From Desulfatibacillum sp. (lineage in GTDB: Bacteria; Desulfobacterota; Desulfobacteria; Desulfobacterales; Desulfatibacillaceae), in contig JAEINP010000025.1 of assembly GCA_016342355.1 (NCBI GenBank), positions 1-64,000 on the forward strand: a DNA stretch of 64,000 bases, in the 5' to 3' direction. The notes under the pieces are model-generated. The model did not search any database and was not told the DNA's origin. It was given only the letters and a program-made list of their open reading frames with translations. Positions 1 through 64,000 of this stretch are shown here, piece after piece (positions within the stretch are counted from its first letter, which is position 1; each line of letters starts with the position of its first letter). Both the position numbers and the translations under genes were made by a program.

Positions 1-49
1 ACTATTTAATATGACATAACTAATTGATTTTGTTGGGATTACTTTTCAT

Positions 50-730
50 GTGAAGAGACCATCCCTGAAACTCCTGTCCAAAAAAAATTCGGGCATTATC
101 CGCCCTTCCGATTTCAAGAGTAAAACCATTGCCACCACTGGCGCAGCGGGCAGCGTCCGTGACTTTGAAGTTCAGTTTTACACCATGATGCAATTACTCA
201 ACCTTCCGAACTCCCGAATGCAAATCCTGCCTTATGACCCCACTTACAAAGATTTTCTGGAGGATAAGATAGACGTGACAGCCGCCTACCTGACTGGGGG
301 CGTGATTCGCTTAAAGCAACAAGGTTACGATCTGAACATTATCTGGCCAGGAGATTACGGTGTCATCGCCTACTCTGACACCCTGGTGGCAACGGATAGT
401 TTTATTCACATAAATCCCGATTTGGTCCTGCGCTTTGTCCGGGCCACCCTAAAGGGCTGGAGCGAAGCCATAGGAGATCCCCAGGCTGCGGTGCAGGCCA
501 CGATGAAATACGCCCGGGTCCAGGACATCCCCCTCCAGACTGCCATGATGGACGCCCAGGCGCCTCTGATTCATACGGGGGAGGACAATATTGGTTGGAT
601 GAAGCAGGAGGACTGGCGAATCATGTGCCAGATCCTTCTGGATCAAAAATCACTTTCCCGGCCAATTGATGAAAAGACCGTCTTCACCATGGATTTCCTG
701 GAGCATATTTACAAAGGCGGCGCCAAATGA
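50..730 (+). CDS. NMT1/THI5-like periplasmic-binding-type protein, N-terminally truncated
   Basis: The 226-residue product resembles the C-terminal two thirds of an NMT1/THI5-like ABC-transporter substrate-binding protein. The segment GIIRPSDFKSKTIATTG (residues 15-31) matches the 'domain-linker plus GK-I' region that normally lies about 100 residues into such proteins. No signal peptide or first half-lobe is present. The start is a GTG at 50. All three forward frames are closed just upstream (TAA 7-9, TGA 12-14, TAA 17-19), so the missing part is not simply in another frame. The stop overlaps the next gene's start (ATGA, 727-730), which suggests co-translation with the kinase. It may be a remnant or a cytoplasmic ligand-binding relic; the family is fairly clear, the function is not. 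Confidence 0.6.
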   Translation: MKRPSLKLLSKKNSGIIRPSDFKSKTIATTGAAGSVRDFEVQFYTMMQLLNLPNSRMQILPYDPTYKDFLEDKIDVTAAYLTGGVIRLKQQGYDLNIIWPGDYGVIAYSDTLVATDSFIHINPDLVLRFVRATLKGWSEAIGDPQAAVQATMKYARVQDIPLQTAMMDAQAPLIHTGEDNIGWMKQEDWRIMCQILLDQKSLSRPIDEKTVFTMDFLEHIYKGGAK

Positions 731-2586
731 CCCTGTCAAAAAAACTGCCTTTATTTTTCCTGTTGATTGCTGCTGCGCCCCTCCTTGTCATGGGGTTCAT
801 CGCCTTCGAAAACGGCCGCCATACCATTCAGAAGCAAACCATCAATCACTTATTCTCCACCGACATCCTGAAAAAGGCGGAACTGGATGGTTGGCTGAGT
901 GAAAAAACACGTCACCTGGAAATATTGGCGAACACGCACTTTATGCGCACGGAATTCCCTTTCATGCTGGCAGGCTCCAATCCGAACGAACCAATTTGGC
1001 AGGCCCGGGCCCAGGAGACTGAAAATTTGTATCTCAAGCCGTTCCTCCACGGAGGAGGTTATTTTGAGCTGTTTGTCATGGAGCCGAAAAAGGGTCGGAT
1101 TATCCTGTCCACGGACAAAACCCAAAAGGGCAAAATCAAACACTATCAAGCCTTTTTCCGGGAAGGAAAAACCGGAACCTATATTCAAAACGTCTACTAC
1201 TCCATGTCCCTCGGAAAACCGGCCATGACCGTCAGCACGCCCCTAAAGGACAAGGACGGCAACCTGATTGCCGTACTTGCAGGCCGGGTGGACCTTTCCG
1301 AACTCTCGGACATCATGGGCAGACGCAGCAGCCTCCTGAAAACCGAAGACACCTATTTGGTGAACAAATTCAATTTCTTTGTCACGGAACCCATTTTTGG
1401 CAAGGGATTCGCGTTAAAAAAATCCATTCATACGGAAGGCGTGCTTCTGGCTTTGAAACAAGAAAGCGGGCACGGATTTTATGAGGACTACCGGGGGGTT
1501 CCGGTCATGGGAGTCTACGAATGGATTCCGGAATGGGAACTGGCCATGATCACCGAGGTGGACCAAAACGAGGCCTATGCCCCTATTATGGGTTTTCGGA
1601 ACACCACCGCCCTGCTCTGCTTGGCCATAGCCTGCCTGGCTTCCGGATTGGGCCTGCTCCTGGCCAGAACCATCACCCGGCCCCTGGCCCGCCTGACAGA
1701 TTTCGCCAAAGCCATGGGCAAGGGCGACCTGGAAACGGAAATCATATTCTCAGACAAGGGGGAAATTGGCAACCTTGCCAAGACCCTGGACCAAATGAGG
1801 AGTGAACTCAAAGAATCTTTGGTCTCCAGGGCCGACCTGACCAGGGAGGTGCAAAGAAGAAAGGCGACCATGGCGGACCTGGAGCGCTCCAACAAGGAAC
1901 TGGAACAGTTCGCCTATGTGGCGTCCCATGACCTTCAGGAGCCCTTGCGCATGGTGGCCTCCTACACCCAGCTTCTGGCCCAGCGTTACGAAAACCAGCT
2001 GGATGAAAAAGCCCATAAGTTCATCGGGTACGCCGTGGAAGGCGCAACCCGGATGCAGGGATTGGTGAACGATTTGTTGCAGCTTTCCAGGATTGGCACC
2101 CGGGGCAACCCCTTTGAAGAAACCGACTGCCACAAGGTGGTCCAATCCGTGCTCAAAGACCTGGAAAGATCCATTGAGGAAACTGGAGCGCAAATCCAGG
2201 TGGAGCCCTTGCCAACCGTCATGGCGGACTCCACGCAGTTGGGCATGCTTTTTCAAAACCTTATCGCCAATGCCATAAAATTCAAGGGGGATTCCCCTCC
2301 CCAGGTACATATCTCAGCCCGGCAGAGTGACAAGGAGTGGGTGTTCCAGTTCAGGGATAACGGCATAGGCATTGATCCCAAATACCATGAACGGGTGTTC
2401 GTCATTTTCCAAAGGCTCCATGAACGAGGACAATACGAGGGCTCGGGAATCGGCCTGGCCATCACAAAAAAAATCGTGGAACGGCATGGAGGGCGCATTT
2501 GGATCGAATCCGCCGAAGGAAAAGGAACCAGCTTTTTCTTCACCCTGCCCATCCTCAATACAACAAGGAGTCTATCTGATGGATAG
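727..2586 (+). CDS. Membrane sensor histidine kinase (Cache-HAMP-HisKA-HATPase)
   Basis: This 619-residue protein has a first membrane segment at about 7-27, a large periplasmic Cache-type sensor region (about 30-280), a second membrane segment at about 290-313 and a HAMP linker (about 314-367). A short coiled coil leads into a phytochrome-style HisKA domain with [11 protein letters not shown], where His401 is the expected phospho-acceptor. The HATPase domain shows the N box ([10 protein letters not shown]), DNGIGID and GSGIGLAI. The probable role is sensing an extracellular small molecule and phosphorylating the receiver encoded immediately downstream. The start overlaps the preceding stop by 4 nt and the gene overlaps the next by 8 nt, so it sits in a tightly coupled signalling operon. 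Confidence 0.9.
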
Positions 2587-3010
2587 CAAACTGAAAATTC
2601 TTTTGGTGGAAGACAATCCAGCGGACGTGGACCTGACCAGGGAAAACCTGGAATCCTCCAAAATCCTCCACGAGCTGTATACGGTCCCCGATGGCGTGGA
2701 AGCCATGGCGTTCCTGAAAAGGGAAGGACCATACGCCGATGTCCCCAAACCCCACTTGGTCCTGCTGGACCTCAACCTCCCCAAAAAGGACGGCAGGGAA
2801 GTGCTGGTGGAAATGAAGGCGGACCCGGACCTTAGGCGCATTCCCGTGGTGGTGCTCACCTCTTCCCAGGCCGAAGAGGACGTGGTGAAATCTTACGACC
2901 TCCAGGCCAGCGCCTTTGTCACCAAACCAGTCAACCTGGAAGGATTTGGAAAGATTGTGCGTGGAATCAAATGCTTCTGGTTTTCCGTTGTCAGATATTC
3001 CCCGGAGTGA
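2579..3010 (+). CDS. Single-domain response regulator (Rcp1/CheY-like)
   Basis: A 143-residue stand-alone receiver. It has the acidic pocket (VEDNP near residue 10), the phospho-acceptor Asp64 in [11 protein letters not shown], the conserved Thr in VVLTSS and Lys in FVTKPV. The C-terminal tail ([16 protein letters not shown]) matches the extra helix of receivers that partner phytochrome-like kinases. There is no output domain, so it probably relays phosphate or acts through protein contacts. The ATG at 2579 lies inside the end of the kinase gene (8-nt overlap), which supports a cognate pair. The next gene begins 10 nt after its stop. Confidence 0.9.
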
Positions 3011-3020
3011 GGAGACCGCC

Positions 3021-5762
3021 ATGCCCTTCATGGAAAAGAACATCCGCGTGCTTCTGGTGGAAGACAATCCCGGCGACAGGGATCTGGTGGCGGAATACCT
3101 GGAAATGGATAGCCATACTTTTTTGGTGGACTTCGCCTCAAACCTTGGAGAAGCCATAAAAAAACTGACCCACGAGCCGTTCGACGTGGTGCTCCTGGAC
3201 CTGGGCCTGCCCGACTCCCAAGGGGTTGACACGGTGGCTGATCTCGTGTTCCGCTTTCCTTCCCTGCCGGTCATCGCCGTTACCGGACAGGATGACGATG
3301 AAACCGCCCGCCAAGCCATTCGCAAAGGCGCCCAGGACTACCTTGTTAAAGGAAAAATATCCCCGGAACTGATCCAACGCGCCATCCGGTACGCCATTGA
3401 CCGGAAGGGCACAGAAAACGAGCTGACCGCCATCTATGAAAACGCCCCGGTCCTCATGATGCTGGTGGATCAGGACCGCCGGATTCTCCGGCTTAACCAA
3501 CTCCCCTCTGTTTCCGGCAAAGATGCAGACAGGAAATATACCGGACTCCGGGGCGGGGACGCCCTCCAGTGCCTTCATGCCCTAAAAAATGAACAAGGGT
3601 GCGGAAACGCCCTGGAGTGTGAAACCTGCGAAATCCGCAAATCAGTGTTCCATACCCTGGAAACCGGAGAGCCTGTAAAAAATCTGGAAACCAGGATATC
3701 TGTTGTCAATGAAAACCAGACCCGGGACATCTACCTGAGCGTGTCAACCGCCCGAATTATTTTAAACAACGAGCCCAAGGTTCTGGTGGCCCTGGCGGAC
3801 ATAACTCAAAGGATTCAGGCCCTGGAGGATCTCCGGCGCAACGAAGCTCTGCTCAAAGCCACCCAAAGCCTGACCAAAATCGGCGGGTGGGAATGGGATG
3901 TGGAAAAAAAGGAGATGTTCTGGACAGACGAGGTGTACAATATCCATGGTTTCCAAAAGGAGGCATTCTCTCCCGCCGCCGGGGATCACATTCCCAAAAG
4001 CCTGGAATGTTACCCTCCGGAATATCGAAATGTCATCATGTCGGCCTTTAACCGGTGTGTTGAAAGAGGCTATCCCTACGACTACGAATTCCCCTTTACC
4101 AAAGCCACCGGGCAGAAAATTTGGATACGCACCACGGGCCATCCGGTCCTGGAGGATGATAATGTGGTCCGGGTAGTCGGCAATATCATGGATATTACGG
4201 ACCGAAAGGGAGTGGAGCAGGAACTCCGGAAAAGCGAGGCGTTCCTCAACGCCACCGGAAAAATGGCCAAAGTGGGCGGATGGGAGATAGACGCCAAGAC
4301 CCTGGATGTGAGGTGGACCGATGTCACCTACGAAATCCATGAAATGCCCAAGTCCTATAAGCCAACGCTTCCCGAGGCCATTGGGTTTTTCCATGAAAAG
4401 GACAGGGCCAGGCTCCAGGCGGCCTTCAATAACGCCATGGACCAGGGGGCGCCCTTTGACCTGGAACTGCGATTCACCACCTCAAAGGGCAAGGAGTTGT
4501 GGACCCATACCAAATGTCTTCCGGTTGTTGAGCATGGGCGAACCATCCGCCTGTTGGGAACCTTTCAGGACATCACGGAAAGCAAAACCGCCCAAGATGA
4601 AAAACGCCTGTTGCAGGAGCAATTCCAACAAGCCCAAAAGCTGGAATCCGTAGGTCGCCTGGCGGGAGGCGTGGCCCATGACCTCAACAACATGCTCACA
4701 CCCATTTTGGGCTTTGGCGGCATGCTTATGGAGGACTTCAGCCCGGACGACACCCGCAGGGAATTCGCCCACGAAATCCTTAACGCCGCCAGCAAAGCCA
4801 AAGATCTGGTGGCCCAATTGCTGGCCTTCAGCCGCAAGCAGGTGCTGGAATTCAAGTCCATGAACCTGAACCATCTGCTGGTCAGCTTTGAAAAACTGCT
4901 CCGCCGGACCATCCGGGAAGACGTGGAAATCCGCCTGAACCTGGCCCCATCCCTCCCCAATGTGAGAGGGGATATCGGCCAGTTGGAGCAGGTCATGATG
5001 AACCTTGCGGTCAACGCCCAGGACGCCATGCCCGAAGGGGGTGAACTGACCATTGAAACCTCTGTCACGGAACTGGACCTGGAACACAGCAAGGAATTCG
5101 ACAATCTGCCGCCGGGCTGCTACGTGGTCCTGTCCGTCATGGATACGGGAAGCGGAATGGACCCGGAAACCCGACAACAGGTTTTTGAGCCTTTCTTCAC
5201 CACCAAAACAAAAGATAAGGGAACCGGCCTGGGACTGTCCACTGTGTACGGCATCATAAAGCAGCACAACGGAACCATCAGGCTCACCAGTCAACCTGGA
5301 AAGGGAACCGCTTTTCAAGTCTACCTGCCCGCGCTTAACACGGATAAAATCGCGGAAATGACGCAGCACCACGAATCAGAAGCCGTTACCGGACATGAAA
5401 CCATCCTCCTGGTGGAGGACAACCCCCAGGTGCGCACCCTGGCCCGGATTGTCCTTAAAAGGCAGGGATACAGGGTATTGGAGGCGCCCGGCGGACAGGA
5501 AGCCATAACAATCATTAAAACCTATACGGAGCCGGTCCATCTCCTTTTGACCGATGTGGTTATGCCGGAAATGAGCGGCAAGGACCTGTTTGGCCGATTA
5601 TCCGGCGAATTTGACATCAAGGTGCTTTATATGTCGGGCTACAACGACGAAATCATCGCAAACCAAGGGGTTTCGGAGGAACATGTGGACTTTATCCAAA
5701 AACCGTTTTCCGGACAAGCCCTGGCCGCCAAGGTGCGGCAGGTGTTGGACCGGGATCAATAG
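3021..5762 (+). CDS. Hybrid PAS histidine kinase (REC-PAS-PAS-PAS-HisKA-HATPase-REC)
   Basis: A 913-residue soluble hybrid kinase. The order is an N-terminal receiver (Asp60 in LLDLGLPDSQG), a first PAS domain (about 138-265) carrying a four-cysteine cluster (Cys184, 194, 200, 203), two similar PAS domains whose motifs begin IGGWEWD and VGGWEID, HisKA with His553 (GGVAHDLNNM), HATPase (NLAVNAQDAMP, GTGLGLSTVYGI) and a C-terminal receiver (Asp845 in LLTDVVMPEMSG). No membrane segment is seen. I chose ATG 3021 because a GAGGAG ribosome-binding site precedes it and the receiver begins six residues later; longer in-frame extensions run into the upstream gene. The receiver at the N terminus suggests input from the upstream kinase, giving a branched phosphorelay. 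Confidence 0.9.
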   Translation: MPFMEKNIRVLLVEDNPGDRDLVAEYLEMDSHTFLVDFASNLGEAIKKLTHEPFDVVLLDLGLPDSQGVDTVADLVFRFPSLPVIAVTGQDDDETARQAIRKGAQDYLVKGKISPELIQRAIRYAIDRKGTENELTAIYENAPVLMMLVDQDRRILRLNQLPSVSGKDADRKYTGLRGGDALQCLHALKNEQGCGNALECETCEIRKSVFHTLETGEPVKNLETRISVVNENQTRDIYLSVSTARIILNNEPKVLVALADITQRIQALEDLRRNEALLKATQSLTKIGGWEWDVEKKEMFWTDEVYNIHGFQKEAFSPAAGDHIPKSLECYPPEYRNVIMSAFNRCVERGYPYDYEFPFTKATGQKIWIRTTGHPVLEDDNVVRVVGNIMDITDRKGVEQELRKSEAFLNATGKMAKVGGWEIDAKTLDVRWTDVTYEIHEMPKSYKPTLPEAIGFFHEKDRARLQAAFNNAMDQGAPFDLELRFTTSKGKELWTHTKCLPVVEHGRTIRLLGTFQDITESKTAQDEKRLLQEQFQQAQKLESVGRLAGGVAHDLNNMLTPILGFGGMLMEDFSPDDTRREFAHEILNAASKAKDLVAQLLAFSRKQVLEFKSMNLNHLLVSFEKLLRRTIREDVEIRLNLAPSLPNVRGDIGQLEQVMMNLAVNAQDAMPEGGELTIETSVTELDLEHSKEFDNLPPGCYVVLSVMDTGSGMDPETRQQVFEPFFTTKTKDKGTGLGLSTVYGIIKQHNGTIRLTSQPGKGTAFQVYLPALNTDKIAEMTQHHESEAVTGHETILLVEDNPQVRTLARIVLKRQGYRVLEAPGGQEAITIIKTYTEPVHLLLTDVVMPEMSGKDLFGRLSGEFDIKVLYMSGYNDEIIANQGVSEEHVDFIQKPFSGQALAAKVRQVLDRDQ

Positions 5763-6088
5763 GCGCCCTGCCCCGCATTCAAGAACCCCCACTTCAAAAA
5801 GGGCATGCCTCTCATTCGGACCCGAAAAAACAGGCATGCCCTCCCGAAAATGGCTGTTTCCACTCAATCAGGCCCCTTTTTGGCGTTTTTGCATCCCTCC
5901 AGCCTCCTTTTCCCTGGAATAATGGTTGACGAACCGGACATTTTGTTCAATACAAATGGATTCTGAGTGGAGTGTTTCAAACCATCGATTCGCGCAGAGA
6001 ATAAGGATATACCCCCCGTTACCCAGGGGGATTGGATTCAGGTCCTGGATATAGGCCAACAATGCAAAACTCGAGAAAGGAGAACAAC
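5763..6088. other. Intergenic region upstream of folD
   Basis: This 326-base non-coding stretch holds an inverted repeat (5801-5841) and a possible sigma-70 promoter for folD: TTGACG at 5926 with weak -10 candidates AATACA at 5949 (17-nt spacer) or TACAAA at 5951 (19-nt spacer). A small C-rich/G-rich hairpin (about 6013-6030) lies in the presumed folD leader. No ZTP-riboswitch core was recognised. A ribosome-binding site AAAGGAG is seen just before the folD ATG. Confidence 0.4.
5801..5841. repeat. Inverted repeat GGGCATGCCT / AGGCATGCCC
   Basis: Perfect 10-bp arms (5801-5810 and 5832-5841) flank a 21-base loop. There is no T-run after the second arm, so it is a poor intrinsic terminator. It lies about 40 bases after the hybrid kinase stop and could stabilise the 3' end of the mRNA or bind a protein. 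Confidence 0.55.
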
Positions 6089-6997
6089 ATGTCTGCAAAG
6101 CTCATTAAGGGAACGGAAATCAGGGAAGAAATCCTGGAGGAAGTAACCAAGGAAGTAGCTGCTCTGAAGGAAAAAACCGGGAAGGTGCCCGGACTGGTGA
6201 CCATTCTGGTCGGCGAAAGTCCGGCTTCCATATCTTATGTGACTCTCAAAATCCAAACCGCGCATCGGGTGGGTTTTCACGAAGTGCAGGACAACCAGTC
6301 CCCTGACATTTCCCAGGAAGCGCTCCTGGCCCTGATTGAAAAATACAACAAGGACGATTCCATCAATGGCATCCTGGTGCAGCTTCCCCTGCCCAAGCAC
6401 ATTGACGAGAAAAAGATCCTCAACGCCATTGATCCGGACAAGGACGTGGACGGCTTCCATCCTGTGAATGTGGGCCGTCTTATGATCGGCGGCAGCGAAG
6501 TGAAATACGCCCCCTGCACCCCTGCAGGCATCCAGGAAATGATCGTCCGCGCCGGTGTGGAAACCAGCGGCGCCGAGGTGGTGGTTGTAGGCCGCTCCAA
6601 CATCGTGGGCAAACCCATCGCCAACATGATGCTCCAGAAAGGCCCCGGCGCCAACTCCACGGTCACCATCGTCCATACCCGGACCAAAGACCTGGCTTCC
6701 CATTGCCAACGGGCTGACATCCTCATCGTGGCTGCCGGCGTTCCCGGACTGGTAAAGCCCGAATGGATCAAACCCGGCGCCTGCGTAATCGACGTGGGAG
6801 TGAACCGCGTGGGCACCAAGATCAGCGAAAAAACCGGTAAGGAAATTGCCGTGCTCCGCGGCGATGTGGACTTTGACGCAGCCAAGGAAATCGCCGGATC
6901 CATCACCCCGGTTCCGGGCGGCGTGGGCCCCATGACCATCACCATGCTCATGGTCAACACCCTCAAGTCCTTCAAGTTCGCAAACGACTTGAACTAG
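6089..6997 (+). CDS. folD: Bifunctional methylene-THF dehydrogenase / methenyl-THF cyclohydrolase
   Basis: FolD interconverts methylene-, methenyl- and formyl-tetrahydrofolate in the cytosol. The 302-residue length is normal. Visible signatures are SYVTLKIQTAHRVGF with the catalytic Lys, the DKDVDGFHPVNVG and PCTPAGIQEM substrate loops, the nucleotide-binding VVVGRSNIVGKP and the terminal TPVPGGVGPMT. ATG 6089 follows a strong AAAGGAG site; a longer reading upstream has no ribosome-binding site. In an anaerobe with a Wood-Ljungdahl branch it would also serve one-carbon catabolism and so could process methyl groups delivered by the methyltransferase operon at 30 kb. It is monocistronic and closed by a strong terminator. 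Confidence 0.97.
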   Translation: MSAKLIKGTEIREEILEEVTKEVAALKEKTGKVPGLVTILVGESPASISYVTLKIQTAHRVGFHEVQDNQSPDISQEALLALIEKYNKDDSINGILVQLPLPKHIDEKKILNAIDPDKDVDGFHPVNVGRLMIGGSEVKYAPCTPAGIQEMIVRAGVETSGAEVVVVGRSNIVGKPIANMMLQKGPGANSTVTIVHTRTKDLASHCQRADILIVAAGVPGLVKPEWIKPGACVIDVGVNRVGTKISEKTGKEIAVLRGDVDFDAAKEIAGSITPVPGGVGPMTITMLMVNTLKSFKFANDLN

Positions 6998-7005
6998 TTT
7001 TTGCG

Positions 7006-7042
7006 GGGAGAAGCCCTTGCAAAAAGGGCTTCTCCCTTTTTT
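7006..7042 (+). terminator. Intrinsic terminator of folD
   Basis: A perfect 11-bp stem, GGGAGAAGCCC (7006-7016) pairing with GGGCTTCTCCC (7026-7036), is followed by six T residues (7037-7042). It begins 9 bases after the folD stop. Confidence 0.92.
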
Positions 7043-7188
7043 CCCTGCAATGTAAAACCGCAGGGCGCGGACGGCCGGACCGAATCCGGCTTTTTGACAA
7101 AGCAGGTTGGATTGAGAATTCAAACCCGGCCATGACCGGGAGTCTGGACGCTCAGCCCAACCTTAGTTGTTTTTAAGGTGAGGCCAGG

Positions 7189-8127
7189 ATGAGGCAAATC
7201 CGAGTATTGGTGACAGGGGGGGGAGGCTTTTTGGGAAGCCACCTGTGCGACCGGCTTGTGGACCAGGGCGCGGAAGTAATTTGCGTGGATAGCTTTATAT
7301 CCGGCTCCAAAAACAATGTCCGGCATCTGTTGGATAAAAAGAATTTCGAACTGATTCGCCACGATGTGGTGGAACCCATTCTTGTGGACGTGGACAGGAT
7401 CTACAACCTTGCCTGCCCGTCCTCACCCGTATTTTTTCAAAAAAATGCGGTTAAAACTGTCAAGACCAATGTCATGGGCGCCATCAACATGCTTGAAAAC
7501 GCCACCCACTGTAAGGCCAGGCTGCTCCAGGCCTCCACCAGCGAAGTCTATGGTGACGCCAGGGAGCATCCTCAAAAGGAAAGCTATTGGGGATACCTCA
7601 ACCCCATTGGCCTCCGGGCCTGCCACGACGAAGGAAAGCGCGTGGCCGAAACCCTGGTCATGGACTACCACACCCAACGTAAGGTGGATACCCGCGTGGC
7701 CCGCATATTCAACACCTATGGCCCGCGCCTGGCCCTGGACGATGGAAGGGTGATAAGCACCTTTGTGCTGAAAGCCCTCCAAGGAGAACCCATCCATATC
7801 AATGGCGATGGTTCCCAAACCCGTACTTTCTGCTATGTGGACGACATGGTGGACGGACTCATCAGGCTCATGGAAACCGAAAATGTTCACGAGCCTGTGA
7901 ACCTTGGCAGCCCCCTGGAAATCACCATCCAGGATCTGGCCGCCAAAATCATTGAGCTTTCCGGCTCCTCATCTCAGATTGTCAACCTGCCCATGCCGGA
8001 AAACGAGATCACCCGCAGAAGGCCCGACATTTCCAGGGCCGAACAACTGCTGGCATGGACCCCCGTAACAGACCTTGAAACCGGCCTGGGCCGGGTTATA
8101 GAGGATTTCAGAAAAAGGACCACGTGA
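7189..8127 (+). CDS. UDP-glucuronate decarboxylase-like extended SDR (UXS family)
   Basis: A 312-residue NAD-dependent nucleotide-sugar enzyme. It shows the glycine-rich [11 protein letters not shown] site, [24 protein letters not shown] and NPIG, all typical of UDP-glucuronate decarboxylase (UDP-xylose synthase), plus the later RIFNTYGPR and [14 protein letters not shown] motifs. The family's catalytic YxxxK appears here as HDEGK: the usual Tyr is His146 (codon CAC at 7624-7626) while Lys150 is kept. The fold and substrate class are well supported; activity is uncertain. ATG 7189 has an upstream GGTGAGG-like site. It stands just before hisI with a 58-nt gap and no clear functional link. A short hairpin (ACCTTA/TAAGGT, 7160-7179) precedes the start. 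Confidence 0.85.
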
Positions 8128-8185
8128 ATCAGCACGGCTGGCTGCCAAAACCTGCCGCGCTAAAAGCCGCCAACATGAGGAAATT

Positions 8186-8563
8186 ATGATTGAACTGGAT
8201 TTTGAAAAAACAGACGGGCTGCTGCCCGCCATCTGTCAGGACGCGGAAACCGGAGAGGTTCTCATGCTCGCCTTTATGAACAAGGCATCTTGGGAAAAAA
8301 CTCTGGAAACCGGCATGGCCACCTATTGGAGCCGCAGCCGCCAGGAACTCTGGACCAAAGGACTCACGTCGGGAAACGTGCAAAAGGTAAAGGAAATCCG
8401 GGTGGATTGCGACAATGATACCGTTTTGCTGAAAGTGGAGCAGATTGGCGGCGCTGCCTGCCACACCGGTCACAGGAGTTGTTTTCATAAATTGGTGGAA
8501 GGTGATATGCTGACCATTGTGGGAGAACCCGTGTTCGACCCCAAGGAAGTCTATAAAAAATAA
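8186..8563 (+). CDS. hisI: Phosphoribosyl-AMP cyclohydrolase
   Basis: HisI opens the adenine ring of phosphoribosyl-AMP, the third step of histidine synthesis. The 125-residue single-domain form (no HisE fusion) is complete. It has the family motifs [31 protein letters not shown] and the metal-binding region [15 protein letters not shown] with [12 protein letters not shown] 8186 follows GAGGAAATT. hisG starts 69 nt downstream on the same strand, so the two are probably co-transcribed; the other histidine genes are not in this window. Confidence 0.96.
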
Positions 8564-8632
8564 AATCCGGACTACAAACCGACCCGGGCAGGGTCCACCG
8601 CGGACCAGGACGTCCGCCAAAGGTTTAGAAAA

Positions 8633-9508
8633 ATGGAAAACAAACTGAAATTGGGTGTCCCCAAAGGCAGCCTGCAAAACGCCACCATTGAACTGTTCAA
8701 GCGCTCGGGGTGGAAAATCAACGTCAACGGACGCAGCTATTTCCCCGATATCAATGACCCGGAAATCGAATGCGCCATCTGCCGCGCCCAGGAAATGTCC
8801 ATTTACGTGGAAAGCGGCACCTTGGACGCCGGTCTTACAGGCAAAGACTGGATTGCTGAAAACCAATCCGATGTGCATGTGGTCACCGACCTGATATACT
8901 CCAAGGTCAGCTCCCGCCCGGCGCGGTGGATTCTGGCTGTGGCAGGCGACTCCCCGGTGCGTAAGCTGGAAGACCTCCAGGGCAAAAAAATCGCCACCGA
9001 AATGGTGGGCTTCACCAAAAGGTACTTTGCCGAGCGCAACATTGACGTGGAGGTGGAATTTTCTTGGGGCGCCACCGAAGCCAAGGTGGTATCGGGCCTG
9101 GCCGACGCCATTGTGGAAGTGACCGAGACGGAGAGCACCATCCGCGCCCATGGCCTGCGCATCGTCAAGGAACTCATGCAGACCAACACCCAGCTTATCG
9201 CCAACCGCAAAGCCTGGGAAGACCCCTTCAAAAAGGCCAAGATCAAACAACTGGCCTTGCTTCTGCATAGCGCCCTGGTGGCGGAAAAGCTGGTGGGCCT
9301 TAAGATGAACGTGCCCGAGGAAAAGGCGGACGATATCATCAGCATCCTGCCCAGTCTCAATGCCCCCACCATTTCCCATCTTTACAAAAGCTCCTGGCTT
9401 TCGGTGGAAATCGTGGTGGACGTTTCCGTGGTGCGGGATTTGATTCCCAAAATCCTGGAAAAGGGCGGGGAAGGCATTATAGAGTACCCCCTGAACAAGG
9501 TTCTCTGA
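8633..9508 (+). CDS. hisG: ATP phosphoribosyltransferase, long form
   Basis: HisG condenses ATP with PRPP as the committed, feedback-inhibited step of histidine synthesis. At 291 residues it is the long, homohexameric form with its own C-terminal ACT-like regulatory domain (about 220-291), so no HisZ partner is needed. The start [16 protein letters not shown], the catalytic-domain region [17 protein letters not shown] and [16 protein letters not shown] are typical. Codon use and spacing are like those of the neighbouring hisI. Confidence 0.95.
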
Positions 9509-9557
9509 TTTTTGACAGAATTTCAAGCCGGGCCCCGGGTCTGGCGGAGGTAGCGCA

Positions 9558-10700
9558 GTGACAGTATCCAAACGGGTTGATCAGATGACCCCTTTTATCG
9601 TCATGGATGTCCTGGAACGGGCTAAAGCCATGGAACGGCAAGGGGTGAGCGTGGTCCATCTGGAAGTGGGAGAGCCCGACTTCGACACTCCCGAATGCAT
9701 CACCGAGGCTGGTATAAAAGCCCTCAAAGACGGCCATTCCCACTACACCCATAGCCTGGGGGTCATTGAACTGCGGGAAGCCATTGCTGAGCACTATAAC
9801 GCCACCTACGGCGTGGCCGTGGACCCGGATCAAATCGTGGTGACTAACGGCACCTCGCCGGGAATTTTCATGACCTTTGCGGCCATCCTGGAAAAAGGGG
9901 ACGAGGTCATTATCTCGGATCCCCATTATGCCTGCTACCCCAACTTCATCGAGTTTGCGGGCGCCGTGCCCGTCAAGGTGCCGGTGAGCGAAGAGGAAGG
10001 GTTCCAGTACCGGACCGGAGAGATTCAAAAGTACATGACTGCCCGCACCAAGGCCATCATGATCAACTCGCCCTCCAACCCTACGGGCAATTTGCTCTCG
10101 GCCGAACGCATGGAAAAAATCGCCAACCTGGGCAAGATTGTGGTCTCGGACGAGATTTACCACGGTCTGGTGTACGAGGGTAAGGAGCGGTCCATCCTGG
10201 AGTTCACGGATGAAGCCTTTGTGCTCAACGGTTTTTCAAAGGCCTATGCCATGACAGGGTGGCGCCTGGGATACCTTATCGCGCCCAAACGCTTTATCCG
10301 GCCCTTGCAAATACTCCAGCAGAATTTTTTCATATCCGCCAACGCCATGACCCAGATGGCGGGCATCGCCGCACTCAAGGAAGCCGGGCCGGACGTGGCC
10401 CGCATGCGGGAAATATACGACCAACGGCGGCGTTTCATGATCCGCAGGCTCAGGGAAATCGGCTTTGGCATTACCGTGGAGCCCACGGGGGCCTTTTATG
10501 TGCTGGCCAATGCCAGACATTTTGGAACCGACTCCTATGAAATGGCCTTTGACATCCTGGAGAATGCCCATGTGGGCGTGACTCCGGGAATCGATTTCGG
10601 GCGCCAAGCAGAGGGGTACATCCGTTTTTCCTACGCCAATTCCCTGGAAAATATCGAAGAAGGCATGATCCGCCTTGAGAAATATATACAAAACCTGTAA
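9558..10700 (+). CDS. Class I/II PLP-dependent aminotransferase (aspartate-aminotransferase-like)
   Basis: A 380-residue fold-type I aminotransferase. The start motif LEVGEPDFDTPECI, the NGTSPGIFM cofactor region, SPSNPTGN, and VSDEIYHGLVYEG are present. Lys228 in NGFSKAYAMTGWRLGY is the PLP-binding residue, and a C-terminal Arg in GYIRFSYANS would bind the substrate carboxylate. The start is GTG 9558, preceded by GGAGGT. It probably transaminates aspartate or a related amino acid; the exact substrate cannot be read from the sequence. It lies 49 nt after hisG and may be part of the same transcript, where it could serve histidinol-phosphate transamination, but that is only a positional guess. 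Confidence 0.88.
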   Translation: MTVSKRVDQMTPFIVMDVLERAKAMERQGVSVVHLEVGEPDFDTPECITEAGIKALKDGHSHYTHSLGVIELREAIAEHYNATYGVAVDPDQIVVTNGTSPGIFMTFAAILEKGDEVIISDPHYACYPNFIEFAGAVPVKVPVSEEEGFQYRTGEIQKYMTARTKAIMINSPSNPTGNLLSAERMEKIANLGKIVVSDEIYHGLVYEGKERSILEFTDEAFVLNGFSKAYAMTGWRLGYLIAPKRFIRPLQILQQNFFISANAMTQMAGIAALKEAGPDVARMREIYDQRRRFMIRRLREIGFGITVEPTGAFYVLANARHFGTDSYEMAFDILENAHVGVTPGIDFGRQAEGYIRFSYANSLENIEEGMIRLEKYIQNL

Positions 10701-10742
10701 TATCGAACCATTATCGTACTCTAACTTTATAACCCACCTGGT

Positions 10743-10765
10743 CTGACAGGCATAATGCCTGTCAG
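10743..10765. terminator. Hairpin between the aminotransferase and engB
   Basis: CTGACAGGC (10743-10751) and GCCTGTCAG (10757-10765) form a 9-bp perfect stem with a five-base ATAAT loop. No T-run follows directly, so termination is possible but unproved. Confidence 0.45.
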
Positions 10766-10795
10766 GCCGGGGTCTGTTTCCAGGCATTTAATTCC

Positions 10796-11413
10796 ATGAT
10801 TATTACCAGCGCCAATTTTATGGCCAGCGCCACAAAGCCTGGCAACTATCCTCCTCCTGATCTTCCGGAGATTGCTTTTGCAGGCCGCTCCAATGTGGGC
10901 AAGTCATCCCTCATCAACTCCCTGTTAAAGCGCAAGAAACTGGTTAAAACCAGTTCCACCCCGGGCAGGACCCAGCTATTGAATTTTTTCTGTATCAACG
11001 AGGCCATGGTCTTCGTGGATTTGCCAGGATACGGCTACGCCAAGGTGTCCAAGCAAATGCGAAAAGAATGGGGCGCCATGATCGAAACCTATGTCACTAC
11101 TCGCCCGACTCTGGCAGGCGTGGTCCTGATCCTGGATCTCCGGCGCACCCCGGGCGTCGAGGAAAGGGAAAACCTGGCATGGTTCAATGTCAACAATATC
11201 CCCGTCATTCTGGTAGCCACCAAGGCCGACAAATTCTCCCGCACACGCCAGATTGCCCAACAGCAGGGAATGGCCAAGGCCCTGGGACTTCCGTTGGACA
11301 TGATCCACATGTTCTCGGCCAAAACAGGTATGGGCAGGGATGATCTGTGGGAATCCATCCTGGACGTATGCGGGCTGGAACAGGTTGAACAGGGAGAAAA
11401 CGATCATGTCTGA
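10796..11413 (+). CDS. engB: Ribosome biogenesis GTPase YsxC/EngB
   Basis: A 205-residue TrmE-Era-like GTPase needed for late large-subunit assembly. The G motifs are complete: G1 AGRSNVGKSS, G2 region TSSTPGRTQ, G3 DLPGYGYAK, G4 TKADK and G5 FSAKTG. ATG 10796 opens the gene. Its last 8 bases overlap the start of era, so the two ribosome-assembly GTPases are translationally coupled here. Confidence 0.95.
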   Translation: MIITSANFMASATKPGNYPPPDLPEIAFAGRSNVGKSSLINSLLKRKKLVKTSSTPGRTQLLNFFCINEAMVFVDLPGYGYAKVSKQMRKEWGAMIETYVTTRPTLAGVVLILDLRRTPGVEERENLAWFNVNNIPVILVATKADKFSRTRQIAQQQGMAKALGLPLDMIHMFSAKTGMGRDDLWESILDVCGLEQVEQGENDHV

Positions 11414-12299
11414 TAATTTCAGATCCGGGTTCGCCGGGCTTATCGGCGCGCCCAATGTGGGAAAATCCACGCTTTTAAACCACATGCTGGGGGAAAAGGT
11501 GTCCATCACTTCCTCCAAGCCCCAGACCACCCGCAACCGCATTCTGGGGGTGGTCCATCGTGAAAAAGCCCAGATTGTGGTCCTGGATACGCCCGGCATT
11601 CACGACGCGGACAGCCCCCTAAACCGCCATATGGTGGACGTGGCCATGACCTGCATGGGCGACGTGGACCTGCTCATGTTCGTCATCGACGCTTCCAGGC
11701 CCGACCCCCGCTCCGAGGAATTGGCGCTCAAGGGGCTGGCCAAACAAAAAAGGCCCGTGGTCCTGGTGATAAATAAAATCGACTTGGTGGAAAAGGCTCA
11801 ACTTTTACCCATCCTGGCGAAATGGCAAAATGTTTATAACTTTTCCTCCATGGTGCCGGTTTCCGCCAAGCACGGCACCCAGGTGGGTGAGCTTCTCCAT
11901 GTCCTGGAAGAACTCCTGCCCCCGGGCCCCCCGTTTTTCCCCGAGGACAGCCTGACCGACATGCCCGAACGCTTTGTGGCGGCAGAAATGATCCGTGAAA
12001 AAGTTTTTCGTCTGACCTCCCAGGAAATTCCCTACTCCGTGGCCGTTACCATTGATTCCTTTGAAGAGCAGGCGGAACCGCCCATGGTGAAAATCTCCGC
12101 CGTCATCCATGTGGAACGCGATTCCCAAAAGGGCATTGTAATCGGGAAAGCTGGCGCCATGCTTAAAAAAATCGGCACGAGCGCCCGCATGGAAATCGAA
12201 CGCATGGTGGGAGTCAAGGTATTCCTCAAGCTCTTTGTACGGGTGGAAAAAAACTGGAGTTCCGACACCAAGGCCATGCGGAGGCTGGGTTACGAATGA
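11406..12299 (+). CDS. era: GTPase Era
   Basis: Era binds the 3' end of 16S rRNA and guides small-subunit maturation. The 297-residue protein has G1 GAPNVGKST, switch region SSKPQTTRN, G3 DTPGIHD and G4 NKIDLV, followed by the C-terminal KH domain (about 200-297; the GKAGAMLKKIGTSARMEIE stretch is the KH signature). ATG 11406 was chosen because Era's N terminus begins just before G1 and the codon lies within the engB 3' end. The final ATGA overlaps the next gene. Confidence 0.96.
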   Translation: MSDNFRSGFAGLIGAPNVGKSTLLNHMLGEKVSITSSKPQTTRNRILGVVHREKAQIVVLDTPGIHDADSPLNRHMVDVAMTCMGDVDLLMFVIDASRPDPRSEELALKGLAKQKRPVVLVINKIDLVEKAQLLPILAKWQNVYNFSSMVPVSAKHGTQVGELLHVLEELLPPGPPFFPEDSLTDMPERFVAAEMIREKVFRLTSQEIPYSVAVTIDSFEEQAEPPMVKISAVIHVERDSQKGIVIGKAGAMLKKIGTSARMEIERMVGVKVFLKLFVRVEKNWSSDTKAMRRLGYE

Positions 12300-13126
12300 T
12301 CCTCTCCTTTCACCCTGTCATTGTGGGAGATGAAAACCGGCTGTGCGCAGGCAGGGACCCGGACGCAGAAGACCGCGCCGCTATAAAAAGGGCTGAAATC
12401 GTCATCCTGCCTCAGGGATGCCGTGAATCGCTGTACTCCACTGCGGTGCAGCATTGCGAGAAGGTGTTCCCCAATTATCAGGCCAAGTTCAGGTATCCGG
12501 GCAAGGTGGGCCAGGTACGCCTTTTTCAGGAAACAGGCGCACCCCATCCCCAGTCTCTTCCCTACGACAACCTGGAATCCTTCATGGACGCACACCGAGA
12601 CACCCCGTCCATCCCTCTCCATTTTCCCATGGTCTTCAAACTCAACTGGGGAGGAGAAGGCAGTTCCGTGTTTCTGCTCCAAAAACCCGATGACATCACC
12701 TTTGCCCTCACAAAAGCCGGGGCCTGCCAGGAAATCGGGCAAAATGGGTTTCTATTTCAGGAGTATATGGAAACAGGAGGACGGAGCTTGCGGGTGGTGG
12801 TAATTAACGAGACGCTCATCTCCTATTGGCGAGTGGCGCCTGATAATACCACTTTTGGAACCAGCCTTGCCCATGGCAGCCGGATTGATCAAAAATCATA
12901 TCCCCGCCTTATGGAAAAGGGAGAAAGGGCGGTTAAGGCCCTTTGCGCCAAAACAGGTATCAACTTGGCGGGTTTTGATCTGGTCTTTAACTTGGGAGAA
13001 CCGGACCCGGAGCCCCGGTTTCTGGAAATCAATTATTTTTTTGGAAGGCGCGGCCTGGGAGGATCAGAGCAGTACTACATTCTGCTTCACGAAGGGATAA
13101 AGGCCTGGCTGGAAAAGCGGGCCTGA
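12296..13126 (+). CDS. Orphan ATP-grasp family protein (RimK/glutathione-synthase-like)
   Basis: A 276-residue protein with an ATP-grasp fold. Residues about 110-125 (PMVFKLNWGGEGSSVFLL) look like the Lys and glycine-rich nucleotide loop, FLFQEYMETGGRSLRVVVI is the second ATP-contact segment, and FDLVFNLGEP...FLEINYFFG holds the acidic/Asn metal ligands. Such enzymes join a carboxylate to an amine or thiol. The substrate is not evident: no cognate peptide or partner enzyme lies nearby. The start overlaps era by 4 nt (ATGA), so it is expressed with engB and era. It ends base-to-base with the convergent EAL gene. Confidence 0.75.
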   Translation: MILSFHPVIVGDENRLCAGRDPDAEDRAAIKRAEIVILPQGCRESLYSTAVQHCEKVFPNYQAKFRYPGKVGQVRLFQETGAPHPQSLPYDNLESFMDAHRDTPSIPLHFPMVFKLNWGGEGSSVFLLQKPDDITFALTKAGACQEIGQNGFLFQEYMETGGRSLRVVVINETLISYWRVAPDNTTFGTSLAHGSRIDQKSYPRLMEKGERAVKALCAKTGINLAGFDLVFNLGEPDPEPRFLEINYFFGRRGLGGSEQYYILLHEGIKAWLEKRA

Positions 13127-14437
13127 TTACCAATCCAGGACCACGGGGCTCAACTCTTTGGAAGGGACGTCAAAAAGGTAGCCCTGGCCCAAGGGTACGC
13201 CAATTTCCTTCAGTTTTTCATATTCAGCCTTGGTTTCCACCCCTTCCACAATCACCTGGGATCCGATGCTTTTTCCCAGGTTAACCATGGCCTTGACAAT
13301 CTCCTGCTTCAGGTAGCTTTTGTCCACATCCTTTATAAACGAAATATCCACCTTCATATACCCGGGCGTCAATTCCATGATCCTTTCCAGGTCCGAATAG
13401 CCTGTGCCCATGTCGTCCCCGGCATGGACTATCCCCACATCCGTGTAATCCTTCATGGCGTCCCGGAAAAGGTCATAATTGTCAATGGCCAGTTTTTCAC
13501 TAATCTCAAAGACCACGTTTTCAGGCTTGATCTCCAAGTCTTCCAAGAGTTCCTTAAGGTAAAGCCCTCTAAACTCAGGGTCATGGATGGTCATGCTCAG
13601 GGTGTTGACAAAAATCTTCTTGTCCGTGCTCATGGTCCGAACCCGCTCCAAGGCTTTTTTGCGGCAAAGGCGGTCCAACTCAAAGGAAAGACCGCATTCC
13701 GAGGCCATGAGAAACATGAGGGTGGGGCTGGCGAATTCCGTATTTTCAGGACCACGCGACAGGGCTTCGTACCCAATCACTTCCAGGGTGTTGAAATCCA
13801 CAATGGCCTGAAAAACCGTGCTGACATTCTGTTCAATGATAATTTTTTGCAGCTCGTACCGGCTCACATAGTCACGCTTGGCAGCTATAAACTCTCCCAT
13901 CTTTTTGGAATTGCGCACCAACTGCCGGATCAGGCGCATGTTACTCACCATGGGGTTTTGTATCTCCAGGGCATACCCGATGTTAGGCCGCACAAACTCT
14001 TTAAGATAAGGAAACAACAGTTCAAAAACAGCCTTTTCCAAACCCAGGCGGATGCGCTCGGAAATTGACTCCAAATGATAAACCAACTGGGTTTTATCGT
14101 CCCGAGGGGCTGACAAAAATACCACAAAGGTGTCCGCATCGTAGAGGTCCACCACAAAAATATCCCTGCCCCTGAATTCTTTTCTCTTGATATCCTTTAA
14201 AATATCCGTGAGTTGGAGAAGCAGATAGTTGTAAGAATTGCTGCCGTAAAGATATTCCACCTTGCTCAATTGCTCTATCTGGACGGTAATGCAGGCCATG
14301 TACTGGAGATCCATCAAAATGGACTCTACCTTCTCATACTCATGGATTACCGTGGGCAAGGACAAGGTACGATTGAAATAAAACCCCTCGTGGATATCGA
14401 CGGATACTTTTTCGTTCTGATCAATTTTTTTTAGCAT
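13127..14437 (-). CDS. EAL-domain cyclic-di-GMP phosphodiesterase with degenerate GGDEF-like domain
   Basis: A 436-residue soluble protein. Residues about 35-165 have a GGDEF-like pattern, but the signature position reads DLYDADTFVVFL, so diguanylate cyclase activity is not expected. The C-terminal EAL domain (about 195-436) keeps the catalytic residues: YEALSR (Glu224), FEISE, AGDDMGTGYS with two Asp, MKVD and VEGVET. It should therefore hydrolyse cyclic-di-GMP to pGpG. No membrane segment or sensory domain is visible. It is transcribed on its own, convergent with the ATP-grasp gene; the two stops abut (13124-13126 and 13127-13129) with no terminator between them. Confidence 0.9.
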   Translation of the reverse strand: MLKKIDQNEKVSVDIHEGFYFNRTLSLPTVIHEYEKVESILMDLQYMACITVQIEQLSKVEYLYGSNSYNYLLLQLTDILKDIKRKEFRGRDIFVVDLYDADTFVVFLSAPRDDKTQLVYHLESISERIRLGLEKAVFELLFPYLKEFVRPNIGYALEIQNPMVSNMRLIRQLVRNSKKMGEFIAAKRDYVSRYELQKIIIEQNVSTVFQAIVDFNTLEVIGYEALSRGPENTEFASPTLMFLMASECGLSFELDRLCRKKALERVRTMSTDKKIFVNTLSMTIHDPEFRGLYLKELLEDLEIKPENVVFEISEKLAIDNYDLFRDAMKDYTDVGIVHAGDDMGTGYSDLERIMELTPGYMKVDISFIKDVDKSYLKQEIVKAMVNLGKSIGSQVIVEGVETKAEYEKLKEIGVPLGQGYLFDVPSKELSPVVLDW

Positions 14438-14929
14438 GGAATACCCTCTTCAGCGCACAAAGACCGAAAACCTAAAAATTTGCCGCTGCCCCTCTGTTTG
14501 TTCCCGGCGACGACCCACAATAAAACAAGGCCAAACGGAACGTGGTGTGCCGGAATAGGTGTGAACTATTTCATACTATGCAAGATATCCTGGAGGAGCG
14601 CAACCCAAAATATTTCTACACTCGGACAATATCAAAAAACCGCAGGATATCCTGAATAAAAGCCCCCGTTGGAACCAAATCAGCCATCCCGGTTTATAGC
14701 ACATCAACTATCCGGCAAATTTCAGGGCATGCAGTGGCCCCTAATTCTGGAACTTACTCAGTTAAGGGCAATTTGCTATCAGACCGGACAAAGCCTTTTC
14801 CGCCCAAAAGATTTCGGCAAACATTCGTCCGGCCTTTTCATTTATGCTATAGTGTCACCATCACTACTATGAAGGATAATTCCCGTATCCTTCCCGACTA
14901 TTCAAAAACATTCAAACAGGACGGAGAAC
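14438..14929. other. Divergent intergenic region between the EAL and Cache genes
   Basis: About 490 bases without a convincing gene. It must hold the promoter of the minus-strand EAL gene and of the plus-strand Cache gene. A short motif GATATCCTG occurs twice (about 14584 and 14647). An extended -10 element is annotated separately. Short open frames here have no ribosome-binding site or recognisable composition. Confidence 0.4.
14845..14853 (+). promoter_or_regulatory. Candidate extended -10 promoter of the Cache gene
   Basis: TGCTATAGT matches the extended -10 pattern TGnTATAAT with one mismatch, 77 bases before the ATG at 14930. The -35 position is weak, as is common for extended -10 promoters. 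Confidence 0.4.
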
Positions 14930-15706
14930 ATGACCTTACAAACAAATAGACCTATCTTGACAAGTATTGCCGCACTTATTTTATGCTGCCTTTTTGCAGG
15001 CGCAAGCCTGGCCGGACAGCCCTGCCCTGGCGCGGCCCAGGCAGGCAACGCCCAAATGGCCCATGGAAGGGCTTTGGGTGAAAGCATGCTGGCCGCCTTT
15101 GCGTCACAGGCTGACGTGCGTCTGGAGGCTGTGCTTCAAAATTTGAGAACACTGGCCCTAACAGGCGAGGTCCGGTCCGGAAAATGGGAAAACATGCAGC
15201 AACTCATCGCGGCATTTCAGGCGCAAAATCCCCAACTGCTGATTTTCTACATCAACCCGGACGGCTCGTATTACACCGCGGAAATGGGGCTTACAGGCAA
15301 GAATCTGTCTGACCGCGCTTATTTTCCCGGCCTGATGGCGGGTAACGAGGTTTTGGGGGACATTGTGGTGGGCAAGACCTCAGGCAAGAGATCCTTTATT
15401 GTCGGGGCGCCTATTGTGGAACAAGGCCAAGTGACAGGCGCCATGGGAGCGGCCGTTTATGCGGACAATCTGACCGCAGCCATGGAAAACAGCATGCCCA
15501 TCCCCCAGTCCATGGTCATTTTGGCCACGGATAAAAACAACACCCTTGCCCTGTGCACCGGGCTTGATGAAGGCGTCACCCGCCCCTGTCAAACAGCCGG
15601 GGTTGCCCCCTGCCTGGCAGCCGAAAAACCGGGCCGAAGCCTATCCATCACCTCAAGCCTTACCGGATGGAAATTCAGCATTGTTGGAGCTGGATGCAAG
15701 AAATAA
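14930..15706 (+). CDS. Exported single-Cache-domain protein without output domain
   Basis: A 258-residue protein with a clear signal peptide (hydrophobic core about 10-27, cleavage near ASLAG). The remainder resembles a Cache-type small-molecule sensor: an amphipathic helix with LEAVLQNLRTLALTGEV, then LLIFYINPDGSYYTAE, NLSDRAYFPG and a beta-rich half with SFIVGAPIVEQG. No second membrane helix, HAMP, kinase or methyl-accepting domain follows, so it is a free periplasmic sensor or binding protein. A GGACGGAGA site precedes the ATG. It could feed ligand information to a membrane partner encoded elsewhere. The gene is monocistronic and closed by a strong bidirectional terminator. Confidence 0.75.
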   Translation: MTLQTNRPILTSIAALILCCLFAGASLAGQPCPGAAQAGNAQMAHGRALGESMLAAFASQADVRLEAVLQNLRTLALTGEVRSGKWENMQQLIAAFQAQNPQLLIFYINPDGSYYTAEMGLTGKNLSDRAYFPGLMAGNEVLGDIVVGKTSGKRSFIVGAPIVEQGQVTGAMGAAVYADNLTAAMENSMPIPQSMVILATDKNNTLALCTGLDEGVTRPCQTAGVAPCLAAEKPGRSLSITSSLTGWKFSIVGAGCKK

Positions 15707-15734
15707 TGCGGGCATTTGGGGCACCTGTTCGACT

Positions 15735-15776
15735 AAAACAGAAAGGGCGCTGCACAGGCAGCGCCCTTTCTGTTTT
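15735..15776. terminator. Bidirectional intrinsic terminator
   Basis: A perfect 19-bp inverted repeat (15735-15753 with 15758-15776) around the tetraloop ACAG. It has an A-run on its left edge and a T-run on its right, so it can stop transcription from both the Cache gene and the convergent efflux operon. Confidence 0.95.
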
Positions 15777-15799
15777 TATGATGGCATTTTCGTAAACAA

Positions 15800-17176
15800 C
15801 TATTCCGGCTGATAGGCCGCGCTCATATACAGGTCGTGCCATGCCTGCCGTAGGTAAACCCTGGCCCTGGACAGATTGCTGCGGACCTGGATCAAATCCC
15901 TCTGGGCTTCGTTCAGGCGCACCAGACTGGCTTGGCCTGCCTGATACTCCTTTTGCACAAGATCGCGGTTTCGTTGCACCAACCCGGCTGTCTCATCCTG
16001 GAGCGTGACCTGCTCCTGGGCGAATTTTACTGCAACCACGGCCTCGTTTACTTCCTTGGTCACTGTTAAAGCAGTCTGGGCAAGGGTCGCCTTGGCTTCC
16101 CGCTCCGCGGCCCTGGCTTCCGCCAGTTGAGCGCGATGCAGCCCGCCGGAAAACAGGTTGTAATTAAGGCTGGCCGCAATAGTCTGCTCCACGTCCTCAT
16201 TCTCAAAACCCGCGTCATTGGCCCGGGACGCCTCGGCCGAAGCTGAAAGCCTGATAGTAGGATAAAACTTGCCCTTGGCTGCGCCCACAGCCGATTTGGC
16301 CTGGGCAACGACCGCCTCGGCCTGGAGAATATCAGGCCGGTTCTTTTTCGCCATTTCGGCAAACTCCGAAGGATCAGGAGGAGTCAAATCCTTGGGTGTT
16401 TCCTTTTCCAGTCGGGCCAGACACACATTGTCCACAAAATCCCTGTCCTCGATCCCCAACAGAGCGGCAAGGCCCAACATGGCCACCTCGTAGTTCATTT
16501 TGCTATTGATAAGCTGGGTGGCGGCCCCGCGTACGGCGATCTCGAAGTTCAGCACATCCGACAGAGAGCCTGCCCCCACGTCGTACCGGACCTTCGCCTC
16601 TTCCATAAGGCGCCTGTTAAAGTCCCCGTCCGCCTGTGCAATAGAGATGTCCTCTCTGGCGGATTGGGCGTTATGAAATGCCCCGGCCACGGCGGAAAAA
16701 ATCTTGCGCCGGGTGTCGGATTCCGATTGGGTGAAAACCTCCCGCCCGTGCTTGGCCGCCTTGCGGGAAAACTCCCGATTGAACCCGTCGAACAGCAACC
16801 AGCTTAAGCTGGCTTTGGTGCTGTTGTAATCCTCGGGATTGGCCAGGGTGGCGTTTGGATTAAAGACCCTCACCTGGGCCAGGTTGGCGTCGTACTCGTT
16901 TTCCGCCATATCCACATGGGCTACCGAGCCCGTGAGATCCAGCCACGGCCAATAGGTGGCGGTGGCTTGCCGGACCCGCTCCCGGGCCTGGCTAACCCGT
17001 TCCGCCGCCGCATCCAGAGTGGGGTTTTGGGCTAGAGCGATTTTTTTCGCCGTCTCCAGGTCCAGCACTTCCACATTTTGCCAGTTGGGGCATTGGGGCG
17101 CCTTTTCAATATTTTTCTGAGCCGCCCATGCCGGGCACGCAAGAACCAGTAATATACTAATCACATAACGCAACAT
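15800..17176 (-). CDS. TolC-family outer-membrane efflux protein
   Basis: A 458-residue outer-membrane channel with a signal peptide (MLRYVISILLVLACPAWA) and the duplicated OEP helical repeats typical of TolC. Each half carries long amphipathic helices, for example LDAAAERVSQARERVRQAT and RPDILQAEAVVAQAKSAVG. The second-half motif YNLFSGG is the usual first strand of the beta-barrel. It would provide the exit duct for the RND pump and adaptor encoded directly upstream (15-nt gap). It is the last gene of the marR-MFP-RND-TolC operon. Confidence 0.93.
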   Translation of the reverse strand: MLRYVISILLVLACPAWAAQKNIEKAPQCPNWQNVEVLDLETAKKIALAQNPTLDAAAERVSQARERVRQATATYWPWLDLTGSVAHVDMAENEYDANLAQVRVFNPNATLANPEDYNSTKASLSWLLFDGFNREFSRKAAKHGREVFTQSESDTRRKIFSAVAGAFHNAQSAREDISIAQADGDFNRRLMEEAKVRYDVGAGSLSDVLNFEIAVRGAATQLINSKMNYEVAMLGLAALLGIEDRDFVDNVCLARLEKETPKDLTPPDPSEFAEMAKKNRPDILQAEAVVAQAKSAVGAAKGKFYPTIRLSASAEASRANDAGFENEDVEQTIAASLNYNLFSGGLHRAQLAEARAAEREAKATLAQTALTVTKEVNEAVVAVKFAQEQVTLQDETAGLVQRNRDLVQKEYQAGQASLVRLNEAQRDLIQVRSNLSRARVYLRQAWHDLYMSAAYQPE

Positions 17177-17191
17177 AATTTCATCTCCATC

Positions 17192-20100
17192 TTACAAATG
17201 AAGTGGGGGAGGAGCTTCCCTTTGGGGCAAAGAGGGTGAAAATTCCCCTTCTTGCCATGCAGGGCAATCATCCTTTTCCGGTGTATGTTCTTCCAAGCGC
17301 CTGCCCAGTGCGGGCTCCACCTCCACACGGTTAGGCCAATACCCCTGCCACAGATACCTGACCACCCTTCTCAGGTCGTTGAGGATCATCAGCAGACACG
17401 GTATCAGCACCAGAGTCAATATGGTGGCGAAAAGCACCCCTGCAGCCAGGGAAATAGCCATGGGGATGAGAAACCTGGCCTGGAGATCATTTTCCATCAG
17501 CAAAGGAGTCAAGCCTCCCACCGTGGACAAGGTGGTCAAAAAGATTGCCCGGAAGCGCCTTCCCGCCCCCTTGATAATGGCCTCCCTAAACCCCATGCCT
17601 TCCGCCAGGTTTTCGTTGATCCGCTCTATAAGCACAATGGCGTCGTTCACCACCACCCCGGCAAGGGCCACCGCACCAAAGGCGCTCATTATGGACAAGT
17701 CGTACCCCAAAAGCATATGGCCGAACACTCCTCCGATAATTCCAAAGGGCACCGTGACCATAATAATAAAGGGCTGAACATAAGAACGGAATATGATGGC
17801 GATAATCACAAAGATGCCCAAAAGAGCCAAAGGAAAACCGATCATGAGGCTGCCAAAGGATTCCCTCGATTTTTTCTGCTCACCCTGGACAGCAACCAAC
17901 ATGCCAGGATACTTTTGTTTCAATTCCGGAAAAAAGGACGCATTTATCTCGCTAATGATTTCCGTGGTGTTGGCCTTGTTGGAATCCACCCCCGCACTCA
18001 CCGCAACACGCCGCAAACCGTCGGTACGGGTGATCTTGGAGTATCCGGGGGAAAAGGACACATTAGCAACGGAATACAACGGCACTTCCGAACCATCCGG
18101 TGTCCGCACACGCATGGCTGAAAGATCGGAAAGACGGCTTCTCTCGTCCTGGGTATATCGAACTTTCACCCGCACGTCGTCACGGCCCCTCTGGAGCCGG
18201 ACCGCCTCGGTCCCATAATATCCGGAATTGACCTGACGAGCCAAATCCGTGACCGTAAGGCCCAGGGTTCTGGCTTCGGGCTTGAGTTCCAGACGCATTT
18301 CATTCTTTCCCGCAGCATAATCCGAACGGATCTGGTTCACCCCCTCGTAGGTTCCTAGCTTGTCCATGAGTTCTTCGGAAGCCGCCACGATCCGGTCCAT
18401 ATCCCGGCCCTGGAGCCACACCTCAATGGGCGCTCCCGGGGGTCCTGCGGACAGGCCCGTAAAAGTAAGGGATTTTACTCCTGGAATAACGCCGATTTCC
18501 TCTTCCCACTGGACCATAAGATCCTTGGAATGAACACCCCGGAATTCCGAGTCCAGCATAATGGCCTGGACCCCGCCCAGGTGCGGCCCGGTCTCGGGTA
18601 TGTCCCCAATAGTCTGGCCCACCAGCGAAAGCCTGCTCTTAAGCATAGGCTCCCCGGTAAGGGTGTCTGTTTTATCCGCAAGCCTTTTCAGTGCTTCATC
18701 GATTTGCTCCACAGCCTGCTTGGTGACCGCCGGAGGAGTGCCTTGGGGCATTTCTATATTTGCGGTCATGACAAACCCGTCCACCTCGGGAAATACCTGG
18801 AACTTGAGAAAGCCCCCATTAACCAAACCAATGGTGAACATAAGGGTGGCTATGGCAAGGCAAAGGCTCACATAGCGCCACGACAGGGCTTTTTCCAAAA
18901 CCGGCATGTAAATATATTTGACAAAGGCTTCCAGGCCCCTGGCAAAGCTGTCGGTAAAGGCGTTCCAGCCCCGCACCAAGGCATACTTGCTCTTTTCAGA
19001 AGCATTGGGGTCCGGCAAATGGGATAGGTGGGCGGGCATGAGTATCAAACACTCAAACAAACTGATGGCCAAACATGCAATGACGACCACTGGTAAAACC
19101 GCAATGAACTTGCCCATGATCCCGCCCACGAACATGAGAGGGATGAAAGCCACAATGGTGGTCAGGACAGCCGCTATGACCGGAAGCCCCACCTCCATGA
19201 CCCCGTTGACAGACGCCTCCAAAGGCCCTTCGCCGTTTTGCCTGTGCTGGTAAATGGATTCCCCCACCACAATGGCGTCGTCCACCACAATCCCCAACAC
19301 CAAAATAAACCCGAATAGGGAAATCATATTGATGGTGGCGCCCAGAGCCCAACAGATCACCAAGGCCCCGGCCATGGATATGGGTATGCCCATGCCTCCC
19401 CAAAAGGAAAGGCGGGCGTTTAAAAATAAAAACAACAAAAGCAGAACCAGAACAAGACCCATCATGCCGTTTTTGGTCAGCAGATTGATACGGGCCTTAA
19501 GCATGTCCGTGCTCTCGTAAAGCAGGCCGATCTTTACCCCGGGGGGGATATTTTTTTGTTTGTCCTCCAGATACTTGTGTACGGTTTCGGAAATAGCAAT
19601 GGAATCCTCTTCCGAGGTCTTGAACACATGCACTAAAACGGCCCTTTGGCCGTCTATGTTCGCCAGAACCGGATCCTCCGTGAAGTCGTCGCGTATGGCG
19701 GCGATGCGGTCCAGGGTGATAATATCTCCATCCGGCTTGGCCAGCACGACAATTTCCGAGAGCTCCTTGCCTGTGTACTTGCGGCCCAGGGTGCGAACCC
19801 GAATCTCCTCGCCCAGGGTCCTGATGGTTCCGCCCGCCAGGTTCAGGTTGCTCCGGGTCACTGCTCCCGCCACCTGATCGAACGTGAGGCCGTATTCCTG
19901 CAAACGCTCTTCGGACACCTCAATGCCGATCTCGTATTCCCGGGCGCCGAAAACACCTACCTGGGAAATCCCGGGCAGGGCCTTTAACTCATCCTCCACA
20001 TCATTGGCCCATTCCTTGAGCCCTCGCTCCGAAAGATCCCCGGAAAGATACAGGAGCATGACAATGTCTTTGAGGGGAAGATCGGTGATGATGGGTTTTT

Positions 20101-20470
20101 CCGCGTCCACGGGCAAGTTGGAAATGGCGTCCACCTTGCTCCGGACCTTGTCCAGCACTTCCAGGACATCAAAGCCTTCCTTCACTTCAATGAGAGCTGT
20201 GCCCCCGTTTTCCACGGAATAGGTGGTGAACTGCTTGACTCCCTCCACTCCGTCCACAGCCTCCTCAATCTTGCGGCAAATCCCTTCCTCCACCTCTTCA
20301 GGGTCCGCACCCGGATAGGCGACCTCCACAGTGATCATGTCCAGGGAAAACTCGGGAAAGGTCTCCTTGATCATCATAAAACCGGCCAGAATGCCGCCCA
20401 GGATAATCATGATCAGGATCACATTGGCGAAAACAGTATTCCTGGCGAAAGCTTCAATTATCCGTCTCAT
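17192..20470 (-). CDS. RND-family inner-membrane efflux transporter
   Basis: A 1092-residue AcrB/MexB-superfamily pump. It has the N-terminal transmembrane helix, a large porter domain, and the core helix with VVDDAIVVGES, whose Asp pair forms the proton relay. The second half repeats the topology (VVVNDAIVLIERINEN). The C-terminal about 60 residues are a charged, proline-rich tail (EVEPALGRRLEEHTPEKDD onwards) beyond the last helix. Sequence features are closer to the general HAE-type than to heavy-metal CusA pumps. The start overlaps the adaptor stop by 4 nt, so the two are made together. The substrate is unknown; the MarR gene at the operon head suggests phenolic, aromatic or drug-like compounds. 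Confidence 0.93.
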   Translation of the reverse strand: MRRIIEAFARNTVFANVILIMIILGGILAGFMMIKETFPEFSLDMITVEVAYPGADPEEVEEGICRKIEEAVDGVEGVKQFTTYSVENGGTALIEVKEGFDVLEVLDKVRSKVDAISNLPVDAEKPIITDLPLKDIVMLLYLSGDLSERGLKEWANDVEDELKALPGISQVGVFGAREYEIGIEVSEERLQEYGLTFDQVAGAVTRSNLNLAGGTIRTLGEEIRVRTLGRKYTGKELSEIVVLAKPDGDIITLDRIAAIRDDFTEDPVLANIDGQRAVLVHVFKTSEEDSIAISETVHKYLEDKQKNIPPGVKIGLLYESTDMLKARINLLTKNGMMGLVLVLLLLFLFLNARLSFWGGMGIPISMAGALVICWALGATINMISLFGFILVLGIVVDDAIVVGESIYQHRQNGEGPLEASVNGVMEVGLPVIAAVLTTIVAFIPLMFVGGIMGKFIAVLPVVVIACLAISLFECLILMPAHLSHLPDPNASEKSKYALVRGWNAFTDSFARGLEAFVKYIYMPVLEKALSWRYVSLCLAIATLMFTIGLVNGGFLKFQVFPEVDGFVMTANIEMPQGTPPAVTKQAVEQIDEALKRLADKTDTLTGEPMLKSRLSLVGQTIGDIPETGPHLGGVQAIMLDSEFRGVHSKDLMVQWEEEIGVIPGVKSLTFTGLSAGPPGAPIEVWLQGRDMDRIVAASEELMDKLGTYEGVNQIRSDYAAGKNEMRLELKPEARTLGLTVTDLARQVNSGYYGTEAVRLQRGRDDVRVKVRYTQDERSRLSDLSAMRVRTPDGSEVPLYSVANVSFSPGYSKITRTDGLRRVAVSAGVDSNKANTTEIISEINASFFPELKQKYPGMLVAVQGEQKKSRESFGSLMIGFPLALLGIFVIIAIIFRSYVQPFIIMVTVPFGIIGGVFGHMLLGYDLSIMSAFGAVALAGVVVNDAIVLIERINENLAEGMGFREAIIKGAGRRFRAIFLTTLSTVGGLTPLLMENDLQARFLIPMAISLAAGVLFATILTLVLIPCLLMILNDLRRVVRYLWQGYWPNRVEVEPALGRRLEEHTPEKDDCPAWQEGEFSPSLPQREAPPPLHL

Positions 20471-21816
20471 GATGCATTATCCCCTTCTTGCCTGTTCAAT
20501 ATTTCCAGCAGGGAGTTTTCCAGAGGATCGATCAGACGCGTGGTCACCACCTGGTCTCCCGGCGCCAGACCTTGCGAAATGTAGGCGGTTTCCCCCTGAA
20601 CCCGCTCCACCGTGACAGGCACTGTCTTGAGACGGAGATCATTGCTGATGTAAACCGTGTTTTCAAAACTGACCGCCCAACGGGGGAGTTCCATGACGCC
20701 TTGCATGGTCTTTCCGGGAATATTGACAGCGCAGAACATCCCCTCCACCAAGGGAAGCTGGTCCCCATCCCGGGACAGGGCCTTTTCTCCAGGAACCTGG
20801 ACACTCACGGTCAGGGTGCGGGTTTTGTTGTCAAAGGCCACAACCCGGTCCAGAATGCCCTCCCAGTAATGGCCGTTTTTATCCTCGGTCCAGCGGATCT
20901 CACAGGGGGCCTGCACCAGACTACCGAACCAGGCCGTGTCCTGAAGACCGGCATTTTCCTTAAACTGAAGCCAATCCCTGGCGTCCCTGCTGTCCAGGGG
21001 CACATGGATCTCCAACACGGAATCGTCCGCCAGGGTCAGAACCGGGGCGCCCGGCTGCACAAACTGGCCTGGATCTATTGCCTTGGCCACCACCCGTCCG
21101 TCAAAGGGCGCACGGACCTTGGTGCGCTCCAGGTCGGCCTTGGCTGTCCTGAGACGGGCTCGGGCCGATTCCAGGGCGCTCCGGGTCTCCTGGATCTGTA
21201 TGGGATATAAATCCACAGCCAGGGACACTTGGTCCGCCATGTCCGCAGCGGAATTAAAGGCGCTCTCCGCCCTGTCCAGCCCGGACTGGGTCCCCACCTT
21301 GCTCTTTTCAAAAAGGGTGCGCACCCTTTCATACTCCGCCTTGGCCAAATCCCGGTTTCGAGCAATAGTCTTTAAGCGTTCACTGTCCATGGACTGCTGC
21401 TTTTGCAAACGTTCAATGGTATTGTTGGTCTGGGCCACCGTTGCGGCAGCCACTTCATAGGCGGATTGGTAATTGGTGGGATCAATCTCAAAAAGAATCT
21501 CTCCCCGGGGGATCCGTTTTCCCTCTTCCAGATCAGGATGGACCCGGATTACTTTCCCCCCCACCTCAGGCGCCAGTTTGACCATGTCCTTGGCCTTGGC
21601 GCTCCCCGTGCCGGTTATGATGACCAGCCGATCATCAGGCTGGACTTCCATGACCTCCACCTTCAACGCCCGCTCCCCATTCTCCGCAGCCTTGGGAGGC
21701 GTCTTCATGGCGGTTAGAATGCTTTTAGCCGCAGCTCCGGCCCAAAGAATGAGCGCACACACCACCACCCGGGTAATTATCATCACAGCTTTGTTAGGTT
21801 CACCACGCTTTTCCAT
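20467..21816 (-). CDS. RND periplasmic adaptor (membrane fusion protein)
   Basis: A 449-residue HlyD/AcrA-like adaptor: an N-terminal membrane anchor (about 8-30), a lipoyl-type half-motif (DMVKLAPEVGGKVIRVHPDLEEG), a long coiled-coil hairpin (about 105-200), the second lipoyl half (KVRAPFDGRVVAKAIDPGQ) and beta-barrel domains. It bridges the RND pump and the TolC channel. I prefer ATG 21816, which gives a normal short cytoplasmic tail before the anchor; a TTG at 21867 would add 17 residues and begins 6 nt from the marR stop. Its stop overlaps the pump gene by 4 nt. Confidence 0.92.
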   Translation of the reverse strand: MEKRGEPNKAVMIITRVVVCALILWAGAAAKSILTAMKTPPKAAENGERALKVEVMEVQPDDRLVIITGTGSAKAKDMVKLAPEVGGKVIRVHPDLEEGKRIPRGEILFEIDPTNYQSAYEVAAATVAQTNNTIERLQKQQSMDSERLKTIARNRDLAKAEYERVRTLFEKSKVGTQSGLDRAESAFNSAADMADQVSLAVDLYPIQIQETRSALESARARLRTAKADLERTKVRAPFDGRVVAKAIDPGQFVQPGAPVLTLADDSVLEIHVPLDSRDARDWLQFKENAGLQDTAWFGSLVQAPCEIRWTEDKNGHYWEGILDRVVAFDNKTRTLTVSVQVPGEKALSRDGDQLPLVEGMFCAVNIPGKTMQGVMELPRWAVSFENTVYISNDLRLKTVPVTVERVQGETAYISQGLAPGDQVVTTRLIDPLENSLLEILNRQEGDNAS

Positions 21817-21872
21817 GCTTGACCACCTGCCACCTTTTAGGATTACTTGTGCATCCCCTGACTGCAAACCGG

Positions 21873-22436
21873 TCAGGAATCTTTGCCGCCACCGACTTCA
21901 TGCATACTCTCAGGAACGGCCTTTGAGCCCCTCCTCTTCATCTGGGTCCGGAAAATACTTTCCCACCCAACCAGATCATCTTTGTTCATGGCCTTCCGTA
22001 TTTCACCGAACACTTCGATCCATTTCCGTGTGGTTTCCGGGCCGATTTTGTCCACAATGTCCGCAAAAACAACCAAACCCGTTTCCTCAAACTCCTGCAT
22101 GGCCCCGTCAATTTTAGGAGACATGCACACCATGACTTTTCGCCTGTCTTCCTCGCAATGCCTGCGCTGGAAAATTCCCTTTTCCACCAACCGATCCACC
22201 ATCACCGATACCGAGGGCGGCGATACATCCAAGGCCTCCGCCAGTTGGGAAATGGTGACCTCACCCCGGGCCTGGACCGCGAAAACTGCGTGCATCTGGG
22301 GAAGGGTCAGGCTTTCCAGGCCGCTCCGTTTGGCAAACCAAGCGGATTTTCGCTGAGCCCGGAACATGAGATCCCGCATCATCACCACACTGGAAAAAAT
22401 AAACCGGGCCTGTTCCATGGTTTCGTCATTAGACAT
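21873..22436 (-). CDS. MarR-family transcriptional regulator
   Basis: A 187-residue winged-helix regulator. The core helix-turn-helix and wing read VTISQLAEALDVSPPSVSVMVDRLVEKG followed by FQRRHCEEDRRKVMV, the classical MarR wing with acidic and basic residues. It heads the efflux operon and probably represses it until a small ligand binds. The C-terminal about 30 residues are an extra basic tail. A strong palindrome lies just upstream (22464-22482) in the intergenic region shared with the divergent MFS gene, so both directions may be under its control. Confidence 0.92.
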   Translation of the reverse strand: MSNDETMEQARFIFSSVVMMRDLMFRAQRKSAWFAKRSGLESLTLPQMHAVFAVQARGEVTISQLAEALDVSPPSVSVMVDRLVEKGIFQRRHCEEDRRKVMVCMSPKIDGAMQEFEETGLVVFADIVDKIGPETTRKWIEVFGEIRKAMNKDDLVGWESIFRTQMKRRGSKAVPESMHEVGGGKDS

Positions 22437-22463
22437 TGAATTTTACCTTTCAAATCAATTAAC

Positions 22464-22498
22464 TATTTTAATAATTAAAATATCAAATTGTTTCGATA
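22464..22498. promoter_or_regulatory. Candidate MarR operator: two adjacent AT-rich palindromes
   Basis: TATTTTAAT-A-ATTAAAATA (22464-22482) is a perfect 9-bp-arm palindrome with a single central base. A second, weaker dyad (TATC...GATA, 22481-22498) adjoins it. The pair starts 28 bases before the marR start codon, where the marR promoter is expected, and lies in the divergent region before the MFS gene. That placement fits autorepression. Confidence 0.6.
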
Positions 22499-22707
22499 AT
22501 CTAATAATTAAATAAGGCTATCTTTGTCAACAGCAATCTCCTTTGTCTAAAAATCCTTTCCGCCAAAAGCAACTTTCTTTGGAACCATCTATTTGAAATC
22601 ACAGCAATTCAATTTTATTATGCGGTGTGCTATTTTTTTGTTGGGAATCCTGGCCGATTTGTGTGGTATGAAAAAGCCGACCAAGGACCCATGCCCAGGA
22701 GGCCCCA

Positions 22708-23847
22708 GTGGAACCCGCAGACACCAAAAAAATGTATGTGTTTTTGATGGTTTTGACCATTGCTTCCGCTTTGGGGCTCCAAAGCTGGATGACCCTGTTT
22801 AACAATTTCGCCGTGGAAAAGGTGGGCCTGGACGGCCAGCATGTGGGCGTTATCCAGTCTGTGCGCGAAATTCCCGGTTTTTTGTCCCTTTTGGCCATCT
22901 ACGTCATGCTCATCATGAAGGAGCACCGCCTATCCGCCTTATCCATCCTGCTTTTGGGCGCGGGTGTGGCGTCCACGGGCCTTTTTCCTTCCTTTGCAGG
23001 CCTTTTGTGCGCCACGTTGGTGATGAGCTTCGGTTTCCATTATTTCGAGACCACCAACCAGTCCCTGACTCTCCAATATTTTGACCAGACAACCAGCCCC
23101 AAAGTTTTTGGCAGGTTGCGCAGCCTGGCCTCAGGAGCCAACATTGTAGTGGGGGCGTCTATTTATGGTTTGTCTTATATATTGGATTACCGGGGGATTT
23201 ATCTGGTTTTCGGCGGGGTGGTGATAGCAACCGGGGCATGGGGCATGACCAGGAATCCCGTCAGCAAGAATCTCATACCTCAGCGCAAAAAAATGATTCT
23301 GAAAAAGGCCTACTGGCTCTATTACTTCCTTACCTTCATGGCCGGTGCAAGACGCCAGATTTTTATCGCCTTCGCCGTGTTCCTTATGGTCCAGCGTTTC
23401 GGCTATACCATCAAAGAGATCACCATCCTGTTTTTAATAAACAATCTGGTGAACTACTTTTTGGCGCCAATCATCGGCAAGTCCATCCTCCGTTTTGGAG
23501 AGCGCAAGGTGCTAAGCCTGGAGTACGCCAGCCTGATTCTGGTTTTCGTGGCCTACGCCACGGTCCAAAACAAGACAGCCATTGGAGTGATATATATCCT
23601 GGACCATATTTTCTTTAATTTCGCCATTGCCATCAGGACGTATTTTCAAAAGATTGGGGATCCCCGGGATATTGCGCCCACCATGGCGGTGGGATTTACC
23701 ATAAACCATATTGCTGCGGTTGTTTTGCCTGCTCTGGGTGGTTTGCTTTGGATGGTGGACTACCGCATCCCCTTTTATGCGGGCGCGGTCATGAGCTTGG
23801 TTTCCCTCATGGCGGTTCAGGCTATCCGGACCGGGCAAAATCCCTAA
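22708..23847 (+). CDS. Major facilitator superfamily transporter
   Basis: A 379-residue integral membrane protein with about eleven to twelve hydrophobic segments spread over its length, for example VFLMVLTIASALGL, LSILLLGAGVAS and FVAYATV. The mid-protein RLRSLASGANIVVGASIYG resembles the MFS cytoplasmic loop. The start is GTG 22708 with CAGGAGG before it. It is divergent from the marR-efflux operon across a 271-base region containing the putative MarR operator, so co-regulation is plausible. The substrate cannot be inferred. It is convergent with the P-loop ATPase gene, with a 37-base gap and no obvious terminator. Confidence 0.8.
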   Translation: MEPADTKKMYVFLMVLTIASALGLQSWMTLFNNFAVEKVGLDGQHVGVIQSVREIPGFLSLLAIYVMLIMKEHRLSALSILLLGAGVASTGLFPSFAGLLCATLVMSFGFHYFETTNQSLTLQYFDQTTSPKVFGRLRSLASGANIVVGASIYGLSYILDYRGIYLVFGGVVIATGAWGMTRNPVSKNLIPQRKKMILKKAYWLYYFLTFMAGARRQIFIAFAVFLMVQRFGYTIKEITILFLINNLVNYFLAPIIGKSILRFGERKVLSLEYASLILVFVAYATVQNKTAIGVIYILDHIFFNFAIAIRTYFQKIGDPRDIAPTMAVGFTINHIAAVVLPALGGLLWMVDYRIPFYAGAVMSLVSLMAVQAIRTGQNP

Positions 23848-23884
23848 GGAGTCCTGCCCGGCCGGTTAAATCACTAACAAAGAA

Positions 23885-24703
23885 CTATTTTCCCGGTTCC
23901 CCGTCCTTGATGAGCAGGGAGGAAGGGTCCAGATACAAACTGGGTTTTTCTTCCAGTTCTTCAGGAGTTTTAATCGGTTTCACCAAAACCTGGGAACCTT
24001 CGGGGGTGAGCTGGAGGGCGGCGTCAAAGAGGTCCGCAACGTCCGCGAAGTTATCAGGCACAGGCTGTTCATCCGTAACATCATCCCTATGGGTACGCAC
24101 GGCAAACCAGACCCTCAGGTTGTTTTCCCGGGCAACAATTTTCATCTCGTTCAGGAGTTCCCGCACTTCCTGGTCAAAGGAAAGCCCGTCCACCAAAACC
24201 ACCTGGGGATAAAAAATACCCTGTTCGGTGAGGTCGGTGATCCGTTCTTCCAGGCGGGGGATGGAGAATCCCTCGGCATTGAAGGTCATGATGAACCGGT
24301 GGGGCAAAATGGCTTCCCACAGGTCATTGGTATTGGTCAGTTGATACTGTTTTCCTACGTGGTTGAAGACTTCTTCATACCAAAGGCATACCTTACTTAC
24401 AGGCTGATCCAGGCTGATGTGCAGCACATTGATTTCCCGAAGCAGGCTGTCCAGGGCAATCTGCACCAGAACAGCGGTCTTGCCAACGCCAGCCCTTGCC
24501 AGTACGGCCCCAAAACCTCCGGAAGGCAGAATGTGGCCAGCTTCACCACCGATCAAACGCAACGGATTTTTCAAGATAATCTCCTTTTTGAGCATGGAAA
24601 GAGATCTTTCCCTCAAATATATCACCCGGCCCTTGCCGGACGGGAGTACAGCACCCTGCGCGGAGAACGCCAGGGGGCGTGTGGACTCTATGTCAGGACT
24701 CAT
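23885..24703 (-). CDS. RecA/KaiC-like P-loop ATPase of unknown function
   Basis: A 272-residue soluble ATPase. The Walker A motif is ARAGVGKTA (about residues 69-77), preceded by a beta-strand (GGFGAVL). A Walker B-like [10 protein letters not shown] and a sensor-like [11 protein letters not shown] follow, in the order of the RecA/DnaB/KaiC fold. There is no DNA-binding or circadian domain. ATG 24703 is supported by its 4-nt ATGA overlap with the upstream EF-G gene; an internal Met at 24595 is possible. Close coupling to an elongation factor suggests a role linked to translation or to EF-G control, but nothing in the sequence proves it. Confidence 0.65.
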
Positions 24704-26793
24704 GCGACTTTTGATTTATCCTTCTTGGCCAGTGCGGCCTTTTCTATCAGTTCCTCGGCCACGCCCTTGGGCGCCTTGCGGTAGGAGGCGAACTCCATGG
24801 TGAACTGGGCTTTTCCCTGGGTGGAGGAACGGAGCACAGTAGAGTACCCGAACATTTCCGCCAGGGGCACCTCGGCCTCTACAAAGCACAGGGTGTCCTG
24901 ATCCTGCGTGCCCAGGATGATGCCGCGCCGTTGGTTCAGCAATCCCATAACCGCGCCCTGGTATTCCGGAGGAGTTTCCACTTCCACCTTCATGATGGGT
25001 TCCAGAATGGCCGGATTTGTTTTGAAGTATATGTCCCGGAAAGCGCCCCGAGCCGCAGCCGCAAAAGCCATTTCCGAGGAGTCCACGGAGTGGGATGAGC
25101 CATCGTTGATGACAATTTTCACGCCCGTGATGGGGTATCCCAAAAGGGCGCCTTTTTCCATGCAGGAGGCGAAGCCCTTTTCCACAGCGGGAATATACTG
25201 AGTGGGAATGGAACCACCCACAATCTTGCTCTCGAAAACAAAATCCTCGCCCACGATAGGTTCCAGATACCCGGCCACCCGGCCGTATTGACCGGAACCG
25301 CCGGTTTGCTTTTTATGGGTGTAATTGAACTCCGCCCGCTGGGTGATGGTCTCGCGGTAGGCTACCTGGGGCTTACCCGTGGTGACTTCCGCGGCATATT
25401 CCCGGCGCATTCTTTCCACATAGACTTCCAAATGCAATTCGCCCATGCCGGAAATGATGGTTTCGTTGGTTTCCGGGTCCACCTTGGTGCGGAACGTGGG
25501 GTCTTCCTTGGTAAAACGGTTCAACGCCTTGGACATGTTGATCTGTGCTTTGTTGTCCGCAGGCTGGATAGCCAGGGAAATAACCGGCTCGGGCACATGC
25601 ATGCTGGTCATGGAATAGCTTAGGCTGGGATGGTTGAAGGTATCTCCCGAGGCGCAGTCCACGCCAAACAATGCGCCGATGGTGCCGGCATGGAGCATGT
25701 CCAAGTCTTCCATTTGATCCGCGTGCATGCGGGCCACCCGGCCCACCTTGACTTTTTTGCCGGTCCTGGCGTTCACAATGGTGTCGCCCTTGGCAAGGGC
25801 GCCCTGGTAAACCCGGATGTAAGTAAGCTGGCCGTAGCGCCCGTCTTCCAATTTGAAAGCCAGGGCTGTAAGAGGCTTGGAGGAATCTGCAATCAGCTCC
25901 ACGGTCTCTTCGTTGTTGTCCAGATCCACGGCGGTGTTCTGTACGTCACCCGGATTGGGTAAGTACTTGGTCACGCCATCCAGCAGGGGTTGCACCCCCT
26001 TGTTTTTGTATGCGGACCCCATGAACACCGGCGTGATACCCCTTTCCAGGGTACCCAGGCGAATGGCCTCCATGAGGACTGCCGGAGTGACTTCCCCTTC
26101 CAGTGCCTGCTCCATGAGTTCGTCCGAATACATGCTGGCGGTGTCAATAAGCTCTTCCCTGTGTTTTTCCACCTTTTCCAAAAGGTTGGCGGGAATTTCT
26201 TCCTCTCGGATTACTTCTCCGCTCTCCCCGTCAAAATACAGGGCCTTCATGCTCACCAGATCCACCACGCCCTCGAACTTGGCTTCCAGCCCAATGGGAA
26301 TCTGGATGGCAATGGCGTTGTGGCCCAGCTTGTCCCGCAACTGTCTGATGACCCGGAAGGGGTCAGCGCCGCTCCGGTCGCATTTATTCACAAAGGCCAC
26401 GGCTGGAACCTTGTAACGGGCCATCTGGCGGTCCACGGTGATGGACTGGCTTTGCACTCCGCCCACGGAACACAGGACCAGGATGCCGCCGTCCAGGACC
26501 CGGAGGGAGCGTTCCACCTCAATGGTGAAATCCACGTGGCCGGGGGTGTCAATGATGTTTATCTCGTGCCCCTTCCAGGTGCAGAATGTGGCGGCGCTGG
26601 CAATGGTGATGCCGCGCTCCTTCTCCAGCTCCATAAAATCCATGGTGGCGCCCACCCCGTCTTTGCCCTTCACATCATGGATAGAGTGAATTTTTTGGCA
26701 ATAGAATAGAATGCGTTCAGTGAGTGTGGTTTTTCCGGCGTCAATATGGGCGGAAATGCCAATGTTTCTGATTTTCTGAATATCGGGCTTCAT
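24700..26793 (-). CDS. fusA: Elongation factor G paralogue (mtEFG1/spd-type)
   Basis: A 697-residue translational GTPase with all five EF-G domains. G1 is [10 protein letters not shown]2 falls in [13 protein letters not shown]3 is DTPGHVDF and G4 is NKCD. The switch-proximal [14 protein letters not shown] is characteristic of the mitochondrial-EF-G1-like subfamily found in spirochaetes, planctomycetes and delta-proteobacteria, rather than the EF-G of the str operon. No rpsL, rpsG or tuf lies nearby, which supports a paralogue. It probably catalyses translocation or replaces the main EF-G under some conditions. A good sigma-70 promoter lies about 60 bases upstream. Confidence 0.92.
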
Positions 26794-27294
26794 GTGTTCT
26801 TGTCCTTGTTCGCAAAATGATAACCCCCGCCGGATTGGGCAGGGGAAACTGCATGTATAATGTCATGGGAAAATTTTTGTCAACTAAAAAATACAGAGCC
26901 AACAAAACTTTTTCGCGCCCTTAACCCGGGCGCCAGTGTTTATAGATGGGTCCGGTTACAAACAGGTTAGGGCATTGCATGAATTCCGTTGACGAACCCT
27001 GAAATCCCAACCCTGATGATTTTTATGCAAAAACCGGCCCAAATCCGGGCGTATGCAACAATAAAACTGCTGCTCCACCCCAAAAAAAACCTTGAGACCC
27101 ACTACCCGCTGCACCGCATTTTCAAAGGAAGCAAAGACAGAAAACAGGCCCGGGCTTTCCGAAAAATGATGGATCCATATTGAAAACAACGATTCCTGCT
27201 TCCTCTCCTTGATAATCACCGGCAAAGAATAGTATGGTTTTCGCGGTTCTGCACACAGGTCCATACAACCTTATAGAGAGAATGCGGGCAAATC
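26794..27294. other. Intergenic region between fusA and the FeS-LuxR gene
   Basis: About 500 bases. The left part carries the fusA promoter and a C/G-rich hairpin in its leader (about 26824-26844). The remainder has no gene I can support. A 64-codon frame at 26989-27183 lacks a ribosome-binding site and resembles nothing known. The promoter of the downstream regulator was not identified with confidence. Confidence 0.4.
26854..26883 (-). promoter_or_regulatory. Sigma-70 promoter of fusA
   Basis: Read on the minus strand, a perfect TTGACA (26883-26878) is followed after 17-18 bases by TTATAC/TATACA (ending at 26854). The start codon of the EF-G gene is about 60 bases downstream. Confidence 0.65.
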
Positions 27295-28110
27295 ATGCTC
27301 ATCCAGGGCTTTAAGGATTTTGAAATTATGCAGCCTCCCAGGCGGATGAACCGTCCTGCGTGGAACGCTTTTTTCAAGCTGGACCTGGATATATCAGGAC
27401 TCTTCCCATACATAAACGCCATAGTGGATGACGCCCTTTATTTTGAACGGCCCCATTACATACGTTTTATCATGGAGGAAACCGGTTGCATCCTGTACCC
27501 CCAACGCGCGATTACCGGCCTGTTTCCCGACCGGGAAGAAGCCCTGGCTTTTGCCTGGAAAGTCATCGATTTCCTCAACAGCCTGGATGCCCGAAAAGGG
27601 GAAATATCCCCCAACCACAGAAAATTCAAGCATATTTCGGTCCTGGATATATTCAAAATTCTGCCCCGGACCAATTGCAAAAAATGCGGCTACCCCACCT
27701 GCATGGCCTTTGCCGCCGCCATAAGCGCCCACGAGGCCGTTCCCGGCCAATGCCCGGATTTTTCCCAACCCATCACCACCACCACCACCTATCCGGTTTT
27801 TGACAAGCAGGGGCATTTGGTTTCCACTGTGGAAATCGAAACAACCGGCCAAGAGCCCGACCCCCTTACCCCCCCTGTACCCCCTGAGAAGGACGCTCCA
27901 GCCCCGACCCCGTTCGGCGAAATCCTTACTACCCGGGAAATCGAAGTGCTCCGTCTTTTGGCCGAAGGCTTTACCAACGGTGAAATCTCCGGCATGCTTA
28001 CCATCAGCCCGCACACCGTCAAAAGCCACGTCATTCATATTTTCAACAAACTGGGAGTAAACGACCGAACCCAGGCCGCGGTGTGGGCCGCCAAGAACAA
28101 CCTGGTGTAG
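27295..28110 (+). CDS. LuxR-type regulator fused to a corrinoid-protein-type [4Fe-4S] domain
   Basis: A 271-residue protein with three parts. The N-terminal region (about 1-115) has no clear family. Residues 124-156 carry Cys128, 131, 136 and 153 in the pattern C-x2-C-x4-C-x16-C, the 'FeS' motif of CODH/acetyl-CoA-synthase corrinoid subunits and related proteins. After a proline-rich linker (about 185-207), residues 208-268 are a GerE/LuxR helix-turn-helix (LTTREIEVLRLLAEG, NGEISGMLTISPHTVKSHV). It probably binds DNA in response to redox state or cluster occupancy. It sits 2 kb upstream of a corrinoid methyltransferase operon, a fitting target. No ribosome-binding site stands out before the ATG. 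Confidence 0.85.
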   Translation: MLIQGFKDFEIMQPPRRMNRPAWNAFFKLDLDISGLFPYINAIVDDALYFERPHYIRFIMEETGCILYPQRAITGLFPDREEALAFAWKVIDFLNSLDARKGEISPNHRKFKHISVLDIFKILPRTNCKKCGYPTCMAFAAAISAHEAVPGQCPDFSQPITTTTTYPVFDKQGHLVSTVEIETTGQEPDPLTPPVPPEKDAPAPTPFGEILTTREIEVLRLLAEGFTNGEISGMLTISPHTVKSHVIHIFNKLGVNDRTQAAVWAAKNNLV

Positions 28111-28168
28111 CGGCCTTCACCGCTTCAAAAAAGTATTTACCCCATCAATAGCTACAGTCCCATGGCGC

Positions 28169-28197
28169 TTGACAATCGACCCCTTTCCCCCTTAAAT
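28169..28197 (+). promoter_or_regulatory. Candidate promoter of the RAYT-TetR fusion gene (possibly leaderless)
   Basis: TTGACA (28169-28174) and TTAAAT (28192-28197) are 17 bases apart. The expected transcription start (about 28203-28205) coincides with the ATG at 28205, and no Shine-Dalgarno sequence is present, so the message may be leaderless. Confidence 0.45.
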
Positions 28198-28204
28198 GCA
28201 ACCC

Positions 28205-29884
28205 ATGGGACGAATACCACGGATTGAATACGAAGGCGCTCTTTACTATGTACAGGCCCTGGCCGAAACTGACCTGACAGGCACGCAAGCCCTGGCCCAG
28301 TCTTTCCTGGACCTCATAGACCGCATGGGGGAACGCTTTTCCGTCACCCTCTTTGCTTACGCCCTGCTTCCCGGGGAATACCACCTTCTCCTAAAAACAG
28401 AACAGGCCAATCTTACCCGGGCTTTTCAGTGGTTTAGCACAGCCTATTCCCGGAGACACAACTCCCTGACCCGCCGCCAAGGGCCTGTATTCAAAGGGCG
28501 GTACAAGGCCGTGATCGTGGAAAAGCGCCAAAGCCTCCTGTCCCTGGCCCATTGTATCCACCAGACTTCCGCCGGGCTCTCCACCAACACAGACCCCGCC
28601 TCCTATGCCTGGAGCAGCTACCAGGCATATGCTGGCGATACCCGGGGACCTGCCGCCCTGGACATCTCTCCAGTGGCTTCCATGCTGGAAGGATGCCCCT
28701 ATGCCAAAGATTTCAAGGACTTCCTGAAATCAGGTCACGACCCTCTGGCCGAAATCCTGCACGGCGCGTTCCTGGGATCTGCGCCCTGGGCCGAAAAATT
28801 GCTGACCCGGGCCAGAGTCCCCAAGCCCATGAACAGTCACCCCGCCCCCCCGGAGCAGGGTGTGAAAAAGGGTCCGGCCAATATCGCCCGGGCCATTGAC
28901 CGGGTATGCGCTCATATAGGAATTCCCAAGGCCGTCCTGCTTTCCAGAACACGGAGGCGCACCCACGCCAAGGATTTGCGCGACGCCCTGATTGTGCATC
29001 TTTTTGAACAGGGCCAGTACGCCAGCCAGGAAATCGCCCATGGATTCGGTCTTACAGACTCGGCGGTCAGCCACACGGTCAAGGCTTTCAGGGCGCGCCA
29101 GGAGGCTGGTGAAAGCCACCCGGACCAGGCATCAGGCACAGTGGCCAAAGCCCTGCTTCCCAACCCGGACGGGGATGCTGGCGCCCCCCCGGAGGAGGTG
29201 ATAGCCAGCATGGAACGCCGGATTCACAACGTGAGTTTTGTCCATGGCGCCCGGGGATTGAACCGGTCTCCGAGCCAGGAGGACAAAACCCAGCGTATGC
29301 GCCGTCAGTTGATCCTGTCCACCCTGTTTTGCCTGCACCAGCACGGCTACCACGGAGCCACCCTGTCCCGCATACTGGACCACGCCGGGGTTTCCCGGGG
29401 CGCCTGGCGCCATCATTTTGAAAGCAAAACCGCCCTGGTAGCCGCCGCAGCCCAGGCCATGTATGAAGGCACGGCCCGCCTGGCCCGGGAGAACGCTCCT
29501 TTGTTGGCCCGGGATCCCGACCCCCTCATGGCCATGTTTGACTTTATTTGGGTTACTTTTCACCAGGGCTGGCACCGGAATGTGTGGCTGGAATTCACCG
29601 TGGCAGCCCGCACGGACCAACGCCTGCGGGAGCTGATCGAGCCGGTCACCCAGGGGTTTTTCCAGATCGTGGCTGGCTTGGTGACGGAGCACCTGGAGTC
29701 TCGGGACCCTGAAAACATGCCGCCCGCCCTGCTCATGGACCTGAGTCTGTACCTCTCTCGGGGTATGGCCATCCAGTCTGTCGTGGCCGGTAACGAAGCC
29801 CATTACAAAATTCTCCGGGCGGCCTGGGGCCAACTGCTCCGTCCCTATTTTCGGTTTTTCCGGGACCGGGGTTCCGGTTCCTGA
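28205..29884 (+). CDS. Fusion protein: REP-associated (Y1/RAYT) transposase domain + DnaA-C-like HTH + TetR regulator
   Basis: A 559-residue single ORF. Residues 1-200 are a RAYT/Y1 domain (GRIPRIEYEGALYYV at the start; GPVFKGRYKAVIVE and SYAWSSYQAY later). The family's HUH motif (usually PNHYH) reads PGEYH (E58, H60), and the nucleophilic Tyr of RYIHxNPVRAGL is Cys117 with a short deletion, so cleavage activity is probably lost. Residues 223-300 are the helix-turn-helix often appended to RAYTs (YASQEIAHGFGLTDSAVSHTV). Residues 361-559 form a full TetR regulator (GATLSRILDHAGVSRGAWRHHFESKTALV) with its ligand domain. I chose ATG 28205 because RAYTs begin 'MxRxxRIEY'; ATG 28196 is an alternative. 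There is no frameshift or stop at the junctions. It probably binds the palindrome at 30095. Confidence 0.9.
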   Translation: MGRIPRIEYEGALYYVQALAETDLTGTQALAQSFLDLIDRMGERFSVTLFAYALLPGEYHLLLKTEQANLTRAFQWFSTAYSRRHNSLTRRQGPVFKGRYKAVIVEKRQSLLSLAHCIHQTSAGLSTNTDPASYAWSSYQAYAGDTRGPAALDISPVASMLEGCPYAKDFKDFLKSGHDPLAEILHGAFLGSAPWAEKLLTRARVPKPMNSHPAPPEQGVKKGPANIARAIDRVCAHIGIPKAVLLSRTRRRTHAKDLRDALIVHLFEQGQYASQEIAHGFGLTDSAVSHTVKAFRARQEAGESHPDQASGTVAKALLPNPDGDAGAPPEEVIASMERRIHNVSFVHGARGLNRSPSQEDKTQRMRRQLILSTLFCLHQHGYHGATLSRILDHAGVSRGAWRHHFESKTALVAAAAQAMYEGTARLARENAPLLARDPDPLMAMFDFIWVTFHQGWHRNVWLEFTVAARTDQRLRELIEPVTQGFFQIVAGLVTEHLESRDPENMPPALLMDLSLYLSRGMAIQSVVAGNEAHYKILRAAWGQLLRPYFRFFRDRGSGS

Positions 29885-30064
29885 CCCCGACTCTTTTCAT
29901 TCTATGGCACAGCGCACTCCAGCCCTCAAGCCCTTTCGGGTGTGGGTTCAAGCCTTCCTACCCAATACAGCACAACTCCAAGGGATAATTATTTATTAGC
30001 CATTTTGCAGGCCGACATACCGGACGTCCTTGCTCGGATCATTGGAAGGCCTGAAAAAAAAACC

Positions 30065-30114
30065 TTGACAGAACCCCAGGGGCTTGGGCATCATAAGACC
30101 GAATGGTCGGTTTT
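30065..30114 (+). promoter_or_regulatory. Promoter/operator region of the methyltransferase-lut operon
   Basis: A perfect TTGACA (30065-30070) is followed by the palindrome ACCGA-ATGG-TCGGT (30098-30111), which also reads GACC-GAAT-GGTC (30097-30108). This is the usual form of TetR-family operators. The -10 element is weak (TCATAA, 30091-30096). The operator lies 40 bases before the corrinoid-protein ATG and about 210 bases after the TetR-fusion gene, which makes the fusion protein the natural candidate to bind it. Confidence 0.6.
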
Positions 30115-30151
30115 AAATGCCGCCCGCCCATAATCCCTTAGGAGGTTGCCC

Positions 30152-30790
30152 ATGAAAATCCTGCAAGATCTCAAACAAGCCGTTGTCCTATGCCACACAG
30201 ACCAAATCCGCTCCCTCACCCAACAAGCCCTGGATCAGCATATTGAGCCGGACCGCATCATCCAGGAAGGCCTGGTGGCGGGCATCCAGGAAGTGGGGGA
30301 AAAGTTCGCCCGAGGCGTCTACTTTCTCCCCGAACTCCTGGTGGCCGGACAAGGGGTCCAGGAAGCCGTAGATATGGTGGAACCCCACATCCCCGCCAAT
30401 ACCGCCAAACGCAAAGGTCGCTTTCTCATTGGCACGGTACGAGGCGACATCCACGACATTGGTAAAAACATCGTGTCCATGATCCTTAAGGTCAACGGAT
30501 GGGAAGTGGAGGACGCAGGCGTGGATGTGGAAGCCCAGGGTTTCTGCGACATGGCCGCCAAAGGCCAATACGACGTCATCGGCCTCTCCGGCCTCCTCAC
30601 CATGACCATGCCCGCCATGGAGGCCACGGTCCAGGCCCTGAAAAATTCCGACCTCACCCCCCAACCCAAAATCATGATCGGAGGCGCCCCCCTCACCCAG
30701 GAATTCTGCGACAAAATTGGGGCGGACGCCATTGGCTTTGACGCGTGGGACGCTGTAACCAAGGCCCAGGCCCTGATCCAGGCCCAATAA
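30152..30790 (+). CDS. Corrinoid (cobalamin-binding) methyl-carrier protein
   Basis: A 212-residue MtaC/MtbC-like corrinoid protein. The N-terminal helical cap (about 10-90; LVAGIQEVGEKFARGVYFLPELLVAG) precedes the Rossmann B12-binding domain with RGDIHDIGKN, where His101 is the lower axial cobalt ligand. SGLLTMTMPAME and IGGAPLTQEFCDKIGAD complete the site. It shuttles a methyl group between a substrate methyltransferase and an acceptor methyltransferase, here probably the two gene products encoded next. ATG 30152 follows a strong AGGAGG. Confidence 0.95.
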   Translation: MKILQDLKQAVVLCHTDQIRSLTQQALDQHIEPDRIIQEGLVAGIQEVGEKFARGVYFLPELLVAGQGVQEAVDMVEPHIPANTAKRKGRFLIGTVRGDIHDIGKNIVSMILKVNGWEVEDAGVDVEAQGFCDMAAKGQYDVIGLSGLLTMTMPAMEATVQALKNSDLTPQPKIMIGGAPLTQEFCDKIGADAIGFDAWDAVTKAQALIQAQ

Positions 30791-30803
30791 CAGGAGGTGC
30801 ACC

Positions 30804-31856
30804 ATGAAAAAAATGACCGGACTGGAAAGAATGCTCACCACTCTCAAACACCAGGAGCCCGATCGGGTTCCCCATGGCGAACTTCATAATCCCGCTGTTT
30901 GGCAGGCCATAGTCCCCGAGGGGGGAACCTACGAAGACTTTATTGAATTCCTGGATATCGATTGCGTGGTGGGCTACGATAAGCTCACGGGTTGGAACTG
31001 GGAACTGGCAGACCCGGAAAAAGGCATCGTTCGGGATATTTGGGGAGGCCTTCAACGGCTGACCTCAAACCAGCCCAGCCCCATGACTCCTGCTCTTAAA
31101 GGCCCCCGGGATCTGGAGAATTATACCCCCCCGGACCCCGACAAACCCGAACGTTACGAGTGGCTCAAGGGCTGGGTGAGTCGCTGGAAAGGGGAGCGGG
31201 CCTGCATCGCCCACGCCACCGATATCTTTGACATCGCCCGGGAAAGCCTTCTGGGAGATGTCCCATACTTCACCGCCATGATCCAAAACCCCGATTACAT
31301 CGACCATGTCCAGGAAATCATCCTCGATTACAACCTGCGCTACCTGAAAAACTGCATCGAAGTGGGCGCGGACGCCCTGTTCATCACCGGCGATTTCGCC
31401 ACCACCACCGCACCCATGGTCTCCCCCGCCATGACCCGGCGTTTTTTGCTCCCCGCCCTCAAGGCCGCCGTGGACCTGGGACACGAATACGGATTACCCG
31501 TGCTCAAACACAGCGACGGCAACATCATGCCCATTATCGACGACATGATTGACACGGGAATTGACGGCCTCCACCCCATTGACCCCATGGCCGGTATGGA
31601 CATAGGGGCCATCAAAGCCCAATACGGAGACCGCGTTACCCTGTGCGGCAACGTCAGTTGCGCCTATACCCTATGCGAAGCCCCCGTGGAGGAAGTGATC
31701 AAGGAAGTGAAGGACTGCATCCGAAAAGCCGGTCAGGGCGGCGGATATGTCTGCATGTCCAGCAATTCCATCCACTCCGGGGTCAAGCCCGAAAACTACG
31801 TAGCCATGGTAAAGGCCATTCATGAATACGGGGTCTACCCCCTGGATCTTGAATAG
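30804..31856 (+). CDS. UroD-type corrinoid methyltransferase (MtaA/CmuA/O-demethylase family)
   Basis: A 350-residue TIM-barrel protein of the uroporphyrinogen-decarboxylase superfamily. The methyltransferase branch is shown by MTGLERMLTTLKHQEPDRVP at the start, the VLKHSDGN segment and the late CGNVSC, which supply the His/Cys-type zinc site. It should move a methyl group between a methylated substrate or coenzyme and the corrinoid protein encoded 13 nt upstream. The HSDGN form (rather than HxC) is common in members that act on methoxylated compounds, but the substrate is not known. AGGAGGT precedes the ATG. Confidence 0.88.
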   Translation: MKKMTGLERMLTTLKHQEPDRVPHGELHNPAVWQAIVPEGGTYEDFIEFLDIDCVVGYDKLTGWNWELADPEKGIVRDIWGGLQRLTSNQPSPMTPALKGPRDLENYTPPDPDKPERYEWLKGWVSRWKGERACIAHATDIFDIARESLLGDVPYFTAMIQNPDYIDHVQEIILDYNLRYLKNCIEVGADALFITGDFATTTAPMVSPAMTRRFLLPALKAAVDLGHEYGLPVLKHSDGNIMPIIDDMIDTGIDGLHPIDPMAGMDIGAIKAQYGDRVTLCGNVSCAYTLCEAPVEEVIKEVKDCIRKAGQGGGYVCMSSNSIHSGVKPENYVAMVKAIHEYGVYPLDLE

Positions 31857-31930
31857 CACGGATTGTCTCCCTAACAGTCCAGGCCCGGCACGCCTTGCCG
31901 GGCTTGACACAAATGCAGCCAGAGGTCATT

Positions 31931-32737
31931 ATGCTTGTTGTAGGCGAATTGCTCAACGCCAGCCGAAAAGCGGTCAAAACCGCCATCATGAACCAGGACG
32001 CACCATGTGTAGCGGAACTGGCCCGTTCCCAGGCAGAAGCGGGAGCCCACTATATAGATGTCAACGCCGGTGTCTTCCTGGACCGGGAGCCCCAATACCT
32101 CGCCTGGCTGGTCCAGGTGGTTCAAGAGGCTGTGGACCTGCCATGCGCTTTGGACAGCCCCAATCCCAAAGCCATGGAAGCGGCCATGGAGGTCCACCAG
32201 GGAACCCCCATGATCAACAGCATCAGCCTGGAAAAGGACAGGTGGGAAACCCTCCTGCCTTTGGCGGCGCACAATCAATGCAAGGTCGTCGCCCTGTGCA
32301 CATCGGACGAAGGCATGCCCAAAACCCGGGAGCAACGAGTGGCCATCGCCGAAAAAATGATTGACGGCTTGCTGGCCCAAGGCGTGAAAGCCGAAAATAT
32401 TTACGTGGACCCACTAGTGCAGCCAATAGCCACGGATGTGAGTTTCGGAACCCAGTTTCTTCTGGCCATGGAGGACATCCTGTCCCGGTTTCCCGGTGTA
32501 CACACCATGTGCGGTCTGAGCAACATCAGTTTTGGGCTTCCTGCCCGGCAAATGCTTAACCGGACATTCATGGCCTTGGCTATCGGCAGAGGCCTGGACG
32601 GCGCCATTATCAACCCCCTGGACAGGGAAATGATGGCGGTCATCGCCGCATCCGAAGCCCTGGTTGGCAAGGACTGCTTTTGCATGAATTACATCAGGGC
32701 CTACCGCGCCGGCGCCCTGGAAAATCAAACCGACTAG
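31931..32737 (+). CDS. Methyltetrahydrofolate:corrinoid methyltransferase (AcsE/MeTr-like)
   Basis: A 268-residue pterin-binding TIM barrel. The characteristic AcsE/MeTr segments are present: start LVVGELLNAS, AGAHYIDVNAG, ALDSPNPKAME, TPMINSIS, MCGLSNISFGLP and LNRTFMALAIG. The Asp of DVNAG and Asn of GLSNIS line the folate site. It transfers the methyl group between the corrinoid protein and tetrahydrofolate, which puts the operon into methyl-THF and the Wood-Ljungdahl branch. ATG 31931 has an AGAGGT site; upstream Met codons lack one. The 74-nt gap after the UroD-type gene has no terminator. Confidence 0.92.
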   Translation: MLVVGELLNASRKAVKTAIMNQDAPCVAELARSQAEAGAHYIDVNAGVFLDREPQYLAWLVQVVQEAVDLPCALDSPNPKAMEAAMEVHQGTPMINSISLEKDRWETLLPLAAHNQCKVVALCTSDEGMPKTREQRVAIAEKMIDGLLAQGVKAENIYVDPLVQPIATDVSFGTQFLLAMEDILSRFPGVHTMCGLSNISFGLPARQMLNRTFMALAIGRGLDGAIINPLDREMMAVIAASEALVGKDCFCMNYIRAYRAGALENQTD

Positions 32738-32784
32738 ATAGACTTTATTGCAAGCCCTGCGGCCCTTAATCAAAGGAACAGCCC

Positions 32785-33516
32785 ATGCAAACAATTTCCC
32801 TGCACATTCCCTGCCTCATGAATATGTTCATGCCCAACACCGGCAAATCGGTGGTCCGCCTTCTGGAAAGGCTGGACATCCCCTTTGTCTACCATGAGGA
32901 CCAAACCTGCTGCGGCCTTCCCGCTTCTAACGCAGGCTTTGTGCCCGAAGCACGCAAAGTGGCAAAACACTTCATCCAAATCTTTGGCGATGACCCGGTG
33001 GTTGTCTCCCCGTCCGGGTCCTGCGTGGAAATGGTCACCCAGCGTTACCCGGACCTGTTCGCCGACGAACCGGACTGGCTGGAAAGGGCCAACGCCCTGG
33101 CCTACCGTACCTACGAGTTCACCCAATATCTGGTGGACGTGCTGGGAATTGAGGACGTGGGCGGGAAGTTTTCCGGCAAGGTGGCGTATCACGAATCATG
33201 CAGCCTGCTGCGGGGCCTGGGCGTCTCCGAACAACCCAAAAAGCTGATCCGCTCCCTGAAAGGCGCAGAACTGGTCCCCCTCCAGAACGCCGACACATGC
33301 TGCGGATTCGGCGGAGAATTCGCCCACAAATACTCCGAGATTTCCGAAACCATGGCTAAGGAGAAAATCGCCAATTACCTCAACTCCGGGGCGGACGTCC
33401 TCACTATGGGCGAACCCGGTTGCTTTTTGAACTTGAGCGGTTATGTCTCCCGAAACCATCCTGGAAAAAAGGTCATGCACATTGCCGACCTTTTGGCCGG
33501 TCCTTCCCATTCCTGA
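32785..33516 (+). CDS. lutA: LutA-like (Fe-S)-binding oxidoreductase subunit
   Basis: A 243-residue two-CCG-domain protein, the same fold as the HdrB/GlcF C-terminus. The first half has PCLMNMFMPNTG and TCCGLPASNAG. The second has HESCSLLRGLG and CCGFGGEFAHKYSEIS. These cysteine motifs bind non-cubane or [4Fe-4S] clusters. In LutABC the complex oxidises L-lactate and passes electrons to a membrane or soluble acceptor. It is placed 47 nt after the methyl-THF methyltransferase and 11 nt before lutB, so it belongs to the same run of genes. Confidence 0.9.
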   Translation: MQTISLHIPCLMNMFMPNTGKSVVRLLERLDIPFVYHEDQTCCGLPASNAGFVPEARKVAKHFIQIFGDDPVVVSPSGSCVEMVTQRYPDLFADEPDWLERANALAYRTYEFTQYLVDVLGIEDVGGKFSGKVAYHESCSLLRGLGVSEQPKKLIRSLKGAELVPLQNADTCCGFGGEFAHKYSEISETMAKEKIANYLNSGADVLTMGEPGCFLNLSGYVSRNHPGKKVMHIADLLAGPSHS

Positions 33517-33527
33517 GAGGTGCGCGC

Positions 33528-34961
33528 ATGAAAATCCGGACTCAAGATTATATGGCAATCGCCCGGGAACAACTCAAGGAACCCAATGCCCGGGCCGTGC
33601 TGGATTTTTTCCCGGTTGTCCTCAGCCTCATGAGGGATGCGGCGTACCAGAGCTTTGCCGATCCGGCTGCGGCCATGCAATGCAGCGGCGCCATAAGGGC
33701 TAACGCCGTGGCAAGGCTTCCCAAATTGCTGGAGCAGTTCGAAGCCCAGGCCATCAAAGCAGGCGCCAAGGTGGTATGGGCCGAAGACAGCCAGCAGGCC
33801 AACGCCTATATTACAGACCTGGCGAAAAAGCGGGGTGTGCAATATGTGGCCAAAGGCAAGTCCATGGTCACGGAAGAGGTTGGGCTGAACGAAGCCCTGG
33901 AAAAGGAAGGCATCTCCGCCTATGAAACCGACCTGGGGGAATTCATCACCCAGCTTTTAAAGCGGCCTCCCTTTCACATAGTAGGGCCTGCCCTCAATGT
34001 TCCGGTGGCGGAGATCCGGGATATCTTCCTGGAAAAAGGAGTGATGACCGAGCCCACGGATGACCCCGTAGAATTGGGCTTGGCGGCCCGGAAATATCTC
34101 AGGGACAAATTCCATCACCTGGACATGGGGGTCACCGGAATCAACATGGCCGTGGCCGAAACAGGGACCATCATCAACGTGGAGAACGAGGGCAACATCC
34201 GCATGTGCAAGTCCTCCCCCAAAATCCAGGTTTCCATCATGACCCTGGAAAAGGTGGTCCCCACCATGGCCGAGGCCATGATGGTCATGCGAAACCTCAC
34301 CCGAAGCGCCACCGGCCAGATGGCTTCCGCCTATGCATCCATGGATACCGGCCCAAAAAAGGCTGAAGAAGCAGACGGTCCCGAAGAACTGCATATCATC
34401 ATCCTGGATAACGGCCGCTCCAAGGTTTACACGGACCCCACATACCGCCAGGCTCTCCAATGCATTCGCTGCGGGGCATGCCTTAATTTCTGCCCCATAT
34501 ACCGCAAGGTGGGGGGATACAGCTACGGATGGGCCTATTCCGGCCCCATGGGCCAGGTGCTGTCGCCCATGCTTTTAGGCCTGGATAAAACCCGTGATCT
34601 TTACCACTCCTGCACCCTGTGCAAACAATGCAAGACCATTTGTCCCGGCGGCGTGGAGCACCCCAAAATCCTCCTGACCCACCGGGCCAGGAACAGGGAG
34701 CAAAATGTTCCATTCCACGGAGCAGGGGTATCCCCGGTAATCGAAGCCCGGTATCGCGGATTTGCGGCAGCCGCTTTGCGCCCCGCCGTATGGAACACCA
34801 TGGTGCGGGTGGTGCGCACGACCCTCAACCAAAGCAAACAGGGTTCCATGATTAAGGAGTTGTTCGGCAAACCCCAAGGCTGGTTCGCCACCCGGGACCT
34901 GCCGCCCATAGGCAGGCCCACCTTCGGCCAATGGTATAAGGAATACAAAAAGCACAAATGA
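33528..34961 (+). CDS. lutB: LutB-like iron-sulfur protein (LUD domain + two [4Fe-4S])
   Basis: A 477-residue LutB. The N-terminal LUD domain (about 55-300; VTGINMAVAETGTIINVENEGN) is followed by ferredoxin-type cluster motifs CIRCGACLNFCPIYRKVGG and CTLCKQCKTICPGG, then the LutB C-terminal segment. It should transfer electrons within the LutABC complex. ATG 33528 was chosen because GAGAGGT precedes it and it lies 11 nt after lutA; a longer in-frame reading would overlap lutA by about 100 bases. A hairpin lies just after the stop. Confidence 0.92.
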   Translation: MKIRTQDYMAIAREQLKEPNARAVLDFFPVVLSLMRDAAYQSFADPAAAMQCSGAIRANAVARLPKLLEQFEAQAIKAGAKVVWAEDSQQANAYITDLAKKRGVQYVAKGKSMVTEEVGLNEALEKEGISAYETDLGEFITQLLKRPPFHIVGPALNVPVAEIRDIFLEKGVMTEPTDDPVELGLAARKYLRDKFHHLDMGVTGINMAVAETGTIINVENEGNIRMCKSSPKIQVSIMTLEKVVPTMAEAMMVMRNLTRSATGQMASAYASMDTGPKKAEEADGPEELHIIILDNGRSKVYTDPTYRQALQCIRCGACLNFCPIYRKVGGYSYGWAYSGPMGQVLSPMLLGLDKTRDLYHSCTLCKQCKTICPGGVEHPKILLTHRARNREQNVPFHGAGVSPVIEARYRGFAAAALRPAVWNTMVRVVRTTLNQSKQGSMIKELFGKPQGWFATRDLPPIGRPTFGQWYKEYKKHK

Positions 34962-34965
34962 CGCT

Positions 34966-34985
34966 CCCCACAGCAATCTGTGGGG
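34966..34985 (+). repeat. Intercistronic hairpin between lutB and lutC
   Basis: CCCCACAG (34966-34973) pairs perfectly with CTGTGGGG (34978-34985) around a CAAT loop. No T-run follows, so it is not a clear terminator. It could protect or process the lutAB message. Confidence 0.55.
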
Positions 34986-35055
34986 TATCTCTCGAAATAT
35001 GCGCCAAGCTGCAGGGTATTTACCCGCTCAAGAATAAAAAATCAGGGAGGTTTCC

Positions 35056-35727
35056 ATGCTTGAGGGCAATCGCGATAAAATATTGAACCGGCTTAAAGCC
35101 GCCCCACAGATTCTGCCTCCAGCCCCCCCGGTGATAGCGCCCATGCCGGACGAGGCCTTGGGCCAGGAACAAATGGTGGAGAAATTCCAAAACCTCCTGG
35201 CCGCCCAGACAGGGGTGCTCCACAGGGTAGCGGATAAGGACGGAGTGCTGGAGAAACTGACGGAAATTTTTCAGGCCGAAGGCATTACAAAGGCCCTGGC
35301 CACTACAGACGAGACTATTGCAGACCTGAATCTTCCGGAGTGGGGCAAAGGGAATGGCTTTGAAATAACCACCCATAAAGATTACGCCAATCGGGAAGAC
35401 TATAAAAAGGCCGCCTTTGATGTGGTTCAGGCTGGCGTTACAGGGGCGGACTTCGCCTTTGCGGAATCCGGCACCCTGTGCATGGTGGCCCGGGAGGACA
35501 TGCCCCGGCTTCCTTCCCTGGCGCCGATCATCCATATCGCCGTCCTGCCCCTGGATCGCCTTGTTCCCACCTACGACCATATGGTCCGACAGGTTTTTGA
35601 TGCAGGCGCGCCGCCCTCCCAGGTGTTTTTCATCACCGGACCCAGCATGACCGCCGACATCCAGGCCACCCCGTTCAAGGGCATGCACGGCCCCCAAAAA
35701 CTCTACGTCATCCTGCGGGAAAGCTGA
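35056..35727 (+). CDS. lutC: LutC-like LUD-domain protein
   Basis: A 223-residue LUD-domain protein. The C-terminal core (TGADFAFAESGTLCMV, then LAPIIHIAVLP and FFITGPSMTADIQ) is the LutC signature. The catalytic role within LutABC is not established in detail. It is the last gene of the methyltransferase-lut run and ends before a strong bidirectional terminator. AGGGAGG precedes the ATG. Confidence 0.92.
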   Translation: MLEGNRDKILNRLKAAPQILPPAPPVIAPMPDEALGQEQMVEKFQNLLAAQTGVLHRVADKDGVLEKLTEIFQAEGITKALATTDETIADLNLPEWGKGNGFEITTHKDYANREDYKKAAFDVVQAGVTGADFAFAESGTLCMVAREDMPRLPSLAPIIHIAVLPLDRLVPTYDHMVRQVFDAGAPPSQVFFITGPSMTADIQATPFKGMHGPQKLYVILRES

Positions 35728-35759
35728 AAACCTGCGACACCTACCCTCCTGCACAACGC

Positions 35760-35789
35760 AAAAAAGGCCTCTTTTTACAGAGGCCTTTT
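35760..35789. terminator. Bidirectional intrinsic terminator between lutC and purF
   Basis: A 10-bp stem: AAAAGGCCTC (35762-35771) with GAGGCCTTTT (35780-35789), 8-base loop. Six A residues precede it (a U-run for the minus strand) and four T residues follow the GC part, so it can serve both lutC and the purF operon. Confidence 0.9.
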
Positions 35790-35823
35790 CGCTTTGCTTT
35801 TCAACATATTACGGGCAATATTT

Positions 35824-37239
35824 CTACATGAGTTCCAAACAATCCTTGGAAACGCTGCCGTCAAAATGGACCGGATAGCATCCGTCAAAGCAGGCCTTGC
35901 AGAACACCGACTCGGGGTTTTCAACGTTGGTGGATTCCAAAAGCCCGGGAAGAGACAGGTAATGGAGAGAGTCCAGACCCAGAAAATCCCGCAACTCCTC
36001 TACCGTCTTACCCGAAGCCACAAGCTCGCCGCTGGACGAAAAATCAATGCCGTAATGGCAGGGAAACCGGTGGGGCGGGCAGCTCACCCGCATATGCACT
36101 TCCTTGACTCCCAGTTCACGCAGGGCCTTTACGCGCGTCTTGGCCGTGGTTCCCCGGATAATGGAGTCCTCCACAATCACAATCTTCTTGCCTTCCAAAA
36201 CGCTCTTGATGGGATTCAACTTCACCCGCACCCCGAAATCCCTCATGCTTTGGGTAGGCTGGATAAATGTCCTGCCCACGTAATGGTTGCGGATCATCGC
36301 CATTTCAAAGGGAAGTTTGGACTGCTCGGCGTATCCGATGGCCGCGTAATTGCCCGAATCAGGAAAAGGCATGACCAAATCCGCGTCCACATGGGACTCC
36401 CTGGCCAGGATCTTCCCCATACGTTTGCGCATGGTATAAACATTATGACCGTAGATGTTGCTGTCGGGCCTGGCGAAATAAATAAATTCAAAAATACAGA
36501 AGGATTTTTGCTCGGGCACGGGCGTCCGGATGCTGCGAATACCGTCCTTGTTGATGATGACGATCTCGCCCGGCTCCAGTTGCCGGACAAACTCGGCCTC
36601 CACCAAATCCAGTGCGCAGGTCTCCGAAGCCAGAACATAATTCCCGTTATCCAGTTTCCCAATGCATAAAGGGCGGAAACCATGGGGATCCTTGATGCCG
36701 ATCATCTCGCCCTTGCTGGTGAGCAGCACAAAAGAGTATGCCCCTTGGAGCTTTTCCACGGTTTTTAGGAGGGAGCCTTCAAAACCCAAATCAAGATTTT
36801 TCACCAAAAGATGGAGGAAGATTTCCGTGTCCATGGTGGTCTGAAATATGGACCCGGTGTCCTCCAGTTCTTTGCGCAAAATGTGCGCGTTCACCAGATT
36901 CCCGTTGTGGGCCAGGGCGTAAGTCCGCTTGCTGTGCCGGACCACGAAAGGCTGGGTGTTAATCAGGGAAGATCCGCCCGTGGTGGAATACCGGACCTGG
37001 CCAATGGCCGTGTCGCCCGGCAGCTTGGCGATGATATCATCGTCAAAGATATCCGGCACCAGCCCCATGGCCTTGTGGGCGTGGATGACTCCATCCTGGT
37101 AAGAGGCGATCCCGGCGCTTTCCTGACCCCGGTGCTGAAGGGCGTACAAGCCAAAATAGGTCAATTTCGCCGCTTCCGGATGGCCGAATATACCGAAAAC
37201 GCCACATTCATCCCGGGGTTTTCCAGACTCTAACATCAT
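35824..37239 (-). CDS. purF: Amidophosphoribosyltransferase
   Basis: PurF makes phosphoribosylamine from PRPP and glutamine, the first step of purine synthesis. Translation from ATG 37239 gives 471 residues and an 11-residue propeptide (MMLESGKPRDE) before the catalytic Cys of CGVFGIFGH. An upstream frame is open to 37359, so 37236 or 37257 are alternatives. The glutaminase motif LQHRGQESAG and the PRPP site VIVEDSIIRGTT are clear. Cysteines in SETCALD, FPCHYG and CKAC match the four [4Fe-4S] ligands of the Bacillus-type enzyme. It lies downstream of carA-carB on the same strand, joining purine and pyrimidine synthesis. Confidence 0.95.
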   Translation of the reverse strand: MMLESGKPRDECGVFGIFGHPEAAKLTYFGLYALQHRGQESAGIASYQDGVIHAHKAMGLVPDIFDDDIIAKLPGDTAIGQVRYSTTGGSSLINTQPFVVRHSKRTYALAHNGNLVNAHILRKELEDTGSIFQTTMDTEIFLHLLVKNLDLGFEGSLLKTVEKLQGAYSFVLLTSKGEMIGIKDPHGFRPLCIGKLDNGNYVLASETCALDLVEAEFVRQLEPGEIVIINKDGIRSIRTPVPEQKSFCIFEFIYFARPDSNIYGHNVYTMRKRMGKILARESHVDADLVMPFPDSGNYAAIGYAEQSKLPFEMAMIRNHYVGRTFIQPTQSMRDFGVRVKLNPIKSVLEGKKIVIVEDSIIRGTTAKTRVKALRELGVKEVHMRVSCPPHRFPCHYGIDFSSSGELVASGKTVEELRDFLGLDSLHYLSLPGLLESTNVENPESVFCKACFDGCYPVHFDGSVSKDCLELM

Positions 37240-37365
37240 CACTGCTCGCTTTCCCATTCCTGATTTATCAGGCTGGGGGTCAGCCAATCTCAGATGCGAT
37301 TGGCTTGTAATGAAGGGAAGCGTGGCGGGTTGCCCCCGGCCAAGCTGTTCCCTCAACAAAAAATG

Positions 37366-40300
37366 TTACTTTCTGGCGTGGTATTCCTGGAGGCAACAGA
37401 CGCCCAGGCTCTCCCTTTTCAAGGCAGTAATACCATCGCACATGGCAAGGGCGCCGGCCACCGTGGTGGTGTAGGGCACCCCGAATCTCAATGCTGCTCG
37501 CCGGATTTTGTACCCGTCCTGGGTGGAACGTTCTCCGGCGCCGGTATTGAGAATCAACTGGATTTCCTGATTCTTGATGGCATCCACAACATGGGGCCGA
37601 ATCCCCTCGGAAACCTTGGAGATTATTTTGTTATCCACACCATGGGAGGAAAGAAACTCAGAAGTTCCCCGGGTGGCCAAAATATTGAACCCCAAACCCC
37701 GCAACTGGCGCATGGCTTCCAGAACCTTGTCCTTGTCCGAATCCATGACGCTGCAAAAGATCGTTCCTTCCACAGGGAGATTCTGGCGGCCGGCCAACTG
37801 GGCCTTGGCGAAAGCCGCCCCAAAACTATAGTCCACGCCCATGACCTCGCCGGTGGACTTCATTTCAGGCCCCAACAGGGTGTCCACGCCGGGAAAACGG
37901 TCAAAGGGGAAAACCGCTTCCTTCACCGACACATATTTCGGAATCACTTCCCCTGTAATGCCCAATTCCGCCAGCTTTTTGCCCAACATGACCTTGGTGG
38001 CCACCTTGGCCCAGGGAATGCCCGTGGCCTTGCTTACAAAAGGAATAGTCCGGGAGGCTCTGGGATTGACCTCAATGACAAACAACTTTTCGTCCTTGAT
38101 GGCGTACTGGATGTTCATGAGCCCCACCACATTCAACTCCTTGGCAAGAGCTTTGGTGGCGGTGCGGATTTCAGCCTGAATGGCTTCGGAAAGGCTTTTG
38201 GGAGGCAACACACAGGCGGAATCGCCGGAATGTATTCCCGCTTCCTCAATGTGCTCCATGATTCCCGCCACTATAGTGGTCTCGCCGTCGCAAACCGCGT
38301 CCACATCCACTTCCACGGCGTTTTCCAAAAACTTGTCGATCAGGACCGGATGCCCCTCGCTCACCACAATGGCTTCCCGGGCGAATTTCTCCAGGGAAGA
38401 CTGTTCATACACGATCTTCATGGCGCGACCGCCAAGCACAAAGGAGGGCCGCACAATAACCGGGTATCCGATTTCCTCGGCAATGGCCAGGGTTCCGGCT
38501 ACGTCCGTGGCTGTGCCGTTCTCCGGCTGCACCAAGCTCAACTTTTTCAGCATGACCTTGAACAACTCCCGGTCCTCAGCCCTGTCTATGCTTTCGGGTT
38601 GGGTTCCAATAATAGGCACCCCGGCCCGGGAAATCGCCGTGGCGATATTCAGGGGCGTCTGCCCCCCGAACTGAACAATCACTCCATCGGGCTTTTCCGA
38701 CTCTGCTATGTGAAGCACATCCTCGGCTGTCAGGGGCTCGAAATAGAGCTTGTCCGAGGTGTCGTAATCCGTACTCACGGTTTCAGGATTGGAGTTGACC
38801 ATGATGCTCTCCACCCCTTCCTCGCGCAAAGCAAAAGAAGCATGGACGCAACAATAATCAAACTCTATGCCCTGGCCGATCCGGTTGGGTCCGCCGCCCA
38901 GAATCATGATCTTTTTCCGGTCCGAAACCCGGGATTCGTCCTCTTCCTCATAGGTGGAGTAATAATAGGGCGTGGCCGCCTCGAACTCGGCGGCGCAGGT
39001 ATCCACCAGCTTGTAAACCGGCCGGATGCCCTGCCCATACCGTTTGGCCCGGACTGCGTCTTCCTCCGTGCCTGTAAGCAAGGCAATCTGACGGTCGGAA
39101 AAACCAAAGCGCTTGGCCTGCCGCATCAAATCCGCGTCCATGCCTTGGCCGGCTTCGGCGATCATTTTTTCCATGTCCAGGATGGTGGACAGATGGTACA
39201 AAAACCACCGGTCGATCTTGGTGAGTTCGTATACCTCGTCAATGGACATGCCCGATTCCAGGGCGTACCGGAGGTAAAATATTCTCTGGGAATTGGGAAC
39301 CAGCAAGCGATGGCGCAATTCCTCCTTGGGAGGAAAATTGCCTTTGCCGTAAGGGTCCTTGCCGTCCGCGCCAAACCCGCCCCGTCCGATTTCCAGGCTC
39401 CGCAGGCCCTTTTGCAACGCCTCGGTAAAGGTCCGGCCTATGGCCATGGTTTCGCCCACGGACTTCATGGAGGTGGTGAGCAGATCTTCCGTCTCAGGGA
39501 ATTTTTCAAAAGTCCACCGGGGAATCTTGACTACGCAATAGTCCAGGGTGGGTTCAAAGGAGGCCTTGGTCTCCTTGGTGATGTCGTTGGAAAGTTCGTC
39601 CAGGGTGTAGCCAACAGCCAGCTTGGCCGCAATCTTGGCGATGGGAAAGCCCGTAGCCTTGGACGCCAGGGCGCTGGACCGGGATACCCGGGGGTTCATT
39701 TCAATGACGATCATGTCACCATTTTCCGGATTGATGGCGAACTGAACGTTGGAGCCGCCCGTATCCACACCGATCTCCCGCATGACCGCTACGGTGGCGT
39801 CCCGCATGATCTGATACTGCTTGTCCGTCAGGGTCTGGGCCGGGGCCACGGTAATGGAATCCCCTGTGTGTACGCCCATGGGGTCCATATTTTCGATGCT
39901 GCAGATAATGACCACGTTGTCGGCCTTATCCCGCATGACCTCCAGCTCATATTCCTTCCAGCCCAACGCAGACTGTTCCAGCATAACCTGATTGATGAGG
40001 CTGGCGTCCAGGCCGCTCTTTACGAACAACTCCAGGTCTTCCACATTGTAGGCAATGCCGCCGCCTGTTCCCCCCAGCGTGTAACTGGGACGGATGATGA
40101 TGGGAAAACCCAGGCCTTTGGAAACTTTTCGGGCCTGTTCCAGGCTTTGCACGATCTCGCTCTTGGGAACCTTAAGGCCGATATTCTCCATGGCCGCACG
40201 AAACAATTCCCGGTCCTCGGCCTTTTCAATCACCGGAACCCGGGCGCCGATCATCTCGACGCCGTATTTTTCCAGCACCCCCATCTTGGCCAAATTAATG

Positions 40301-40596
40301 GCCGTGTTGAGGCCTGTCTGGCCCCCCAGGGTTGGCAACAGGGCGTCGGGGCGCTCCTTGGCGATGATTTTTTCCACGGCCTCGGCGGTCACGGGCTCCA
40401 CATACGTGCGGTCCGCGGTTTCCGGATCGGTCATGATGGTGGCCGGGTTGGAGTTGACCAGAACGATCTCGTAGCCTTCTTCCTTGAGGGCCTTGCACGC
40501 CTGGGTTCCCGAATAATCGAATTCACAGGCCTGACCGATGATAATGGGGCCCGCCCCGATGATAAGAATCTTATGTATGTCCGTTCTCTTGGGCAT
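37366..40596 (-). CDS. carB: Carbamoyl-phosphate synthase large subunit
   Basis: A 1076-residue synthase with two homologous ATP-grasp halves (about 1-550 and 551-935) and the C-terminal allosteric domain (about 936-1076). Each half starts with an ATP-site strand ([36 protein letters not shown]) and has the Asn-rich metal site ([34 protein letters not shown]). It makes carbamoyl phosphate for pyrimidines and arginine using ammonia channelled from CarA. The ATG shares one base with the carA stop, giving strict translational coupling. Confidence 0.97.
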
Positions 40597-41726
40597 TATT
40601 TCATTAACCCCACAAATTCCTTGAATAAGTAATGGGCGTCATGGGGACCGGGCGAGGCCTCCGGATGGTACTGCACCGAAAACACCGGCAGCTTGTTGTG
40701 TTTGATGCCTTCCACGGTATTATCGTTGAGGTTGATGTGAGTCACCGTGGCTTCCCCCTTGGGCAGGGAGTCAAAATCCACGGAAAAACCGTGGTTCTGG
40801 CTGGTGATCTCAACCGCCCCCGTGGGCAGGTGCTTCACCGGCTGGTTAATGCCCCGGTGCCCGAATTTCATCTTGTAGGTCATGCCGCCCAGAGCCAAGC
40901 CCAGGAGCTGGTTGCCCAGGCATATGCCGAACAAGGGTTTGTAATCCAGTAACTGCTCTATATTTTTCACCGCGTACTTTACCGGCTCCGGATCGCCCGG
41001 GCCGTTGCTCAAAAACACCCCGTCCGGGTTCATGGCCTTGACCATGTCTGCACTGGTGGAGGCCGGAACCACAAAAACCTCGCACCCCACCCCTTCCAGG
41101 CACCGCAGGATGTTGTATTTGATCCCGTAATCAAAGGCTACCACACAATGCTTTTCGCCCCGATGGAGCCAGTTGGCCGGATTTTGCCAGTCGTCGCCCT
41201 CTACAGGCACAACCTTGCCGTCCACCCATCTGTATGGTTTGTCCGCAGTCACCCCTGTCACCAAATCCAGCCCCGCCATAGAAGGGATAGCCCGGGCCTT
41301 GGCAACCAGGGATTCAGGGTCCAGGTCCCGGGTGGATATCATGGCGCGCATGGCGCCCTTGCTGCGTATGTGCCGGGTGAGAGCCCGGGTGTCAAAATCG
41401 TCCACACCCAATACGCCCTGGCTTTCCAGATATTCGGCCAGGCTTCGGCGTGACGTGAAATTGCTGGGGAAAGGCTGGTATTGCCTCAGGAGAAACGCCG
41501 CCACCTGGATGCGGTCAGATTCCACATCCTCGTCATTGACTCCGTAGTTGCCTATCAGGGGATAGGTCATGGTGACCATTTGGCCCCGGTAGGAGGGGTC
41601 GGTAAGCACCTCCTGGTAACCGCTCATGCCGGTATTGAACACAATCTCTCCCTGAGCTTCTCCGGGCCCGGTGAAAGAGCGGCATGTGAACGTCCGGCCA
41701 TCTTCTAAAGCCAGCAAGGCTTTCAT
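40596..41726 (-). CDS. carA: Carbamoyl-phosphate synthase small subunit (glutamine amidotransferase)
   Basis: A 376-residue CarA: an N-terminal domain ([39 protein letters not shown]) and a class I amidotransferase domain with the nucleophile Cys in [10 protein letters not shown] and the His/Glu of [11 protein letters not shown]. It hydrolyses glutamine and feeds ammonia to CarB. ATG 41726 follows GAGGA on the minus strand and gives the usual N terminus; a longer frame to 41756 has no such site. It heads the carA-carB-purF group. Confidence 0.97.
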
Positions 41727-42309
41727 GTATGATCCTCGTTGGTCAATTAATTGCAAATAAATACAAATCGCAATCCATTAGTATTACTTAATATTTTGCT
41801 TCAACGCGAAACCTGCGCCGGTTTCGCATATCATACCCACGGTTTTTATCAACCCTATTTTCCCTGCTCTTGCAGGGAATGGAACCCCGGGCGCAAACCT
41901 TCGCCGTATTGGCAAACAAGACGTTCGCCAAAAATATACATCCGGTAACCATACCATAAGAAATGGTTCCGGGTCTCCCGGTTTTTAATATGGACATCAA
42001 ACAGGCATCCGTCCAGAGAGCAGAGCCTCTCCTATTGACGCAACTTGAGATTTTCATAGTAATAGCGTATCCTTTAAATGGAAGGATTCGCAGAAGTCCT
42101 AAAATGCCGTTTCCACTATCCATGCATGAGAAAGTTCCGCCCTGCCGCGTTTGCCGTGATAAGGGCGGGAAAGAGGAAAACACATGCGATAGTGTATTTT
42201 GCGTCCAATGTTGCAAGGATAAAAGCAAGGATCATCCTTAAAAACCACAGTCGCTTGTACGGGATGAAATACGCCCTGTTTGTCTGGGGCGGGAAATGGG
42301 GTCTTACTC
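41727..42309. other. Divergent intergenic region between carA and the L,D-transpeptidase gene
   Basis: About 580 bases. It contains the carA promoter region and one copy of a hairpin element repeated near 45028. Open frames on both strands (for example a cysteine-rich plus-strand frame at 41963-42241) have no ribosome-binding site and no family resemblance, so I leave them out. A TTGACG at 42035-42040 is followed after 16 bases by TAGTAA, a weak promoter candidate for the downstream gene. Confidence 0.4.
41983..42020 (+). repeat. Hairpin-forming dispersed element, copy 1
   Basis: About 38 bases beginning TTTTAATATGGACATCAAAC and ending near the GTCCAGAGAG segment are about 80 percent identical to 45028-45066. 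TGGAC (41991-41995) pairs with GTCCA (42011-42015), so both copies can form the same small stem. It lies about 290 bases before the L,D-transpeptidase gene. Confidence 0.55.
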
Positions 42310-44001
42310 ATGAAATTGCATAATATAAAGCCGTTTGTCTTTGGGATAGTAATCTTTTCAGCCGCTTGGATGATTTTTCTTTTTTGCAACGCCCCGTGCA
42401 TGGCGGCTGACATATCCGGGGATGTCCGCGAACGGATTCGCCAAAGGCTGGAATATACGGGTGGAGATTCCGTCACGGCAGCCGCAGAAAAAATATATTC
42501 TTCCGTTGTGCTTCCTCGTTTTTATGAGCAACGGGGTTACCGGCCCGCCTGGCTGGATTCAGGAGCGCCTTCTACTCAAAGTGAAACCGTTCTAAGGTTA
42601 CTGCAAAGGGCCGGGGAGCATGGTCTCAATCCCGTCGAATACCATGTGGAAAAGATCGGGACCCTCCTTGAAGAGGTGAAAAAAAACCAGGAACAGCGAA
42701 AGGCTTTGAACCCCGGCAGGCTGGCCGACCTGGACTTCCTGCTGACGGACGCTTTTCTCATATATGGCGCCCATCTTCTCGGGGGCAAGGTCAACCCGGA
42801 AACTATTGAGCCCACCTGGACAGCCGAAAAGCGGGAGGCGGACTTGGCGGCTGTGCTTGAGGACGCCCTGAAAACCGGTCAAATGGAGAAGGCCCTGGAA
42901 TCGTTGGCCCCTCAAGATATTGGCTACAAGGCGATGCAGGCCGCTCTGAAAAAGCATCTGGCCCTTTTGGAAACATCCCGGCTGCCCAGAGTGGACGCAG
43001 GTTCCGCCCTGAAGCCAGGAGACCGTGACCCTGCCGTGGCCGCGCTACGCAGCAGGCTGGAAGCGGGAGGCTTTCTGAATCCGGAACCCACCCGGGAAAA
43101 GGATGTTTTTGATTCCACCCTGGAAGCGGCCCTGAAGCAATTCCAGATCAGCCGGGGTTTGGAATCGGACGGAGTCTGCGGTTCTTCCACGCGAAGAGCC
43201 ATCAATCAGGGTGAGGAAGAAAGCGTCTCAGCCATTCGAGTGAACCTGGAGCGTTGGCGTTGGTTGCCCCTGGACCTGGGCATCACTCATATTATGGTCA
43301 ATATTGCGGACTTTCATCTCGCGGTGGTGGAGAACGGCGCCGACGTATTGAGCATGAAGGTCATTGTGGGAAAGCCCTATCGTAAGACTCCGATTTTCAG
43401 CGCCCGGATGACCTATCTGGTGTTGTCTCCATATTGGGAGGTTCCTCCCAGCATCGCTGCCAAGGATAAGCTGCCCCTTATTAGGAAAGACCCAAACTAT
43501 CTATCCGCCAATAACTTTATCCTTTACCAGGGCTGGGGCGCGGATGCCCGGATAATCGACCCTGCCACCGTGAATTGGAGCGCCCTTGGTCCAAACAGTT
43601 TCCCTTACAGGTTGCGGCAGACCCCGGGGCCTGGAAACGCCCTGGGACGAATCAAATTCATGTTTCCGAACAAGCATAATGTCTATATCCATGATACGCC
43701 TTCGCGGGATCTTTTTGATAAGACCCAAAGAAATTTCAGTTCCGGTTGCATCCGCATCCAAAAACCCCTGGAACTGGCGGAATACCTGCTACGGGAAACC
43801 CAAGGCTGGACCATGCAAGCTATTGAAGAAGCGGTGAATAAACACGTTGAAAGAACCGTTTCTCTTCCCCATCCTGTACCGGTTCACATCATGTATTTCA
43901 CGGTTTTTTCAGACAAGAATGGGTCTATGCAATTCCGCAACGACATCTACGAAAGGGATGCCGGTATCCTGGAAGCCCTGAACCGCCTTGCATTGAATTG
44001 A
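42310..44001 (+). CDS. L,D-transpeptidase, YcbB/LdtD type
   Basis: A 563-residue exported enzyme that makes 3-3 cross-links in peptidoglycan. It has an N-terminal signal or anchor (about 10-33), a scaffold region, a peptidoglycan-binding domain (about 225-300; KPGDRDPAVAALRSRLE, GLESDGVCGSSTRRAI) and a YkuD catalytic domain (about 330-480). The active-site motif reads YIHDTPS followed by NFSSGCIRI, with Cys as nucleophile and the upstream His. ATG 42310 gives the natural signal sequence. The downstream neighbour is the M15 peptidase, an arrangement also seen for ycbB-ycbK in enterobacteria. Confidence 0.92.
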   Translation: MKLHNIKPFVFGIVIFSAAWMIFLFCNAPCMAADISGDVRERIRQRLEYTGGDSVTAAAEKIYSSVVLPRFYEQRGYRPAWLDSGAPSTQSETVLRLLQRAGEHGLNPVEYHVEKIGTLLEEVKKNQEQRKALNPGRLADLDFLLTDAFLIYGAHLLGGKVNPETIEPTWTAEKREADLAAVLEDALKTGQMEKALESLAPQDIGYKAMQAALKKHLALLETSRLPRVDAGSALKPGDRDPAVAALRSRLEAGGFLNPEPTREKDVFDSTLEAALKQFQISRGLESDGVCGSSTRRAINQGEEESVSAIRVNLERWRWLPLDLGITHIMVNIADFHLAVVENGADVLSMKVIVGKPYRKTPIFSARMTYLVLSPYWEVPPSIAAKDKLPLIRKDPNYLSANNFILYQGWGADARIIDPATVNWSALGPNSFPYRLRQTPGPGNALGRIKFMFPNKHNVYIHDTPSRDLFDKTQRNFSSGCIRIQKPLELAEYLLRETQGWTMQAIEEAVNKHVERTVSLPHPVPVHIMYFTVFSDKNGSMQFRNDIYERDAGILEALNRLALN

Positions 44002-44030
44002 ACACATTTTTCCGAAACATTGGAACGTAC

Positions 44031-44987
44031 ATGAAAAAAATAGCCCTTGCGGTCATGCTGTGCTTATCCATCCTGTTGTCTATCAGTAGCGCATGCCTTG
44101 CTGAATTCGATACGCACAAGGCCGGTTTCGCCGTCCAGTTTCGTGACGAAATTTGTCCATACACTGTAATGGGCGTTTTCGTTCTACCGGGCCAGATCCA
44201 GGAGGTTCGGGAAACAGAGGGACAGCCCATTATCTGTGAAAGCCTCTCCGGCAAGGGGCGCTTCAAGCAGGTGGAGGGGCATTTCTGGACATTTCAAAGC
44301 CCTAAAACCACCGGGCTTTATCCACTTCAAATCACCAGAGCGAAAACCGGGCAGCAAATGACATTGAACCTTTTTGTCATGACGCCTTTCTCATCCGTGA
44401 AGAATGGATATCTGAACGGCTACCGAATCGGCAAATATCCCGCTTTGGACAAGAAAAAACTGCCTATTTACAATCGGCCGGCAGGTTTCGTGGAAGTCAC
44501 CGCCGAAAACCGCACAACCCGGGTTTCTCCCCACTTCAGGCTTGAGCAGTTTCTCTGCAAGCAGGAAGGCGGCTACCCCAAATATCTTGTTCTTCGAGGA
44601 CGCCTTCTTCTGAAATTGGAAATCGTTCTTGAAGAGGTAAACAGCCAGGGTGTGGCCGCGAACGGTTTTCATATCATGAGCGGTTATAGGACTCCTTATT
44701 ACAACGCGGCCATCGGCAATGTGAAATACAGCCGACATGTGTGGGGAGGGGCGGCGGACATTTTCATCGACGAGAATCCCGCAGATGGCATGATGGACGA
44801 CCTCAATGGAGATGGGGTTGTCAATTACAAGGATGCCCGGGTAATTTACGACATTGTCGACGCCTTGTACGGAAAACATTGGTATAATCGATTTGTAGGA
44901 GGATTGGGGAACTACAAAAAATCCTCTCAGCACGGACCATTCGTGCATGTGGACGTGCGGGGTTTCCGAGCCAGATGGGGAGACTGA
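44031..44987 (+). CDS. M15-family murein peptidase (DUF882/YcbK-like)
   Basis: A 318-residue exported protein with a signal peptide (MKKIALAVMLCLSILLSISSAC). The C-terminal domain (about 170-318) is the DUF882/M15 zinc-peptidase fold: GFHIMSGYRTPYYN, SRHVWGGAADIFID with the metal-binding His and Asp, and HGPFVHVDVRG with the terminal His ligands. The N-terminal half is an unassigned beta-rich domain. It probably trims peptidoglycan peptides, in keeping with the L,D-transpeptidase 29 nt upstream. ATG 44031 is chosen over an upstream TTG. Confidence 0.88.
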   Translation: MKKIALAVMLCLSILLSISSACLAEFDTHKAGFAVQFRDEICPYTVMGVFVLPGQIQEVRETEGQPIICESLSGKGRFKQVEGHFWTFQSPKTTGLYPLQITRAKTGQQMTLNLFVMTPFSSVKNGYLNGYRIGKYPALDKKKLPIYNRPAGFVEVTAENRTTRVSPHFRLEQFLCKQEGGYPKYLVLRGRLLLKLEIVLEEVNSQGVAANGFHIMSGYRTPYYNAAIGNVKYSRHVWGGAADIFIDENPADGMMDDLNGDGVVNYKDARVIYDIVDALYGKHWYNRFVGGLGNYKKSSQHGPFVHVDVRGFRARWGD

Positions 44988-45027
44988 CGCCTGCGTGGAA
45001 ACCATCTGCCTAAGACGCCGTCAGACC

Positions 45028-45066
45028 TTTTAATATGGGCATCAAACAGCCTTCGTCCAGGGGGCC
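45028..45066 (+). repeat. Hairpin-forming dispersed element, copy 2
   Basis: Second copy of the element at 41983-42020. TGGGC (45036-45040) still pairs with GTCCA (45055-45059) because the changed base forms a G-U pair, so the stem is kept although the sequence differs. It sits 41 bases after the M15 peptidase stop and about 140 bases before the next gene. Confidence 0.55.
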
Positions 45067-45208
45067 GGGGAACCTGCCCTCAGAACTTGCACCTGGCAAG
45101 AATTGCTCCAGCCCATGCTTGTTATCTTTTGGACTTTATGCCATAATGAATATAAGCGTTGTTTCTTATAAAAAATTGCCTGCCTGACATTCTTTGGCCT
45201 TGATACCC

Positions 45209-47146
45209 ATGCGTATTCTTTTTTGTATGAAAACAGGCCTGTTGGCTTTGGTTGTTTTTCTGGTCTGTATATTTTCAGCCGGCATAGTCCCTGCCCAAAT
45301 GGACTGGACCGAACTGGAGCCCGATGCCGCCACAGCGTCCCGGAAGGACTTCCTTGCCAAAACAACCCAACTGGACACCCTCATAGAAACAGGGCAATAT
45401 ATCCAGGCCGTGGAATATGCTTATGGAGAGGCGGCGTCTCTGCCCAAGGAGTACAGAAAAAAGTCCGTTGACAACGCCATAAGGGAAATCAAACAAAGCT
45501 ACGATTCAGGCCAACGCGCCGAGGCCACCCTGGAAATCATGGATTTGGCCATCCGGTTTTCTCAGGTACAAGTTTTGAAAAGGGCCAGAAACCAGTTTTT
45601 TGCTTCCCTGGTGGCGGACTGGCAGAATGATGTTCGCGTAGGCAACAGTCAAATTCAGCGTCCTCAAGAAGCCAACGGCAATATGTGCGTTCTGGCCCGG
45701 GGCCTTATATCCTGGGGTCGGCGTAACTTCAAAAAGCATCCTCAACGGGGCTTGGCAGGGATGGAACTGGCCCGGCTTTACTGCCCGGAAGCCGCAGACA
45801 TAGCGTACAACCTGGGCTTGGCCCAGTACAGAATCGGCCAAAAAGAAGTGGCCCAAAAGACATGGGCGGATATGGCCCCAATCCGCCCTTGGGATTCCGT
45901 GCTTCTTTCCAACCTGGGATGGCTGGCCCTGGAATTGGGGGACGTTGATCAGGCGGACCATTACGCCATGCAGACACTGGCCGCAGACCCTCAATCCCCC
46001 AACGGCCTGGCGATCCGCCTGGAAGTCCTTTTCGCCAGAGGGCAATACAAAAACGCAGTACAAACCGTATTCGCCAATGAAAGGCAAACCACCCCGCGCT
46101 ATGAAAAACGGGCCGTGGACTATGCCGTGGCCGTTGAATGGGAACGGTTTAAGTCAAGTAACAAGGAGGAGGCTCTTTTGGCCATGGAAGATCTGGCAGA
46201 AGAGTTCCCCCAGGCCGAGCCTTTCGTCCTGGCTGCAAAAGCCATGAAAACGGCTCTCGACGGACAACCGGCGAAGATTCCCCCTTCCGAGACCCTGCCC
46301 CACCTTCGTAAGCCCGGCGAACCCATTTATCCCCCGGACCATGGAATAACCTTTGATCCTCTTTCCATTGGCCAGGGTCCTGAGTTTCACAGGAAGGGAG
46401 ACGCAGCCTTTGCCCTGGTGGCGGGAATCAAAGAATACAAACACATGCTGGGCCCCGCCCATGCGGAAAAGGACGCGCAGCTCTTCCAGGATCTTTTGAC
46501 CGGATACATGGGTTTCCCCCAAGACAGGGCGAACATTCGCCTGCATCTGGGCAAACTGGCCATGTCACGCAGCCTGAGGGAGGGCATCGCCTGGCTGGCA
46601 AGAAACGCCGCCCTTAACCAAAACGCGTTGATAATACTGTATTTTTCCGGCAAGGGTGCGCCTGTATTCGGGAATGACAAACGCACCATCACCGATTGTC
46701 TGCTCATTCCTTACGACGCAGACCCGGATCATCCTGAAAACGGGCTGCCCATTTCCCTTACGGAAATCAAGGAGGCCTTTGCCGCTTCAGGCAACCCCAA
46801 TATCCAAATCATTTTGGACGCTGGCTTCCTGGGCGACGGAAAATCCATCGGTCTGGGAAGGGGCCTCATTCCCGTGGCGCTCCAGGATCTGTTTCAATCC
46901 CAAGCCGCCATTGTGACAGCCGCAGGTGTCACCCGGGAAGCCCTGGAATTCCAGCCTGGCAAGCAAGGGGCTTTCAGCTATTTCTATTTTGACGCTCTCA
47001 TGGGCAAGGGGGACCTTGATGAGGACGGATGGGTGGACTCCAGCGAAGCCTTCACCTGGGCGGCTAATGCAATGAAGGACCAGGGAGTCGTGCAAAAACC
47101 TGGCTCCAACCAAAAACCGCCCCTTAAACTGAGCAAGGTGCAATAA
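45209..47146 (+). CDS. Exported TPR protein with catalytically dead caspase-like (C14) domain
   Basis: A 645-residue exported protein with a signal peptide (about 1-30). Residues about 30-370 are helical repeats, including TPR-like AADIAYNLGLAQYRIGQKEVA and SVLLSNLGWLALELGDVDQA. Residues about 395-620 have the caspase-like fold: DAAFALVAGIKEY, DAQLFQDLLTGYMGFP, ALIILYFSGKGAP and IQIILDAGFLGDG. The family's His (SGHG) is Lys482 and its Cys (DAC) is Gly539, so both catalytic residues are gone. C-terminal DLDEDGWVDSSEAFTW resembles an EF-hand-like calcium loop. It is a pseudopeptidase, probably a binding or scaffolding protein, coupled to the SUMF1 gene by a 1-nt gap. The start could also be ATG 45227. 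Confidence 0.8.
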   Translation: MRILFCMKTGLLALVVFLVCIFSAGIVPAQMDWTELEPDAATASRKDFLAKTTQLDTLIETGQYIQAVEYAYGEAASLPKEYRKKSVDNAIREIKQSYDSGQRAEATLEIMDLAIRFSQVQVLKRARNQFFASLVADWQNDVRVGNSQIQRPQEANGNMCVLARGLISWGRRNFKKHPQRGLAGMELARLYCPEAADIAYNLGLAQYRIGQKEVAQKTWADMAPIRPWDSVLLSNLGWLALELGDVDQADHYAMQTLAADPQSPNGLAIRLEVLFARGQYKNAVQTVFANERQTTPRYEKRAVDYAVAVEWERFKSSNKEEALLAMEDLAEEFPQAEPFVLAAKAMKTALDGQPAKIPPSETLPHLRKPGEPIYPPDHGITFDPLSIGQGPEFHRKGDAAFALVAGIKEYKHMLGPAHAEKDAQLFQDLLTGYMGFPQDRANIRLHLGKLAMSRSLREGIAWLARNAALNQNALIILYFSGKGAPVFGNDKRTITDCLLIPYDADPDHPENGLPISLTEIKEAFAASGNPNIQIILDAGFLGDGKSIGLGRGLIPVALQDLFQSQAAIVTAAGVTREALEFQPGKQGAFSYFYFDALMGKGDLDEDGWVDSSEAFTWAANAMKDQGVVQKPGSNQKPPLKLSKVQ

Positions 47147-47147
47147 G

Positions 47148-48071
47148 GTGTTCAAACAGATTATCCTTATAACCCTGATGGGATTTTTCACCTGCCTGCT
47201 GGCGTTCCCTTGCCTGGCGGAACCTCCCAGAATCGGCATGGACCTGTCATGGCGGGTCCTTTCCAGCATGGGAGACACCCCCGCCGAACCCCGGGAAAAA
47301 CCCGGGGATATCTTTATTGAGCCCATTACCGACATGGAATTTGTCTTCATCCCCGGCCAATGTTTCCCCATGGGAAGCACCTCAAAAACCGACCCGGACC
47401 GTTACCAGGACGAAGGCCCGGTTCATATGGTGTGCCTGGAAGGATTCTGGATGGGAAAATTCGAGGTGACCAACGGCCAATACCGTTGTTTCCGACCGGG
47501 CCACGACTCCGGGGAATACGAGGGCCATACCCTGAACCAGGACGCCCAGCCCGTGGTGAATGTATCATGGAAAAACGCCCGGGCATTCGCTATCTGGCTC
47601 TCTGCCCAAAATGAGGGGCAATATTCCTTTTGGCTTCCCACCGAGGCGGAATGGGAATACGCCTGCAGGGCCGGGACCACCACGGCCAAATACTGGGGGG
47701 ACGACCTGGCCGCCACCTGTCAATACGCCAATGTGGCGGATGAGTCTGCCGGTAAGTATTGGGGGAAATGGAATGTCCACCCCTGCAATGACGGTTTTGT
47801 CGTTTCATCGCCCGTGGGCAGTTTTGCACCCAACGCCTTTGGCTTGTACGACATGTTGGGAAACGTGTGGGAAGCCTGCCAGGACTGGAAAGCCCCCTAC
47901 ACCTCCGGGGAACAAAAAAATCCCGCCGGTCCACAGACCGGAAAGCGCCGCATGGTCCGGGGCGGAAGCTGGGACAATGAAAGCCGGGGCATACGCAGCG
48001 CCAATCGCAGCTTTGCCACGCCCACCTTCAAGCGGTATAATAATGGTTTCCGACTGGTTAGAACCCGGTAA
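47148..48071 (+). CDS. Exported SUMF1/FGE-sulfatase-domain protein
   Basis: A 307-residue protein with a signal peptide (FKQIILITLMGFFTCLLAFP) and one formylglycine-generating-enzyme-type domain (about 60-305): FVFIPGQCFPMGS, FEVTNGQYRCF, PVVNVSWKNARAFAIWLS, LPTEAEWEYACRAG, MLGNVWEACQDW and RMVRGGSWDNESRGIRSANR. The redox Cys pair near the C terminus of true FGE is absent (the end reads NNGFRLVRTR), so it is unlikely to make formylglycine. Such domains also serve as ligand or sugar binders and as partners of caspase-fold proteins. The start is GTG 47148, just after the previous stop. Confidence 0.85.
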   Translation: MFKQIILITLMGFFTCLLAFPCLAEPPRIGMDLSWRVLSSMGDTPAEPREKPGDIFIEPITDMEFVFIPGQCFPMGSTSKTDPDRYQDEGPVHMVCLEGFWMGKFEVTNGQYRCFRPGHDSGEYEGHTLNQDAQPVVNVSWKNARAFAIWLSAQNEGQYSFWLPTEAEWEYACRAGTTTAKYWGDDLAATCQYANVADESAGKYWGKWNVHPCNDGFVVSSPVGSFAPNAFGLYDMLGNVWEACQDWKAPYTSGEQKNPAGPQTGKRRMVRGGSWDNESRGIRSANRSFATPTFKRYNNGFRLVRTR

Positions 48072-48178
48072 ACTTAGGGGTTGACTCCACCTATTACTGC
48101 ATTAGTTTTGTCAGTGGAGGAAACAGACCTTGAACAGAAACGGAAACGCCAAGATTTGTATTGCGAGGACAGTTTCAA

Positions 48179-49159
48179 ATGGAAATCCAGGAAATCACCC
48201 AGGAAGTTGAAAAACACAATGTGGTAATCCGCCAGGTTATGGCGGAGGTGGAAAAAGTCATCGTTGGCCAGAAAGACCTGCTGGAACGCCTTATGGTAGG
48301 CCTCTTATGCGACGGCCATTTGCTGCTGGAGGGGCTTCCCGGACTGGCCAAGACCACGGCCATCCGAACCCTGGCTGCCGCCATTGACGTGGGGTTCCAA
48401 CGTATTCAGTTCACGCCCGACCTGCTGCCTGCGGATATTCTGGGCACCCAGATATTCCGGCCTGACACGGGTCAGTTCGTCATCCGCAAAGGTCCCATCT
48501 TCAACAATATCATCCTGGCGGACGAAATCAACCGGGCGCCGGCCAAGGTCCAAAGCGCGCTTTTGGAAGCCATGAGCGAACGTCAGATCACCCTGGCTGG
48601 CAAATGTTTTGAACTGGAAAAGCCTTTTATGGTGCTGGCCACTCAAAACCCCATTGAGCAGGAAGGAACCTATCCCCTGCCCGAAGCCCAGGTGGACCGG
48701 TTTATGCTGAAACTCAACGTGACCTACCCCACCGCCGCCCAGGAAAAGGAAATCATGGCCCGGGTCCACCAGGGAGTGGACGAAAAGGTGTGCGCCGCCG
48801 TGCCAGCCCAGGCCATTGCCGAGGCGAAAAAGGCGGTCCGTTCCGTGCATATGGAAGAAAAAATCACGGACTACATTATTTCCCTTGTACGGGCCACCCG
48901 CGACCCCGCAGCCTTTGGCCTGGATTCGGAAAACCTCATTCGCTACGGGGCATCCCCCCGGGCGTCCATCTACCTGGGCGCGGCATCCAGGGCCCACGCA
49001 TTCATCAATGGCCGGGCTTACGTGATTCCCCAGGACGTGAAGGCCATGGCGCCCGATGTTCTGCGCCATCGCATCATGGTCAGCTACGAAGCAGAGGCCG
49101 AAGGAATCGACTCTGACCAACTGATAAAAACTCTGCTTGAACGGATAGAGGTTCCTTGA
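48179..49159 (+). CDS. MoxR-family AAA+ ATPase
   Basis: A 326-residue MoxR chaperone-type ATPase: Walker A LLEGLPGLAKTTAIRT, Walker B IILADEINRAPAKVQSALLEAM, sensor 1 LATQNPIEQEGTYPLPEAQ and the lid domain with RYGASPRASIYL. MoxR ATPases act with VWA proteins to mature or activate complexes. It heads the moxR-DUF58-bat operon. ATG 48179 follows a GAGGA site. The 3' end (last about 60 bases) is repeated, in decayed form, just downstream. Confidence 0.94.
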   Translation: MEIQEITQEVEKHNVVIRQVMAEVEKVIVGQKDLLERLMVGLLCDGHLLLEGLPGLAKTTAIRTLAAAIDVGFQRIQFTPDLLPADILGTQIFRPDTGQFVIRKGPIFNNIILADEINRAPAKVQSALLEAMSERQITLAGKCFELEKPFMVLATQNPIEQEGTYPLPEAQVDRFMLKLNVTYPTAAQEKEIMARVHQGVDEKVCAAVPAQAIAEAKKAVRSVHMEEKITDYIISLVRATRDPAAFGLDSENLIRYGASPRASIYLGAASRAHAFINGRAYVIPQDVKAMAPDVLRHRIMVSYEAEAEGIDSDQLIKTLLERIEVP

Positions 49160-49176
49160 CAACCGTGCAAAGCAAC

Positions 49177-49240
49177 GGCCAAGGGAATCGACTCTGATCA
49201 ACTGATATGAACCCTGCTGGAACAGATTGAAGTTCCCTGA
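49177..49240 (+). pseudogene. Decayed duplicate of the moxR 3' end
   Basis: These bases repeat 49096-49159 (the last 20 codons of moxR) at a constant offset of 81 nt with about 80-85 percent identity. The copied codons would read GIDSDQLI, then a TGA, then TLLEQIEVP and a second TGA, against GIDSDQLIKTLLERIEVP in the gene. An internal stop (TGA at 49208) shows it is no longer coding. Confidence 0.85.
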
Positions 49241-49261
49241 AAAACCAATGGCAATGGAATA

Positions 49262-50149
49262 ATGCTGCCCAAAGAATTAATAAGCAAAATTCAAAAATTC
49301 CATTTCCGCACACGTTTTTTGGCCAGCGATCTTTTTGCAGGCCAATACGTGAGCGCCTTCAAAGGCAAAGGAATGGAATTCGCCGAAGTGCGGGAGTACA
49401 TCCCCGGCGACGACGTGCGCGATATCGACTGGAATGTCACGGCCCGCATGGGACACCCTTTTATAAAGGTGTTCTCCGAAGAAAGGGAAATGACGGTCCT
49501 GTTGTTGCTGGATCTCTCCGCCTCCAACCTCTTCGGGACCTCCAAACGCTTCAAACGCGAACTGGCTGCCGAAGTGGCCGGACTCCTGGCCTTTGTGGCT
49601 GTACGCACCAACGACAAGGTGGGCGCCATCCTGTTTTCGGACAAGGTGGAACGCTTTATACCCCCCAAAAAGGGCGCGGGCCATGTCTGGAGCCTGATTA
49701 GAGACATTTTTTCCCAGGAAACCCCTGTCGGCGCCACCAATCTGAAAGCCCCCCTGGATCACCTGAACAAGCTGGTGCGCAGTCATGCCGTGGTCTTCCT
49801 TATCTCGGATTTTATGGTCCCGGAATTTGATCACAAAACCCAGGTGGCCATGTACCTGGCTTCCAGAAAGCATGATCTCACGGCCATACGCATCCAGGAC
49901 CCGGCGGAAAGAATTCTGCCCAACGTGGGACTCACCTGGATGAAAGACCCTGAAACCGGCCAAGTCCTTGCCATAGACACCTCCAACAAGGGGGTAAGGC
50001 GCCGGTGGGAGGCGGAAGTGGCCCGACAGGACGAAGAACTGAAACGCCTCCTGACGAAATCCGGCGTGGACATGGTGGAACTGTCCACAGGAGGCTCTGT
50101 GGTCCGGCCCCTGACCGATTTCTTCAGGAAAAGGGAGGCCCGGAAATGA
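49262..50149 (+). CDS. DUF58-domain protein (VWA-like)
   Basis: A 295-residue soluble DUF58 protein, the usual partner of MoxR ATPases. The signature YVSAFKGKGMEFAEVREYIPGDDVRDIDWNVTARMG is present in parts (about residues 29-65). It is followed by a VWA-like fold with LLLDLSASNLFGTSKR, which carries the DxSxS-type metal site. It overlaps the next gene by 4 nt. The function is probably peptide- or metal-dependent protein interaction within the Bat complex. ATG 49262 follows the moxR remnant. Confidence 0.92.
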   Translation: MLPKELISKIQKFHFRTRFLASDLFAGQYVSAFKGKGMEFAEVREYIPGDDVRDIDWNVTARMGHPFIKVFSEEREMTVLLLLDLSASNLFGTSKRFKRELAAEVAGLLAFVAVRTNDKVGAILFSDKVERFIPPKKGAGHVWSLIRDIFSQETPVGATNLKAPLDHLNKLVRSHAVVFLISDFMVPEFDHKTQVAMYLASRKHDLTAIRIQDPAERILPNVGLTWMKDPETGQVLAIDTSNKGVRRRWEAEVARQDEELKRLLTKSGVDMVELSTGGSVVRPLTDFFRKREARK

Positions 50150-51117
50150 AAAGGCTGATCGCCATCATAGGGATTTTTGTCCTGTTTCTGGGAGCAGTTA
50201 ACCCGGCTGGCGCGGATGAAACAGCCCCGGCTTCCATGAAGGCCCGTTTTCTCACGGACAAGGCGGTTTTGGGAGAAACAATCACCCTGAGCCTGGAGTT
50301 CACCCTGCCCCGGGGCGCAAAACTCACAGACCCTGTGGAAATTAACGGCCTGGACTCCTCCATTATCCTGAATAACCAACGCACGGACAATGGCCTGGAC
50401 ATCACCCTCCTGATCAACTCCATGGACGCCTTTAAAGTGGATGCCCTGCGCCTGTTTTACAACACCCCGGACAACAATAAAAACTGGCTGGAAAGCCAGG
50501 CCCTGGAAATTCCGGTGGATAACGGCCTGCCGGACGACCCGTCCAAGATGCAGCCCCGACCGATAAAGGGCCTTGTAAGCGGCAAGTCTTTTTTTTCCCA
50601 ATATGGCCCCTGGATTGGGGGAGTTTTGTTACTGCTTTTACTGGCAGGCCTGGGCTTATGGTTCTACCTGAAAAACAAGCGGGTTCAAGCCCTGGAGATC
50701 CTGTCTGCCCCGCCCCATGAAACCGCCTTGGAAAATCTTAATGGGCTGGAAACATGGTGGGCCGCCCAGGGGGAAGACAAGGAAGGCTATTTCCGGTTAT
50801 CGGCCATCATCCGGTCCTACATGGGCGCTATTCGGCCCTTTCCTGCTGCGGATCTCACCACCGGCGAAATCCGCTCCAGGATTCGGGAACGGGACGACAG
50901 GGAAATTCTGCCCCTGCTGGACGAGGCGGATATGGTCAAGTTCGCCAAAGCCCGGATTGCCGAGGAAACCCGCAAAGCCCACCTTGGCCTGGCCCGGACT
51001 TATGTTGAAAAAACCATGCCCAAGGAAGAGGAAGGACGGGTTGTGGAAGCCGAAATAGTAACAAATCAACAACAGGAATTCACCTCCGGAATGACTTCAA
51101 AGGGAGGGGCCAAGTAA
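50146..51117 (+). CDS. Bat-operon membrane protein (BatD-N-like + DUF4381-like)
   Basis: A 323-residue protein: a signal peptide (about 1-24), a beta-rich periplasmic domain (about 28-130), a single membrane helix (GPWIGGVLLLLLLAGLGLWFY, about 148-168) and a cytoplasmic helical tail (about 170-323). The domain order matches DUF4381-type proteins found between DUF58 and BatA genes. It overlaps DUF58 by 4 nt and precedes batA by 6 nt. The C-terminal 20 residues are Gln/Glu-rich and probably disordered. Confidence 0.75.
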   Translation: MKRLIAIIGIFVLFLGAVNPAGADETAPASMKARFLTDKAVLGETITLSLEFTLPRGAKLTDPVEINGLDSSIILNNQRTDNGLDITLLINSMDAFKVDALRLFYNTPDNNKNWLESQALEIPVDNGLPDDPSKMQPRPIKGLVSGKSFFSQYGPWIGGVLLLLLLAGLGLWFYLKNKRVQALEILSAPPHETALENLNGLETWWAAQGEDKEGYFRLSAIIRSYMGAIRPFPAADLTTGEIRSRIRERDDREILPLLDEADMVKFAKARIAEETRKAHLGLARTYVEKTMPKEEEGRVVEAEIVTNQQQEFTSGMTSKGGAK

Positions 51118-51123
51118 AACGCC

Positions 51124-52050
51124 ATGTTTGAATTCGCTTATCCATATTTGTTTCTGCTGCTCATACCCATCGCCTTATGGGCGGGCGTGTCCCTGAAAAA
51201 ATGCCCGCCGGCGGTCACCTATTCCGCGGCATCCCGCCTGGGCCAGATTGCGGGCAAAGGCGCGGAACTGCGGGCGCGCATTCCCCTCTTACTAAGAACC
51301 CTGGCCCTGGTCTTCCTGGTGATCGCCATTGCCCGGCCCCAGACCGTGGATGTTTCGCGGGAAATCAAAACTCCCGGCGTGGACATCATTCTGTGCCTGG
51401 ACACCTCGGAGTCCATGCTCACCCCGGATTTCGCCATAGACGGCCAGGCCGCCAACCGGCTGACAGCCGTCAAAAAAGTGGTCCGCGACTTTGTCAAACG
51501 CAGGGAAAACGACCGCATCGGCCTGATTGTTTTTGGCGATTACGCCTTTACCCAGGCTCCCCTGACCCTGGACAAGGGCCTGCTCCTAAACCTCATTGAA
51601 AGCCTCCGCATTGGCATGGCCGGACGCAGGACCGCCATTGGCGACGCCCTGGGCGTGGCTGGCAAACGGATCAAGGATATTCCCGCCATGTCCAAGGTGG
51701 TCATCCTGTTATCCGACGGAGAAAACACCGCCGGAGACATGGCGCCCCAGGCAGCGGCGGAAGCCCTGGCGGCCCTTGGCATAAAAATATATACCATTGG
51801 CATGGGCACGGAACAGGCAGGCGCCAGGGAACTGGCCCAGATCGCCCAAATCGGCCAGGGAAAGTATAACCACGCCTCCAATACCGAACAACTGGAAGCC
51901 ATTTACAAGGAAATCGACAAGGCGGAAAAAACCGACGCCAAAGTTAAGGAATTTTTCCACTTTACGGAACACTTCCGGTGGTTCCTCATACTGGCTCTGG
52001 CCGCCGCCCTTTTGGAAGTGACCGGGTTATTGGGGAGGGCTATCCCATGA
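51124..52050 (+). CDS. batA: BatA, VWA-domain membrane protein
   Basis: A 308-residue protein with two N-terminal membrane helices, a cytoplasmic-to-periplasmic VWA domain and a C-terminal helix (WFLILALAAALLEVTGLL). The MIDAS metal site is seen as LCLDTSESM, with the conserved Asp of LLSDGEN. BatA and BatB are thought to form a membrane-bound VWA complex that, with MoxR, aids stress or aerotolerance. It overlaps batB by 4 nt (ATGA). Confidence 0.93.
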   Translation: MFEFAYPYLFLLLIPIALWAGVSLKKCPPAVTYSAASRLGQIAGKGAELRARIPLLLRTLALVFLVIAIARPQTVDVSREIKTPGVDIILCLDTSESMLTPDFAIDGQAANRLTAVKKVVRDFVKRRENDRIGLIVFGDYAFTQAPLTLDKGLLLNLIESLRIGMAGRRTAIGDALGVAGKRIKDIPAMSKVVILLSDGENTAGDMAPQAAAEALAALGIKIYTIGMGTEQAGARELAQIAQIGQGKYNHASNTEQLEAIYKEIDKAEKTDAKVKEFFHFTEHFRWFLILALAAALLEVTGLLGRAIP

Positions 52051-53057
52051 CCTTTGATAAACTCTGGATTCTGAATTTTCTCCTGGCTATTCCCCTGTTG
52101 ATCTTTTTGCAGGTGGTGGTCAAGCGCAAACGCAGGAAAAACCTTGCCGCCTATGCGGACAGCCACCTGCTCCCCCGTCTGGCGCCCCTGGAAACCCCGG
52201 CCAGGGCCGTGGTCCGGGCTGTGCTGGTCATATCCGCCATTGCCTTGATGGTCTTCTCCCTGGCCGGCCCCCAATGGGGGGAAAAGTACCAGGAGGTCTC
52301 CCGCAAAGGGGTGGACATCATGGTGTGCGTGGATATTTCCACAAGCATGATGGTGGAAGACGCCCAGCCCAACCGTCTGGAGCGGGCCAAAAGAGAGGTG
52401 GCGGACCTCATCCGCGTGGCTACCGGCGATCGTCTCGGTCTGGTGGCTTTTTCCGGCGTGGCTTTTACCCAATGCCCCCTGACCCTGGACTACCAGGCCC
52501 TCCAGATGTTCCTGGACCAGTTGGCCGTGGACCTGGTGCCCGCCCGGTTCCAGGGCACAGACCTGGGCGCGGCCATAGACATGGGCATGACCGCCTTTGA
52601 CCCCAAATCCACCACCGACAAGGTTTTGCTGCTCATCACGGACGGCGAGGACAACGAGGAAGCCGGGCTCAAGGCCGCCAAAAAGGCCGCAAAGGAAGGC
52701 ATCCGCATTTTTGTCCTGGGCATTGGCGACCCGGCGGGCGGACCGGTTCCCATGCTGGAGGGCGGCGGCTTTGAAAAAGACGACAGCGGAAAGATTATCC
52801 TGTCCAAGCCCGACGAAAACACCTTGCGGGAAATCGCCAGTAAAACAGGCGGGGATTATATCCGGTCCGAAGCCGGGGATTTTGACCTTGACCAACTGTA
52901 TTTCAACGGAATCAAACAAAAAACCGAAGCCGGAATTCTCAAGACCGGTAAAATCACCATACGGGAAGAACGCTTTTTCATCTTCCTCCTGGCAGCCTGG
53001 GCGCTGCTGTTGATCGAAGGGGTGCTCCGTGAAAACATTCTTGATATCAGTGCTTAG
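52047..53057 (+). CDS. batB: BatB, VWA-domain membrane protein
   Basis: A 336-residue paralogue of BatA with N-terminal membrane helices, a VWA domain (MIDAS VCVDISTSMMVED; LLLITDGEDN) and a C-terminal helix. ATG 52047 overlaps the batA stop; an upstream reading would run further into batA. The VWA loop QCPLTLDYQALQMF and DLGAAIDMGM are like the BatA counterparts (QAPLTLDKGL, AIGDALGVA), showing an ancient duplication. It overlaps batC by 29 nt. Confidence 0.93.
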   Translation: MTFDKLWILNFLLAIPLLIFLQVVVKRKRRKNLAAYADSHLLPRLAPLETPARAVVRAVLVISAIALMVFSLAGPQWGEKYQEVSRKGVDIMVCVDISTSMMVEDAQPNRLERAKREVADLIRVATGDRLGLVAFSGVAFTQCPLTLDYQALQMFLDQLAVDLVPARFQGTDLGAAIDMGMTAFDPKSTTDKVLLLITDGEDNEEAGLKAAKKAAKEGIRIFVLGIGDPAGGPVPMLEGGGFEKDDSGKIILSKPDENTLREIASKTGGDYIRSEAGDFDLDQLYFNGIKQKTEAGILKTGKITIREERFFIFLLAAWALLLIEGVLRENILDISA

Positions 53058-53949
53058 CCTCCTTGTGTGTGCTTCCCTGGCCTGGGGCGGCGACGGAGAA
53101 GCCTTGTTCAAGGAAGGCAAATTCAAGGAAGCGGCCCAGGCCTTTGCCGAAAAGGACATGGAAAAACCCCAGGATGTCCGTTGGCGCTATAACCGGGGCG
53201 TGGCCTCATACATGGCCGAAGACATGGAAGCGGCCCAGTCCGCTTTCACCAGCGCCGGGCTGCGGACCGACGATCCGGAAATTCAGTTCCGGTCCGCCTA
53301 CAACCTGGGCACAACCATGTTAAAGGGCCAGGATTATGAAAACGCCGCCAAACAATTCCAAAAAGCCCTGGCCATCAAACCCCAGGATGAGGACACCCGG
53401 GAGAATTTGAAACTGGCCCTGTGGCGTCAGGCCTACGCCCAAAAATCGGACCAGGAACAACAGGACGGCCAGCAATGCCCCAATGGAGACCCCCAAAAAG
53501 GCGATCAAAACAAGCAGGACGGGCAAAAGCAGGATTCCCAGGATCAACAGAAAAAAGACGGCCAGCAGCAACAGGGAGAACAGTCCCAAAACCAGGATAA
53601 AAACGGGCAGCAAGGCCAGGACCAACAGGGTCAGGATAAACAAGGCCAGGACAAGGAGCAACAGTCTCAGTCCGCTCAATCCAATGACCAGGGCCAGGAC
53701 GAACAAAATAGCGGCATGGCCCAAAACGCCGAAGATCAGGAACCTGAAAACCTGGACGGCGCCATGGAAGCTGTTAACAAACCCGCTCCCGGCGATGAAG
53801 AACAACAGGCCCAAGCCAGAATGGCGGCCATGGAAAAGAAAATGGCTGAAACCGTGCTGGATAATGTGAAGGAAAACCGGGTATTCAGACCGGATAGCAA
53901 AAGCGCCATCATCAGCGACGAAAGAGCCAACTCCGGAAAACGATGGTAG
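53029..53949 (+). CDS. batC: BatC, TPR protein with Gln/Asp-rich low-complexity tail
   Basis: A 306-residue protein: a signal peptide (MKTFLISVLSLLVCASLAWG), TPR repeats (about 22-140; YNRGVASYMAEDMEAA, YNLGTTMLKGQDYENAAKQF) and a long Gln/Asp/Lys-rich low-complexity tract (about 142-230) in which units like GQDKQ recur. The tail is probably an extended linker. BatC brings the VWA proteins into a complex. The start is GTG 53029, inside the batB 3' end. Confidence 0.88.
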   Translation: MKTFLISVLSLLVCASLAWGGDGEALFKEGKFKEAAQAFAEKDMEKPQDVRWRYNRGVASYMAEDMEAAQSAFTSAGLRTDDPEIQFRSAYNLGTTMLKGQDYENAAKQFQKALAIKPQDEDTRENLKLALWRQAYAQKSDQEQQDGQQCPNGDPQKGDQNKQDGQKQDSQDQQKKDGQQQQGEQSQNQDKNGQQGQDQQGQDKQGQDKEQQSQSAQSNDQGQDEQNSGMAQNAEDQEPENLDGAMEAVNKPAPGDEEQQAQARMAAMEKKMAETVLDNVKENRVFRPDSKSAIISDERANSGKRW

Positions 53950-53954
53950 GATGA

Positions 53955-55748
53955 ATGAAATCCATGAATAAACTTACCGGACATATACCCAAAATCACCA
54001 GGATCATTCCCGTGCTCATGGGTTTGCTCTTCCTGGCGGCCCCTGCTCTGTCGGCCCAAATTTCCGTCACCCTGGAGGCTGCCCCCAACCGGGTCCAGGT
54101 GGATGACGTTTTTCGCCTCACAGTTAAAGTTACGGGCGCCACATCCATTGACGACATCCGCATAGCCGGAACGGACGGGTTTGAACTGGGCAATCCCAGA
54201 ACAGGCTCTCAAACTTCCATAGCCAACGGGACAATCACCCGGAGCGTGGAGTATTCCTACGGGATCAGTCCCCACAAGCAGGGCGTGTATACATTAGGCC
54301 CCGCCACCGTAACGGAGGATGGAAAGACCTATACCAGCAACACGGTCCGGGTCCAGGTGGACCCTGTGGAGGAAATCCGGGGCCGGGAGCAGGACTCCAT
54401 GTTTCTCACCGCCGAAGTCCTGCCCCAGCAGGCCTATCCGGGCCAGGAAATTGTTTGCCGAATCCGGTTTTACTGGAACGCGCCCCTGGGGAATATACAA
54501 TTTGAAGGTTTTCCCGATATTGAAAACCTGGAATTCACCCAAATAGGGGACTCCCGGCAATTCCAGAAAAACATCAATGGTAAAACATTCAATGTGGCCG
54601 AGCTGCTCCATGCTGTCACCCCTTCCGTCACCGGGGATTTCGAGTTGCCCCCCTTGTCCGTCAAAGCGGAAGTGATCAAGGCGAACCGGCGTCCCTCACG
54701 CTTTCCCAGAGGATGGATGGACGACAGCATGTTCGGCAACGAGGAACGGATTAAAACCCGTGTTTTATCCGAGCCCGCTTCCTTTACCGTAAAGCCCCTG
54801 CCCACCGACGGACAACCCCGGGATTTCAACGGACTGCTTGGACAGTTTTCCGCCGCCGCCACCCTGGAGCCCAAGCAGGTTAAGGCCGGAGACTCCGCCA
54901 CCCTCACCGTCACCCTTTCGGGCCGGGGCAATACCCAGCTTATGCCCGACCTGAAACTGCCGCCCATACCCGGAGTCAAGATCTACCCCAGCGAACCACA
55001 GTTTGCGGAAACCAGGGACGGACAAGGCCTTTTCGGTAAAAAAACCATGCAATGGGCCCTGGTGCCCCAGGTGGAAGGTGAAATCTCCATTCCCCAATTC
55101 TCGGTACCTTTTTTCAACGCAGCAAGCGGCCAATATGAAAACGCGGCCACACGGGAGATGAAGCTCAAGGTCCTGCCCGGGGAATTGCCAGCGGTTCTTC
55201 CGGCTGCTACGGAAATGCAGGTCGCCACGTCGGCGAAGCGCAAGGTGCAAATGCTTGGGGAGGATATCCTGAAAATCCACGAATCGCCCCAGGCTGTGTC
55301 CCCGGCCATGGGCCAGACCATGCCCTTATGGCTGGTGGTGCTCATCCTTGGGTTTCCCGCGCTTCCCGTGGCGGGGGCGATAGTCCTTCGCCGCCTCAGC
55401 AAAACCCGGTCCGACCAGGCCGCGGCCCGGGCGTCCAAAAAGGCCTTTGGCGCCTTTTCCAAGGCCATCAAGGACCTGGAGCCCAACCAGGCGGCTGAGG
55501 CTTTCAAGGCCCTCCAGGAATACCTGGCGCTTCGCCTTGGCCTGGAAGGGGCCACCCTCACTTCCCACGAGGCTGAGGAAAAACTCCTGGCCCTGGGCGT
55601 GGATGCGGCGGCGGTATCGCGGCTCACTCAAATTTTTTCCCGGCTCGAAACCTGCGTGTTCAGCCAATGCAGCCAGGAATTCAGCCAGGAAACCAAACAG
55701 GATCTGTTTAGCGCCCTCAGGGTGATCGATAAAAAGGTCAAGCTATGA
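53955..55748 (+). CDS. batD: BatD, large Ig-like periplasmic protein
   Basis: A 597-residue protein: a signal peptide (about 15-35), repeated beta-sandwich domains (about 37-440; ISVTLEAAPNRVQVDDVFRLTV starts the first), a membrane helix (PLWLVVLILGFPALPVAGAIV, about 456-476) and a cytoplasmic helical tail (about 480-597). This is the canonical BatD layout. ATG 53955 is used; 53964 would also give a signal peptide. It overlaps batE by 4 nt. Confidence 0.92.
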   Translation: MKSMNKLTGHIPKITRIIPVLMGLLFLAAPALSAQISVTLEAAPNRVQVDDVFRLTVKVTGATSIDDIRIAGTDGFELGNPRTGSQTSIANGTITRSVEYSYGISPHKQGVYTLGPATVTEDGKTYTSNTVRVQVDPVEEIRGREQDSMFLTAEVLPQQAYPGQEIVCRIRFYWNAPLGNIQFEGFPDIENLEFTQIGDSRQFQKNINGKTFNVAELLHAVTPSVTGDFELPPLSVKAEVIKANRRPSRFPRGWMDDSMFGNEERIKTRVLSEPASFTVKPLPTDGQPRDFNGLLGQFSAAATLEPKQVKAGDSATLTVTLSGRGNTQLMPDLKLPPIPGVKIYPSEPQFAETRDGQGLFGKKTMQWALVPQVEGEISIPQFSVPFFNAASGQYENAATREMKLKVLPGELPAVLPAATEMQVATSAKRKVQMLGEDILKIHESPQAVSPAMGQTMPLWLVVLILGFPALPVAGAIVLRRLSKTRSDQAAARASKKAFGAFSKAIKDLEPNQAAEAFKALQEYLALRLGLEGATLTSHEAEEKLLALGVDAAAVSRLTQIFSRLETCVFSQCSQEFSQETKQDLFSALRVIDKKVKL

Positions 55749-56527
55749 AACGGCTACTTTTCATTATAATAGCAATCATCCTGGCCGCCCCGCCCTCCCT
55801 GGCCTGGGCCGGAGAAGCCGATCATGCCCTGTTTTATGCGGCCAATCAGGCCTACAAGGAAGGCCGTTACCAGGAAGCCGCCGATCAATACCGCAAGTTG
55901 ATCGCCAAGGCCCCGGTGGGCGGCAGCGTGTATTTCAACCTGGGCAACGCGTATTTGAAAATGGATCAGGTGGGCCTGGCTATCCTCAATTATGAAAAAG
56001 CCAAAATTCTCCTGCCCAGAGACCCGGACCTGAACTTTAACCTGGGTTTTGCCATAGATAAACGCCTGGATCAGGTGGAGCCCTCCAATGGCGCGTTTCT
56101 GTCCGGCCTTGCCAGGCATTTCACGGGCATGGAAATTTTTTGGGTGATAGCGGTTTTGAACCTCCTTTTGTGCTTCTTCTTAATACTGCGACTGTGGAAA
56201 CCCGCTGAATGGAATTTTTATGTGGTCATGGCTGTAGGACTAATCTGGCTTACAGCGGTTTTCTTCGGAATAACAAAGTGGTATGATGCCTCTCAGGATC
56301 ACCGCGCCGTGGTGGTGGCCGATAAAATTGATGTACGGGCAGGCCCGGGAGACAAGGACACCTTGCTGTTCCAACTCCATGACGGCTCTCCCATTACCCT
56401 GGAAAGGCAGGAAGGCCAATGGAGCCTTGTACGCTTTTCCCAGGAAAAACGGGGCTGGACCCCGAACCAAGGCATTGCGGCTATCCGGCCCCTGCGCCAG
56501 CAGACCGGAAAAAATACAGAGGCATAA
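55745..56527 (+). CDS. batE: BatE, TPR + SH3-like membrane protein
   Basis: A 260-residue protein with a signal peptide (about 1-22), two to three TPRs (about 25-105; [32 protein letters not shown]), two membrane helices (about 130-180) and a C-terminal SH3-like domain ([21 protein letters not shown]). It is the last bat gene. The stop is directly followed by the TTG start of uvrA, so uvrA may be read on the same transcript. Confidence 0.88.
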
Positions 56528-59353
56528 TTGAAAGAAGACAAAATCATTGTCAGGGGCGCCAGAGTCCACAACCTGAAAAACATCAACGTGGACATCCCCA
56601 AAAACAAGCTGGTGGTCATCACCGGGCTTTCCGGCTCGGGCAAATCCACCCTGGCTTTTGACACCCTGTATGCCGAGGGCCAACGCCGCTATGTGGAGTC
56701 CCTTTCCGCCTATGCCCGGCAGTTTTTGGAACGCATGGACAAGCCCGACGTAGATTCCATTGAAGGGCTTTCCCCGGCCATAGCCATTGAGCAGAAAACC
56801 GGCTCCCACAATCCCAGAAGCACAGTGGGCACAGTCACGGAGATTTATGACTATCTTCGCCTGCTCTATGCCAGGGTGGGCCAGCCCCATTGCCACAAGT
56901 GCGGCCGCCCAATCACTTCCCAGAGTATTGACCAGATTATGGACCAGATCATGGGTTTGCCGGAAGGCGCCAAAGCCATGATCCTGGCCCCCTTGGTCAC
57001 CGGACAAAAAGGCACCCACGAAAAACTGTTCACCCAGCTAACCAAACAAGGCTTTGCCCGGGTGCTGGTGGACGGGGAAATTTTCGAACTGGAAGCCATC
57101 CAACCCCTTGAAAAAAATAAAAAGCACACCATTTCCGTGGTGGTGGACCGGCTGGTCATCAAAGAAGGCGTGGAAAACCGCCTGGCCGACTCGTTGGAAC
57201 TTGCCCTGGGCCAGGGCGAAGGTTTCGCCACAGTTCATCCCGTGGGCCAGGAACCCATCCTGTTTTCCGAACACTCCGCCTGCATCCGGTGCAATATCAG
57301 CTACCCGGAATTCACCCCGGCCAGCTTTTCGTTCAACTCCCCCCAGGGAGCCTGTCCCAAATGCGACGGCCTGGGCTCCACCATGGAATTTGATTCCGAC
57401 CTGCTGGTGCCAAACCCGTCCCTCAGCCTGCGCGAAGGCGCCGTGGAAGTGTGGGCCAACCGGAATTCCGTGCATTTTTTTGAGTTCCTGGACGCCCTCA
57501 CAGCCAATTACGGAATGGATATTTACACGCCCTACAAGGACCTGGACCCGGATTTCAGGGAAGTGATCGTCAACGGGTCCCAAAAACCCATCAACTTTTA
57601 TTTTGAGCGCAAAGGCCAGCGCTTTGTCTACACCAAGCCCTACGAAGGGCTGATTCCCAACCTCTCCCGGAGATACCGGGAAACCACCTCTCCGCGCATC
57701 CGGGAGGAAATCGAACGCTTCATGGCCTTCAAGCCATGCACCGAATGCAACGGCACCAGGCTCAAGCTGGAGAGCCGCAACGTCAAGGTGGGGGATCAGG
57801 CTATTTTCGAGGTCACGGCCTTTTCCGTCAAAAAGGCACTGGCCTTTTTCCTGGGATTACAACTTGGAGAACGCCAGGCAGCCATTTCGCGTCGTATTTT
57901 AAAGGAAATCAACGAACGGCTGGGATTCCTGGTCAACGTGGGCCTGGACTACCTCACCCTTAACCGGACTGCAGCCACACTGTCCGGCGGCGAAGCCCAA
58001 CGCATCCGCCTTGCCACCCAGATCGGCTCCAAGCTCACCGGAGTCCTGTACGTCCTGGACGAGCCCAGCATCGGCCTCCATCAGCGGGACAACATGCGCC
58101 TCTTGGACACCCTGTGTCACATGCGGGACATCGGCAACACCGTCCTGGTGGTGGAACACGACGCCGACACCATCCTGGCCGCCGACCATATCATTGACAT
58201 GGGTCCCGGAGCAGGCATGCGCGGCGGCGAGGTGGTTTTCTCGGGCAACGCCGAAGAACTGCTTAAAGACGATTGCCTCACCGGGCAGTACCTTTCCGGC
58301 AAAAAACGGATCGAACTGCCCAACGCCCGCCGGACTCCCAACAACGGCAAACTGGTCATCAACGGGGCCTGCTCCAATAACCTTAAAAATATCGACGTGG
58401 AATTCCCCCTGTCGCGCCTGATTTGCGTCACCGGAGTTTCCGGCTCGGGCAAATCCACCCTGGTGGTGGAAACCCTGTACAAAGGCTTGGCTCAACATCT
58501 CTACCGCACCCGCATCCAGGCCGGGGAGCATCGGGACATCCAGGGCCTCCATCTGGTGGACAAAATCATCCACATTGACCAGGCGCCCATAGGCCGGACT
58601 CCCCGCTCCAACCCCTCCACCTACACCGGGGTGTTCACCCATATCCGCGAGCTTTTCTCCAAAACCCGCGATTCCCGGGTTAGGGGATACAAGCCGGGCC
58701 GCTTTTCATTCAACGTAAAGGGCGGCAGGTGCGAAGCCTGCGCAGGCGACGGCATCATCAAGATTGAAATGCACTTCCTGCCCGACGTGTACGTGGCCTG
58801 CGACGTGTGCGGCGGCAAACGCTATAACCGGGAAACCCTGGAAATCCTGTATAAGGGAAAAAACATCACCCAGGTTTTGGAAATGACCGTGAATCAGGCC
58901 CGGGAATTCTTCGATAAAATCGGCAGCATCCGCACCAAACTCCAGACCCTCATCGACGTGGGCCTGGGCTATATCAAAATGGGACAGGCAGCCACCACCC
59001 TTTCAGGCGGCGAAGCCCAGCGGATCAAACTGGCCCGAGAGCTTTCCAAGCGGGGGACAGGCCGGACCGTTTACATCCTGGACGAACCCACCACCGGCTT
59101 GCATTTCGCCGACATCCAAAAACTCCTGGACGTCCTCAACCGTCTTGTAGACAGCGGCAACACCGTGGTGGTTATCGAACACAACCTGGACGTGATCAAG
59201 TCCGCCGACCATCTCATCGACCTGGGTCCCGAAGGCGGCGACAACGGCGGTTATATTGTAGGCGTGGGATCTCCCGAAGAACTGGCCGCCATCCCTGAAT
59301 CCTTCACCGGCCAGTTCCTGGATAAAATCCTGAGGGATGAAAAAAATTCATAG
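56528..59353 (+). CDS. uvrA: UvrABC excision nuclease subunit A
   Basis: A 941-residue damage-recognition ATPase of nucleotide excision repair. Two ABC modules are present, each with Walker A ([26 protein letters not shown]) and the signature LSGGEAQRI, and the zinc modules (CIRCN...CPKCDG; CEACAG...CDVCGG). The start is TTG 56528 directly after the batE stop, with AGAGG just upstream; no ATG fits the normal N terminus [15 protein letters not shown]. It seems to be co-transcribed with the bat operon. Confidence 0.97.
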
Positions 59354-59672
59354 GTTTTCCTAAGTGTAGAAAAGACTCCCTGGTGGCAAATCAAATGATC
59401 CGGAATGAACCGGTCAAGGGAAACAGGGATCGTAATCCCCACAAGATCAAACTATCTGTAATCATGCCAATAACCATAGGCTGCCTAATGCGCCTTGGAG
59501 TCAAATTCGGGCAATTGGTCCCGTGAAAATGGGGAGTGAATTTTCTGTCCCCGAACCGTCCCCCCTACCTTCCCCTGTCAGACGGAACCGGGTTTTTTGA
59601 CGAAGAATCCTTGATACCAATTCATCAATATATCTACTCGAACAGACAAACATACTCGGGCTATGAGGCGCA

Positions 59673-59694
59673 ATACCCCCATCAGGAGGGGTAT
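59673..59694. repeat. Hairpin ATACCCC / GGGGTAT
   Basis: Perfect 7-bp arms (59673-59679 and 59688-59694) with an 8-base loop. There is no T-run. Function unknown. Confidence 0.5.
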
Positions 59695-59856
59695 GGATAA
59701 TACCCTGAAAAGGATTTAAATGTTAAAAAGGCGCCAAAAACAATCTATTGTACCATCTTTTATGTTTAAATAGTGATAATATATAAAAATATTCACTTTA
59801 AAATGTGTATAAATCATTTCGAATCCAATCAAAATACCCAAGCAAAAGTATACTTG

Positions 59857-59872
59857 ACACCCAAATTGGTGT
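59857..59872. promoter_or_regulatory. Candidate regulator palindrome ACACC-N6-GGTGT
   Basis: ACACC (59857-59861) and GGTGT (59868-59872) form a dyad about 150 bases before the iclR start. It overlaps a TTGACA (59854-59859), which would place a bound repressor on a promoter -35 element. Confidence 0.4.
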
Positions 59873-59936
59873 GTATTCCTCTTCAAAGGCACTCGTCCAT
59901 AGTCTCCGGGGTGTGCGAAAATTTTTCTTGGGCGGC

Positions 59937-59966
59937 TTGACAGGACGATTGGGTCCGGGTTATGTT
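59937..59966 (+). promoter_or_regulatory. Sigma-70 promoter of iclR
   Basis: TTGACA (59937-59942) and TATGTT (59961-59966) are 18 bases apart. The ATG of the IclR gene follows 51 bases later. Confidence 0.6.
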
Positions 59967-60016
59967 CACGATCATCGTATGTAGTTTGGCAATACTGAAC
60001 GGAATTCGAAAATCCC

Positions 60017-60799
60017 ATGAGCGTCCAATCCGTAGACAGAGCCCTGGAAATCCTGGCCTTATTTACCACCGCATCGCCCCGGTTGGGCATTACGGACATC
60101 AGCAAGGCCATGGGTCTTGCCAAGCCCACGGTCCACGGGCTGGTGCGCACCCTGGCTTCCCATGGGTTTTTGGCCCAGGATCAGGAATCCAAAAAATATT
60201 CCCTGGGCCTGAAGATTCACGAGATGGGCACTATCCTGGCCGGAAGTTTGCGGATCAACCAGGTGGGCGGCGGTCCCGCCCAGATGCTGACCAAGTCCAC
60301 GGGTCTGGCTACCCGTCTTGCCATATGGGATCAGGGTACAGCCCTGGTGACGTTGCTGCTTTTTCCAGAGTCAGTTAACGTGATGTACCACCAGATTGGC
60401 CCGCGCATTTCCGCCTATTGTTCATCCCTGGGCAAGGCCATCCTTGCTTATATGCCGCCCATAGCGATAGAAGATTACCTGGACCACCAGCCCCTGACGT
60501 CCATGACCCCCACCACCATCACCACCAGGGAGGGGTTTCTCAAGGATCTGGAAGCCACCCGGGCCAGGGGATATTCCCTTGACCTGGAAGAATGCATTTC
60601 TGGTATGAGTTGTATAGGGGCGCCTATATTTAACTACGCAGGAGCCCCTGTGGGTTCTTTGAGCATATCCGGCTCTCCGGATCAGGTCATGGGCGAGCGC
60701 AAGCCCGGTTTGATCCGGGAATTGATCCTGACCGCCCAACAGATTTCCAGCTACATGGGATGGAGGCCGGGGGAGTCGGCCCAGGCCTCACCGGGGTGA
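60017..60799 (+). CDS. IclR-family transcriptional regulator
   Basis: A 260-residue regulator with an N-terminal winged helix-turn-helix (SVQSVDRALEILALF, LGITDISKAMGLAKPTVHGLVRTLASHGFL) and a C-terminal ligand domain (about 85-250; ISAYCSSLGKAILAYMP and GYSLDLEECISGMSCIGAPIF are the usual IclR effector motifs). It lies 68 nt before the glcD-glcF-frhB-like operon and probably controls it in response to a small carboxylic acid. Confidence 0.93.
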   Translation: MSVQSVDRALEILALFTTASPRLGITDISKAMGLAKPTVHGLVRTLASHGFLAQDQESKKYSLGLKIHEMGTILAGSLRINQVGGGPAQMLTKSTGLATRLAIWDQGTALVTLLLFPESVNVMYHQIGPRISAYCSSLGKAILAYMPPIAIEDYLDHQPLTSMTPTTITTREGFLKDLEATRARGYSLDLEECISGMSCIGAPIFNYAGAPVGSLSISGSPDQVMGERKPGLIRELILTAQQISSYMGWRPGESAQASPG

Positions 60800-60867
60800 A
60801 GGCCCTTCATGGGGGGGATCGGGAAAAATAAAAATTTCCAACACATTCAAGGGGGATAAATACTGAC

Positions 60868-62259
60868 ATGAAAGGCCTGGAAAATGACTTGGCGGAACTC
60901 GTCGGGCATGGAAGCCTCAAGACAGAACCTGAGGACATGTTCGCCTACCAGAGCGACGCCACCCACTATTTCGCCAAGGGAATGCCGGACGCCGTGGTTT
61001 TGCCCACCAGCACCGAAGAGGTGGCGGCTGTGGTGTCCTACGCCAACAAGAACCAGGTTCCTGTCACTCCTCGGGGCGCGGGAAGCGGTCTTTCCGGCGG
61101 CTGTACGCCGGTCAAGGGCGGCATAGTCCTGGACATGAAACGCATGAATAAAATCCTGGAAATCAACCGGGGCAACATGACCGCATCCGTGGATGCTGGC
61201 GTGGTTTTGGCCAATTTCCACAAGGCGGTGGAAAGCCAGGGTTTGTTTTATCCTCCCGATCCTCAAAGCATGACCGTCTGCACCATCGGCGGCAACGTTG
61301 CCACCCGAGCTGGCGGCCCCCGGGGCGTCAAATATGGCACCACCCCCCATTATGTGCTGGGCGTGGAGGCGGTGTTGCCCGACGGCTACATCATCCAGGC
61401 CGGGGGGAAATGCGTCAAGCAATCCGTTGGTTACGATCTCACCCATCTTTTCGCCGGGTCCGAGGGAACATTGGGGGTCATCACCAAGGCCAATCTTCGA
61501 ATCATGCCTTTGCCTCCCTGTCACCGCACGGCGTTGGTCACCTGCAAGAGCATAGAGCAGGCCGCGGAAATGGTGTCGGAAATCATTGCCGCAGGCACGG
61601 TTCCGGCCATGCTGGAGCTGCTTATGGGGATGTCCGTTCATGTGATGAACTCCATGATTTCCCCGCCCGCTCCTATCGATGGCGAGGCCTATCTGCTTAT
61701 GGACATTGACGGTTCCGAAAGCCAGGTGGCCGAGGATTCGGAAACCCTTCAGACCATCTGCAGGGACATGGGAGCCATGGAAGTCCGGGTTATCGAGGAC
61801 GAAAAGGAAGCCAAAACCTATTGGAAAGCCCGCTCCAGCCTGTACCCCCTGGCTCTGACCATGGCTAAAAAGGTGGTGGCCGAGGACGTGACCGTACCCC
61901 GGGACAAGGTTCCGGTGTTCGTGCGCGAGGTTCAGGCCATGGCGGGACGTCTGGGTTTGCTGGTGGGTCTTTCCGGCCATGCCGGAGACGGCAATATGCA
62001 CCCCACCATCCTTTACGGAGAAGTGAACGAGGAGCAGGAAAAGCTGGCTCGTCAGGCAATTTCGCAAATTGTGAGAATCGGCCTTGCATTGGGGGGGACC
62101 ATTTCGGGCGAGCACGGAATCGGGCTCCACAAGTCCGAATACCTGGAGTGGGACCTGGGCGGCGCCCAGATTGAACTGATGAAGCGGGTGAAAAATGCCT
62201 TTGATCCCAATGGCATTATGAATCCCGGAAAATTATGGCTGCAAGGAGGGGCGTCATGA
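60868..62259 (+). CDS. glcD: FAD-linked 2-hydroxy-acid dehydrogenase (GlcD/D-lactate dehydrogenase family)
   Basis: A 463-residue vanillyl-alcohol-oxidase-type flavoprotein. The FAD-binding domain shows VTPRGAGSGLSGGC and GGNVATRAGGPRGVKYG. The C-terminal cap has HAGDGNMHPTI and GEHGIGLHK. It should oxidise glycolate or D-lactate and pass electrons to the Fe-S subunit encoded next; the exact acid is not certain. GGGGGA precedes the ATG. The stop overlaps the next gene by 4 nt. Confidence 0.92.
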   Translation: MKGLENDLAELVGHGSLKTEPEDMFAYQSDATHYFAKGMPDAVVLPTSTEEVAAVVSYANKNQVPVTPRGAGSGLSGGCTPVKGGIVLDMKRMNKILEINRGNMTASVDAGVVLANFHKAVESQGLFYPPDPQSMTVCTIGGNVATRAGGPRGVKYGTTPHYVLGVEAVLPDGYIIQAGGKCVKQSVGYDLTHLFAGSEGTLGVITKANLRIMPLPPCHRTALVTCKSIEQAAEMVSEIIAAGTVPAMLELLMGMSVHVMNSMISPPAPIDGEAYLLMDIDGSESQVAEDSETLQTICRDMGAMEVRVIEDEKEAKTYWKARSSLYPLALTMAKKVVAEDVTVPRDKVPVFVREVQAMAGRLGLLVGLSGHAGDGNMHPTILYGEVNEEQEKLARQAISQIVRIGLALGGTISGEHGIGLHKSEYLEWDLGGAQIELMKRVKNAFDPNGIMNPGKLWLQGGAS

Positions 62260-63485
62260 GTTTCGAATTGAACGATTTTGAAGAGATGATGGCCAAGTGT
62301 TCCTATTGCGCCTTTTGCCAGGCAACCTGCCCCGTATTTCTCCAGGATCTGTTGGAAACTCACATGCCCAGAGCCAGGATGTCATTGGCCAAGGCCTGCC
62401 TTGTAGAGAACACCATCCCCCGAACCAAACATTTGGAGGAAATTCTGGACCGGTGCCTCCTTTGCGGCAACTGCGAGCGCACCTGCCCCGCCGGGATAAA
62501 GGTCAACGACATCGTGGTGGCGGCCCGCAAGAGCATGTATAAAGGAAAAAGAAAGACTTTCCTGGAGCGGAATTTCCTCAATTCGTTCATGCAAAAACGG
62601 GGCATGGACTGGCTCCATCGCACGGCCTTTGCCGTGGCGAAAAAAATCGGCAGGGTCCCGGACGGAATTCTTAATCCCCGGGCTCAGACTTTTTCCAAAC
62701 AATTCACCGGAGTTTTTCCGGCTAAGGGGGAAAAACGGGCCACGGTCGCCTATTTTGTGGGATGCGCCACCAATTCCAGTTATGTGGAGACGGGCAAGGC
62801 GCTCCTGAACGTGTTCACCAAAAACGGCATTGAGGTCATTGTCCCCGAAGGCCTGCTTTGTTGCGGCATGCCCGCCATAGTGGAAGGGGACACGGAAACC
62901 GCCTATAACATGTTCATGCACAATGTGCGGATTTTCCATAAGATGGAAGTGGACGCCGTTGTTACTGACTGCACCACCTGCGGCCTCATGTTCAAGGAGA
63001 ACGGCGCCAAGCTGGCTCCTGCAGGCACGCCTCTGCTGGAAAAAGTCCAGGGCGTGGCCGCCAAAATGTGGGAAGCCACGGACTATCTCAACCATCTGGG
63101 GCTGGTCGATCCGCCCAACCAACTGGATACAAAATTCACCTACCATGTTCCCTGCCACAGGGCTTGGTCTCCCACCCTGGCGGAAGCGCCCCGGGATGTG
63201 GCCAGACAAGTGCCGGGAGCGGAATTGTGCGAAATGGCCGAACCGGAATCCTGCTGCGGGGCCGGAGGCACCTTTTTTGTACAGCATGAAGAGCTTTCCG
63301 GGGGAATCCGAGGCAAAAAAAAGGCCATGATCGAGGATACCGGGGCAAACACCATCCTGACCCAATGCCCGGCATGCCGGGGATACTTGGCTGCAGGATG
63401 CGAGGAAAAAGTGGTCATGCATCCCCTGGATTTTTTGGCTCAGGCTTACGGAGTCCTGGATAAGACCCCCCAGCCTAAAAAGTAG
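62256..63485 (+). CDS. glcF: (Fe-S)-binding oxidoreductase subunit (GlcF-like)
   Basis: A 409-residue protein: two [4Fe-4S] motifs near the N terminus (CSYCAFCQATCPVF; CLLCGNCERTCPAG) and two CCG domains (GCATNSSYVETG...CCGMPAIVEG; HVPCHRAW...CCGAGGTF). It takes electrons from the flavoprotein. ATG 62256 is supported by AAGGAGG and by the overlap with the glcD stop; a longer reading would overlap further. An 83-nt gap precedes the next gene. Confidence 0.92.
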   Translation: MSFELNDFEEMMAKCSYCAFCQATCPVFLQDLLETHMPRARMSLAKACLVENTIPRTKHLEEILDRCLLCGNCERTCPAGIKVNDIVVAARKSMYKGKRKTFLERNFLNSFMQKRGMDWLHRTAFAVAKKIGRVPDGILNPRAQTFSKQFTGVFPAKGEKRATVAYFVGCATNSSYVETGKALLNVFTKNGIEVIVPEGLLCCGMPAIVEGDTETAYNMFMHNVRIFHKMEVDAVVTDCTTCGLMFKENGAKLAPAGTPLLEKVQGVAAKMWEATDYLNHLGLVDPPNQLDTKFTYHVPCHRAWSPTLAEAPRDVARQVPGAELCEMAEPESCCGAGGTFFVQHEELSGGIRGKKKAMIEDTGANTILTQCPACRGYLAAGCEEKVVMHPLDFLAQAYGVLDKTPQPKK

Positions 63486-63568
63486 CCTAAAGCCATTTAA
63501 GGAGTGAAGCCAGCCGGACCTATGCAGGCCCGGAAGTGGAAAAATATTAACCAAAGGAGAAAATCCTT

Positions 63569-64000
63569 ATGAAATTGTTCGCACAAACCCAATTGTTGGA
63601 AGATGTGCAGGGAAAGGGCCTGTGTGTGGGTTGTGGGGCCTGCGTGGACCTGTGCCCCTACTTCACCACATACCGGGGCAAGACCGCCATGCTTTTTCCG
63701 TGCGACCGGGAAACAGGCCGCTGCTTCGCCTATTGCCCCAAGGCCGAGGTGGATTATGACGCAGTCTACCAGTTCCGCACCGGGCGCCCTTTCCAGGGGA
63801 CTCCTATCGGGCCTCACATTGAGGTTTTCAAGGCCCGGGCCGGGGAAAAACAGACGGAGTGTTCGTTCCAATGCGGCGGCACGGTGACAGCTCTGATTTC
63901 CTGCGCCCTGGACAACAAGATTATCAATGGAGCGGTGCTTACAGGCAGCGATGAACGCATGCCCAAGCCCATGCTGGTGCGGACTGCGGATCAGGCCCAA
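63569..64000 (+). CDS. FrhB-like F420-hydrogenase/dehydrogenase beta-subunit family protein (3' end outside the window)
   Basis: The first 144 codons are open to the window edge. The N terminus is ferredoxin-like (CVGCGACVDLCPYF, then CDRETGRCFAYCPKAE). It is followed by the FrhB N-terminal domain (ECSFQCGGTVTALISCALDN, INGAVLTGSDERMPKPM). Such proteins use flavin and Fe-S centres to move electrons to or from ferredoxin or F420. AAGGAGA precedes the ATG. It probably links the GlcD/GlcF pair to low-potential electron carriers. The remaining length and C-terminal domains cannot be seen. Confidence 0.85.
   Translation, partial: MKLFAQTQLLEDVQGKGLCVGCGACVDLCPYFTTYRGKTAMLFPCDRETGRCFAYCPKAEVDYDAVYQFRTGRPFQGTPIGPHIEVFKARAGEKQTECSFQCGGTVTALISCALDNKIINGAVLTGSDERMPKPMLVRTADQAQ

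Follow-up and report, generated by a model that had tools for sequence, protein, structure and literature searches.

Why should a transcription regulator carry a transposase in its own reading frame? The question is posed by a gene in a 64,000-nucleotide stretch of a Desulfatibacillum genome (hereafter the window: positions 1 to 64,000 of contig JAEINP010000025.1, assembly GCA_016342355.1), where an earlier note had described a single uninterrupted open reading frame (ORF) with a REP-associated Y1 transposase (RAYT) domain, a DnaA-C-like helix-turn-helix (HTH) and a complete TetR regulator. That architecture is borne out, as the ORF is open throughout in the ORF listing, and relatives, profiles and a predicted fold agree on a RAYT-type domain, an HTH and a TetR part (Table 1). 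The reading that we favour, with moderate confidence, is that the gene encodes a ligand-controlled TetR regulator of the adjacent methyltransferase operon to which a domesticated, nuclease-dead RAYT has been added as a further module.

Table 1. Features of the fused gene and its surroundings (positions in the window)
Feature	Position	Strand	Basis
Upstream regulator: 4Fe-4S domain and LuxR-type HTH	27295-28110	+	Pfam/NCBIfam, synteny
Promoter-like TTGACA-N17-TTAAAT, 7 nt 5' of ATG 28205	28169-28197	+	read from sequence
Fused regulator gene, 559 aa: RAYT core, DnaA-C-like HTH, linker, TetR	28205-29884	+	ORF, orthologues
RAYT/TnpA-REP HUH-Y1 core, residues 1-145	28205-28639	+	alignments, profile match, predicted fold
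Catalytic positions in core: E58, H60, C117, T121	28376-28378, 28382-28384, 28553-28555, 28565-28567	+	alignments
DnaA domain IV-like HTH, residues 223-300	28871-29104	+	profile, Foldseek, invariant positions across three fusions
Fast-evolving linker, residues 301-348	29105-29248	+	invariant positions, dN/dS
TetR N-terminal DNA-binding domain, residues 349-420	29249-29464	+	TetR_N score
TetR C-terminal (ligand/dimerisation) region, residues 421-559	29465-29881	+	Pfam scan, alignments
Promoter-like TTGACA-N18-CATCAT before methyltransferase operon	30065-30094	+	sequence, consensus scan, pattern scan
Candidate operator ACCGAATGGTCGGT (ACCGA-N4-TCGGT)	30098-30111		sequence, pattern scan
Corrinoid protein (MtgC/MtbC-like)	30152-30790	+	Pfam/NCBIfam, synteny
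URO-D family (MtaA/CmuA-like) methyltransferase	30804-31856	+	Pfam/NCBIfam, synteny
Pterin-binding methyltetrahydrofolate:corrinoid methyltransferase-like	31895-32737	+	Pfam/NCBIfam, synteny
CCG-domain protein (LdhH/HdrD-like)	32785-33516	+	Pfam/NCBIfam, synteny
LUD-domain ferredoxin-type protein; start from orthologue alignment	33528-34961	+	Pfam, synteny

The ORF listing puts the start of the gene at 28196 (562 aa) instead of 28205, and this upstream ATG overlaps the -10-like TTAAAT of a promoter-like pair that is not among the results of the consensus promoter scan. The fusion of D. alkenivorans has a similar pair, TTGACA-N16-TTAAAT, as read from the sequence, and its product begins MGRIPRIEY. 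We regard 28205 as the better start because the pair ends 7 nt before the ATG in both Desulfatibacillum genomes and because of where the orthologue begins. The spacing suggests that the whole fusion may be transcribed leaderless, with a start 7 nt past TTAAAT in both genomes.

The earlier note proposed a domain search and a structure prediction as checks, and these gave a TetR_N match above the cut-off, a core fold like that of the TnpA-REP structure 4ER8 and no listed match to Y1_Tnp. In the Pfam scan, TetR_N scores 39.6 bits in the window protein (cut-off 24) and 43.2 and 36.2 bits in the two orthologues, and the alignment of residues 349-420 with D. alkenivorans gives 86% identity. The C-terminal region of the TetR half matches TetR_C_6 at E 0.03, under the cut-off, with helices predicted at low confidence, and can be aligned with standalone TetRs to near the C-terminus. 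Outside TetR the library support is thin, and the assignments of the RAYT and HTH parts rest on relatives and predicted folds. Specifically, Y1_Tnp has no match in the window protein at E up to 1 in the Pfam scan, and a genome search with this profile returns eight matches in the same genome, the fused gene not among them; against a cut-off of 23, the D. alkenivorans orthologue reaches 20.8 bits when scanned as a protein and 24.3 when its genome is searched. The NCBIfam model REP_Tyr_transpos (E 1.4e-4) and the single-sequence Pfam match to Bac_DnaA_C (E 0.038) are likewise under their cut-offs.

Relatives and structures say more. Residues 1-300 are about 28-35% identical to standalone RAYT-HTH proteins of some 320-340 aa. 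A 10-row profile matches 4ER8 (E 0.0036) and DnaA domain IV (1J1V, E 2.2e-7), and in the profile alignment the HUH histidines and the tyrosine of 4ER8 fall on window residues 58, 60 and 117. The predicted fold of residues 1-151, in which block means of pLDDT are 77-91 for residues 11-100, matches 4ER8 at a VIA Z of 13.6 (rmsd 2.8 over 135 residues); IS608 transposases tie with 4ER8 in Z, and rows for ribosomal S6 fall well short, at Z 8-9. With the full-length model, which is of low quality except in the RAYT core and HTH (overall mean pLDDT 57, pTM 0.34), Foldseek places 4ER8 first (E 1.1e-4) and 1J1V lower (E 0.037). As modelled, the N-terminal part has the HUH-Y1 fold, and profile and model together identify the domain behind it as the C-terminal Bac_DnaA_C-like HTH of RAYT subclass 2.1.2.

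Since the window genome lies in 142 contigs, one might suspect that the fusion is an artefact of assembly or annotation, and the earlier note had named a frameshift or assembly error as grounds for giving up its claim. However, D. alkenivorans (DSM 16219, NZ_FQZU01000010.1) has a full-length orthologue in one ORF of 554 aa (61% identity), and a third fusion of 559 aa (44% identity over residues 2-555) exists in genome G463, which belongs to another class of the phylum (8.9 Mb, 95% complete, 8% contamination). No stop or frameshift interrupts the frame in any of the three genomes, and the gene context is conserved. These orthologues rule out an assembly artefact or frameshift in our judgement, and we give that reading a practically negligible probability.

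The taxonomic survey for this three-domain order, also proposed in the earlier note, shows the fusion to be rare and spread over two classes. Full-length fusions were found in 2 of the 59 relatives and 2 of 389 genomes of the class (best three candidates per genome), in 3 of 395 genomes of the phylum (again the best three) and in one of the three genomes of G463's own family and class. Two other classes, sampled with 17 and 136 genomes, had no fusion among the matches listed (at most 10 candidates per genome being scored in the larger sample), and viral contigs yielded two distant RAYTs and no fusion. These samples are draws rather than whole ranks and overlap one another, and the contig scan used two peptide patterns, neither of which the fusion of G463 matches. 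In quick trees of the two halves, the three fusions lie on one side of a branch, with an SH-aLRT of 100 for the RAYT half (37 rows, from which the fusions differ in amino-acid make-up) and of 87, below the 95 mark, for the TetR half (25 rows, one of them, L083, on a very long outlier branch). Both trees are consistent with a single fusion event, and the two genes were probably joined once.

Other long RAYT frames occur. The 787-aa ORF at L079:760-3123 (+) (G020:C31) has a RAYT domain and a DnaA-C HTH, both over the Pfam cut-off, an intact NHYH...YIHRNP active site and more than 400 further in-frame residues that have no Pfam match at E up to 1; it is another fusion of the same transposase group. 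At L080:1352-2920 (-) (G315:C100), a RAYT lies in a 522-aa frame whose tail past the HTH looks, by eye, like out-of-frame translation.

Is the transposase part of the fusion still an enzyme? The residues that the earlier note gave for positions 58, 60 and 117 of the window protein are correct, whereas its statement that the NPVRA stretch is shortened is not: in the window the stretch is replaced by QTSAG, and it is in D. alkenivorans that the equivalent stretch is one residue shorter in the alignment. That note had also allowed that EYH and Cys might be normal variants of an active clade. We aligned the fusions with 34 standalone relatives (RAYT ORFs of more than 280 aa with alignments of more than 90 residues, identical ones merged, short or cut copies left out, two rows from viral contigs), and H58, H60, Y117 and N121 are invariant in 34 of 34, so that none has the EYH or Cys variants. 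In the order window, D. alkenivorans and G463, the fusions have E, E and R at position 58, H, H and D at 60, C, Y and H at 117, and T, L and L at 121. The last position corresponds to N119 of the E. coli TnpA-REP protein, which is described as a metal ligand in the part of PMC6006769 that we consulted. The window protein lacks the set of two histidines, asparagine and tyrosine expected of an active RAYT, and on this alignment we file the fusion as derived from a RAYT rather than as an active one.

The losses common to all three fusions are those of H58 and N121, because Cys117 is private to the window species; the tyrosine is lost in two of the three, in different ways. A role for Cys117 as a conserved adaptation is rejected, given the tyrosine and histidine of the orthologues. 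The proposal of domestication with lost catalytic residues is supported by three genomes of two classes, by the residues lost and by purifying selection (see below). Could the RAYT part nevertheless be an active single-stranded DNA nuclease or transposase whose activity is regulated by the TetR fusion? His60 and Tyr117 persist in D. alkenivorans, where an asparagine stands one place before the usual ligand position, and the fold is predicted to be intact. Set against this, every fusion has lost at least two of the three metal ligands at aligned positions, and G463 has lost all three together with the tyrosine, which makes such an activity very improbable in our view. Because metal ligands and nucleophile that are invariant in 34 of 34 standalone proteins are replaced in the fusions, nuclease activity has probably been lost.

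The RAYT fold and the HTH are still under purifying selection as judged from substitution rates. Between the window and D. alkenivorans, dN/dS is 0.34 for the RAYT core (95% bootstrap 0.20-0.52), 0.21 for the HTH (0.08-0.43), 0.16 for TetR (0.10-0.25) and 0.62 for the linker (0.24-1.16), values that are rough with dS near 1. Across the three fusions 51 of 145 core positions and 26 of 78 HTH positions are invariant, compared with 2 of 48 in the linker. Standalone RAYTs share 42 positions with a conservation of at least 90%, and 20 of these are kept in all three fusions.

The last figure could also be read as favouring a RAYT that is a passive passenger, or purely a structural spacer or dimerisation element, while TetR, with or without the HTH, does all the DNA reading. 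The other 22 of those positions are not kept throughout, the core evolves faster than the TetR half, and inspection of the spacers brought up no further conserved DNA element. On the other hand, a pure passenger should resemble the linker, and the core has neither stop nor frameshift in three genomes, has about a third of its positions invariant and has a dN/dS clearly below 1. A structural role is compatible with this argument, and we consider the passenger or spacer reading possible, though somewhat unlikely. Because constraint is retained, we believe that the transposase part matters to the regulator, be it for DNA reading, for bridging of dimers or for holding the HTH, all of which fit the constraint alike. 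If there is a second DNA contact, the HTH, whose stretch TDSAVSH is invariant in the three fusions, is a better candidate for it than the rest of the transposase part.

What, then, might the fused protein regulate? All three fusions precede a corrinoid-protein/methyltransferase pair. Seven consecutive genes have the same order in D. alkenivorans, and in G463 the fusion is directly followed by the corrinoid gene (56% identity) and the URO-D methyltransferase gene (74-75%). A search with the URO-D protein at E up to 1e-110 finds matches in 4 of the 395 phylum genomes (window 100%, D. alkenivorans 89%, G463 75% and G444 56%), and at E up to 1e-100 one further match appears in the 389 class genomes, in G358 (57%). 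Inspection of the ORF lists of G444 and G358, with minimum lengths of 150 and 180 aa, revealed no RAYT or TetR beside the pair. Since orthologues of about 75% identity or more sit in just the three fusion genomes of the 395, the fusion and the methyltransferase travel together as far as sampled. The gene upstream of the fusion, with a CFeSP/RnfB-like 4Fe-4S domain (Pfam FeS 1.6e-14) and a LuxR-type HTH, is syntenic in D. alkenivorans (66% identity) and might act on the same operon as a sensor of redox or corrinoid state.

The TetR half seems to have come from elsewhere. Its standalone relatives, about 38-46% identical, belong to other families of the same order, and the clustered neighbours of the nearest ones, scanned in nine representatives, are of the 2-hydroxyacyl-CoA dehydratase, AMP-binding, penicillin-binding, FAD, TPP-enzyme, actin-like and sulfate-permease types, with one that has no match. 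Among the TetR neighbourhoods compared, corrinoid genes occur beside the distant TetR of locus L070 alone, and for this reason the ancestral role of the TetR half was probably not this operon; a TetR that was the operon's regulator from the start is rejected on the neighbours of the nearest standalone proteins. The distant TetR just mentioned, at L070:5045-8445 (G005:C28) in another genome of the same family, is 32% identical over residues 359-478 and lies directly before methyltransferase, URO-D and corrinoid genes, a parallel arrangement with an unfused regulator. Several genomes have nearest standalone TetRs near HGD-D (2-hydroxyacyl-CoA dehydratase type) genes (L048, L055, L057, L067 and L071), a neighbourhood for which one representative from each of two clusters was scanned with Pfam and the others were placed by BLAST clustering.

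A palindrome that the earlier note had placed at 30095 is present before the corrinoid gene, although its position is 30098-30111. Here the window reads TTGACA-N18-CATCAT-AAG-ACCGAATGGTCGGT, so that the palindrome starts 3 nt after the -10 box. In D. alkenivorans the otherwise diverged spacer reads TTGACA-N17-CATTCT-TAT-ACCGAGCGGTCGGT, with ACCGA-N4-TCGGT exact and in the same place. When promoter and palindrome are combined into one search pattern, modelled on the two sites themselves, each Desulfatibacillum genome holds a single match, and neither the remaining 57 relatives nor a reversed control yields any. Counts of the palindrome by itself tell a different story: it occurs at 4 places in its own genome versus 9 for the reversed control, and the idea of a genome-wide enrichment is rejected. 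The other three exact copies fall within open frames longer than 150 aa, and with one mismatch allowed the window has 2 matches versus 1.3 expected. Because the palindrome is rarer than its reversed control, it is position and not number that carries the case for an operator. G463 has TTGACA-N17-TATCAT followed at a distance of 8 nt by a half-match, ACCGAACAATCG, and the 12-kb stretch around it holds 2 matches of the half-match type versus 0.82 expected.

Taken by its position near the gene of the fused protein, the palindrome is a candidate site for that protein. We propose that a RAYT of the subclass 2.1 kind, with its DnaA-C-like HTH, was joined to a TetR regulator, and that the fused protein probably controls the adjacent corrinoid/methyltransferase operon of one-carbon metabolism by repression. 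In this model a TetR dimer would sit on ACCGA-N4-TCGGT at 30098, immediately past the -10 box, and would keep the operon from being transcribed until the C-terminal domain takes up a small ligand, which might be a methylated substrate or product; the RAYT fold and HTH may contribute a further contact with DNA or a surface that bridges dimers. Repression is our working model because a TetR dimer at 30098 would overlap the transcription start, and a palindrome that starts 3 nt after the -10 box is in a typical repressor position.

Would activation, or a different protein at the palindrome, account for these observations equally well? The exact palindrome is absent from all 17 standalone TetR loci scanned, three of which have a looser ACCG-N6-CGGT away from the gene; because the exact site is missing at the nearest standalone TetRs, whose neighbours are different, either the TetR half would have acquired a new specificity or another protein occupies the site. 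The FeS-LuxR gene at 27295 is also syntenic and might own the site, as might another TetR, and FasR is described as a TetR-like activator in the abstract of PMC7382501. Nonetheless, no regulator gene lies closer than the fusion, whose linkage to the operon extends over two classes, and the position of the palindrome points to a repressor. We find an activating fusion, or a palindrome that belongs to another regulator, rather unlikely.

A more speculative extension of the repressor model is that the dead HUH core would hold folded single-stranded DNA or a cruciform at the promoter. Such a protein, a ligand-gated, structure-sensing repressor built from a transposase, would respond to a small ligand through TetR and, through RAYT and the DnaA-like HTH, to the structure of the DNA or the state of its replication. 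We put this forward as an idea with little probability of being right.

How does the fused regulator compare with systems already described? Domesticated RAYTs are reportedly the subject of a paper by Bertels et al. In the part of Quentin et al. (2018, PMC6006769) that we consulted, TnpA-REP/RAYT proteins of subclass 2.1 have an HUH-Y1 core and a Bac_DnaA_C-like C-terminus, sequences were selected for HUH and Y motifs, and a few unexpectedly long proteins were discarded as fusions or annotation errors. The whole word TetR is absent from the main text of that paper and occurs 0 times in PMC2817692 and in PMC3733652, and a review of recruited mobile elements (PMC8987985) contains no word beginning with RAYT. 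A literature search, chiefly of titles and the openings of abstracts, turned up no RAYT-TetR fusion. We take the protein to be a TetR regulator that has gained a domesticated and probably dead RAYT as a module, a combination that is probably new. The fusion shares the order of core and HTH with subclass 2.1, as well as the sequence identity given above, and differs in lacking the active-site residues and in having a complete TetR appended. From standalone TetR regulators with a BetI-like C-terminus, with which it shares a TetR_N match above the cut-off and a similarity already noted, it differs by some 345 additional N-terminal residues of transposase origin and by its neighbourhood.

The closest parallel in principle is TldR, a name given to nuclease-dead TnpB proteins that act as transcription factors (PMC13418256, seen in part). 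In both cases a protein of an IS200/IS605-type element lost catalysis, gained a tie to a host gene and became, in the fusion by our reading, a regulator. The original TldR paper is said to be that of Wiegand in 2024. The likeness stops at the principle, in that TldRs are RNA-guided and derived from TnpB, whereas the fused protein has a predicted Y1 HUH (TnpA-like) fold, is joined to a repressor of the ligand-binding type and has no known guide RNA. Given that the RNA-guided TnpB arm of the IS200/IS605 elements has already given rise to regulators by exaptation, the fusion would be a case from the Y1 (TnpA/RAYT) arm, reached by direct fusion, and it makes testable what an HUH transposase fold serves once it is no longer cutting.
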